A program made the position numbers and the translations under genes. Shown piece after piece: positions 1-38,887 of a DNA stretch of 38,887 nt. Position 1 is the first letter of the stretch. The number at the start of each line of letters is the position of its first letter. The notes under the pieces were generated by a model, which was given only the letters and a program-made list of their open reading frames with translations, had not been told where the DNA came from and made no database searches. Source of the DNA: Clostridium sp. (GTDB lineage Bacteria; Bacillota; Clostridia; Clostridiales; Clostridiaceae); NCBI GenBank assembly GCA_029257045.1, contig JARIDB010000188.1, positions 1 through 38,887 on the forward strand, in the 5' to 3' direction.

Positions 1-1207
1 AAAATGGTGTAAAAGAAGTAATAGGTTTGGCTTATGAAGATAAATTAATAGGATATTGGGTTGAACCTGTTTATAAAAATAAAGGAGAAGGAGCAACTAA
101 TAAACTTTTAATAACTTTAACTTATGAAACTGTAAATGAAAATTTAAATTATCCAGGCTTAATTAAAGATTTAATTAGTAAAGGATTAAAGGTAGAAGAG
201 ATAAATAAGAAAACCTTATTTCCAAAGGATAATGGATATAGTGCAGATATATATAAGATAAAAATAAATGGGGAAGATGCAGTAATATATGAATATAGTG
301 ATGATAAAGCAGCATTAAGTGAAGGGAATCTTATTAATAGAGATAAAACAGCAGAAATAAGTTATGCAGATGAATATATAATAATAGATAGATTAGGTTT
401 ACCTAATATTAACAATATTTATTTAAATGGTAAAATTATTTGCTTATATAATGGGGATTCAGAAGAAATAAAAGCAGCTTTAGAATTGAATTTAGGAGAA
501 ACTTTAATAGAACAAAGTAAAGATCAATTAGTAGTTTCAGATAATAAAGTATCCTTAGATATCCAGCAAACTGGGATTATTATCAAACTCCAGATAGAAT
601 AATTTTAGGAGATATTTCTTATCAAATAGATTCAAGAGAGATAAAACAATATAAAAACATATGTGAAGTTTCTATAAAGCATAATGATTTAATTTATGCT
701 ATGAGAAAATACGATGAAGATTATTTAAATATAAAGTGGATTTCTAAAATTAATCCTAGTAATAAAGAACTTTTAACTCAAATATCTAGAGATGACTTTA
801 TAAGAGTCACACGTATTGGAGGTAAATATGTGGATATTAATAAAGTATATCCAGAGTTAGAAATTAATTCAGAGGATAAAACTTTAATCGGGAAAAGGCT
901 TTATGAAGAATATATAAAAATGAATACAACAAACTGGAGATATCTTTTAGATAATGATATTGATGGAGAACCTAAAGTTTTAGTCATAGATAGCAAAATT
1001 AATGATGTCAATTTATATGAGGAAGGGAAATATATATTTACAGTAGGTATATCCTATGATGTTCAAGCACCTAATGAAAAAGAGGGTTGGTATGCAGGAA
1101 ATGGAGTTATAGAAGAAGATAACTGGATAAGGAATAAAGTACATCTTGCTGATATAGAAAAGATAGGTGAAAACAAATATAGAATCATAGGATTATATAC
1201 CGGTTAG
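1..1207 (+). pseudogene. hypothetical protein, 5'-partial, broken by a one-base frameshift
   Basis: The reading frame is open from base 3, with no convincing ribosome site inside the window, so the true start lies upstream. It reads to a stop at 600-602. A second frame, opened after a stop at 545-547, continues without a break to 1207 and contains no credible independent start: its first ATG at 701 has no Shine-Dalgarno, and clear coding sequence lies before it. Moving from the first frame to the second at about 561-563 gives a smooth join (…LDI-PANWDYYQTPDRI…), as expected if one base has been lost. No slippery heptamer is visible there, so programmed frameshifting is unlikely. The joined product is over 390 residues, charged, without signal peptide or membrane segment in the visible part. 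I do not recognise the family. Confidence 0.7.
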
Positions 1208-1479
1208 TAATTTAACAGAAATTTTTAAAAAAGGTGTAAGATAAAAGCCTGGTAAGTAATTTTGAAAATAGTATAAATATATTTAGAATTTAGAACTTAG
1301 AACTGAAAAAAGATAAATTTTTAATATAAATAATAAAAGATAGTTAATATAGTTTTTAATAGTATATAAATGTGTTATAAATAAATGTTGATGAATTAAA
1401 AAGAGAATATTATTTAGAATTAAATCAAGATATTAAAATTATTACTTTGCAAAATAATATTTACTTCAAATTTTAATAT
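1208..1479. other. AT-rich gap with possible gene scraps
   Basis: No gene with a start and ribosome site is visible. A 31-codon open stretch at 1381-1476 (plus strand, no start codon, ending in TAA at 1474-1476) has a protein-like composition (NVDELKREYYLELNQ) and could be the tail of a lost gene, but it is short enough to be chance. No inverted repeats marking an insertion-sequence end were found. Confidence 0.4.
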
Positions 1480-2433
1480 TTACAAGTGTAAAGGTTTAGT
1501 GTTTTTTATAATACTTATTTTAATAAAAGATCTATAAATAAATAAGTTTTTAAATAAAGTTACTGAATTTAAATCTTTTAAGTTATAGCTTTCTTTAAAA
1601 TCTAGAATGTACCAGCTTAAGTAATTTTCAATATATTTTGTTGCAACGCCTTTAAATCGTCTAAGCCAATTAAATATATTTATTGAGAAGTTACTTATAT
1701 AATCTTTATGAACATGAAATAAAACACCTTTACTATAAGATGGTGAATTATTAAAGGTAAGTGATAAATGTTCTAATTTCTTAGGCTTTTTTAAATGCTT
1801 ATTATGATTTTTAGTAAATGCTGATATTATGTTGTTACCAAAGTTAGAAATATATGCACCTTTATCAATGAATTTATACATGATTTTAGTTAAAGAGTAT
1901 AGATTAGTTGAATTTTTGTATAAAACTTTTGAATATATTTCTTTATTAATATCTATTCCAGAAAATATAAAGATTTTAGGCCTCTCAAGAGATGTGAGGT
2001 TTTTAGTACCTTTTCGATTTTCTTTTATAACAATATTATTAACTTCAATATACTCTTTAAGAGTTATTGGAGTTGTTTTTTTCTTTTCAGATAAAAGTAT
2101 TTTATGTCGCCAGAAAAAACAGGTTGATAAACTTATATTAAGAATACTTGAACAATCTCTTAAAGAATAGCCAAGATTCATTAAATATAAATATTTCATC
2201 CAAATAGAAGGAGGTTTTTTAGAATAATAATTTAAAGTATGAGTCTTTTTAGAAAAGGTTTTATTACATTTAATACTTTTACATTTATATCTTTGAATAC
2301 CAGTATAAAAACCATTTTTTATAAAATTTTTATTATTACAGTAAGGACACTTTATTATATCTATTGTATCTAAAAGATCTTTTTCATTTAAATTATCAAG
2401 ATGTTTGTTAATATCTGAAAATTCTATTTTCAT
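1480..2433 (-). CDS. IS1595-family transposase-like protein, catalytic residues replaced
   Basis: A 317-residue intact ORF with a good ribosome site (AGGAGG five bases before ATG). It has the IS1595 layout: an N-terminal zinc ribbon (C29-x2-C32 and C51-x4-C56), a helix-turn-helix around residues 85-111, then an ISXO2-like integrase region. The C-terminal block WLRRFKGVATKYIENYLSWY (256-275) is close to the family consensus. The expected catalytic positions are changed: the usual V-x-x-D-E block reads IEVNN (129-133), the second Asp block reads ISN-FGNN (195-201), and the N/K (or E/K) helix before WLRRF has lost its Lys. Family membership is clear from the ribbon and C-terminal block. Loss of activity is inferred by eye alignment. 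No terminal inverted repeats were seen, so this is not a complete mobile element. It could be a domesticated DNA-binding protein or a decaying one. Confidence 0.75.
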   Translation of the reverse strand: MKIEFSDINKHLDNLNEKDLLDTIDIIKCPYCNNKNFIKNGFYTGIQRYKCKSIKCNKTFSKKTHTLNYYSKKPPSIWMKYLYLMNLGYSLRDCSSILNISLSTCFFWRHKILLSEKKKTTPITLKEYIEVNNIVIKENRKGTKNLTSLERPKIFIFSGIDINKEIYSKVLYKNSTNLYSLTKIMYKFIDKGAYISNFGNNIISAFTKNHNKHLKKPKKLEHLSLTFNNSPSYSKGVLFHVHKDYISNFSINIFNWLRRFKGVATKYIENYLSWYILDFKESYNLKDLNSVTLFKNLFIYRSFIKISIIKNTKPLHL

Positions 2434-2931
2434 AAGAAACCTCCTAGTTATTATGTCTTAATTATTGACCATAAGAGTATCTTATAATCAAAAAAACTTG
2501 AATATATTTTTTTTAACAACATTTATCAAAAACAGAGCTATATATGAGTATATAGTATATAGAGCCTATTTAGTGAAGGGAAGAATATCAGATTAAAAGC
2601 AAGTTAAGTTATTGTAAGGATTTAGAAAAGTGAGATTTTACTATTATGTAATAGGGAGTTTTATATTATATAATATAAAAAGTACAGAAGATTTAGTTAA
2701 TAAATTTATAGAATGGAACAATTAAGGTTTTTTTAAGGAATTTTAAGATGAAATATTAAGGTATATTAGATAAAATAATAGTATCAAATTATAATAAGTT
2801 AGGTTTTCTAATTTAGATTAAATTAGAAAGATATTTAATGGATTATAAGATTATAGTAATTTAGATTTAATATTTTTAAATATAAGAAGTTTATAGAAAA
2901 TAAGAAAATGTGGAATGAGGAGTGACTTTAA
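2434..2931. other. ~500 bp gene-free AT-rich region
   Basis: No supported gene on either strand. It presumably carries the promoters of the divergent transposase-like gene and the two-component system. A 10-bp inverted repeat (TTTCTAATTT 2805-2814 / AAATTAGAAA 2820-2829) with a five-base loop and no T-run could be an operator or an RNA hairpin. A short open stretch near 2680-2724 ending in TAA may be a gene remnant but is too short to defend. Confidence 0.35.
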
Positions 2932-3654
2932 TTGGATAATGGAACTATTTTAATAGTAGATGATGAGAAGGAAATTAGAGATTTAATAGATATTTATTTA
3001 AAAGGTGAAGGATATAAAACTATAAAAGGTGAAAATGGGGAAGAAGCATTACAACTTTTAGAAGAAAATGAAGTTGATTTAATAATACTTGATATAATGA
3101 TGCCTAAATTAAATGGAGTAGAGGCTTGTCTTAAAATAAGGGAAGAAAGAGATATGCCGATTATTATGTTATCTGCAAAGTCTGAAGATATTGATAAAAT
3201 ATTAGGGTTAAATACAGGGGCAGATGATTATTTAACAAAACCATTTAATCCTCTTGAACTAGTGGCTAGAGTGAAATCTCAATTAAGAAGATATAAAAGA
3301 TTTGCTAAAATTAATAAAGAAAATGAAAATAAGGGTGTAGGTAATTATAATGATAAGATATTGGAAATAGATGAGATAACTATAAATTTAGAAACACATG
3401 AAATTTTTAAAAATGAAATAGAATTAAAGTTAACGCCGACAGAATTTGATATATTAGTTTTACTTGGAGAAAATAGAGGAAAGGTCTTCAGCATTGAAAA
3501 TATTTATAATAGTGTTTGGAAACAGGAGTTTATGCAATCGGATAATACTGTTATGGTTCATATAAGAAAGTTAAGAGAAAAGATAGAGGATAGTCCTAGA
3601 AATCCTAAGTTCGTTAAAACTGTCTGGGGGGTAGGATATAAAATTGATAGGTAG
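2932..3654 (+). CDS. OmpR/PhoB-type response regulator, VanR-like
   Basis: 240 residues, TTG start with GAGGAG about ten bases upstream. The receiver domain (about 4-117) has the acidic pair D10-D11, the phospho-acceptor D54 in LDIMMP and the KPF motif (GADDYLTKPF). The C-terminal half is a winged-helix transcription-activator domain (LTPTEFDIL … VWGVGYKI). The linker start RVKSQLRRYKRF and overall pattern are closest to VanR-type regulators. It overlaps the histidine kinase gene by 11 bases, so the pair is translationally coupled. Cytoplasmic; when phosphorylated it should bind promoters. No vanH/A/X resistance genes are present, so a glycopeptide-resistance role is not supported. Control of cell-envelope genes such as the GH25 or VanW neighbours is an inference. 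Confidence 0.9.
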   Translation: MDNGTILIVDDEKEIRDLIDIYLKGEGYKTIKGENGEEALQLLEENEVDLIILDIMMPKLNGVEACLKIREERDMPIIMLSAKSEDIDKILGLNTGADDYLTKPFNPLELVARVKSQLRRYKRFAKINKENENKGVGNYNDKILEIDEITINLETHEIFKNEIELKLTPTEFDILVLLGENRGKVFSIENIYNSVWKQEFMQSDNTVMVHIRKLREKIEDSPRNPKFVKTVWGVGYKIDR

Positions 3655-5185
3655 GAAGAAGAAAGCGGAGAAGGAAAAGAAAGAGCCGAAAATTAAGCTA
3701 TATAGGCGAGTATATTTTAAATTTAAAAGATCTAAGTTTGGCAGAAGAATAATAAAAATTTTAAACATTTTATATGAAAAAATTGAAGAGAGTTTAAGAT
3801 TTGAGTTAATGGTTGTTTTTAGTGTCTGCTTTTTAATGTCCTTTGTTTTTTATGGAGTAGCAAATGATTTAACATCTAGAGAAAGAAGTATAAGCAGAAT
3901 AGAATATAATACCGAAGAAATAATAACAAATGCAAATTCGGTAAAATATGAAATAGAAAATAGTTATAATCCAGGAGAAGTAAAAATTAAAGAGGAAATA
4001 CAGAATATATTAAATTCTCACGGATATGAAAATACAAAAATATATATTACTGACCTAGAAGGAAAAACTATTTTTAAGAATAGAGAAGATATAGAAGAAA
4101 AAATTGATATTTTTGCAGTAATGAATAAGGAGATATCACAAAATAAAGAAGGCAATGAATTATATTATCTATATCCTATAATAATTGGAAATGAAAGAGC
4201 GTACTTAGTATATTCAGAAATACCAACTCCTTATGTTAGTTATGAATACTATTATGATGAAAACCCTTTTTTATCTCTAATTTTATCAGTAATTGTTTTT
4301 ATTGCTTTATTTACAATAATAACTAATAGGAAAATGAAATATATAGAAGAAATAGAAGCTGGACTTAGAGTAATATCGGGTGGAGATTTATCTTATAGAA
4401 TAGAAGAAAAAGGTAAGGATGAAATTAAAAATCTTGCAGCTAATATTAACAATATGGCTTATGAAATTGAAACTAGAATAGAAAATGAAAGAAAATCAGA
4501 AAAAACTAAAAATGAACTTATAACTAATGTATCTCATGATTTAAGGACACCTCTAACATCTGTAATGGGATATATAGGATTGGTAAAGGAAGGCAAGTAT
4601 AAAAATGATAAAGAAAAAGATGATTATTTAAATGTTGCTTTTAATAAATCTAACCAACTTAAGGTTTTAATAGATGATTTATTTGAATATACAAAGCTTA
4701 ATAATAAAGGCATATTATTAGAAAAAGGAAAAGTAAATATAGTAGAATTGTTATCTCAAATAATAGAGGAATATATTCATCTATTTGAAGATAATAACTT
4801 GACTATAGAAAAGAACTTTCATAATGAAAAAACTTATGTAGAAGTTGATCCTGGGAAAATAGTTAGGGTTTTTGAAAATTTATTTTCTAATGCTATTAAG
4901 TATTCAGATAAACCTGGAAATGTAATAATATTTACGAAAAGGGATAAAGGGTATGTTAATATCGGGATTAAGAATAAAGGTGACGTTATAGATAATGATA
5001 AATTAAATAGATTGTTTGAGAGGTTTTATAGAGTTGATGAGGCTAGAAATTCAAATATTAAAGGTAGTGGTCTTGGGCTTGCAATATCTAAAAATATAGT
5101 GGAACTTCATGGTGGGAGAATATGGGCGGAAGCTTTAGATAAGGAAATAACTTTTTATGTCTCTTTAAAAATCGTAGATTTTTAA
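3644..5185 (+). CDS. sensor histidine kinase, VanS-like
   Basis: 513 residues from TTG 3644, overlapping the regulator gene. A very basic N-terminal cytoplasmic stretch (1-50) precedes membrane segment 1 (about 54-74), an extracytoplasmic sensor region (75-206) and membrane segment 2 (about 208-228). HAMP follows (IEAGLRVISGGDLSYRI). The dimerisation box carries the phosphorylated His (H298 in NVSHDLRTPL), then the N box (ENLFSNAIKYS), a VanS-like degenerate G1 box (IKNKGDVI), the F box (FERFYRVD) and the G2 box (GSGLGLAIS). Membrane-bound; it autophosphorylates and passes phosphate to the adjacent regulator. The signal is unknown; an envelope cue is likely from the VanS resemblance and the lysozyme-like and VanW genes downstream. 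Confidence 0.92.
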   Translation: MIGRKKKAEKEKKEPKIKLYRRVYFKFKRSKFGRRIIKILNILYEKIEESLRFELMVVFSVCFLMSFVFYGVANDLTSRERSISRIEYNTEEIITNANSVKYEIENSYNPGEVKIKEEIQNILNSHGYENTKIYITDLEGKTIFKNREDIEEKIDIFAVMNKEISQNKEGNELYYLYPIIIGNERAYLVYSEIPTPYVSYEYYYDENPFLSLILSVIVFIALFTIITNRKMKYIEEIEAGLRVISGGDLSYRIEEKGKDEIKNLAANINNMAYEIETRIENERKSEKTKNELITNVSHDLRTPLTSVMGYIGLVKEGKYKNDKEKDDYLNVAFNKSNQLKVLIDDLFEYTKLNNKGILLEKGKVNIVELLSQIIEEYIHLFEDNNLTIEKNFHNEKTYVEVDPGKIVRVFENLFSNAIKYSDKPGNVIIFTKRDKGYVNIGIKNKGDVIDNDKLNRLFERFYRVDEARNSNIKGSGLGLAISKNIVELHGGRIWAEALDKEITFYVSLKIVDF

Positions 5186-5253
5186 TAATAAAGGAACAAT
5201 TAGGATTAATGGTAATAAATTAGTAGAGAGAACTTTATTAATTTGGAGGGAAA

Positions 5254-6192
5254 ATGCAAAATAAAAATCCTAATAGTACCTTTGGAATAGATATAAATGA
5301 ATTTAGCCAAGGAGTAGACTTTAAAACTTTAGCTAGTACCATTGATTTTTTATATTTAAGATCATCAGGGTCTGGTTCTGGAAGGTTTAGAGTAGATAAG
5401 AAATTCTTGGAATTTGCAAAAGAAGCAAGACGTTATAGAATACCAGTAGGGGCATATCATTTCGCAAAACCTTATTATGATTTAAGTACAGCAGATGCAC
5501 AATGTGATGATTTCATAAACATATTACAGGAGGCTTTTGGAAACAAGGATTATGGAGATTTATTCCCTGTACTTGATGTAGAGGCGCCTGTAGAAGAAAA
5601 AATGGATACAAAGGTTTTAATAAACTGGATATTAAGATTTAAAAATAGGTTTGAGAAAAAAACTAGAAGAAGATTAATGCTGTATACAGGATTATTTTTT
5701 ATAGAACTATATAATGATTTTAAATTGCCAAATGGAAGTCAACCTCTTAAAAATATGCCTTTATGGATAGCTATGTATACATCAGTCCCAATTAATCCGC
5801 CATATCCACCAAATGCAGGAGGCTGGACTAGATGGAGAATATGGCAATATAGCGAGAATCAAAAGGTAAATGGAGTAAGCAATCCTTTAGATGCAAACTG
5901 GGGACCCAATAATTTAGATTTATTAATGCAACCTAAGCAAGTAAAAGGATTGAATGCCTATGTTGAAGCGGGAAATTTAGTTATAACTTGGAATAGGAAT
6001 ACAGACTCTGACTTATTAGGTTATAATATATTCCAAAATGGTTATTGGATAGGAACGGTTGGAAAAGAAGATAATAGCTTTAGAATAAGAACTAGTAAAT
6101 TACCAGTACAAAAGAATTTAGGAACTATATCAATTGAAGCTTTTGATATGGATGGAGAAACTTCTCAAATAAGAAGTAAAGCATATCCATAG
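5254..6192 (+). CDS. GH25 (lysozyme-type) muramidase with C-terminal FnIII-like domain
   Basis: 312 residues, ATG with TTGGAGGG upstream. The first ~215 residues form a glycoside hydrolase family 25 barrel: GIDIN with D13 at the start, AYHFAKP, the acidic pair in LDVEAP (D108, E110, the latter the likely acid catalyst), WIAMY, and WQYS…LDLL at the end. GH25 enzymes cut the MurNAc-GlcNAc bond of peptidoglycan. Residues ~225-312 (VITWNRNTDSDLLGYNIFQNG) look like a fibronectin-III or related beta-sandwich. No signal peptide is visible, so export would need a holin, lysis or an unconventional route, as in phage and toxin-release endolysins. It follows the VanRS-like pair and ends in a strong terminator. 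No other phage genes are nearby. Confidence 0.88.
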   Translation: MQNKNPNSTFGIDINEFSQGVDFKTLASTIDFLYLRSSGSGSGRFRVDKKFLEFAKEARRYRIPVGAYHFAKPYYDLSTADAQCDDFINILQEAFGNKDYGDLFPVLDVEAPVEEKMDTKVLINWILRFKNRFEKKTRRRLMLYTGLFFIELYNDFKLPNGSQPLKNMPLWIAMYTSVPINPPYPPNAGGWTRWRIWQYSENQKVNGVSNPLDANWGPNNLDLLMQPKQVKGLNAYVEAGNLVITWNRNTDSDLLGYNIFQNGYWIGTVGKEDNSFRIRTSKLPVQKNLGTISIEAFDMDGETSQIRSKAYP

Positions 6193-6221
6193 ACCACTAA
6201 AATTGTAAGGGAAATTTAAAA

Positions 6222-6262
6222 GGTTGCTATACAAGAAGACTTGTATAGCAATCTTTTTTATT
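6222..6262 (+). terminator. Rho-independent terminator after GH25 gene
   Basis: A 14-bp stem (6222-6235 with 6240-6253, one G-T pair), loop AAGA, followed by a T-rich tract. It ends the transcript that includes the GH25 gene. Confidence 0.9.
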
Positions 6263-6435
6263 TTATAGGAAAGTATAAAAGTTTTAAATTATAAAGGCAT
6301 AATTACATAAACCATTTAATGCCTTAAGATTTAATAATCTAGGAGTATTTAGAATATATTAGAAAAAGGGAGTATATAAAGAGGTCAAGGTTAAATACTA
6401 TTAATATATAAGATAATTAAAAAGGGGACGAGGTA

Positions 6436-7824
6436 ATGGAAAATAAAAACTTAAATAGTAAAAGGATTTATATAATATTAGGGATAATAGGAACTATAAT
6501 ACTTCTATTATTGGGAAGTTATATTACCTACATAAAATATATAGTTGATAAATGGGAATATAAGGTTTATCCGAAGGTAATGGTTTATGGAATTGATGTA
6601 AGTTCCCTTACAAAAGAAGAGGCTACAACTTTACTAGATAAGGAACTAAGCGGCAAAGTAAATAATAAAGAAATTAATATAGATATAGAAGAAAAAGGTT
6701 ATGTTCTAAGATATAAGGATTTAGATGCTATATATGATATACAGTCTATAGTAAATGAGGCTTTAATTTATGGGAAAAATCTTTCTTTGTTTGAAAGATA
6801 TGACTTAGTTAAGGCTTTAGGGGAAAGACATGAAATTGAAAGTGAAATTATTTATAATAAAGAAAAGTTAATATCTTTTGAAGAAGAATTAAAGTCTAAG
6901 GTTAACGTAAAAGCATTGAATGCAAATATAAGTATAAACCTAGGCACTATTAATATAGGAAGAGAAATTGTTGGGAAACATATTGATGGAGAAAGTTTTC
7001 ACGATTTATTGGTTGGAAGCATTAATAGTGATCCTAATGAAAAATTGAACCTAAAAATAGATTTAAATGAAGAAATCCCAGTTATAACAGAAGTAAACTT
7101 AAAAAAAATTACAGGAAGGATAAGTAGTTATAATACTAGATATAATAGCACTGGCGATGGAAGAGAAAATAATATGAAAATAGCTTCTGATACTATTAAC
7201 GGTACTTTATTAATGCCAGGTGATACTTTTAGCTATAATCAAATGATAGGAGACACTACTCCTGATAAAGGTTATGAAAAGGCTAATACTTATGTTGGTA
7301 AAGAAATAGTTCCAGATTATGGTGGAGGAATATGTCAAATATCTACTACATTATATAGGGCAGTTATGAGAGCTAACATAAGATTTACAGAAAGGGTAAA
7401 TCATTCAATGATAGTTTCCTATTCTGAACCAGGGCTAGATGCTACTGTAGCTAATGATTATATTGATTATAAGTTTATAAACACCTATGACTTTCCGATT
7501 TATATAGAATCTTTTTTATATGAATCTAATGCTTACGTAAACATATATGGAAATATAGAAAGGTTAGGTAATAAAACTTATGAATTAGTTAATAAGATTC
7601 ACGAAAAATATGATGTTATTGAAAAGTATGAAGAGGATGATACTTTAGAAGAAGGTAAAGAAAAGATTTCTGTAAATGGCATGCCAGGATATAAAGTTAG
7701 TTCTTATTTAGTTACTTATGAAGACGGTATAGAGATTTCAAGAGAATATATAGCTACAGATTTATATAAGGCATCAGAGACCATAATAAAAAAGGGAACT
7801 AAAAAAGCGAAAAAGGTTAGTTAA
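6436..7824 (+). CDS. VanW-family protein with peptidoglycan-binding-4 and G5-like domains
   Basis: 462 residues. A single N-terminal membrane helix (about 11-33) anchors it with the bulk outside. Residues ~45-220 resemble the YoaR-like putative peptidoglycan-binding domain (two similar modules around GIDVSSLTKEEATTLL and NIGREIVGKHIDG). The VanW core follows: ASDTINGTLLMPGDTFSYN, then DYGGGICQISTTLYRA, then VNHSMIVSYSEPGLDATV. The last ~80 residues match a G5-type module (VSSYLVTYEDGIEISREY). Enzymatic function of VanW proteins is not established; a wall-associated role is inferred. GGGG about eight bases before ATG supports the start. It is separated from the GH25 gene by a terminator, so it is its own unit, but the neighbourhood is consistently envelope-related. 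Confidence 0.88.
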   Translation: MENKNLNSKRIYIILGIIGTIILLLLGSYITYIKYIVDKWEYKVYPKVMVYGIDVSSLTKEEATTLLDKELSGKVNNKEINIDIEEKGYVLRYKDLDAIYDIQSIVNEALIYGKNLSLFERYDLVKALGERHEIESEIIYNKEKLISFEEELKSKVNVKALNANISINLGTINIGREIVGKHIDGESFHDLLVGSINSDPNEKLNLKIDLNEEIPVITEVNLKKITGRISSYNTRYNSTGDGRENNMKIASDTINGTLLMPGDTFSYNQMIGDTTPDKGYEKANTYVGKEIVPDYGGGICQISTTLYRAVMRANIRFTERVNHSMIVSYSEPGLDATVANDYIDYKFINTYDFPIYIESFLYESNAYVNIYGNIERLGNKTYELVNKIHEKYDVIEKYEEDDTLEEGKEKISVNGMPGYKVSSYLVTYEDGIEISREYIATDLYKASETIIKKGTKKAKKVS

Positions 7825-7839
7825 TTGTCAATTAATTAT

Positions 7840-7864
7840 TAACATTAAGTTTTCATTAATGTTA
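7840..7864 (+). terminator. possible weak terminator after VanW-family gene
   Basis: A 9-bp perfect inverted repeat (TAACATTAA 7840-7848 / TTAATGTTA 7856-7864) with a seven-base loop, just after the stop codon. No strong T-run follows, so termination is uncertain. Confidence 0.35.
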
Positions 7865-7926
7865 TTGTCGAATAGTAGAGGTAATGATATTATATATATT
7901 ATAAAACAAATCCAAAGGAGTATTTT

Positions 7927-8763
7927 ATGAGATACAAGATGGTCTGTATTGATATGGATGGAACTTTACTAAGTAAAAGAAAAAAAATATCAGAAGAAAA
8001 TAAAGAGACAATTAAAAAGGTTCATGATAAAGGTGTAGAAATAGTTGTTACAACAGGAAGAATATATAATAATGCAGAATATTATTCTAATCTTTTAGGA
8101 GTAAAATCTCCTGTAATTGCTGCTAATGGGGCTATAGTAAAAAGTAAAATAGATAGTAAGATAATCTATGAAAACCCTATAAGCATAGAAGAGTGTACAA
8201 AGTTAATAGATTTACTATATGAAATGAAATTATTATTTCACTTTTACACAACCGATGGCATATTTTGTAATAATTCATTTACTGAAATTTCAACTAAATT
8301 ATATATGACTAAGCAAGTTGGTTATGAAAGTTTGAAAATTAATTATAATGTAATTAGAAGTAAAGAAAAATGGATTAATTTTTTCAAAGAAAATAAGAAT
8401 AGAATAACAAAGTGTATAGTTTTTTCAGCTTTTCCAGAAAAAATAGTTAAATGTAAAGAAAAATTAAAAACATTAGATGGTGTTGTTTATTTTGGAGCAG
8501 GAAGAAGAAGTATTGAGATAAATAATAGAGGAGTTTCTAAAGGAAATGCAGTAAAGGCTTTAGCTGAAATGTACGATTTTAAAAGAGAAGAAATTATATG
8601 CATTGGTGATAATGAAAATGATTTATCAATGATAGAATATGCAGGCCTTGGAGTTGCTATGGGAAACGCAATAGACTCTGTAAAAGAAATAGCCGATTAT
8701 GTAACAAGTAGCAATAACGATAGTGGAGTTGCCAAAGCTTTAAAGAAGTTTTTTGATATATAA
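7927..8763 (+). CDS. Cof-type HAD-superfamily phosphatase
   Basis: 278 residues, AAAGGAG before ATG. HAD motif I is CIDMDGTLL (nucleophile D9, general acid D11), motif II is TTGR, motif III includes a Lys in RGVSKGNAVKAL, and motif IV is GDNENDLSMI. The type C2 cap between motifs II and III makes it a member of the Cof/YbiV/YkrA group, which dephosphorylate sugar phosphates, phosphorylated cofactors or FMN-like substrates in the cytoplasm. The exact substrate cannot be read from sequence. It is separated from trmL by a promoter and a terminator-like hairpin, so it is probably transcribed alone. Confidence 0.9.
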   Translation: MRYKMVCIDMDGTLLSKRKKISEENKETIKKVHDKGVEIVVTTGRIYNNAEYYSNLLGVKSPVIAANGAIVKSKIDSKIIYENPISIEECTKLIDLLYEMKLLFHFYTTDGIFCNNSFTEISTKLYMTKQVGYESLKINYNVIRSKEKWINFFKENKNRITKCIVFSAFPEKIVKCKEKLKTLDGVVYFGAGRRSIEINNRGVSKGNAVKALAEMYDFKREEIICIGDNENDLSMIEYAGLGVAMGNAIDSVKEIADYVTSSNNDSGVAKALKKFFDI

Positions 8764-8780
8764 AAGAAGTACTAATAACT

Positions 8781-8809
8781 TTGACTATTTATATGTGATA
8801 TAGTATGAT
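8781..8809 (+). promoter_or_regulatory. sigma-A promoter upstream of trmL
   Basis: TTGACT (8781-8786), 17-bp spacer, TATGAT (8804-8809). Predicted transcription start near 8816, which places the hairpin at 8831-8860 in the leader of the trmL transcript. Confidence 0.7.
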
Positions 8810-8830
8810 TTTTTGTATAGTTTTAAAAGA

Positions 8831-8861
8831 AGTAAGATAAAAAGATATCTTACTTTTTTAA
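8831..8861 (+). terminator. intrinsic-terminator-like hairpin just before trmL ribosome site
   Basis: A perfect 9-bp stem (AGTAAGATA 8831-8839 / TATCTTACT 8846-8854) with a six-base loop and a T-run to about 8860. It can end the HAD phosphatase transcript. It also sits between a good promoter (8781-8809) and the trmL Shine-Dalgarno (8863-8868), so it may act as a leader attenuator. Confidence 0.75.
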
Positions 8862-8876
8862 TCGGAGGTAATAAAA

Positions 8877-9338
8877 TTGAATTTAAATATAGTATTATAC
8901 CAGCCAGAAATACCACAAAATACAGGTAATATAGCAAGAACTTGCGTTTTGACTGATTCAACGTTGCATTTAATTAAACCTATGGGTTTTAAAATAGATG
9001 ATAAACAAGTAAAAAGAGCTGGATTAGATTATTGGAAAGATTTAAAGCTTGAAGTTCATGAAAGCTACGAAGATTTTATGAATAAATATGGTGATAAAAA
9101 GATTTATTTAGGAACAACTCATGGAGGTAATCATTATGATGAAGTTTCTTTTGAAAAAGGAGATTTTATTATGTTTGGAAGAGAATCCTCAGGAGTTCCA
9201 AAAGAGGTGCATGAAAGTCATTTAGGTATAAGAGTACCTATGATAAAAACAACAACAAGAAGTTTGAATCTTTCAAATACTGTAGCAATTGTAGCTTATG
9301 AAGCTTTAAGACAAATTGGTTTTCCTGAAATGAAATAA
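8877..9338 (+). CDS. trmL: tRNA (cytidine(34)-2'-O)-methyltransferase
   Basis: 153 residues, the usual TrmL/YibK length, TTG start eight bases after CGGAGG. SPOUT-class motifs are present: YQPEIPQNTGNIARTC at the N-terminus, then MFGRESSGVPKEV and RSLNLSNTVAIVAYEAL, which form the trefoil knot that binds S-adenosylmethionine. It methylates the ribose of the wobble base in tRNA-Leu isoacceptors in the cytoplasm. It is followed after 19 bases by a DegV-family gene, so the two are probably co-transcribed and end at the terminator near 10301. Confidence 0.93.
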   Translation: MNLNIVLYQPEIPQNTGNIARTCVLTDSTLHLIKPMGFKIDDKQVKRAGLDYWKDLKLEVHESYEDFMNKYGDKKIYLGTTHGGNHYDEVSFEKGDFIMFGRESSGVPKEVHESHLGIRVPMIKTTTRSLNLSNTVAIVAYEALRQIGFPEMK

Positions 9339-9357
9339 CTTATTAGGGGGAAGAAAA

Positions 9358-10194
9358 ATGGAGAAAATAAGAATAGTAACGGATAGTTGTTTGGATATCC
9401 CTGAAGATCTTATTAAAAAGAACAATATAGAAGTTTTACCGGTACTAATAAACTTTGAAGAAAAAAGTTATAGAGATAGAGAAGAAATTGATTTAAAAAA
9501 AATGCAATATAAGATAGAAAATGAAGGCATTTTTCCGACAACCTCTCAAATTACACCTGCAAAATTTGAAGATTATTTTAGGAAAAGTTTAGCTGAAGGA
9601 TATAAGGTGATAGCTATTTTAATGTCTTCAAATATGAGTGGAACATATAATTCTGCTTGCATAGCAAAAGAAATGATTGGTTCGGATGATATAATTTTGG
9701 TGGATACACAAGTTATAACATCTGCTCAAGGCTTCTTTGTTTTAAAAGCTTGCGAATTAAGGGACGAGGGTTCAAAAGCAGAAGATATAAAAGACGAACT
9801 TTTAAGAATGATTCCAAAAATGAAGGCATCATTATGTTTTGAATCTTTAGAGAATCTAGTTAGAGGTGGAAGAATATCTAAAACTGCGGGGGCTTTGGGT
9901 TCAGTTTTAGGTCTTAGAGTTATTATTGGTTTTGAAGATGGAATGATGGTAGCAAAAGATAAGTTAAGAGGAAATAAGAAGGCATTAAAAAAAGTTATTT
10001 CTGATTATGAATCTAGTAATCCTAATAAAGAAGAACCAGTTATGTTAATTGAAATTGAAAGTCAAGAAATGAAAATAGAATTAAAAAAGTATTTAGATGA
10101 AAATAATATAAAATACATTGAAACAACACCTGGGTGTGCTGTTGGTATTCATTCAGGAACAAGTGTTTCTGGATTATTTTTCTTAACTAAATAG
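9358..10194 (+). CDS. DegV-family fatty-acid-binding protein (1)
   Basis: 278 residues. The DegV fold is shown by RIVTDSCLDIPEDL at the N-terminus, TTSQITPAKF (the lipid carboxylate-binding TSQ loop), SSNMSGTYNSACIA and the RGGRISK loop near residue 172. DegV proteins bind one fatty acid; FakB members present it to the kinase FakA for phosphorylation in phospholipid synthesis. Whether this paralog works with FakA cannot be told here, as no fakA is in the window. A second DegV protein (18271-19137) is only about 30-35% alike by eye, so they are not recent duplicates. Confidence 0.92.
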   Translation: MEKIRIVTDSCLDIPEDLIKKNNIEVLPVLINFEEKSYRDREEIDLKKMQYKIENEGIFPTTSQITPAKFEDYFRKSLAEGYKVIAILMSSNMSGTYNSACIAKEMIGSDDIILVDTQVITSAQGFFVLKACELRDEGSKAEDIKDELLRMIPKMKASLCFESLENLVRGGRISKTAGALGSVLGLRVIIGFEDGMMVAKDKLRGNKKALKKVISDYESSNPNKEEPVMLIEIESQEMKIELKKYLDENNIKYIETTPGCAVGIHSGTSVSGLFFLTK

Positions 10195-10213
10195 ATTATA
10201 AACTTGAAACTAA

Positions 10214-10239
10214 TTTATTATTATTATTATTATTATTAA
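10214..10239. repeat. (TTA)n microsatellite
   Basis: About eight perfect TTA/ATT units in the intergenic region after the DegV gene. Slippage could vary its length between isolates; no gene is affected directly. Confidence 0.9.
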
Positions 10240-10300
10240 TTTCAAATCGAAGTCTTATAAAGGTGAAATTAGATTTATTATAAATATTACAATTAACAAA

Positions 10301-10327
10301 AAGCAGGAGAAAAATCCTGTTTTTTTA
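10301..10327 (+). terminator. Rho-independent terminator after trmL-degV
   Basis: An 8-bp stem (AAGCAGGA 10301-10308 with TCCTGTTT 10315-10322, one G-T pair), loop GAAAAA, followed by a run of T. Confidence 0.85.
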
Positions 10328-10335
10328 TTTTAATC

Positions 10336-10365
10336 TTGATATAACGTTTACTGTAGGGTTATACT
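10336..10365 (+). promoter_or_regulatory. candidate rpoN promoter
   Basis: TTGATA (10336-10341), 18-bp spacer, TATACT (10360-10365). A second -10-like TATAAT at 10392-10397 lacks a good -35. Either could drive rpoN. Confidence 0.5.
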
Positions 10366-10445
10366 AAGATTAAGAAGCGTAAAATTTGTCGTATAATACA
10401 CTAATTAGTAGTTATGATTAAGCTTATTGAATGAAGGTGACTTGT

Positions 10446-11825
10446 ATGAAATTAGATTTTAATTTAAATATAACTCAAGAACAAAAATTAGTGATGACTC
10501 AACAAATGCAATTATCTATAAAACTTTTACAAATGTCAACCTATGATTTAAGAGAATATATAGAAAATGAATTTGTAGAGAATCCAGTCCTTGAAGGGGA
10601 TTTTGATTTTGTTCAAGAAGATAAAAAATATGAAGATAAAATAGATTATAAAGAAATGATAAAGTATCTAGATTTTGATAACTATGGTTCTCAAAGCTAT
10701 GGGGAATATAAAGAAGATGATGTATCACCTTTTAATTTTATATCAAAAAAGGAGTCCCTTACTGAGTATTTAAAAGATCAATTAATTGAAAGCGAAGAAG
10801 ATAATTATATTCGAGCAGTAGTAGAATATATGATAGAAAATATAGATAGTAGAGGCTATTTGGACATGCCTCTTGAGGATATATGTAGGGAACTTGGAAT
10901 ATCCTTAGAAATTGGAGAAGAAGCATTAAATGTCCTTCAGGATTTAGACCCAGATGGAATAGGGGCAAGAGATCTTAAGGAATGTCTTAAAATACAACTT
11001 ATAAAACAGGGATTATTAGAGGAAAATTTAGAAATTATAATAGATGAATATCTAGACTTAATTGCAGAAAATAAATTTGCAATAATAGCAAAAAATTTAA
11101 GGATATCACCAAAGGAAGCTCAAGACTTAGGTGATAAGATTAAAAAACTAGAACCAAAACCTTCCAGGGGCTTTTATACAGGAGAAGAAGTGAAGTTTAT
11201 AATACCAGATGCAGCTATTAGAAAAATAGATGGGCAATATTTTGTTATTATGAATGATGGAGTAATTCCAAGGCTTTCAATTAGCAAGGTTTATAAAGAT
11301 ATTTTAAATAATAAAGAAGATAAAAGCATGGAGAATTATGTTAAAGATAAATTAAATAGTGCTATGTTTTTAATAAAAAGTATAGAACAAAGAAAAAGCA
11401 CTTTACTTAGAATTTTAGAAAAGGTAGTAGAAAGACAAAAGGATTATTTTGATAAGGGTCAAAAGTACTTAATACCTATGACTTTAAAAGAAATGGCAGA
11501 AGAACTTGAAATACATGAATCTACAGTTAGTAGAGCAATTAAAGAAAAATATATTTTAACTAATATTGGAACTGTAAGAATAAAAGATTTATTTACAAGT
11601 GGAATAAGTAAAACTGAAGGAAAAGGTGAAGACGTTGCAGTTGTAAATATAAAAAAGATAATTAAAGATATGATAGATAAAGAAGATAAGAGAAAACCTT
11701 TATCTGATCAATTAATATGTGATGAACTTAATAAAAATAATTTTAATATATCAAGAAGAACTGTAGCTAAATATAGAGAGGAATTAGAAATAAGATCATC
11801 AAGCAAAAGAAAAAGGATAGAGTAA
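10446..11825 (+). CDS. rpoN: RNA polymerase sigma-54 factor
   Basis: 459 residues from ATG 10446, chosen because GAAGGTGA lies just ahead of it and because the protein then begins MKLDFNLN; the in-frame ATG at 10431 overlaps the ribosome site. Sigma-54 architecture: a Gln/Leu-rich activator-interacting region (QEQKLVMTQQMQLSIKLLQM), the core-binding region (~110-300), a helix-turn-helix (EIHESTVSRAIKEKYI) and the C-terminal RpoN box, here RRTVAKYRE (about 437-445), which reads the -24 element. It directs RNA polymerase to -24/-12 promoters and needs an AAA+ activator. One such activator and one such promoter lie in this window (28083-29081 and 29259-29274). Confidence 0.95.
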   Translation: MKLDFNLNITQEQKLVMTQQMQLSIKLLQMSTYDLREYIENEFVENPVLEGDFDFVQEDKKYEDKIDYKEMIKYLDFDNYGSQSYGEYKEDDVSPFNFISKKESLTEYLKDQLIESEEDNYIRAVVEYMIENIDSRGYLDMPLEDICRELGISLEIGEEALNVLQDLDPDGIGARDLKECLKIQLIKQGLLEENLEIIIDEYLDLIAENKFAIIAKNLRISPKEAQDLGDKIKKLEPKPSRGFYTGEEVKFIIPDAAIRKIDGQYFVIMNDGVIPRLSISKVYKDILNNKEDKSMENYVKDKLNSAMFLIKSIEQRKSTLLRILEKVVERQKDYFDKGQKYLIPMTLKEMAEELEIHESTVSRAIKEKYILTNIGTVRIKDLFTSGISKTEGKGEDVAVVNIKKIIKDMIDKEDKRKPLSDQLICDELNKNNFNISRRTVAKYREELEIRSSSKRKRIE

Positions 11826-11830
11826 TAAAA

Positions 11831-11886
<56 letters not shown>

Positions 11887-11942
11887 ATATAAATATTAAG
11901 AGAACTAATAAAAGGAATAAAAAAGGTTAAAAAGCAACATAA

Positions 11943-11980
11943 TAAAAAAGACTTGTATATAAAAAAATATCTACAAGTCT
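11943..11980 (-). terminator. terminator-like hairpin oriented to the minus strand
   Basis: A 9-bp stem (AGACTTGTA 11949-11957 / TACAAGTCT 11972-11980). On the plus strand it is followed by AAAATAATG, not T. On the minus strand it is followed by a run of six T. No minus-strand gene lies upstream, so it could end antisense transcription or be a relic; it could still act as a weak plus-strand stop for rpoN. Confidence 0.5.
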
Positions 11981-12058
11981 AAAATAATGCTAATATACTA
12001 TGATATTAGGGACTTTACTATAATTTTGGAAAAACTTTAATAAATTTTGAGAAAATAC

Positions 12059-12087
12059 TTTCAAAATTTGAAGAAGTGTTCTATAAT
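12059..12087 (+). promoter_or_regulatory. candidate cggR-gap operon promoter
   Basis: TATAAT at 12082-12087 with a weak -35 (TTTCAA 12059-12064) at 17 bp. The predicted start falls at or inside the repeat thought to be the CggR operator, which fits autorepression. Confidence 0.55.
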
Positions 12088-12093
12088 AATAAT

Positions 12094-12122
12094 TGTGGGA
12101 CATATAAAATATATGTGGGACC
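12094..12122 (+). promoter_or_regulatory. putative CggR operator (paired GTGGGAC)
   Basis: Two direct GTGGGAC repeats (12095-12101 and 12115-12121) 20 bp apart, with the AT-rich ATATAAAATATAT between them, directly after the -10 and before the cggR ribosome site. In Bacillus subtilis CggR binds tandem CGGGAC-containing repeats in the same position. The match in base content and placement supports the call. Confidence 0.65.
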
Positions 12123-12147
12123 ATTTTAGACCAAAGGAGGGTTTGAA

Positions 12148-13185
12148 GTGCAGGAAATATTATCTTTACAGAAAAAAATAGTTCCTGAACTTGTAGAAGT
12201 CTTAGAAAAAAGGTACAATATTCTAAGAACTATATACTACAATCAGCCTATTGGAAGAAGAGTTCTAGCTAATCAGTTAGATCTTGGAGAAAGAATTGTG
12301 AGAACGGAAATAAGTTTTCTAAAATCACAAAACTTAATTGAAATAAATACTCCTGGTATGACAGTGACTGAAGAAGGAGAACAAATTGTAGATAAGCTAA
12401 AGGACTTTATTCACGAAATAAAAGGACTTGCAGATATCGAAAAAAATATAAAATCTTTCTTAGGTTTAAAGGATGTAATAATAGTTCCAGGAGATATAGA
12501 GCTAAACGAAATAACTTATAAGGAACTTGGTAAGGCAACAGCAAATTATCTTAAATCAATAATTAAAGATAATCAAATAATTGCTATAACCGGGGGGAAT
12601 AGTATAAGAGAATTTGTTGAAGCTTTCCCTAAGATGAATAATCTTTCAAATGTTCTTGTAGTACCTGCAAGAGGTGGAATGGGGAAAAAAGTTGAAATAC
12701 AAGCAAGTACTTTAGCAGCATCATTAGCTAAAAGGTTAAATGGGTCTTATAAGTTGCTTCATATTCCAGAAAATTTAAGTTTACAACTTCTTGACACTTT
12801 AATTAAAGAAAAAGAAATTAAAGATGTTATAGATAGTATTCATAAAGCGAATATCTTAATTTATGGAATTGGTGATGCAATGGTAATGGCAGAGAAAAGA
12901 GATGTTTCCATAGAGGAGTTAGAAAAGCTAAAAGCTCTTGGAGCTATAGGAGAAGCTTTTGGATGTTATTTTAATAAAAATTCAAAAGTAGTATTTGAAA
13001 ACACATCAATTGGAATAAATATTACACAAGCCCAAAATATTAACACACATATTGCAGTAGCAGCAGGGGAAAATAAAGTAGATGCTATTATTGCAACTAT
13101 GATGAATAATAAAAATGCCGTTTTAGTTACAGATGAAGGGGCCGGAAGAAAAATTGTAGAATTCATCAAAGAACACAATAAATAA
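12148..13185 (+). CDS. cggR: central glycolytic genes regulator
   Basis: 345 residues, GTG start six bases after AAAGGAGGG. N-terminal winged helix (about 15-80, with RRVLANQLDLGERIVRTEI as the DNA-reading part), then a SorC/DeoR-type sugar-phosphate-binding domain (GGNSIREFVEAFP, then GRGG-type loop ARGGMGKK, IGDAMVMAEKRDV and VLVTDEGAG). In the characterised family fructose-1,6-bisphosphate relieves repression of the gap operon. It heads the operon with gap, pgk and tpiA downstream, and two GTGGGAC repeats lie just before it. Cytoplasmic DNA-binding tetramer by family knowledge. Confidence 0.94.
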   Translation: MQEILSLQKKIVPELVEVLEKRYNILRTIYYNQPIGRRVLANQLDLGERIVRTEISFLKSQNLIEINTPGMTVTEEGEQIVDKLKDFIHEIKGLADIEKNIKSFLGLKDVIIVPGDIELNEITYKELGKATANYLKSIIKDNQIIAITGGNSIREFVEAFPKMNNLSNVLVVPARGGMGKKVEIQASTLAASLAKRLNGSYKLLHIPENLSLQLLDTLIKEKEIKDVIDSIHKANILIYGIGDAMVMAEKRDVSIEELEKLKALGAIGEAFGCYFNKNSKVVFENTSIGINITQAQNINTHIAVAAGENKVDAIIATMMNNKNAVLVTDEGAGRKIVEFIKEHNK

Positions 13186-13237
13186 GCTTAAAATTTTTAA
13201 AATTTTAAATATAACTATTTTTAGGAGGTAATTGCAA

Positions 13238-14239
13238 ATGGTAAACGTAGCAATTAATGGTTTTGGAAGAATAGGAAGATTAGCATTAAGATTAATGATA
13301 AACAACCCTGAATTTAACGTGGTTGCAATCAATGACTTAACAGATGCTAAAATGTTAGCTCACTTATTTAAATATGATTCAGCTCAAGGAAGATTCGATG
13401 GAGATATCGAAGTTAAAGAAGGAGCTTTTGTAGTTAATGGAAAAGAAATTAAAGTTACTGCAAACTCTAACCCAGCTGAATTACCATGGGGAGAATTAAA
13501 TGTAGACATCGTTTTAGAGTGTACTGGTTTCTTCGCAACAAAGGAAAAAGCTTCAGCTCACATTAAAGCAGGTGCTAAGAAAGTTGTTATATCAGCTCCA
13601 GCTGGTGGAGATCTACCAACAGTAGTATTTAATGTAAACCATAATATATTAAAAGCAGAAGATACAGTTATTTCTGGTGCTTCATGTACTACTAACTGCT
13701 TAGCTCCAATGGTTAAGACTTTAAATGATCAATTTGGATTACAAAAAGGATTTATGACAACAATTCACTCATATACAAACGATCAAAATACTTTAGATGC
13801 TCCACACAGAAATGGTGATTTAAGAAGAGCTAGAGCAGCTGCTGCTTCAATCATTCCTAACTCAACTGGTGCTGCTAAAGCAATAGGATTAGTTATTCCA
13901 GAATTAGCTGGAAAATTAGATGGAGGAGCTCAAAGAGTTCCAACAATAACTGGTTCATTAACTGAATTAGTTTGTACTTTAGATAAGAAAGTAACTGTTG
14001 AACAAATCAACAATGCTATGAAAGCTGTTGCAAACGAATCATATGGTTACACTGAAGATCCAATAGTTTCTTGTGATATCATAGGATCAAGCTTCGGATC
14101 ATTATTCGATGGTACTCAAACTAAGGTTATGGAAGTTAACGGAGAACAATTAGTTAAAGTTGCTTCATGGTACGACAATGAAATGTCATACACTAACCAA
14201 TTAATCAGAACTTTAGGATACTTCGCTAACTTAAAGTAA
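13238..14239 (+). CDS. gap: glyceraldehyde-3-phosphate dehydrogenase, NAD-dependent
   Basis: 333 residues from ATG 13238 (AGGAGG 13223-13228, nine-base spacing); an upstream in-frame TTG at 13232 is too near the ribosome site. N-terminal Rossmann motif [11 protein letters not shown]-selecting acidic residue in NDLTD, catalytic Cys150 in [13 protein letters not shown], the His in TTIHSYT and the sugar-phosphate loops follow. It oxidises glyceraldehyde-3-phosphate to 1,3-bisphosphoglycerate with NAD+ and phosphate. Codon choice shifts toward C-ending codons (AAC, TTC, CAC) compared with neighbours, as expected for a very highly expressed gene. Confidence 0.97.
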
Positions 14240-14281
14240 TTTTATCTGATTGAACATAATCTAATTATGTGAAAGTAAATA

Positions 14282-14318
14282 AGTCTGGTTTTGTAGTATA
14301 AGGCTATAAAGCCAGACT
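14282..14318 (+). other. hairpin between gap and pgk
   Basis: An 11-bp stem (AGTCTGGTTTT 14282-14292 / AAAGCCAGACT 14308-14318, with a G-T pair) enclosing a 15-base loop. Only ATTTT follows, so it looks more like an mRNA-processing or stabilising element, or a leaky terminator lowering pgk relative to gap, than a full stop. Confidence 0.6.
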
Positions 14319-14360
14319 ATTTTAAAATTCTGGAAAAATAATAAAAAGAGGTGTAGATTC

Positions 14361-15539
14361 ATGAGTTTTAATAAAAAAACTATAGAAGATATAGAAGTTA
14401 AAGGTAAAAAAGTTTTAGTTAGATGTGATTTCAATGTTCCATTAAAAGATGGAGTTATAACAGATGAAAACAGATTAAATGGTGCAATGCCAACTATTAA
14501 ATACCTAATAAGCAATGGAGCTAGAGTGATACTTTGCTCACACCTTGGAAAAGATGCTTCTAAATCATTAGCACCAGTTGCTGTAAGATTAAGCGAAATG
14601 CTAGGTAAAGAAGTAGTATTTGCAAGAGACGAAGAAGTTGTAGGAAAAAATGCTAGAACTGCTGCTCAACAAATGCAAGATGGAGATGTTGTATTATTAG
14701 AAAATACAAGATGTAGAACTGAAGAAACTAAGAATATTAAAGATTTCTCAAAAGATTTAGCTTCATTAGCAGAAATATTTGTAAATGATGCTTTTGGTAC
14801 AGCTCACAGAGCTCACTGTTCAACAGTTGGAGTAACTGAATTTTTAGATACAGCTGTATGTGGATATTTAATTCAAAAAGAATTAAAATTCTTAGGAGAA
14901 GCTGTTAATAATCCAGTTAAACCATTTGTTGCAATATTAGGCGGAGCTAAGGTTTCGGATAAAATAGCAGTTATAAATAACTTATTAGATAAAGTTGATA
15001 CTTTAATAATAGGTGGGGGAATGGCTTATACATTCTTAAAGGCTCAAGGATACGAAATAGGAACATCACTAGTTGAAACTGATAGAGTAGATTATGCTAA
15101 ACAAATGATTGAAAAAGCAACTAAAAAGGGAGTTAAATTCTTATTACCAGTTGATCATAGAGTTGCATCAGAATTTAAAGATTCTGAAGCTATAGTAACA
15201 GCTGATCAAAATATTCCAGAAGGAAATATGGGATTAGATATTGGACCAAAGACAGATGAATTATATGCAGATGCAATTAAAGATGCTAAAACAGTTATAT
15301 GGAACGGACCAATGGGAGTATTCGAATTTGAAAACTTCAACAAAGGAACAATTGCAGTTGCAAAAGCTATGGCTGATGCAGATGCTACAACAGTTATCGG
15401 TGGAGGAGACTCAGCTGCAGCTGTTAATATCTTAGGATTTGGAGATAAAATGACTCATATTTCAACAGGTGGTGGAGCCTCTCTAGAATTCTTAGAAGGA
15501 AAAGCATTACCAGGAATAGAAGCACTTAATAACAAGTAA
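14361..15539 (+). CDS. pgk: phosphoglycerate kinase
   Basis: 392 residues, AGAGGTG before ATG. The signature [11 protein letters not shown] is near the N-terminus, with ICSHLG-like ILCSHLGKD, the substrate-binding arginines ([20 protein letters not shown]), the hinge GGAKVSDK and the nucleotide-binding [10 protein letters not shown] close to the C-terminus. It transfers phosphate from 1,3-bisphosphoglycerate to ADP in the cytoplasm. Second enzyme gene of the cggR operon, 121 bases after gap and 41 before tpiA. Confidence 0.97.
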
Positions 15540-15580
15540 TATTCCTAATATATAAAAAATAAATTAAGAGGTGATTTATA

Positions 15581-16327
15581 ATGAGAAAACCAATAATAGC
15601 TGGAAACTGGAAGATGCATTATACTCCAGAAGAAGCGGCTAAAGTTATAGAAGAATTAAAGCCATTAGTAGAAGGAGCAGAATGTGACGTAGTTATATGT
15701 CCAACATTTGTATGCTTAGATGCTGCTATTAAAGCTGCTAAAGGATCAAATGTTAAGATTGCAGCTCAAAATATGCATTTTGAAGAAAAAGGTGCTTTTA
15801 CAGGAGAAGTAGCTCCAGGAATGCTTAAAGCTATGGGAGTTAGCTATGTTGTATTAGGACATAGTGAAAGAAGACAATACTTCAATGAAACTGATGAAGC
15901 TTTAAACAAAAAAGTTAAAGCTGCATTTAGTCATAATTTAACTCCAATTCTTTGTTGTGGTGAAAGCTTAGAGCAAAGAGAAAATGGAACAACTAATGAA
16001 GTTGTTGGAGCTCAAATTAAAGCTGATTTAGAAGGATTATCAAAAGAATTAGCGGAAAAAGTTGTTATAGCATATGAGCCAATTTGGGCTATAGGAACTG
16101 GTAAAACTGCTACTAACGAACAAGCAAACGAAACAATAATGGCTATAAGAGATGTTGTAGCTGAAATGTTTGGAAAAGAAGTTGCTGATAAAGTTAGAAT
16201 CCAATACGGTGGATCAGTTAAACCAAATACAATTAAAGAACAAATGGGAATGTCTGATATAGATGGTGCTTTAGTTGGTGGAGCTAGTTTAGTTGCTACT
16301 GATTTCTCACAAATAGTTAAATTCTAA
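15581..16327 (+). CDS. tpiA: triosephosphate isomerase
   Basis: 248 residues, AGAGGTGA before ATG. Active-site residues are all in place: N9 and K11 (AGNWKMH), H94 (VLGHSERR) and E166 in [14 protein letters not shown], with the phosphate-binding YGGSVKP and GALVGGASL near the end. It interconverts dihydroxyacetone phosphate and glyceraldehyde-3-phosphate. Last gene before the strong terminator at 16345, so the CggR-controlled transcript is cggR-gap-pgk-tpiA. Confidence 0.97.
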
Positions 16328-16344
16328 TATCAAATATAAAGTAG

Positions 16345-16388
16345 GTTGCATCAATTGATTTAATTAATCAATTGATGCAACTTTTTTT
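16345..16388 (+). terminator. strong Rho-independent terminator after tpiA
   Basis: A perfect 16-bp stem (16345-16360 with 16366-16381), five-base loop, then seven T (16382-16388). Confidence 0.95.
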
Positions 16389-16477
16389 CAAAAATAAAAT
16401 AATATTTATTTTTGAGAGTAGTTTCCAAAAGTATATAAAATAAATTTATGCAAATGTTTACTTAGGTAACTGTCTTA

Positions 16478-16506
16478 TTGTTTGTATAAGTAATATATAG
16501 TATAAT
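16478..16506 (+). promoter_or_regulatory. sigma-A promoter for gpmI
   Basis: TTGTTT (16478-16483), 17-bp spacer, TATAAT (16501-16506). With the strong terminator after tpiA this makes gpmI a separate transcription unit. Confidence 0.65.
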
Positions 16507-16574
16507 ATAAATATAAAATAACAATCATAATAATATATTGTCGAAATAGATTATTAAAAAAGTTGGAGGTAATT

Positions 16575-18101
16575 ATGGCTAAGAAACCAGTAATGCTAAT
16601 GATATTAGACGGATTTGGAATAGCTCCAAAATCAGATGGAAATGCAGTTGAAGCAGCAAAGAAACCTAATTTTGAAGGGTTTGTAGCAAAATATCCACAT
16701 ACACAGTTACAAGCTAGTGGATTATTTGTTGGATTACCAGATGGACAAATGGGAAATTCAGAAGTAGGTCATTTAAATATAGGTTCAGGAAGAGTTATAT
16801 ATCAAGAATTAACTAGAATAACAAAAGAAATTGAAGAGGGTGGCTTTTTTACAAATGAAGCATTACTTAAAGCAGTAAATAATGCTAAAAATAATAATAA
16901 AGCTCTACATTTAATGGGATTATTATCAAATGGTGGAGTTCACTCTCACATAAATCATATTAAAGGATTATTAGATTTAGCTAAGAAATCTGGATTAAAA
17001 GAAGTTTATCTTCATGGATTTATGGATGGAAGAGATGTACCACCATCATCAGGTAAAGGGTTCGTAGTTGAAATTGAAGATTATATGAAAGAAATTGGAT
17101 TAGGTAAGGTAGCTACTTTATCTGGAAGATATTACGCTATGGATAGAGATAACAGATGGGAAAGAGTTGAACTTGCATATAACGCTATGGTTCTTGGAAA
17201 AGGCGAAAAAGCTAATTCAGCTGTAAAAGCTATGGAAAACTCATACCATGACAATAAAACTGATGAATTTGTGTTACCAGTAGTTGTTGATGAAAATGGA
17301 AGAATAAAAGATGGAGATTCAATAATATTCTTTAACTTTAGACCGGATAGAGCAAGAGAGTTAACTAGGGCTATAAATGATAAAGTATTTACTGGATTCG
17401 AAAGAGAAACTTTAGGGTTAACTTTTGTAACTATGACCCAATATGATAAGACGTTAGAAGGGGTTGATGTAGCATATAGAGCAGAATCAATTTCTAATAC
17501 TCTAGGAGAATATGTTTCGAAGCAAGGCAAGAATCAATTAAGAATTGCTGAAACTGAAAAATATGCTCATGTTACATTCTTCTTTAATGGTGGAGTTGAA
17601 AAAGAATATCCAGGTGAAGATAGAGCATTAATTCTATCACCAAAAGTTGCAACTTATGATTTAAAACCAGAAATGAGTGCTTATGAAGTAACTGAAGAAT
17701 TACTAAATAGATTAGATCAAGATAAGTATGATATGGTTATATTAAACTTTGCTAATCCTGATATGGTTGGGCACACAGGTATTATGTCAGCAGCTGTTAA
17801 AGCAATAGAAGTTGTTGATGAATGTTTAGGAAAAATAGCTAACAAGATATTAGAAAAAGATGGAGACTTATTTGTAACAGCTGATCATGGAAATGCAGAA
17901 GTTATGATTGACTTCTCAACAGGAACTCCATTTACAGCTCATACAACAGACCCAGTTCCATTTGTTTGGGTATCAAAAAATACAGAAGGTAAGATGTTAG
18001 AAGAAGGAAGACTTGCTGATATAGCACCAACTATGTTAGGAAGAATGGGTCTTGAAGCACCTGCTGAAATGTCTGGTAAATCTTTAATAGTAAATAAGTA
18101 A
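16575..18101 (+). CDS. gpmI: 2,3-bisphosphoglycerate-independent phosphoglycerate mutase
   Basis: 508 residues from ATG 16575; GGAGG at 16565-16569 rules out the in-frame TTG at 16563, which overlaps it. Alkaline-phosphatase-superfamily metal site starts with D12 (MILDGFG), the phosphoserine S62 sits in MGNSEVGHLNIGSGR, and later metal ligands are in NFANPDMVGHTG and TADHGNAE. The internal phosphatase-inserted transferase domain has HGFMDGRDVPPSSG and GRYYAMDRD. It converts 3- to 2-phosphoglycerate with Mn2+. It has its own promoter and lies between tpiA and eno. Confidence 0.96.
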   Translation: MAKKPVMLMILDGFGIAPKSDGNAVEAAKKPNFEGFVAKYPHTQLQASGLFVGLPDGQMGNSEVGHLNIGSGRVIYQELTRITKEIEEGGFFTNEALLKAVNNAKNNNKALHLMGLLSNGGVHSHINHIKGLLDLAKKSGLKEVYLHGFMDGRDVPPSSGKGFVVEIEDYMKEIGLGKVATLSGRYYAMDRDNRWERVELAYNAMVLGKGEKANSAVKAMENSYHDNKTDEFVLPVVVDENGRIKDGDSIIFFNFRPDRARELTRAINDKVFTGFERETLGLTFVTMTQYDKTLEGVDVAYRAESISNTLGEYVSKQGKNQLRIAETEKYAHVTFFFNGGVEKEYPGEDRALILSPKVATYDLKPEMSAYEVTEELLNRLDQDKYDMVILNFANPDMVGHTGIMSAAVKAIEVVDECLGKIANKILEKDGDLFVTADHGNAEVMIDFSTGTPFTAHTTDPVPFVWVSKNTEGKMLEEGRLADIAPTMLGRMGLEAPAEMSGKSLIVNK

Positions 18102-18145
18102 TAAGTTAATACTTTATTTGCTAGTAGGATATTTTGAATATAATA

Positions 18146-18180
18146 TAGTGAAGAGCTAGGCTATGCCTAGCTCTTCACTA
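18146..18180 (+). other. 16-bp perfect hairpin after gpmI, no T-run
   Basis: TAGTGAAGAGCTAGGC (18146-18161) pairs fully with 18165-18180 around a three-base loop. It is followed by TTAAACTG rather than a T-run, and no T-run lies on the other strand either. It probably still marks the gpmI 3' end, perhaps as a transcript stabiliser or processed end. Confidence 0.6.
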
Positions 18181-18213
18181 TTAAACTGCAAAATATTTTG
18201 ATATACAAAATAT

Positions 18214-18242
18214 TTGACAATAAACGGAGATGTTTATATAAT
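18214..18242 (+). promoter_or_regulatory. consensus sigma-A promoter for second degV gene
   Basis: TTGACA (18214-18219), 17-bp spacer, TATAAT (18237-18242): both hexamers match the consensus exactly. Confidence 0.85.
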
Positions 18243-18270
18243 AATATTATTATAATAAGGAGTTGGGAAA

Positions 18271-19137
18271 ATGAGTATAAAGATAGTGACAGATTCAGCT
18301 TGTGATTTATCTATAGAATATGTAAAGAAAAACAATATAGAGGTACTACCTCTTTTAGTAAATATAAATGGAGAATTTATAAAGGATGATTTAGGTCAAA
18401 CAATTAGCTATAATGAATTTTATAAATTAATAAGAGATGGTGCTATGCCGTCAACTACTCAAGTTAATGTAGGTGCTTTTATGGAAGTTTTTAAGGAGTC
18501 AATAAAAAAAAGTGAAGATATATTATACATAGGACTATCTTCAGCTTTAAGTGGAACTTATAATAGTTCAGTAAAAGCAAAAGAAATAATATTAGAAGAT
18601 TATAAAAATGCAAATATATATACCATAGATTCTTTAAGTGTTTCTGTAGGGGAAGGACTTTTAGTTTATAAGGCTGTAGAATTAGCTAAAGAAGGTAAGG
18701 ATATTTCAACGATTGTAAATGAAATAGAAAAAATTAAGAAAAAAGTAATTCATTCAATTATAGTAGATGACTTAAACCATCTAAAAAGAGGAGGAAGAGT
18801 TTCAGGTGCAGTAGCTGCAGTAGGAAGCTTATTAAATATAAAGCCTAGTTTAAAGATAGATGATGAAGGAAAAGTAGTTGCTGGAGAAAAAATTAAAGGC
18901 AGAAAAAGAGCTATTAAATATTTATTAAATGAAGTAAAAGAAAAAGCAGTAAATATAGAAGACCAAGTAATATTTATATGTAATGCAGATTGTTTAGAAG
19001 ATGCTGAAGATTTGAAAACTATGATATTACAAGAAATTAAACCAAAGGATATTATAATAAATAATATTGGAAGTGTAATTGGATCTCATGGAGGGCCTGG
19101 AACTTTAGCAACAGTATTTATAGGGGATAAGAGATAA
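18271..19137 (+). CDS. DegV-family fatty-acid-binding protein (2)
   Basis: 288 residues, AAGGAG before ATG. Same fold markers as the paralog at 9358: IVTDSACDLSIEYV, STTQVNVGAF (the lipid-binding Thr/Gln loop), SSALSGTYNSSVKAKE and LKRGGRVSGA. FakB-like role (binding a fatty acid for phosphorylation by FakA) is family knowledge; the partner is not in this window. It has a perfect sigma-A promoter of its own and is followed by the kinase-like gene after 90 bases. Lies inside the otherwise glycolytic stretch, with no obvious metabolic link. Confidence 0.92.
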   Translation: MSIKIVTDSACDLSIEYVKKNNIEVLPLLVNINGEFIKDDLGQTISYNEFYKLIRDGAMPSTTQVNVGAFMEVFKESIKKSEDILYIGLSSALSGTYNSSVKAKEIILEDYKNANIYTIDSLSVSVGEGLLVYKAVELAKEGKDISTIVNEIEKIKKKVIHSIIVDDLNHLKRGGRVSGAVAAVGSLLNIKPSLKIDDEGKVVAGEKIKGRKRAIKYLLNEVKEKAVNIEDQVIFICNADCLEDAEDLKTMILQEIKPKDIIINNIGSVIGSHGGPGTLATVFIGDKR

Positions 19138-19227
19138 ATAATAACATGAGGTTAAATAAATATAAGTTCTAAGATATATATTTATATAATAATATATAAT
19201 ACAGAGGAATATAAAAAGGAGAAGTAT

Positions 19228-19818
19228 ATGCCAAGAACCTATGCATATTCAGCAAGTTTTGATAAAGCTACAGAAAAGTTGTTTAAGAATGCAAAGCTAC
19301 TAGGAGAAGGGCACAATGGGATTGTATATGAACTCCCAGAAGAAAAAGCTATAAAAATTTTTCAAGATAGTAAATGCTGTAGAGAAGAAAGTGATATATT
19401 AAATAAAGTTAAATCAGAATATTTTCCTAAGGTACATAGTACAGGAGAATATTATATAGTAAGAGATATGGTTTATGGAAGTAGACTTGACCATTATATA
19501 AAGAAAAAAGGATTTAGTTATGAACTATCAGAAGAATTATATAAACTTATATTAGAGTTTAAAAGGCTAAAGTTTACTAAAATCGATGCTAGATGTAGAG
19601 ATATTTATGTTGGTAAGGATAAAGATGTTATGGTAATAGATCCAAAGCAATGTTATAGAAGAAAAGTGAATTATCCAAGGCATTTAATGAAAGGTCTTTA
19701 TAAATTACAGGTTTTAGATAGTTTTATTGAAGATTTAAGAATTATAGATAATAAAGTAGCTAAAGATTGGGAAAAAAGATTTAATAATTATATTATACAA
19801 ATTGAAAATACAGTATAA
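19228..19818 (+). CDS. small protein-kinase-like protein
   Basis: 196 residues, AAAAGGAG before ATG. The N-terminal half resembles a kinase small lobe: glycine loop LGEGHNGIVYEL (about 25-36), a Lys in KAIKIFQ, and an acidic helix (CCREESDIL). A hinge-like YIVRDMVYG follows. The catalytic and metal parts are reduced: TKIDARCRDIYVGKDKD in place of HRDxxxxN, and VMVIDPKQ in place of DFG. This is the compact RIO/lipopolysaccharide-kinase-like pattern. Substrate unknown; phosphotransfer is inferred only. It is a lone gene between degV and eno with a terminator that overlaps its stop codon. Confidence 0.7.
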   Translation: MPRTYAYSASFDKATEKLFKNAKLLGEGHNGIVYELPEEKAIKIFQDSKCCREESDILNKVKSEYFPKVHSTGEYYIVRDMVYGSRLDHYIKKKGFSYELSEELYKLILEFKRLKFTKIDARCRDIYVGKDKDVMVIDPKQCYRRKVNYPRHLMKGLYKLQVLDSFIEDLRIIDNKVAKDWEKRFNNYIIQIENTV

Positions 19819-19850
19819 GGAACCAAATTAATTTTGGTTCCTTTTATTCT
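19817..19850 (+). terminator. Rho-independent terminator after kinase-like gene
   Basis: An 11-bp stem (AAGGAACCAAA 19817-19827 / TTTGGTTCCTT 19833-19843), starting within the stop codon, followed by a T-rich tail. Confidence 0.9.
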
Positions 19851-19953
19851 TTGAAAAATTATAATGACTCATTTAGTTAATTTTTATATCAAGGTATATT
19901 TAAAGATAATATGCAAATTAAAGAAACATTATTTAATTATTAACAAAAGTTTG

Positions 19954-19981
19954 TTGAAAAAAATGGAGTAAGTGGTATAAT
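19954..19981 (+). promoter_or_regulatory. sigma-A promoter for eno
   Basis: TTGAAA (19954-19959), 16-bp spacer, TATAAT (19976-19981). The implied leader is about 150 nt, longer than usual here, AT-rich with repeated TTATTGTTTATTG-type motifs; no clear riboswitch structure was recognised in it. No GTGGGAC repeats are present, so CggR control of eno is not indicated. Confidence 0.65.
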
Positions 19982-20127
19982 TAAATTATAAGGTTAATAA
20001 TTATTATTAACTGCTAGAAATTGTTATTGAATTTATTGTTTATTGTTTATTACTATAATGAATAATTTTATTACTCATTGAAATAATAGTAAGGTATAGA
20101 CAAAAGTTAAATAAAGTTCAAATATAA

Positions 20128-21435
<1,308 letters not shown>

Positions 21436-21466
21436 CTAAATGTAAATAAAGATTAATATTAATATT

Positions 21467-21511
21467 AATGGACTATTGCATAGCTATAACTTTGCATAGT
21501 CCATTTTTTAT
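21467..21511 (+). terminator. Rho-independent terminator after eno
   Basis: The arm beginning AATGGACTATTGCA (21467-21480) pairs with TGCATAGTCCATT (21493-21505) with one bulged base, followed by a T-run. Confidence 0.9.
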
Positions 21512-21648
21512 ATTAAATTTTAATATAAAAATTAAGAAGTTTATTAATGTTAAAAGGTCAATAATATAATATCTTGTAATATAAGGCTTAATATGTTAAT
21601 ATGAATTTATATAAACATGAAGATTTAACTATAATGGGAGGTATAATT

Positions 21649-21882
21649 ATGGGAAAAAATATTTTATTAGTTTTACAATTAGTATTAGGAATTATAGTTA
21701 TTGCTACAATATTACTACAACCAAGTAAATCTGATGCTTTAAGTGGTCTGATTCAAGGAAGTAGAACAGAAACTTTTTATTCTAAAAATAAAGTTAGAAC
21801 AAAAGAAGCGATGTTAGCTAGATTTACAGTTATATCAGTTGCTTTATTTGCTTTGAATACATTAGCATTAAACTTAATATAA
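21649..21882 (+). CDS. secG: preprotein translocase subunit SecG
   Basis: 77 residues from ATG 21649, chosen because GGGAGG at 21636-21641 sits eight bases ahead; the longer in-frame start at 21601 has no ribosome site and would add a charged leader foreign to SecG. Two membrane helices (about 4-22 and 52-73) flank the SecG loop with LLQPSKSDALSGLIQGS. It is the small, non-essential subunit of the SecYEG channel. eno-secG-rnr-smpB is the usual order in clostridia and bacilli relatives. Confidence 0.93.
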   Translation: MGKNILLVLQLVLGIIVIATILLQPSKSDALSGLIQGSRTETFYSKNKVRTKEAMLARFTVISVALFALNTLALNLI

Positions 21883-21898
21883 TGTTATAAAAGAAATG

Positions 21899-21927
21899 AG
21901 CTGCTTAATTTTTAGTAGCTTTTTTTA
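21899..21927 (+). terminator. Rho-independent terminator after secG
   Basis: A 7-bp stem (AGCTGCT 21899-21905 / AGTAGCT 21914-21920, one G-T pair), eight-base loop, then a run of T. Confidence 0.8.
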
Positions 21928-21933
21928 TTATTT

Positions 21934-22068
21934 AAGAAATTATAATAACGCACCTGTGGATAAGTTTTTATAATTTCTTCCTTTAGTTTTCAAGTAGACA
22001 CATATAAGTTTGCAATGAATTGGAATGAAACGACGGAATAAGCAAACTTATATATATCCACTTTTTTA
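21934..22068 (+). ncRNA. candidate structured RNA or leader upstream of rnr
   Basis: Two perfect 12-bp hairpins lie in tandem: AAGAAATTATAA (21934-21945) with 21968-21979, and ATATAAGTTTGC (22002-22013) with 22042-22053. The loop of the first contains GTGGATA (21956-21962), complementary to TATCCAC (22055-22061) just after the second, and a T-run (22062-22068) follows. The GTGGATAAGTTT segment could also pair with AAACTTAT plus ATCCAC, giving two competing folds. It does not match any riboswitch class or 6S/tmRNA pattern I recognise. It could be an attenuator of rnr or a separate small RNA. Confidence 0.45.
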
Positions 22069-22168
22069 TTAAAGAGTGAAGAAATTTAATCTTTAAATTT
22101 TATTGTGTAAAAATAATTAGTTTTGGATAAAATATAATAAGTACAATATAAACGGAGGAATAAGATTT

Positions 22169-24379
22169 ATGGGAATAAAAGAAACATTATTAAGCTTCAT
22201 GAAAGAAGAAGCTTACAAGCCTATGGAAATACAAGATTTAGTATCTGTATTTGATATAAACAAAGATGAATACCATTCATTTAAGAAGGCATTAAAATCA
22301 ATGGAAAAAGAAGGTCTTATAGTTAGAAATAAAAAAGATAGGTTTGGAGTTCCAGAAAGAATGGGTCTTGTAGTAGGGAAACTGCAAGTTCACCAAAAAG
22401 GTTTTGCCTTTTTAATTCCAGAAACTGAAGGAGAAAAAGATGTTTTCATTCCTAGTTCTTCATTAAATGGCGGAATGAATGGTGATAAAGTTTTAGTACA
22501 AGTAACTAGAGAAGATAAAGTAGGTAAAAAACGTGAAGGTGAAGTTAGTGAAGTTATAGAAAGAAAAAACAATGAAATCATTGGAGTTTACGAAGATAAT
22601 AAAAGTTTTGGATTTGTTGTACCAGAAGATTCAAGATTAAATCAAGATATATTTATAGGTAAAAAGGATAGAAATGATGCACAAACTGGAGATTTAGTTA
22701 TTTGTGAAGTTACTAAATGGGCAGATAAAAGAAGAAGTCCAGAAGGTGTAGTTAAAGAAATATTAGGTAAAAAGGGAGATAAAGGATTAGATATACTAAC
22801 TATTATTAAAAAGTATGGTCTACCAGAAGAATTCCCTGAAAAGGTTCTAAAATATGCAAATGAAATAGAAGAAGAAATAGAAAAGAAAGAATATAATAGA
22901 AGAAAAGATTTAACAGATTTAAGAATGGTAACAATTGATGGAGAAGATGCAAAGGATTTAGATGATGCTGTATCTATTGAAAGATTATCAGAAGATAAAT
23001 ATAGACTTGGAGTTCATATAGCAGATGTAACTCATTATGTAAAAGAAAAAAATCCTCTAGATAAAGAAGCTTTAAAAAGGGCAACTTCAGTTTATTTAAT
23101 AGATAGAGTTATACCAATGCTTCCTAAAAAACTATCTAATGGAATATGTTCTTTAAATCCTAAGGTAGATAGACTTGCTTTAAGTTGTTTAATGACTATT
23201 GATTCTAAAGGAAGAATTATAGACCATGAAATAGAAGAAAGTATAATAAGAACTAATGAAAGAATGACTTATACAGAAGTTACGAATATCTTATTAGGGG
23301 AAGATAAAGACTTACTAGAAAGATATGATTATTTAGTAGATGACTTTAAGGCTATGGAAGAGCTTTGTAATATATTAAGAGTAAAGAGAATGAACAGAGG
23401 GGCTATTGACTTTAACTTTAATGAATCTAAAATCATACTAGATGAAAAAGGTAAGCCTATTGATATAAAACCATATGATAGGGGAATATCAAATAAAATG
23501 ATTGAAGAATTTATGTTAGTATGTAATGAAACTATTGCAGAACACATGAATAAATTAAAGGTTCCTTTTGTTTATAGAATTCATGAAAATCCAGATGAAG
23601 ATAAGTTAGCTAAATTTAAAGAATTTATTTATAACTTAGGAGTTACAGTTAAAGCTTCAGAAGAAATAACACCAAAAGAACTTCAAAAGGTATTAGAAAA
23701 GTTCAAAGGTGAAAAAGAAGAAACTGTAGTAAGTACTTTACTTTTAAGGTCTATGATGCAGGCTAAGTATTCACCAGAAAATGCTGGTCACTTTGGACTC
23801 GCATCAGAATATTACTGTCACTTTACTTCACCAATTAGAAGATATCCAGATCTTCAAATTCATAGAATAATAAAAGAATACTTAAATGGAAAACTAAGCG
23901 AAGGTAGAATTACAAATCTTATAAATACTGTTGAAATTGCATCAAGACAATCATCAGAAATGGAAAGACTTGCTCAAGATGCAGAAAGAGAAGTTGATGA
24001 TTTAAAGAAAGCTGAATATATGCAAGATAGAATAAATGAAGAATTTGAAGGAATTATATCTTCAGTTACTTCCTTTGGACTATTTGTTGAACTGCCAAAC
24101 ACTGTAGAAGGTTTAGTTCATGTAACAGCTTTAGATGATGATTATTATATCTACGATGAAGATCATTTATGCCTAATTGGAGAAAGAACTAAAAAGACTT
24201 ATAAATTAGGAGATGAAGTTAAAGTTAAATGTAGTAGAGTTGATATAGATAATAGAGAAGTTTATTTTGACTTTGTCGAAGATAAAGCTTTAAAAGTTGA
24301 TGAAACTATAAAAGAAAATAAAGAATTAAAAGACAAAATAGAAGAAGTAAAAGAAGAAATTAAAAATGAATTAAAGTAA
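22169..24379 (+). CDS. rnr: ribonuclease R
   Basis: 736 residues, ACGGAGG before ATG. Domain order: N-terminal winged helix (1-65), two cold-shock/OB domains (about 66-215), the RNB catalytic domain with the metal-binding aspartates in DGEDAKDLDDAVSIE (about 253-267) and HFTSPIRRYPDL near 552-563, then an S1 domain (about 625-715) and a Lys/Glu-rich tail. It is a processive 3'-5' exoribonuclease that degrades structured RNA and takes part in trans-translation with SmpB, whose gene follows 76 bases later. A hairpin-rich region precedes it. Confidence 0.96.
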   Translation: MGIKETLLSFMKEEAYKPMEIQDLVSVFDINKDEYHSFKKALKSMEKEGLIVRNKKDRFGVPERMGLVVGKLQVHQKGFAFLIPETEGEKDVFIPSSSLNGGMNGDKVLVQVTREDKVGKKREGEVSEVIERKNNEIIGVYEDNKSFGFVVPEDSRLNQDIFIGKKDRNDAQTGDLVICEVTKWADKRRSPEGVVKEILGKKGDKGLDILTIIKKYGLPEEFPEKVLKYANEIEEEIEKKEYNRRKDLTDLRMVTIDGEDAKDLDDAVSIERLSEDKYRLGVHIADVTHYVKEKNPLDKEALKRATSVYLIDRVIPMLPKKLSNGICSLNPKVDRLALSCLMTIDSKGRIIDHEIEESIIRTNERMTYTEVTNILLGEDKDLLERYDYLVDDFKAMEELCNILRVKRMNRGAIDFNFNESKIILDEKGKPIDIKPYDRGISNKMIEEFMLVCNETIAEHMNKLKVPFVYRIHENPDEDKLAKFKEFIYNLGVTVKASEEITPKELQKVLEKFKGEKEETVVSTLLLRSMMQAKYSPENAGHFGLASEYYCHFTSPIRRYPDLQIHRIIKEYLNGKLSEGRITNLINTVEIASRQSSEMERLAQDAEREVDDLKKAEYMQDRINEEFEGIISSVTSFGLFVELPNTVEGLVHVTALDDDYYIYDEDHLCLIGERTKKTYKLGDEVKVKCSRVDIDNREVYFDFVEDKALKVDETIKENKELKDKIEEVKEEIKNELK

Positions 24380-24455
24380 TATAATAATATTTTATAGTTT
24401 GTTATTCTTTCTTCTGTTATAATAAAGAAAAAATGTAAAATGAGTGGTGATAGAC

Positions 24456-24926
24456 TTGGTAAGAAAGAAAAACAGCAATACCTTAGCAGAAAACAGAAAA
24501 GCAAGACATGACTATTTTATAGAAGAGACTATGGAAACTGGTATAGCTTTAGTTGGAACAGAAGTTAAATCTATAAGAGCTGGTAAATGTAATTTAAAAG
24601 AATGTTATGCAGATATTGATAATGGTGAAATAGTAATTAAAAATATGCATATAAGTCATTATGAACAAGGAAATATATTTAATGTAGATCCTTTAAGAGT
24701 AAGAAAACTTTTGCTTCATAAAGAACAAATAAAAAGATTTCAAGCAATTTTAAAAGAGCAAGGTTTAACCCTTATTCCTTTAACATTATATATGAAAAAC
24801 AATAAGGTAAAAGTTGCTTTAGGTTTATGTAGAGGTAAAAAGAGTTACGATAAAAGAGATACAATGCTTGAAAAAGCACACAAAAGAGATATTGAAAGAG
24901 AACTTAAAAACTCTAATAGGAATTGA
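24456..24926 (+). CDS. smpB: SsrA (tmRNA)-binding protein SmpB
   Basis: 156 residues from TTG 24456 (GGTGA at 24446-24450 serves as ribosome site); a GTG at 24444 would add four residues but lacks one. Conserved SmpB parts: N-terminal [13 protein letters not shown], then [43 protein letters not shown] and the C-terminal basic tail [24 protein letters not shown], which enters the ribosomal decoding site. It loads tmRNA on stalled ribosomes. ssrA, often next to smpB, is not seen downstream; a repeated structured element begins three bases after the stop instead. Confidence 0.95.
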
Positions 24927-24928
24927 GG

Positions 24929-25093
24929 ACTTGGCATTAATTACTTAGTGAATACGAGTGATAACGAAGCATGAGCTTAGTAATTAAGCCCGTATCCTGA
25001 AGCTCGTCTGAAGGATATGTTCCATTAAAAAAGAATGCAGATTGAACTTAGTACGAAAGCCCATCTACTGAACATAGAGAGGTAGATGTTCCT
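24929..25093 (+). repeat. structured repeat element, copy A
   Basis: About 165 bp matching 27805-27974 at roughly 85% by eye over most of its length. Predicted fold: a stem GGC-(A)-TTAATTACT with AGTAATTAA-GCC around a ~32-base loop containing GAGTGATAACGA, which is conserved in both copies; then CGTATCC/GGATATG (24991-24997 / 25013-25019); then CATCTAC/GTAGATG (25062-25068 / 25082-25088). The second and third hairpins share a module, CTTAGTA…AAGCCC-stem-CTGAA…stem-GTTCC, so the element is itself an internal tandem repeat. No tmRNA, tRNA or riboswitch class fits. Strand is arbitrary. Confidence 0.7.
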
Positions 25094-25145
25094 TTTAAAA
25101 TAAGCGAAAATAAATAAGAATAATATTTATAATAAGTAAATTTTT

Positions 25146-25168
25146 AAGAGGGCTTGATTAGTCCTCTT
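25146..25168. terminator. hairpin downstream of copy A
   Basis: A 9-bp stem (AAGAGGGCT 25146-25154 / AGTCCTCTT 25160-25168, one G-T pair) with a five-base loop. Only AATTT follows on the plus strand; the minus-strand side has AAATTT. Possible weak terminator for the smpB transcript. Confidence 0.5.
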
Positions 25169-25185
25169 AATTTCGTTATATCCTT

Positions 25186-25245
25186 GAATTGTGCAATAAA
25201 AATACCGCATATTCATTTGAATAATACGGTATTTTTAACAATTTA
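25186..25245. terminator. bidirectional terminator, shared block copy 1
   Basis: AAAAATACCG (25198-25207) pairs with CGGTATTTTT (25227-25236), T-rich on both strands, so it can end the minus-strand small membrane gene and transcripts from the left. The block from GAATTGTGCAATAAAAATACC to CATATTCA recurs at 26983-27013 with two or three changes. Confidence 0.85.
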
Positions 25246-25289
25246 ATATTTAACTTTATCTTAGTAATACTTTAAAACAAAGCCTTAAA

Positions 25290-25481
25290 TTAATACAGAT
25301 TAAAATGATTTAATAGAAGTCGTAATACATTTGAATATACATAAATCATCGCAAATATTTTTGCCTTTGCATAGTTTTTACTTTTTAAACCAATCAAAAA
25401 ATAAACAATCATTGCAATAAATGCAACGAGGATAACAATAGCAAGTGAGTATCTAAATAACTCTTGAATACTAACAGTCAT
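25290..25481 (-). CDS. small membrane protein of unknown function
   Basis: 63 residues with AAGGAGG seven to eight bases before ATG, its own promoter block (25529-25554) and its own terminator (25198-25236), so it is a real short gene. One strongly hydrophobic segment (about 11-31, LAIVILVAFIAMIVYFLIGL) is followed by a basic stretch and a second amphipathic, partly hydrophobic helix (IFAMIYVYSNVLRLLL). No signal peptide cleavage site or known motif. Size and layout fit a membrane-active peptide, an immunity-like protein or a small regulator of a membrane enzyme, but nothing distinguishes these. Confidence 0.7.
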   Translation of the reverse strand: MTVSIQELFRYSLAIVILVAFIAMIVYFLIGLKSKNYAKAKIFAMIYVYSNVLRLLLNHFNLY

Positions 25482-25528
25482 TTTCTTATATCCTCCTTAC
25501 TCAATTATACATAAATAATACAATTATG

Positions 25529-25554
25529 AGTTAATTATAACATGTTTTGTAAAT
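25529..25554 (-). promoter_or_regulatory. extended -10 promoter, shared block copy 1
   Basis: Read on the minus strand it gives TGTTATAAT (the -10 lies at 25534-25539), an extended -10 motif without a good -35. The whole block GAGTTAATTATAACATGTTT is identical at 27700-27719, upstream of the lipoprotein gene. Confidence 0.65.
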
Positions 25555-25561
25555 ACCATAC

Positions 25562-25771
25562 TATTCAATTTTCAAAGAACATTTTCATTACTTAATTCGT
25601 AGTAGCTACATAAAGGGTATAAATTAGGTTTAGTGCATTTGGTAGAAACAACTTTAGGTTAATTCTTATGGAAGACCCTGTCATTGACTCAATTCATTTT
25701 TGGATGAACTAAAGAATAGTACATTAGATATATTATTTAGGAAATATATAGAAAATAAATTATAATAATAT
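25562..25771. other. intergenic stretch, nothing recognised
   Basis: No gene, hairpin or repeat recognised between the shared promoter block and the terminator at 25772. Confidence 0.4.
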
Positions 25772-25815
25772 AAAACCAGTGCTGTAGTTGAAATCTTTAC
25801 TACAACACTGGTTTT
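25772..25815. terminator. bidirectional terminator
   Basis: A 17-base arm (25772-25788) pairs with 25799-25815 with one mismatch. AAAA/TTTT ends make it usable in both directions; on the minus strand it ends the three-helix membrane protein gene that stops at 25838. Confidence 0.88.
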
Positions 25816-25837
25816 ATTAAGATAAATAGTTTGTTCA

Positions 25838-26272
25838 TTAAGGCTCATATGGATAAGGAAAATCAGGAGATCTCTCCATAAAGAATATATTAACGGGAAC
25901 GTAATAAATAGTTATCACATCACCCCAAGAATGATCTTCCATTGCAATTACTTTTTGTCCTTTTAATTCCGTATAATATGAATCTGTATTAAATGCTCTA
26001 ATAAAACTAGTAGTGAAGAGAAGTATAAATGCTATAAAAGCTATAATAGGATAGCCTAATAACTTTAACCAGATACTTCTTTTATTTATAATTAAATAAC
26101 ATGGAATTATTATAAAGAGTGTAATTATAAAAGCATATCGGTAGTAGATTATAGAAAGACTAAGCCAATGCCTATAAACTAAATTGTTTTTTATACATAT
26201 ATAATCTAATAGAAATGTACTAAAAAATATAATTGTTAAAATATATCTACTCTTCATATTTTTAATTTTCAT
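25838..26272 (-). CDS. membrane protein of unknown function, three helices
   Basis: 144 residues, AGGGGG before ATG. Three predicted membrane segments (about 10-27, 46-62 and 72-91) and a ~50-residue C-terminal domain with a polar, aromatic pattern (EDHSWGDVITIYYVPVN). A basic N-terminus suggests it lies inside, which would put the C-terminal domain outside. I do not recognise the family. It lies 59 bases downstream of the acidic gene at 26332-26814 on the same strand, so the two may be co-transcribed and end at the terminator at 25772-25815. Confidence 0.65.
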   Translation of the reverse strand: MKIKNMKSRYILTIIFFSTFLLDYICIKNNLVYRHWLSLSIIYYRYAFIITLFIIIPCYLIINKRSIWLKLLGYPIIAFIAFILLFTTSFIRAFNTDSYYTELKGQKVIAMEDHSWGDVITIYYVPVNIFFMERSPDFPYPYEP

Positions 26273-26317
26273 GTAATATACCCCCTATACCAATCTTAAT
26301 ATAATACTAGATTTCAT

Positions 26318-26340
26318 ATTTATTTATTTATTTATTTTTT
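26318..26340. repeat. short (TTTA)n tract
   Basis: Five or so TTTA units overlapping the 3' end of the acidic protein gene (its last codons are Lys-rich). Slippage here could alter that protein's last residues. Confidence 0.7.
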
Positions 26341-26814
26341 AAGTTTTTTATTCCATTGATGTAAATCTTGAGCATCAGAGTAATGGCTAAGGATTCTATT
26401 TGATAAGTCGTCATCTTTGCTTAAGAATATAGTATAACTACTGTCAACGCAAATAATTTCAGCAATAGCCAAAGGGTGTTGAGTATGGACCTCTTCTCCT
26501 CCATATTTCCATTCACTATCAAATGTAGGTATTACAGATAGATTATTTATGTCTATATCTGTTGATTTATCAAAAGCAGATAAAATGCCCCAAACAAACT
26601 GAATATCATTATTTTTAACCAGATGAGTTAGTTCATCCCCTGATAACAATACAACTCTATCATTAAAGATATCTTTATCTGAGGGAAAAGAATAGCACTC
26701 ATGCTCGGTAATTAACCAGTTAAATTCTCGCTGTCGCCCCTCTAAAGCATCAAATATAAGTTTTATATCCGTATGTATAGGCATTTGTGAGGAATCTTTT
26801 ATTATTATATTCAT
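26332..26814 (-). CDS. acidic cytoplasmic protein of unknown function
   Basis: 160 residues, GGTGG before ATG, no signal peptide or membrane segment. Notable blocks are FNWLITEHECYSFP (about 31-44), LLSGDELTHLVKNNDIQFVWGILSAF (split here: LLSGDEL near 56-62, QFVWGILSAF near 71-80) and QHPLAIAEIICVDSS…FLSKDDDL (about 111-136). This acidic, single-domain pattern is reminiscent of immunity-type or DUF2691-like small proteins, but I cannot assign it. It would be the first gene of a possible pair with the membrane protein at 25838. The base composition is slightly higher in GC than the surrounding core genes. Confidence 0.65.
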   Translation of the reverse strand: MNIIIKDSSQMPIHTDIKLIFDALEGRQREFNWLITEHECYSFPSDKDIFNDRVVLLSGDELTHLVKNNDIQFVWGILSAFDKSTDIDINNLSVIPTFDSEWKYGGEEVHTQHPLAIAEIICVDSSYTIFLSKDDDLSNRILSHYSDAQDLHQWNKKLKK

Positions 26815-26982
26815 ATATTACCACCAAACTTCCAGTTGATTTTACATGTTTTACTACTTATTAATTTAATTTGAAGAGGGAACTTTTAAAAGTTTTCATA
26901 AAATATAGTTAATTAAATGTTTTTTGTATTATATATTTATTATACATAAAAAAGTGAGTTTGAAACAATATCTTCCAAGTTT
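26815..26982. other. intergenic stretch, nothing recognised
   Basis: Should contain the promoter of the minus-strand 26332-26814 gene; no convincing -35/-10 pair or hairpin found. Confidence 0.35.
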
Positions 26983-27045
26983 AAATTGTGCAATAAAAAA
27001 TACCACATATTCACTTTTAAATGATGCGGTATTTTCATTATTTGT
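26983..27045 (-). terminator. terminator, shared block copy 2
   Basis: The block AAATTGTGCAATAAAAAATACC…CATATTCA repeats 25186-25215. AAAATACC pairs with GGTATTTT (27028-27035) to form the hairpin. It follows the 3' end of the minus-strand lipoprotein gene at a distance of about 130 bases. Confidence 0.75.
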
Positions 27046-27173
27046 TATTTAAATTTCCCTCATAACATATTAAAATAGCTACGAAACAATTGAAATTAAA
27101 TGAAGTTAAGTTATCTGAATATGAAAGCATTCCATATCTAGCCACCCAACTTTACCTTAGCAAGGTTTGGAGA

Positions 27174-27647
27174 TTACTCGCCAGCGAGAACCCTCTTTAG
27201 ACTTGCATTTATAGCCTCAGAGTTTTCAGGATGTTCCATAAGCAATCCAGTTGACTCCATAATAGCAGCAGACTGTGAGGTTTGTACTGATTGTTTTACT
27301 TTAGGATCATCAATAGAATCAATGTAATCCTTTTGTTTCTGCCAAGCTTCTTTTATTAAGTCATAGTATTCTTTTTCAGTTGCTTCTGGTTGTGTATCTA
27401 GTTTAGTGTCTTGTTGTGTATTTTTTTGTACATCTTCATTCTCTTGTTTGCTTTCTACTGCATTTTCAACAGAGGGAGATGTAGTTTCTAAAATTTCTTC
27501 TCCCGAACTTTGAGTGCTGCTAACAGATTGGCTTGTACTTGATTTAGAAAAATTATCTTCTCCTGCTGAATTATTTTTCTGTCCACATGCGACAAGTGAC
27601 AGAGATAATAACAATAATCCAAATTTAAAAAATAACTTTTTATTCAT
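27174..27647 (-). CDS. lipoprotein of unknown function
   Basis: 157 residues, GAGGAG before ATG. Signal peptide with a lipobox LVAC ending at Cys21 (…LSLSLVACGQKN), so it should be lipid-anchored on the outer face of the membrane. Residues 22-90 are a low-complexity Ser/Thr/Gln/Glu linker typical of surface lipoproteins. A compact helical C-terminal domain (YYDLIKEAWQKQKDYIDSID … SLKRVLAGE) follows; I do not recognise it. The GC content is visibly above that of neighbours and the style is lactobacillales-like, suggesting horizontal transfer. It is flanked by the shared promoter and terminator blocks. Confidence 0.75.
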   Translation of the reverse strand: MNKKLFFKFGLLLLSLSLVACGQKNNSAGEDNFSKSSTSQSVSSTQSSGEEILETTSPSVENAVESKQENEDVQKNTQQDTKLDTQPEATEKEYYDLIKEAWQKQKDYIDSIDDPKVKQSVQTSQSAAIMESTGLLMEHPENSEAINASLKRVLAGE

Positions 27648-27699
27648 TTCACATCTCCTCGCAAAATAGATATTCTATTATATATTTTAATACAACTTT

Positions 27700-27725
27700 G
27701 AGTTAATTATAACATGTTTTATAAA
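27700..27725 (-). promoter_or_regulatory. extended -10 promoter, shared block copy 2
   Basis: Minus-strand TGTTATAAT (-10 at 27706-27711), upstream of the lipoprotein gene; same block as 25529-25554 with one change near its right end. Confidence 0.65.
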
Positions 27726-27804
27726 TGTGGAATAGAAATAGTATTTTCCAGATTGAAAGTTGAGGATAGCTTTTATTTTATAATTTCCATCCTTGGCATT
27801 GAAC

Positions 27805-27974
27805 ACTTGGCATTAATTACTTAGTGGATATGAGTGATAACGAGATATTAACTTAGTAATTAAGCCCATCTACTGAAGCTTGTCTGAAGCATATGTTCCA
27901 TTCAAAAAGAATGAAGACTGAACTTAGTGTGAAAGCCCATACACCGAAAGGAGAGTGGTAGATGTTCACCTTTT
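27805..27974 (+). repeat. structured repeat element, copy B
   Basis: Second copy of the element at 24929-25093, same orientation. The first stem and its loop motif GAGTGATAACGA are kept. The second hairpin's left arm is CATCTAC (27867-27873), which no longer matches its own right arm (GCATATG) but is complementary to GTAGATG (27958-27964) of the third hairpin, so copy B may be rearranged or fold differently. A nine-base CTTGGCATT is doubled at its left edge (27792-27800 and 27806-27814). Confidence 0.7.
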
Positions 27975-28082
27975 TATGGAAAGTATATGAACTTTGGAGT
28001 AGAATAGTATTATAGAATAGAAAAAATTAGATTTTATATAGATGGTTATATTATAGGGTGTAAAGGGGAGGTGAACATATTA

Positions 28083-29081
28083 ATGGAGAATATAAATAAG
28101 AAAAAGAAATCTACAGGTGCTTTTTTTACTTTTGAAAATATAATTGGAGAAAGTGAAGAGATTAAAAGTATTATATCTAATTGTAAGTTAATATCTGATA
28201 GCCCATCTACAGTTTTAATAGAAGGTGATAGTGGTACAGGGAAAGAAGTTTTAGCTCAAGCTATACATAATCATAGTGTAAGAAAAGACAATAGATTCAT
28301 TGCTATAAATTGTGGTGCTATTCCTAAGAATATAATTGAAAGTGAACTTTTTGGGTATGAAGAAGGAGCTTTTACAGGTGGAAAAAAGGGTGGAAACTTA
28401 GGTAAAATAGAACTTGCTCATAAAGGAACTTTATTTTTAGATGAAATAGGTGATATGTCTTATGATATGCAAATAAAGTTACTTAGAGTTCTTCAAGAAG
28501 GTAGAATAACAAGGGTTGGTGGAAATTATGAAATACCTGTAGATATGAGAGTAATAGCAGCAACTAATAAGAATTTAAGAGAAGAAGTTAAAAAAGGAAG
28601 ATTTAGAGAAGATCTCTATTATAGACTTTGTGTAATACCTATTAGAATTCCTTCATTAAAAGAAAGACGGGAAGATATAAGGGAACTTATAGATTATTTT
28701 TTAGAAATTAAATCAATAAGGCTAAATAAAGATATAAGAAAATTAGATGAAGGATTATTAAATCAACTTTTAAATCATAGCTGGCCAGGCAATATTAGAG
28801 AACTTGAAAATACAATAGAAAATATAGTTAATTTAAATGGAAGAATGTCTTTAGATATTTTTAAAGAAGAAAAAGAAGTGGAATTTTGCTTAAAAGAAAA
28901 ATGTCCTAAATATAAAAGCTTTAAATTAGAAAAAGAATTTAATTTAGCTGTTATAGAAGAAAAAACTATTATAAGAGCTTTAAACTTTAATAACCAAAAT
29001 ATATCTAAAACTGCAAAAGCTTTAGGGATAAGTAGAAATACATTATATTTAAAAATGAAAAAATATAAGATTATAGAATAA
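28083..29081 (+). CDS. sigma-54-dependent transcriptional activator, AdhR-like
   Basis: 332 residues from ATG 28083; AGGGGAGG at 28064-28071 overlaps the in-frame GTG at 28071, so the ATG is preferred. There is no sensor domain: after ~20 residues it enters the AAA+ domain (IIGESEEIK, Walker A GDSGTGKE, ESELFGYEEGAFTGG, Walker B GTLFLDEIGD, then RFREDLYYRL and WPGNIRELEN). The sigma-54-contact loop reads GAFTGG, where almost all family members have GAFTGA. A Fis-type helix-turn-helix ends the protein (NISKTAKALGISRNTLYLKM). It should activate the -24/-12 promoter just downstream, in front of the alcohol dehydrogenase, as described for AdhR in solventogenic clostridia. Confidence 0.92.
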   Translation: MENINKKKKSTGAFFTFENIIGESEEIKSIISNCKLISDSPSTVLIEGDSGTGKEVLAQAIHNHSVRKDNRFIAINCGAIPKNIIESELFGYEEGAFTGGKKGGNLGKIELAHKGTLFLDEIGDMSYDMQIKLLRVLQEGRITRVGGNYEIPVDMRVIAATNKNLREEVKKGRFREDLYYRLCVIPIRIPSLKERREDIRELIDYFLEIKSIRLNKDIRKLDEGLLNQLLNHSWPGNIRELENTIENIVNLNGRMSLDIFKEEKEVEFCLKEKCPKYKSFKLEKEFNLAVIEEKTIIRALNFNNQNISKTAKALGISRNTLYLKMKKYKIIE

Positions 29082-29222
29082 TTTTTTAAACTTAATTGTT
29101 AAAATAAAAATTAATACTTAATATTTGTGTAAGGTAATAAGACATTGTAATAAAATGGGACATGAAAATCAAGGTATAAATGTAGTGAAATAGGACGGTA
29201 TATTCATTAGTGGTAAGCAAAC

Positions 29223-29267
29223 CTTGTGATAGCAATATTGTTAAAAAAATAACTATATTGGCACAAG
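29223..29267 (+). promoter_or_regulatory. dyad with Rex-like core overlapping the -24 element
   Basis: CAATATTGTTA (29233-29243) and TAACTATATTG (29250-29260) form an inverted repeat, extended by CTTGTG (29223-29228) and CACAAG (29262-29267). The centre TTGTTAA-AAAA-ATAACTA (29238-29255) matches 12 of 14 positions of the clostridial Rex site TTGTTAA-N4-TTAACAA. Rex represses fermentation genes at low NADH/NAD+. Binding is inferred. Confidence 0.5.
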
Positions 29268-29274
29268 AGTTGCT
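29259..29274 (+). promoter_or_regulatory. sigma-54 (-24/-12) promoter of alcohol dehydrogenase
   Basis: TGGCAC (29259-29264), five bases, TTGCT (29270-29274): a full match to TGGCAC-N5-TTGCW, with predicted start near 29285, about 50 bases before the gene. Confidence 0.92.
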
Positions 29275-29334
29275 CTATATATTAGTGAGAATTAAAAAAC
29301 TAGATATTTTCTATTTTGGATTGGAGGGTATATG

Positions 29335-30501
29335 ATGGCAAGATTTACATTACCTAGAGACTTATATCATGGTGAAGGGTCCCTAGAAGTATTAAAAACA
29401 ATTAAAGGTAAAAGAGCTATGGTAGTTGTTGGTGGTGGCTCTATGAAAAGGTTTGGATTCTTAGATAAAGTTGTAGATTATCTTAAAGAAGCAAATATTG
29501 AAGTAGAACTTTTTGAAGGTGTTGAGCCAGATCCATCAGTTGAGACAGTTATGAAGGGTGCAGAAGCTATGATTAAGTTTAACCCTGATTGGATAGTTTC
29601 AATTGGAGGAGGATCACCTATAGATGCAGCAAAAGCAATGTGGATTTTCTATGAATACCCAGATTTTACTTTTGAAGAAGCAGTTATTCCTTTTAATCTG
29701 CCAGAACTTAGAAAAAAAGCAAAGTTTATTGCAATACCATCAACAAGTGGTACAGCAACAGAAGTTACAGCTTTTTCGGTTATTACAGATTATAAAGCTA
29801 AAATTAAATATCCTTTAGCTGATTTTAACATAACGCCAGATATAGCAATTATAGATCCGGACCTTGCTCAAACTATGCCAATGGAATTAGTTGCTCATAC
29901 TGGAATGGATGCCTTACCTCATGCTATAGAAGCATATACAGCATCACTTAGATCAAACTTTTCAGATCCACTAGCAATGAAGGCTATAGAAATGACTGTG
30001 GAAAATTTAATTAAATCCTATGAGGGAGATAAAAATTCAAGAAATCTAATGCACGAAGCTCAATGCCTTGCAGGAATGGCTTTCTCAAATGCATTACTTG
30101 GAATAGTTCATTCAATGGCTCATAAAACTGGAGCTGTGTTTAATATACCTCATGGATGTGCAAATGCAATATATTTACCTTATGTAATTCAATATAATAA
30201 ATCAAAAGCTTTAGATAGATATGCAGATATAGCTAAAGCATTAAAGCTTGAAGGAAATAATGATGAAGAATTAACAGATTCTCTTATAAACTTAATAAAT
30301 GAGTTAAACACAAAATTAAATATTCCTCATAGTTTAAAAGAGTATGGAGTAGAGGAAGAATACTTCAAGCAAAATCTAGATTTTATATCAGAAAATGCAG
30401 TTAAAGATGCATGTACTGGTTCAAATCCTAGAGAAATTGATAAAGATAATATGGCGAAATTATTTGAATGCGTCTATTATGGACTAAAAGTTTGTTTGTA
30501 A
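29335..30501 (+). CDS. iron-containing alcohol dehydrogenase
   Basis: 388 residues. Two adjacent ATGs (29332, 29335); the second is six bases after TTGGAGGG and is preferred. Family III alcohol dehydrogenase: NAD(P)-binding GGGSMKRFG and SIGGGSPIDAAKAMW, then the metal site with Asp and His in TGMDALPHAIEAY and further His in GIVHSMAHKTGAVFNIPHGCAN. It reduces aldehydes (ethanal, butanal) to alcohols in the cytoplasm, re-oxidising NAD(P)H. It is transcribed from a sigma-54 promoter and lies downstream of its likely activator. Ends at a good terminator, so monocistronic. Confidence 0.94.
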   Translation: MARFTLPRDLYHGEGSLEVLKTIKGKRAMVVVGGGSMKRFGFLDKVVDYLKEANIEVELFEGVEPDPSVETVMKGAEAMIKFNPDWIVSIGGGSPIDAAKAMWIFYEYPDFTFEEAVIPFNLPELRKKAKFIAIPSTSGTATEVTAFSVITDYKAKIKYPLADFNITPDIAIIDPDLAQTMPMELVAHTGMDALPHAIEAYTASLRSNFSDPLAMKAIEMTVENLIKSYEGDKNSRNLMHEAQCLAGMAFSNALLGIVHSMAHKTGAVFNIPHGCANAIYLPYVIQYNKSKALDRYADIAKALKLEGNNDEELTDSLINLINELNTKLNIPHSLKEYGVEEEYFKQNLDFISENAVKDACTGSNPREIDKDNMAKLFECVYYGLKVCL

Positions 30502-30527
30502 ATCCCTTTACAATATAAAATTACAGG

Positions 30528-30565
30528 AAAAGATTATCTTTTAAAACTTAAGATAGTCTTTTTCT
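30528..30565 (+). terminator. Rho-independent terminator after alcohol dehydrogenase
   Basis: A 13-bp stem (30528-30540 with 30550-30562, one G-T pair) with a nine-base loop, running into TTTTTC. Confidence 0.88.
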
Positions 30566-30601
30566 ATTATTAAAATTTTAAGAAATTATAAAAATAATAT
30601 A

Positions 30602-30629
30602 TTTACAATTGTGGGATTTCTGGTAAAAT
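30602..30629 (+). promoter_or_regulatory. candidate promoter for nfnAB
   Basis: TTTACA (30602-30607), 16-bp spacer, TAAAAT (30624-30629). Confidence 0.5.
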
Positions 30630-30674
30630 GATACTGTTAAGATAGTAATTAGTAATTAATAATGGAGGGGTACC

Positions 30675-31562
30675 ATGTATAAAATAGTTAAGAAAAGAGA
30701 ACTTAAAGAAAATATATATCTTATGGATATAGAAGCTAAGAGAGTTGCAAAATCAGCAAAACCTGGTCAATTTATAATCATTAAAAATGATGAAAAAGGT
30801 GAAAGAATCCCTTTGACAATAGCTGACTATAATAGAAAAGAAGGAACAGTTAGTATAGTTTTTCAAGCTGTTGGAAGAGGAACTAAAGAACTAGCAAACT
30901 TTAATGAAGGTGATTATGTTTTAGATTTTGTTGGACCTTTAGGTATTCCTAGCGAATTTATTGATGAAGATATAGAAGAACTTAAAAAGAAAAATATAAT
31001 ATTTATAGCTGGAGGCGTTGGAGCAGCACCTGTATATCCTCAAGTTAAATGGATGAAGGAAAATGGTATTGACTGCGATGTAATAGTTGGTAGTAGAACT
31101 AAGGACCTTTTAATTTTGGAAGAAGAAATGAAATCGGTTGCTAAAAATCTATATATATCAACAGATGATGGAACATATGGTTTTAATGGCAGAGTTACAG
31201 ATTGTTTAAATCATTTAGTTAAGGATTTAGGTAAAGAATATGATCATGCTGTAATAATTGGACCTATGATAATGATGAAGTTTACTAGTCTTTTAACTAA
31301 AGAGCTTAATATAAAAAGCACAGTTAGTTTAAACCCTATAATGGTAGATGGGACAGGCATGTGTGGTGCTTGTAGAGTTACTGTTGGAGGAGAAGTTAAA
31401 TTTGCTTGTGTAGATGGACCAGAATTTGATGCTCATTTAGTAGATTTTGATGAATCAATGAGAAGACAATCTATGTATAAAACAGAAGAAGGAAAGAAAA
31501 TATTAAAAATAGAAGAAGGGGATAGCCATAAACACGGTGGCTGTGGCTGTGGGGAGGAATAA
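30675..31562 (+). CDS. nfnA: NADH-dependent ferredoxin:NADP+ oxidoreductase subunit A
   Basis: 295 residues, GGAGGGG before ATG. FAD/NAD-binding reductase of the dihydroorotate/sulfide dehydrogenase type: FAD site RIPLTIADY, NAD site IFIAGGVGAAPVYPQVKW, and a C-terminal [2Fe-2S] cluster with Cys in GMCGACRVTVGG…FACVDGPEFD. With NfnB, three bases downstream, it forms the NfnAB complex that bifurcates electrons between NADH, reduced ferredoxin and NADP+. The last residues, HKHGGCGCGEE, form an unusual His/Cys-rich tail. Alternative names in databases include sulfide dehydrogenase subunit beta. Confidence 0.9.
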   Translation: MYKIVKKRELKENIYLMDIEAKRVAKSAKPGQFIIIKNDEKGERIPLTIADYNRKEGTVSIVFQAVGRGTKELANFNEGDYVLDFVGPLGIPSEFIDEDIEELKKKNIIFIAGGVGAAPVYPQVKWMKENGIDCDVIVGSRTKDLLILEEEMKSVAKNLYISTDDGTYGFNGRVTDCLNHLVKDLGKEYDHAVIIGPMIMMKFTSLLTKELNIKSTVSLNPIMVDGTGMCGACRVTVGGEVKFACVDGPEFDAHLVDFDESMRRQSMYKTEEGKKILKIEEGDSHKHGGCGCGEE

Positions 31563-31565
31563 GTT

Positions 31566-32954
31566 ATGTTATTAGATAGAATGAAGAAAGTACCTGTATC
31601 AGAACAAGCACCAGAAATTAGAGCTAAAAACTTCGAAGAAGTATGTTATGGATATACTGAAGAAGAAGCAGTTAGAGAAGCAAATAGATGTTTAAACTGT
31701 AAAAATCCTAAATGTGTTAAGGGATGTCCTGTTGAAATAAATATTCCAGGATTTATAAGTTATATAAAAGATAAACAATTCACCTTATCTGCAAAGGAAA
31801 TTGCAAAATATAGTGCACTTCCAGCAGTTTGTGGAAGAGTATGTCCTCAGGAATCTCAATGTGAAGGACTTTGTGTTTTAGGTATTAAAGGTGAACCTGT
31901 ATCTATTGGAAAGCTAGAGAGATTTACAGCAGATTGGTCTAGAATTAATAAAGTTGAGTTTTTAGAAAAAGAAGAATCAAAAGATAAAAAAGTTGCAGTT
32001 ATAGGGAGTGGTCCTGCAGGACTTACTTGTGCTGGAGATTTAGCTAAAAAGGGCTATGATGTAACTATTTTTGAAGCTCTTCATGAAGCAGGTGGAGTTT
32101 TAGTTTATGGAATTCCAGAGTTTAGGTTACCAAAAGAAACGGTAGTTAAAACAGAAATAGATAATATTAAAAAACTTGGAGTTAAGATAGAAACTAATGT
32201 AATTATAGGTAGGACAATAACTATTGAAGAACTTATAGAAGAAGAAGGTTTTGAAGCTGTATTTATAGGCTCTGGAGCAGGGCTTCCAAAGTTTATGGGA
32301 ATTAGAGGAGAAAGTGCTAATGGAGTATTATCTGCAAATGAGTTTTTAACTAGGGTAAATCTTATGAAAGCATTTAAAGAAGACTACCATACACCAGTAA
32401 AGCTTGGAAAGAAAGTAGCTGTAGTAGGTGGTGGAAATGTTGCTATGGATGCTGCAAGAACTGCCTTAAGATTAGGTTCAGAAGCTCATATAGTATATAG
32501 AAGAAGTGAAGAAGAGCTTCCAGCTAGATTAGAAGAGGTTCATCATGCTAAAGAAGAAGGGATCATATTTGATGTTTTAACTAATCCAACAGAAATTTTA
32601 GTAGATGAAAATGGTTGGGTTAATGGTATGAGATGTGTACAAATGGTTCTTACAGAACCAGATGAATCAGGAAGAAGGAGACCAGTAGTTAAAGAGGGGT
32701 CAGAACATATAGTAGACTTTGATACAGTAATTATGAGTCTTGGAACTTCTCCAAACCCACTTATATCATCAACAACAAAGGGGCTTGAAATAAATAAGTG
32801 GAAATGCATAATTGCAGATGAAGATGGACTTACAACAAAAGAAGGAGTTTATGCTGGAGGAGACGCAGTTACAGGTGCGGCTACAGTAATATTAGCTATG
32901 GGAGCAGGGAAAAAAGCTGCTAACGCTATAGATAATTATTTAAGTAAGAAATAA
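31566..32954 (+). CDS. nfnB: NfnB: NADPH-dependent glutamate synthase-type flavoprotein
   Basis: 462 residues, starting three bases after nfnA. An N-terminal 2x[4Fe-4S] domain (CLNCKNPKCVKGCP and CGRVCPQESQCEGLC) is followed by a FAD fold (VAVIGSGPAGLTCAGDLA) and an NADP fold (VAVVGGGNVAMDAARTAL), with GGDAVTGAATVILAMGAGKKAA at the end. It is the GltD-like subunit of NfnAB and holds the bifurcating FAD. No glutamate synthase large subunit lies beside it, and the NfnA neighbour supports Nfn over glutamate synthase. Cytoplasmic; supplies NADPH. Confidence 0.92.
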   Translation: MLLDRMKKVPVSEQAPEIRAKNFEEVCYGYTEEEAVREANRCLNCKNPKCVKGCPVEINIPGFISYIKDKQFTLSAKEIAKYSALPAVCGRVCPQESQCEGLCVLGIKGEPVSIGKLERFTADWSRINKVEFLEKEESKDKKVAVIGSGPAGLTCAGDLAKKGYDVTIFEALHEAGGVLVYGIPEFRLPKETVVKTEIDNIKKLGVKIETNVIIGRTITIEELIEEEGFEAVFIGSGAGLPKFMGIRGESANGVLSANEFLTRVNLMKAFKEDYHTPVKLGKKVAVVGGGNVAMDAARTALRLGSEAHIVYRRSEEELPARLEEVHHAKEEGIIFDVLTNPTEILVDENGWVNGMRCVQMVLTEPDESGRRRPVVKEGSEHIVDFDTVIMSLGTSPNPLISSTTKGLEINKWKCIIADEDGLTTKEGVYAGGDAVTGAATVILAMGAGKKAANAIDNYLSKK

Positions 32955-33057
32955 GATTAAAAGAAAAATTAAAGTAATTGGTGAAATTTTATAAAATTAA
33001 TACAAATTTATATAAAATAATAGTATAATTGAAATAAATACAAAAGTTTTATATTTT

Positions 33058-33085
33058 TTGACATTAGAAAAAGAAAAACTAAAAT
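33058..33085 (+). promoter_or_regulatory. candidate promoter for Rrf2 gene
   Basis: TTGACA (33058-33063), 16-bp spacer, TAAAAT (33080-33085), 30 bases before the start codon. Confidence 0.6.
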
Positions 33086-33115
33086 GTAAATGATTAACGA
33101 AAGAGAGGAAGTCTA

Positions 33116-33544
33116 ATGTATTTATCGAAATTCACTGATTATTCATTTAGGACATTAGTTTATTTAGCAGAAAATAAAGAAAAACTTGCTACAGTTGAAC
33201 AATTAGCAAAAACTTTAGATGTATCAGAACATCATTTAAAAAAAGTAGTTCATAAATTAGCAAAGACAGGTTTAATAATGTCTATGAAGGGAAGATGTGG
33301 GGGCCTAAGATTAGTCTTAAACCCAGAAGATATAAATCTAGGAAAAGTTTTATTAATTACAGAAGACAACCTAAATATAGCAAAATGCTTTAATGAAGAA
33401 AGTTATTGCCCATTTAGAAAAAAAGGCTGTAAGTTAAGATGCATAATGAATGAATCCCTTAATGCTTTCTTAAATCAGTTTTCAAAATATACGTTAAAAG
33501 ATTTATTAAAAAATGATAATAAAGACAATTCATTTAATATGTAA
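33116..33544 (+). CDS. Rrf2-family regulator, NsrR-like
   Basis: 142 residues, GAGAGG seven bases before ATG. Winged helix in the first ~80 residues (TDYSFRTLVYLAENKE … LAKTLDVSEHHLKKVVHKLAKTGL, then a wing MSMKGRCGGLRL). Four Cys follow (AKCFNEESYCPFRKKGCKLRC, split as C-x6-C-x6-C-x3-C), spaced near those that bind an Fe-S cluster in NsrR. It may sense nitric oxide or redox state. It lies after nfnAB but has its own promoter, so co-regulation is only suggested. Confidence 0.88.
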   Translation: MYLSKFTDYSFRTLVYLAENKEKLATVEQLAKTLDVSEHHLKKVVHKLAKTGLIMSMKGRCGGLRLVLNPEDINLGKVLLITEDNLNIAKCFNEESYCPFRKKGCKLRCIMNESLNAFLNQFSKYTLKDLLKNDNKDNSFNM

Positions 33545-33566
33545 ACTTAAATTTAGAGGAAATAAA

Positions 33567-33612
33567 GTGGTATCATCCATTATTTAAATGGCTTCGTTAA
33601 CCACATTATTTT
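33567..33612. terminator. possible nested hairpin between convergent genes
   Basis: GTGGT (33567-33571) / ACCAC (33600-33604) enclose CCATT (33577-33581) / AATGG (33587-33591), followed by a T-rich stretch. It may end the Rrf2 gene; weak arms make this uncertain. Confidence 0.4.
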
Positions 33613-33642
33613 CTCTTTTTAAGTTTATATTAATATAAGTGA

Positions 33643-34299
33643 TTAAGGAATTTTTGTTTCTTTTAAGGTAAATTTATATTTATCTAAACCATTTTTAAAG
33701 AAATCAATGTAATAGTCCTTATTAACTAAATAAGTGTTATGATCTTTTTCTAGTTCTAATGTATGAACTAAGTTAACCTTAAAGCTTTTAATAGTTTTAG
33801 GGTCTTTATTATAATAATATTCGAAAGAGAACTCTTCATTAAAAGTTAAGTTGATTATAGAATTCTTTTCTTTTAGGCTATTTATAGTAGGTATTGAAGT
33901 AAAGGATATAAAAGTAACATCTTTAGATCTTGAAAAATCTCTTAAAAATGCAATTCTTTTAAATTCATGTTCTAAAGAATAAGCACCAAAATTAGTATTA
34001 ATATTGTAGTAATTATAAAGTTCTTTAACATCACCAGTAAAGATAGAGTCATTTCTTAGTGAGTAAAGGTTATTTAGATAGTTTAAGATAGAACTTTCCA
34101 AATTAACATTTGCACTATTATCTGTAAGAAAACTATTAACTTCATAAACAGGTTCATCTTGGGTTAAAGTAAAGGTAGAATTTTTTGGAGTTTTAGAAAT
34201 TAATATTACAAAGTTTAAAATTAAAATTAAAGATAATAAAGGATATAAGGAATATTTAAATAAATTCTTTAAGTTAGAATTATTAAAAGGATTTTTCAT
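33643..34299 (-). CDS. membrane-anchored extracytoplasmic protein, unknown
   Basis: 218 residues, AAGGAGG before ATG. A single N-terminal membrane helix (about 17-36, SLYPLLSLILILNFVILI) is followed by a ~180-residue soluble domain presumed outside, rich in Asn, Tyr and Phe, with two halves (a helical 65-115 and a beta-like 120-215). I do not recognise the family. Clostridial proteins that carry a similar N-terminal part sometimes end in an amidase domain, which is absent here; that is a weak recollection only. Convergent with the Rrf2 gene. Confidence 0.65.
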   Translation of the reverse strand: MKNPFNNSNLKNLFKYSLYPLLSLILILNFVILISKTPKNSTFTLTQDEPVYEVNSFLTDNSANVNLESSILNYLNNLYSLRNDSIFTGDVKELYNYYNINTNFGAYSLEHEFKRIAFLRDFSRSKDVTFISFTSIPTINSLKEKNSIINLTFNEEFSFEYYYNKDPKTIKSFKVNLVHTLELEKDHNTYLVNKDYYIDFFKNGLDKYKFTLKETKIP

Positions 34300-34553
34300 A
34301 TAAGCCTCCTTGGTAAAATTTATTAAATATAGTATGTGCAGTTAATAAAATAATATTATAAGGATATGTTTTAAATTTTTCATTTAAGATAATTTCAGAT
34401 ATAGTTTATAATTATATGGATGTATAAATAAAATATTTATATTATAATTAACTTAAATAGATAGAAGTCTTAATTTTTTTTGTTAAAAATAAATAGATAA
34501 ATATTTATTTTTACAGAAGATTATAACTTTAACTAAAATTAAAGGAGAAAATG

Positions 34554-35537
34554 ATGATTAATATAGGTTTAATTGGAACTAACATGATTACAGAAAGATT
34601 AATTGCTGGATTACTTCTAGTAGAGGGAATAAAAATAACAGCAGTTTATTCTAGAACCTTAGAAAAAGCTAAGGAATTTGCAACTAAACATAATATAGAA
34701 AGCACTTTTACAGATTTAGATGAAATGGCTAAAAGTAATAAAATAGATGCAGTTTATATAGCATCACCAAATTCTTTACATGGAAAACAATCAAAGATAT
34801 TTATAAAAAATAAAAAACATGTATTATGTGAAAAAGCATTTGCTTCGAATGCAAAAGAAGGAAAGGAAGTAATAGATCTTGCAAGAGAAAATAATGTAGT
34901 ATTAATGGAAGCTATGAAAACAACATTACTTCCAAACTTTTTAATATTAAGAGATAATCTTCATAAGATAGGTAAAGTAAGAAAATATATAGGAACTTAC
35001 TGTCAATACTCATCAAGATATGATAAATATAAGGCTGGGGAAGTATTAAATGCCTTTAAGAAGGAATTATCAAATGGAGCCTTAATGGATATAGGAGTTT
35101 ACTGCCTATCGCCTATGGTTAATCTGTTTGGAAAACCAAAAAAGATAAGCGGAGAAGGTATTTTACTAGAAACAGGAGTAGATGGGGAAGGAAGTGCTGT
35201 ATTTAGCTTTGACTCAATGGATGCTTCAATTAATTATTCTAAAATAGCAGATTCCCATTTGCCTTCAGAAATTCAAGGAGAAAAAGGCAGCATAGTAATA
35301 GATAAAATCACTACTTATAATTCTGTGAAAATAATTTATAGAGATGGAAAAGTAGAAGAAATAGCAAAACCTCAAGAAGAAGCTGATATGTGCTATGAAG
35401 TTCAAGAATTTGTTAAAGTTATAAATAGTGGAGAAAAAGAATCTAAAATAAATACACTAGATAATACCTTAATGGTTTTGGAAATAATGGATGAAATAAG
35501 AAATCAGGTAGGGATAGTTTACCCATCAGACATTTAA
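34554..35537 (+). CDS. Gfo/Idh/MocA-family oxidoreductase
   Basis: 327 residues. Two adjacent ATGs (34551, 34554); AAGGAG at 34542-34547 gives better spacing to the second. N-terminal Rossmann fold (NIGLIGTNMITERLIAGLL), VYIASPNSLHG, the EKA-FASNAKEG stretch that replaces the usual EKP, and the C-terminal substrate domain with ALMDIGVYCLSPMVNLFG. The family uses NAD(P) to oxidise or reduce sugars and related alcohols; substrate unknown. Monocistronic, between two minus-strand unknown genes. Confidence 0.88.
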   Translation: MINIGLIGTNMITERLIAGLLLVEGIKITAVYSRTLEKAKEFATKHNIESTFTDLDEMAKSNKIDAVYIASPNSLHGKQSKIFIKNKKHVLCEKAFASNAKEGKEVIDLARENNVVLMEAMKTTLLPNFLILRDNLHKIGKVRKYIGTYCQYSSRYDKYKAGEVLNAFKKELSNGALMDIGVYCLSPMVNLFGKPKKISGEGILLETGVDGEGSAVFSFDSMDASINYSKIADSHLPSEIQGEKGSIVIDKITTYNSVKIIYRDGKVEEIAKPQEEADMCYEVQEFVKVINSGEKESKINTLDNTLMVLEIMDEIRNQVGIVYPSDI

Positions 35538-35589
35538 AAATAAACTTAAGTAATTATATTTAAAAATTAATTTCATATATAATGCTATA

Positions 35590-35627
35590 AAACCAAAGTT
35601 CTTAATTTAGAGCTTTGGTTTCATTTT
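35590..35627 (+). terminator. terminator after Gfo/Idh/MocA gene
   Basis: A 13-bp stem (AAACCAAAGTTCT 35590-35602 / AGAGCTTTGGTTT 35609-35621, one G-T pair), loop of six bases, followed by TCATTTTG. Confidence 0.75.
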
Positions 35628-35750
35628 GATTCAGAACATTTATTAAAAATATTGTTATATTAAGATATATAAATAGCTAAAAAAATAAAAACTTAAAGGG
35701 AAATAGTAAAAGATATAAGAGTTAATTAGAAAAAAATTGTATTTTATTTA

Positions 35751-36215
35751 TTATTTTTTGAGAGCAAATCCTGTATAAGGGTATAGGAAATTTTCCATAG
35801 AAATTTTATTTATCTTATAACAATTATCTTCATTGCATAAAAGTAGAAAAGCTTTAGATGATTTATAATGACCTGTAGAGGTCGAGAAATAAAATATAAT
35901 TTCAACAATATAAGTATTAAAAGAAGTGCTTTCTATTCTTAGAATGCTATAACTATCTATCCAGGGACTAGAAACTCCAGTGACCCAATTTGGTGCATTT
36001 TTCTCCATTTCACATTTATATATTTCTTTAAGTTTATCACTCATAACTGAGTATTGAAAAGCTGCATTTCTATTTTTAACACCATATGCCCATATGCTAG
36101 CAGCTTGAATAGGAGTACAAACTCCAAGGGAATCCATGGCTTCAAGTAAAAGTCCATTTCTAACTTCGAAGATGTTTATTTCATCTTTTGAAGAGTGAGA
36201 TTTATGTTTTTCCAT
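35751..36215 (-). CDS. hypothetical soluble protein
   Basis: 154 residues, TTGGAGG before ATG. No signal peptide or membrane helix. The middle (TPIQAASIWAYGVKNRNAAFQYSVMS) resembles a cystatin/NTF2-like 'TPEEAVKLWAEGVKNRNGA' pattern found at the start of several clostridial secreted or anti-sigma-linked domains, and the second half is beta-rich (SYSILRIESTSFNTYIVEII). Function unknown. Monocistronic and divergent from the thiamine operon. Confidence 0.65.
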   Translation of the reverse strand: MEKHKSHSSKDEINIFEVRNGLLLEAMDSLGVCTPIQAASIWAYGVKNRNAAFQYSVMSDKLKEIYKCEMEKNAPNWVTGVSSPWIDSYSILRIESTSFNTYIVEIIFYFSTSTGHYKSSKAFLLLCNEDNCYKINKISMENFLYPYTGFALKK

Positions 36216-36363
36216 ATTATAACCTCCAAATAATCTATAATTATAGTATATGATTAAAAAGTAGGATAGCTACATTACAAATAATTACTTTATACTTTAT
36301 GAATACATAAATTAGTTACTAATTTTCCTTATTTACTTTATAATTACTAAAAGGATAAGCTTA

Positions 36364-36392
36364 TTTACAAGGATATTAATTAATGTTATAAT
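36364..36392 (+). promoter_or_regulatory. promoter of the thiamine operon
   Basis: TTTACA (36364-36369), 17-bp spacer, extended -10 TGT-TATAAT (TATAAT 36387-36392). Transcription would start just before the TPP riboswitch. Confidence 0.75.
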
Positions 36393-36413
36393 TATCTAAA
36401 ACTTAATATATGA

Positions 36414-36500
36414 ACAGGGGAGCTTGTATAGCAGGCTGAGATAAAGTAATCAAACTTTGACCCTTAAACCTGATGTGGGTAATGCCAACGTAGGAAGAAG
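36414..36500 (+). promoter_or_regulatory. TPP (THI-box) riboswitch
   Basis: Contains the conserved parts CAGGCTGAGA, then ACCCTTAAACCTGATGTGGG and TAATGCCAACGTAGGAA. It binds thiamine pyrophosphate and, with the terminator at 36521-36553, should switch off the operon when thiamine is plentiful. Confidence 0.95.
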
Positions 36501-36520
36501 TAATTTGATTTGCTTATTAT

Positions 36521-36553
36521 ACGGGAAATACCTTTTGGTGTTTCCCGTTTTTT
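36521..36553 (+). terminator. riboswitch-controlled terminator
   Basis: ACGGGAAATACC (36521-36532) pairs with GGTGTTTCCCGT (36537-36548, one G-T), loop TTTT, then a T-run. Placed directly after the TPP riboswitch. Confidence 0.92.
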
Positions 36554-36682
36554 CCGTTGTTATCATCATTTGGATTTATGTATATTAACACACCTATAGG
36601 TAACACATTGCCTGTTATGGTGATTACAGCTATATTATCTATATTTATATCAAAGATTAAGGAAGGAGAAAAAAATGTTTAG
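36554..36682 (+). pseudogene. C-terminal remnant of a transporter gene (cytX-like?)
   Basis: An open frame without start runs from the terminator to TAG at 36680-36682, ending in a membrane-helix-like stretch (NTPIGNTLPVMVITAILSIF) and a basic tail. Its stop overlaps the thiM start by eight bases, as in a coupled operon. A riboswitch-cytX-thiM-thiE order is common in firmicutes, so a deletion that removed most of a hydroxymethylpyrimidine transporter is the simplest reading. Identity of the lost gene is inferred. Confidence 0.6.
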
Positions 36683-37499
36683 TAATATATTTAAAAATCT
36701 TAGAGAAAAATCACCTCTTGTTCACTGTATAACAAATTATGTAACAGTAAATGACTGTGCTAATATTTTAATTGCTTGCAACGGATCTTCAATTATGTCT
36801 GATGATTCTTTAGAAGTTGAAGAAATAACATCAATTTGTGGAGGACTTAATATTAATATTGGAACATTAAATAAAAATACAATTGAGTCTATGTTTCTTG
36901 CAGGAAAGAAATCAAATGAATTAAATCATCCAGTTATTTTAGATCCAGTAGGAGCAGGAGCTTCAAAACTACGTACAGATACTGCTAAGGAGTTACTTGA
37001 TAAGATTAAATTCACAGTTATTCGTGGTAATATTTCTGAAATCAAAACCCTAGCTTTAGGATTTGGTACAACTAAAGGGGTAGATGCAGATATTGCAGAT
37101 GCTATTACAGAAGAAAGTCTAGAAGAAATAATAAACTTTACGAAAGATTTTTCTAAAAAGACAGGAGCAATAATTGCAATTACTGGTTCTATAGATATTG
37201 TATGTAATGATAATAAAGTTTATATAATTAGAAATGGACATCCTATGATGTCAAAGATTACAGGAAGTGGTTGCATGTTAACTGCAATGACAGGAGCATA
37301 TTTAGTAGCAAATCCTGAAAACTATTTAGAAGCAACAGCAGCTTCTTTATGTGCTATGGGGATAGCAGGAGAGCTTGCTTATAAAAAACTTGAAGAAACA
37401 GGTGCAGGAAATTCAAGCTATCGTAATTATTTAATAGATGAAATATATAATTTAACAGCTGAAAAGTTAGATGGAGGTGCTAAGTTTGAAGTGCGATAA
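36675..37499 (+). CDS. thiM: hydroxyethylthiazole kinase
   Basis: 274 residues, AAGGAGA before ATG. Ribokinase-like fold: LVHCITNYVTVNDCANILIA at the N-terminus, MSDD and DPVGAGASKLR (the P-loop-like anion hole), RGNISEIKTLA, and the catalytic Cys/Asp-type ITGSGCMLTAM near residue 195. It phosphorylates 4-methyl-5-(2-hydroxyethyl)thiazole for thiamine salvage. Under the TPP riboswitch upstream; its 3' end overlaps thiE. Confidence 0.96.
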   Translation: MFSNIFKNLREKSPLVHCITNYVTVNDCANILIACNGSSIMSDDSLEVEEITSICGGLNINIGTLNKNTIESMFLAGKKSNELNHPVILDPVGAGASKLRTDTAKELLDKIKFTVIRGNISEIKTLALGFGTTKGVDADIADAITEESLEEIINFTKDFSKKTGAIIAITGSIDIVCNDNKVYIIRNGHPMMSKITGSGCMLTAMTGAYLVANPENYLEATAASLCAMGIAGELAYKKLEETGAGNSSYRNYLIDEIYNLTAEKLDGGAKFEVR

Positions 37500-38130
37500 A
37501 AAGTCCATGTTACTTTATGCAGTAACAGATAGAACATGGCTTAAAGATAAAACTCTTGCAATGCAAGTTGAAGAAGTTTTACAAGGTGGTGTAACCTTCC
37601 TTCAATTACGTGAAAAATATATGGAAGATGCAGAGTTTTTAACTGAAGCAAAGAAGATTAAAGAGCTTTGCAATAAGTACAAGGTGCCTTTTGTAATTAA
37701 TGATAATGTTTATTTTGCAATAATCTGTGATGCAGATGGTGTCCATGTAGGGCAAGAAGATATGGAAGCTTTAGATGTACGTAAAAAGATAGGAAAAGAT
37801 AAAATACTAGGTGTATCTGTAGAAAATGTAGAGCAAGCTATTTTAGCTAAAAAAAATGGAGCGGATTACTTAGGAGTAGGAGCTATGTTTTCTACATCTA
37901 CAAAACTAGATGCTTATGATGTATCTAAAGAAGAACTAAAGAAGATTTGTGATTCTGTTAGTATTCCAGTTGTAGCTATTGGTGGTATTAATGAAAAAAA
38001 TATTATGGAACTTAAAGGAACAGGAGTAGATGGAGTAGCAGTAATATCAGCTTTATTTGCACAAAAAGATATAAAAGTAGCTACAGAAAAACTTCGTAAG
38101 CTTTCAGAGGAAATGTCTAAGAATTATTAG
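37486..38130 (+). CDS. thiE: thiamine-phosphate synthase
   Basis: 214 residues from TTG 37486, eight bases after GGAGG (37473-37477); an in-frame ATG at 37471 overlaps that ribosome site and would add five residues. It overlaps thiM by 14 bases. TIM-barrel enzyme with LLYAVTD, TFLQLREKYM, FVINDNVYFA, DGVHVGQED, LGVGAMFSTSTK and VVAIGGI in the expected order. It joins hydroxymethylpyrimidine pyrophosphate and thiazole phosphate to thiamine phosphate. Confidence 0.95.
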   Translation: MKCDKKSMLLYAVTDRTWLKDKTLAMQVEEVLQGGVTFLQLREKYMEDAEFLTEAKKIKELCNKYKVPFVINDNVYFAIICDADGVHVGQEDMEALDVRKKIGKDKILGVSVENVEQAILAKKNGADYLGVGAMFSTSTKLDAYDVSKEELKKICDSVSIPVVAIGGINEKNIMELKGTGVDGVAVISALFAQKDIKVATEKLRKLSEEMSKNY

Positions 38131-38143
38131 AAACTATACTTTT

Positions 38144-38203
38144 AGGCACAATCAAATAAATAATAGACTAGTATGTTAGCCTATTATTTATTTTCATGTG
38201 CCT
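38144..38203. repeat. long imperfect hairpin between thiE and thiD
   Basis: AGGCACA (38144-38150) / TGTGCCT (38197-38203) enclose AAATAATAG-a-CTA / TAG-c-CTATTATTT (38158-38170 / 38177-38189). No T-run follows. It may stabilise the thiME part or lower thiD expression. Confidence 0.6.
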
Positions 38204-38235
38204 TATATATTACTTTAGGAAAGAAGGGATATTTA

Positions 38236-38887
38236 ATGATAAGAAAAATATTAACTATTGCTGGTTCAGATTGTAGTGGTGGTGCTGGAATACAGGCAGA
38301 TATTAAAACAATAACTGCTCATAAAATGTATGGAATGAGTGTTATAACTGCATTAACAGCACAAAATACTACAGGAGTTTATGGAATAGAAGAAGTCTCT
38401 CCTGAATTTGTAGGAAATCAAATAGATTGCATATTTAAAGATATTTACCCTGATGCCATAAAGATAGGAATGGTATCTAATAGCAAAATAATTGAAGTTA
38501 TTGCAGAAAAACTTATTGAATATAAAGCAAAAAATATTGTTGTAGATCCTGTTATGGTATCTACTAGTGGAAGTAAATTACTTAGTGATGAAGCAATGGA
38601 GGCTCTTATAACAAAGCTTATTCCACTGGCTACAGTTATTACACCAAATATTCCAGAAGCTGAAGCTTTATGTGGATTTGAAATAAAAGATGAATTAGAT
38701 ATGATAAAGGCAGCAGAAAGAATATCTAAGACTTTAAAGGGAGCAGTGCTAGTAAAGGGTGGACATCTAGTTAATGATGCCATTGACTTACTTTATGAAA
38801 ATAACAATATTCACTGGTTTAAAGCAGAAAGAATAGATAATCCTAACACCCATGGAACTGGATGTACCTTATCCTCAGCAATTGCTT
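38236..38887 (+). CDS. thiD: hydroxymethylpyrimidine/phosphomethylpyrimidine kinase, 3'-partial
   Basis: About 217 codons from ATG 38236 to the window edge; the usual protein is about 265. AGGGA lies a few bases before the start. Markers: AGSDCSGGAGIQADIKT at the N-terminus, VVDPVMVSTSG, TPNIPEAEAL, VLVKGGHL and NTHGTGCTLSSAIA, which holds the catalytic region. It phosphorylates HMP and HMP-P, completing the pair of substrates for ThiE. It continues the riboswitch-controlled thiM-thiE operon after 105 bases holding a long hairpin. Confidence 0.95.
   Translation, partial: MIRKILTIAGSDCSGGAGIQADIKTITAHKMYGMSVITALTAQNTTGVYGIEEVSPEFVGNQIDCIFKDIYPDAIKIGMVSNSKIIEVIAEKLIEYKAKNIVVDPVMVSTSGSKLLSDEAMEALITKLIPLATVITPNIPEAEALCGFEIKDELDMIKAAERISKTLKGAVLVKGGHLVNDAIDLLYENNNIHWFKAERIDNPNTHGTGCTLSSAIA

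Follow-up and report, generated by a model that had tools for sequence, protein, structure and literature searches.

The question raised by this locus, in a window of 38,887 nucleotides of Clostridium sp. DNA, is what the two look-alike structured stretches are that stand on either side of a block of small reading frames. The initial annotation regarded them as a functional RNA or a mobile non-coding element. The account that is probably correct is that both, here called copies A and B, are members of one family of structured mobile elements, small, non-coding and non-autonomous, which are moved in trans and land at gene 3' ends. The repeated unit is best read as BOX-like in lifestyle, and it would act as RNA or as sense-strand single-stranded DNA.

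The likeness of the pair, originally put at about 85%, was borne out by alignment of 24919-25091 with 27795-27967 (84% identity, 84-86% across alignments), each being a two-hairpin element. With copy A as query in a BLAST-type search of the genome (40 candidates scored), copy B was the second-best place (E 2.5e-48). The conserved loop motif that had been pointed out, GAGTGATAACGA, is common to copy A (24956-24967) and copy B (27832-27843). Folding against shuffled sequences gave z values of -2.0 for copy A and -2.8 for copy B, with 7/200 and 2/200 shuffles as good. The description of each copy as a structured element of ~165 bp needs correction, each copy being made of one full unit followed by a truncated second unit (Table 1). 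Contrary to the proposal that copy A begins three bases past smpB, the repeat extends back to ~24917-24919, within smpB, and the TGA stop (24924-24926) falls inside it. The pairing in copy B of the left arm of hairpin 2 with the right arm of hairpin 3, also noticed earlier, occurs in the minimum-energy fold; two local hairpin-2 pairs are broken in copy B. Because an ATCTACC/GGTAGAT arm is found repeatedly, in many unit copies, this cross-pairing is read as probable decay or conversion between copies.

Table 1. Positions of the features of the window. Bit scores are those of model R2, which was trained partly on window copies A and B.
Feature	Position	Strand	Remarks
Host repeat H0-H4 without unit ('empty', L193), spacer 17 nt	21920..22062	+	right limit by eye
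smpB, 3' end overlapped by copy A	24444..24926	+	SmpB, E 2.9e-59
Copy A full unit	24917..25023	+	model match 24931-25023, R2 92.2 bits
Copy A 5' extension	24917-24930	+	overlaps final smpB codons and stop
Copy A sub-hairpins	M1 ~24933-24990, H2 ~24991-25019	+	limits counted by hand
Copy A second unit, 5'-truncated	25034..25092	+	R2 25.1 bits, E 0.007; own-genome search E 0.037
Probable smpB terminator hairpin, now 3' of copy A	25146..25178	+	by eye, not scored
Block between copies: four ORFs (63, 144, 160, 157 aa)	25290..27647	-	
Likely H0 right-arm remnant (ATAATTTCCATCC) directly 5' of copy B	27780..27792	+	H0 ends compared by eye
Copy B full unit	27793..27899	+	model match 27807-27899, R2 85.0 bits
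Copy B 5' piece	27793-27806	+	equals start of type-b unit
Copy B sub-hairpins	M1 ~27809-27866, H2 ~27867-27895	+	
Copy B second unit, degraded	27906..27968	+	R2 14.7 bits, E 0.96, not significant on model score alone; backed by alignment to copy A
Sigma-54-type activator gene	28071..29081	+	

The unit is non-coding, ~90 nt long with conserved ends WGGC...GTTCC, and folds into a long hairpin (M1) followed by a second hairpin (H2). Within M1 one A is bulged out, and an internal loop made up of a U.U and a tandem G.A/A.G pair is nearly invariant among copies. Covariation was assessed in three alignments, the first a sequence-only MAFFT alignment of 23 copies and the other two fitted to the model, which favours paired letters; changes on both sides were found in 12, 25 and 26 of the 27 stem pairs, respectively. 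The compensatory changes, proposed at the outset as a check, went beyond both shuffled and slid controls. Realignment of 71 of 92 distant copies without the model gave the same fold, with double changes in 24 of 26 pairs and the H2 pairs holding in just 58-91% of rows, and the fold is kept at ~45% identity. Cells with G.U outnumbered those with A.C by 128:50 and 76:22 in two sets, which points to one strand as the folded one. Strong compensatory change and the conserved internal loop argue for the RNA-function half of the original reading. The statement that the element fits no recognised RNA class also stood: no Rfam 15 family reached its gathering cut-off on the unit in the window or in the 20 of 77 distant loci searched, and the one Rfam match in the window was a TPP riboswitch away from the copies. 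At E<=10 there were eight sub-threshold matches over 24800-28100, the best on copy A being a CRISPR repeat model (E 2.4).

The copies are not a private pair. The genome itself holds 42 unit places at E<=0.1, and the unit was found in 26 of 206 genomes of its own family, in 54 of 397 genomes of a second family of the same class, probably Lachnospiraceae, and in 10 of 391 genomes of an even draw of the class, four of them outside the own family. The searches over 40 genomes scored 73, 20, 19, 11 or 10 candidates each, and copy numbers from them are lower bounds because so few were scored; the BLAST-type searches scored 40. The set of copies used for most counts (A4; 115 hits from 94 loci) was selected, with re-fetched overlapping loci mostly excluded, and does not hold every place; some of its copies are contained in model R2, which later matched them. 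One duplicate (L029) was excluded from the counts of flank complementarity, relatedness and family gene ends, and two loci (L041 and L197) lie at contig ends with the same 3' stretch, the assembly being a draft. In the second family 70 of the places found were read. BLAST gave no match at E<=1e-3 in plasmids (two queries) or phages (one query), and viral contigs held 0 exact matches to one 22-letter pattern.

Movement of the unit is suggested by a host repeat that occurs with and without it. Among 28 stretches the spacer of this repeat was 16-17 nt in 16 and 105-107 nt in six, with six unclassed, so that the unit is present or absent as one block, and filled minus empty repeats leave an insert of 89-90 nt. 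No target-site duplication was seen between filled and empty repeats, which are paralogous pairs where 0-1 nt is unresolvable. Because they are paralogues, loss of the unit is possible as well. The six filled repeats include both unit subtypes (by eye) and all have a derived spacer, TTAC[T/C]T, so that a small number of insertions may lie behind them. Of three sites compared between two genomes (G003 and G007), with flanks 91-93% identical, a single one differs, and the difference there is larger than the unit itself.

Relatedness among copies was found to vary by lineage. For 68 of 96 copies, against 15 with shuffled labels, the nearest relative was another copy in their own genome; such cases were frequent in G000 (31/33), G015 (10/10) and G021 (20/21) and less so in G016 (2/4), G003 (1/7) and G007 (1/5). 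In the second family this held for just 25 of 64 units; units at the L10 gene resemble one another (0.77), and for 17 of 47 units, against 3 when shuffled, the nearest relative was at the same gene in another genome, and therefore some unit positions are inherited. Tandem arrays are also present. The left end of the unit showed no fixed bases or short target (67 de-duplicated flanks of 114). Flank complementarity above the shuffled 95% level was found in G021 (10/20), G015 (3/5), G016 (3/4), G003 (2/7), G007 (2/5) and others (3/27), with 0/1 in G010 and 0/28 in G000; a rule that every unit enters a hairpin loop was rejected on these counts, and palindrome nesting is thus lineage-specific. Dispersal, filled and empty sites and lineage-specific relatedness agree with the mobile-element half of the initial annotation.

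Units that touch a gene do so mostly in sense at its 3' end and often provide the stop codon. A gene 3' end lay at the 5' side of the unit in 19 of 98 own-family arrays, versus 3 at the 3' side, and the corresponding counts in the second family were 45 versus 4 of 85 arrays. Such sense neighbours include smpB and rumA, the latter making up 9 of the 19 own-family cases, and upstream frames in the second family (85 arrays) were ribosomal proteins in 48 of 71. Units also abut tRNA 3' ends at three of 33 loci scanned (L210, L271 and L219). Gene starts abut units too (10 L- and 8 R+ cases among the 85 arrays, counting ORFs from 45 codons upwards), and many arrays are without contact to any gene end. 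The genes that serve as targets are probably highly expressed.

The same distribution could belong to a resident RNA of the 3'-UTRs or gene junctions of translation operons, with a role in processing, stabilisation or protein binding, which recombination has spread and which is maintained at each site because it is useful there. The placement in sense at the ends of rumA, tRNA genes and genes for ribosomal proteins, a fold that outlasts such sequence divergence, the same-gene relatedness between genomes and several copies lying between same-strand neighbours such as rpmJ-rpsM and rplJ-rplL (second genes by eye) are all consistent with it. Such an RNA is nevertheless unlikely, given the patchy presence among second-family genomes, the dozens of dispersed copies in some genomes, the tandem arrays, the copies inside other repeats and the finding that in G000 no gene class is prominent upstream of units (by eye).

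The association with rumA suggests another origin. A rumA C-terminus lies directly upstream of a unit in 13 of 26 family genomes by strong profile matches, 5 of the 13 loci having belonged to the training set, and in 3 more by weak ones. In streptococci, rumA serves as an integration site for ICEs with a serine integrase (PMC4701971). Units could then be parts of the att sites of integrative elements that enter at the rumA 3' end by means of a large serine recombinase, and would spread with these elements; Resolvase and Recombinase domains, three each, were found among 129 unit-neighbouring ORFs, and at one locus (L200) a rumA-like tail is followed by a frame resembling a recombinase start (by eye). 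This origin is improbable: units start at four offsets in the rumA tail, with no fixed crossover (by eye), the rumA of the genome studied here has no unit though a recombinase-like frame adjoins it (by eye), gene-end copies in the second family are mostly at other genes, and the window copies are not at rumA.

REP sequences, associated with RAYT or Y1 transposases, are short hairpins with strand asymmetry, and the unit is like them in both. A REP-like or IS200/IS605-derived element moved as single-stranded DNA by a Y1 (HUH) transposase would also agree with the lack of a visible target-site duplication, but the co-occurrence of Y1_Tnp and units across genomes disfavours this origin and makes it very improbable. 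No Y1_Tnp was found at E<=1e-5 in three unit carriers, G021 (at least 24 unit matches), G007 (at least 5) and G011 (at least 1), whereas G042 and G045 have 23 and 25 Y1 copies and no unit, and the left flank offers no fixed short target. MITEs of DDE transposons are, like the unit, short, non-autonomous and dispersed; unlike theirs, the unit ends WGGC and GTTCC are not inverted repeats. No target-site duplication is visible in the filled and empty pairs, which are paralogues. Rickettsia palindromic elements lie inside reading frames, as does one unit copy (L077, in a 530-codon frame), whereas units within a called ORF, on either strand, were confined to 3/98 and 5/85 arrays.

The block between the copies had been taken as an accessory block bracketed by the pair. 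The distance from smpB to the sigma-54-type regulator is 3.1 kb here, 94 nt in G019, 262 nt in G010 and ~1.0-1.1 kb in six others; the two genes lie 94 nt to ~1.1 kb apart in 8 of 22 relatives, and the regulator is absent from the 1.5-kb smpB flank in the other 14. The first and last ORFs of the block have similar 39-nt stretches on their 5' side and similar hairpins on their 3' side. The four ORFs gave only weak Pfam matches, the best being DUF2691 (E 2.7e-5), just under its cut-off, and none to a domain for mobility, such as that of a transposase or integrase. If the copies were the two ends of a single composite transposon or island in the interval from smpB to the regulator, this would account for a block exactly between them at a site shorter in those 8 relatives and for internal duplications suggestive of a local history, but it is the least probable origin of all, as the block lacks such domains, the copy A core is equally close to another copy (L034) and to copy B (0.87 each) and 39 of the 42 places lie elsewhere in the genome; a special bracketing role of the pair is likewise not supported. 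Instead, copy A would represent a landing at the smpB end and copy B one in a host repeat upstream of the regulator; the block may have arisen together with the copies, and a special mechanism is unneeded. The SmpB C-terminus reads ..NSNRN, and among 22 relatives (7 of them unreadable) 13 of the 15 readable end in Y and the other two in R and E. A tmRNA link to smpB was rejected, since neither a tRNA nor a tmRNA came up when ARAGORN scanned 23 smpB loci together with as much as 1.5 kb of flanking DNA.

Among described repeats, the BOX elements of Streptococcus pneumoniae are small, structured, mostly intergenic, modular and of variable length; the accessible portions of PMC3049150 describe them as nearly absent in other streptococci, likely to affect co-transcribed genes, parasitic in the opinion of the authors and with a mover still not settled. 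The likeness of the unit to BOX is one of lifestyle (small, structured, mostly intergenic). Unlike BOX, it occurs in other hosts, which belong to two or more families of a single class, often lies in sense at gene 3' ends, in one of these families by preference those of ribosomal-protein genes, and has a nearly invariant internal loop. Open-licence PMC text yielded no clostridial or Lachnospiraceae repeat of this kind beyond two stem-loop families, Clop-1 of C. perfringens (93 bp, 44 copies) and Clot-1 of C. tetani (74 bp, 19 copies). Compared by description only, in the accessible portions of PMC2267715, these are like the unit in length, copy number, type I label, conserved structure and clostridial hosts; were the unit one of them, it would be a repeat catalogued in 2008 without its target or spread being described there.

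For a mobile element landing at gene 3' ends, a trans-acting enzyme would recognise the sense strand in its folded form, whether RNA or transcription-exposed single-stranded DNA; no mobilising enzyme was found for the ~90-nt unit. New copies would land at the 3' ends of highly transcribed genes, where insertion may be harmless because the unit brings its own stop codons. A more specific form of this reading, put forward tentatively and itself unlikely, is that a transcribed two-hairpin RNA is inserted at stop codons or 3' ends of abundant mRNA, tRNA and rRNA transcripts and copied back into the genome. Such RNA-level mobility would, if true, yield insertions that are in sense and leave no target duplication, at the genes for ribosomal proteins throughout the class Clostridia.

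The family lends itself to testing how very small mobile elements pick their landing sites. It offers clean handles in a covarying fold, a nearly invariant loop, exact ends, filled and empty sites in one genome and a taste for ribosomal-gene 3' ends, and its U.U and tandem G.A loop must, to judge from its conservation, be recognised by something. If target choice follows transcription, this would point to bacterial elements that move by way of RNA or R-loops, and if the unit is a resident RNA, an undescribed regulator or processing site would lie in some of the best-studied operons. Conserved genes such as smpB and rumA also seem to have their final codons altered by the unit, and the family therefore deserves annotation.

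The initial annotation had described two alike elements of ~165 bp, and this was borne out: copies A and B share 84% identity over 173 nt (mean column identity 86% in an alignment that included flanks), and with copy A as query, copy B was the second-best place in the genome (E 2.5e-48). Both carry a full unit of a ~90-nt repeat (WGGC...GTTCC, hairpin M1 then hairpin H2) with a shorter, decayed second unit behind it; that of copy B was by itself not significant in the model search (E 0.96). A start of copy A three bases past smpB did not stand, as the repeat begins already near 24917-24919 and takes in the final codon of smpB together with its stop. SmpB here ends in ..NSNRN; among the 15 of 22 relatives that were automatically readable, 13 end in Y and 2 otherwise. 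By eye, the window copies are of subtype a, their 14-nt 5' end being duplicated, and immediately before copy B lie the apparent end of H0, a hairpin of another repeat, and the first 14 nt of the second unit subtype.

Features of the window (R2, structure model built from 115 hits)
Feature	Position	Strand	Remarks
Copy A, full unit	24931-25023	+	R2 match, 92.2 bits; copies A and B were among the R2 training sequences
Copy B, full unit	27807-27899	+	R2 match, 85.0 bits; copies A and B were among the R2 training sequences
H0/H4 repeat	21920-22062		often directly after terminator-like T-runs (also loci L178-L197)
Common 39-nt stretch	25516-25554; 27688-27726		5' side of two minus-strand block genes
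Similar hairpin	25184-25235; 26981-27035		3' side of two minus-strand block genes
TPP riboswitch	36406-36514		elsewhere in window

The two copies had been noted to bracket an accessory block; nothing indicates that the units moved it. The gap between smpB and the sigma-54-type regulator gene is 3.1 kb here and holds four minus-strand ORFs, none with a mobility domain; in relatives it measures 94 nt in G019, 262 nt in G010 and roughly 1.0-1.1 kb in six further genomes, and in 14 of 22 the regulator is absent from the 1.5-kb flank. Local duplications suggest that the block is a patchwork.

A BLAST search with copy A found at least 35 places in its own genome at E<=0.01 (best 40 of 49 candidates scored), and 23 units from these were aligned to build a first structure model, R1, with two hairpins, M1 of 19 pairs (the apical two included) and H2 of 8. 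R1 matched 42 places in the 2.66-Mb draft genome at E<=0.1, three of them within the window; by eye, two subtypes (a and b) could be told apart, and some units stand in tandem. Compensatory changes, for which the initial annotation had proposed to look, exceeded both shuffled and slid controls in three alignments. In the sequence-only alignment of 23 copies both sides changed at 12 of 27 pairs, with 94.8% of cells pairing and a covariation score of 0.339 (0.160 shuffled, <=0.082 slid). The corresponding values were 25/27, 92.9% and 0.425 (0.178, <=0.073) for 109 distinct model-fitted copies, and 26/27, 94.6% and 0.598 (0.189, <=0.104) for 90 distinct model-fitted copies, nearly all from a second family of genomes. 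A sequence-only realignment of 71 of 92 distant copies regained the same fold with double changes at 24 of 26 pairs, the H2 pairs being kept in only 58-91% of rows. Letter conservation was strongest at unpaired positions, the U.U and tandem G.A/A.G of M1 (0.89-1.0; 0.97-1.0 in the second family). G.U cells outnumbered A.C cells in two alignments (128:50 and 76:22), although these cells are non-independent, model fitting favours G.U and strand-biased mutation could contribute; since equal selection on both strands predicts equal counts, it is probably the sense strand that folds, which could do so as RNA or as ssDNA. At L239 and some other second-family loci the H2 loop seems by eye to contain a further M1-like hairpin, as if units were nested in one another.

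The distribution of the unit is patchy. R1 at E<=0.001 found it in 12 of 59 relatives (own genome counted), all within the 36 of the same genus, and in the own family in 26 of 206 genomes and 9 of 46 genera. With R2 it was detected in 27 of 225 genomes of the order (E<=1e-4) and, at E<=1e-5, in 10 of 391 genomes drawn evenly from the class, of which four lie beyond the own family. In a second family, that of G458, R2 found it in 54 of 397 genomes and 48 of 334 genera; like contexts in a MAG labelled Coprococcus indicate that this family is probably Lachnospiraceae.

Units are frequently found behind genes, in sense with them. Among 98 arrays from the genus and own family (ORFs >=80 codons) a gene 3' end adjoined the 5' side of the unit in 19 and the 3' side in 3; rumA accounts for nine of the 19. 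With a rumA C-terminal profile, strong matches lay ahead of 13 copies in the sense direction, five of these loci belonging to the training set, and weak ones ahead of 3 more; nothing matched downstream of or antisense to copies. In the second family (92 units in 85 arrays, ORFs >=45 codons) the counts were 45 and 4, with abutting gene starts at 10 and 8 and five arrays within an ORF. An upstream frame of >=30 codons, whose end falls between 45 nt ahead of the unit's start and 24 nt inside it, was present in 71 of the 85 arrays, and 48 of these match ribosomal proteins (S8 14, S13 8, S14 7, S12 4, L10 4, L36 4, L11 3, L23 2, L29 2), a large enrichment since such genes are ~2% of all genes. Nine others matched SSB (2), GGGtGRT (2), HSP70, GrpE, RpoA, a glutamate dehydrogenase type and a semialdehyde dehydrogenase; the remainder had no match at E<=1e-4. 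Among 33 loci scanned for tRNAs, units abut the 3' end of tRNA-Gly at L210 and L271 (one genome) and of tRNA-Ile inside an rRNA operon at L219, and one lies 17 nt past tRNA-Met at L222. Many of the genes named here generally rank among a cell's most expressed. The unit of L077 (G031:C66) is contained in a reading frame of 530 codons and shares its strand. The own genome's rumA (L175, G000:C64) has no unit; by eye, an opposite-strand frame after it looks like the C-terminal part of a large serine recombinase. Repeated pieces that carry small hairpins and look like the 3' tail of rumA were seen by eye adjoining rumA or a unit (L066, L068, L070, L105, L106, L107, L113, L114), possibly layered remnants of earlier integrations.

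Evidence on movement came from a host repeat, hairpins H0 and H4, dispersed independently in the own genome at no fewer than ~40 places each (55 and 57 matching rows, both strands counted). H0-H4 spacing was 16-17 nt in 16 of 28 stretches and 105-107 nt in six, six being unclassed; the additional 89-90 nt are the unit, in identical position and orientation. All six filled host repeats have a derived spacer in common, so they need not represent six events. Between G003 and G007 (flanks 91-93% identical) one of three compared sites had the unit in one genome only, the difference there extending beyond the unit. Of 96 copies, 68 had their nearest relative in the genome that carries them (15 with shuffled labels), a pattern strong in G000 (the own genome), G015 and G021 and weak in G003 (1/7) and G007 (1/5); in the second family this held for 25 of 64 units. 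Unit edges are sharp, with a T-rich triplet at the right as the sole flank feature. In G021 (L086, L161; G021:C16:370502-370721) a short form of 72 nt is tandemly arrayed with a period of 74, three of the units being identical and an adjoining one diverged. By eye, a larger imperfect palindrome of ~330-380 nt with an extra hairpin apparently encloses the unit in G003, G007, G010 and G016 (L062, L063, L064, L065, L073, L074, L078, L080, L081, L085).

The initial annotation recognised no RNA class, and indeed no Rfam family reached its cut-off on a unit, in the window or in the 20 of 77 distant loci scanned. We rate the family among the small interspersed structured repeats, a known kind; in the literature searched for such repeats no description of its target habit was found. 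By lifestyle the nearest match is BOX (PMC3049150), and Clop-1/Clot-1 (PMC2267715), similar in length and host, may overlap with the present family. In streptococci, serine integrases are known to use rumA as a target (PMC4701971), and such targeting may help to carry unit copies between species.

The analysis shows a fold kept by selection with a bias towards the sense strand, a unit that is either wholly there or wholly missing, and a sense-oriented placement at gene ends. That the unit is a resident regulator keeps weight, given its preference for ribosomal-protein genes and a nearest relative at the same gene in another genome for 17 of 47 second-family units (3 when shuffled). A mobile parasite is nevertheless preferred, because presence is patchy and copies occur at unrelated loci and within other repeats. 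For such a parasite a trans-acting factor would recognise the M1 internal loop, insertion would follow transcription, and the TAG/TGA carried by the unit would spare the host gene.
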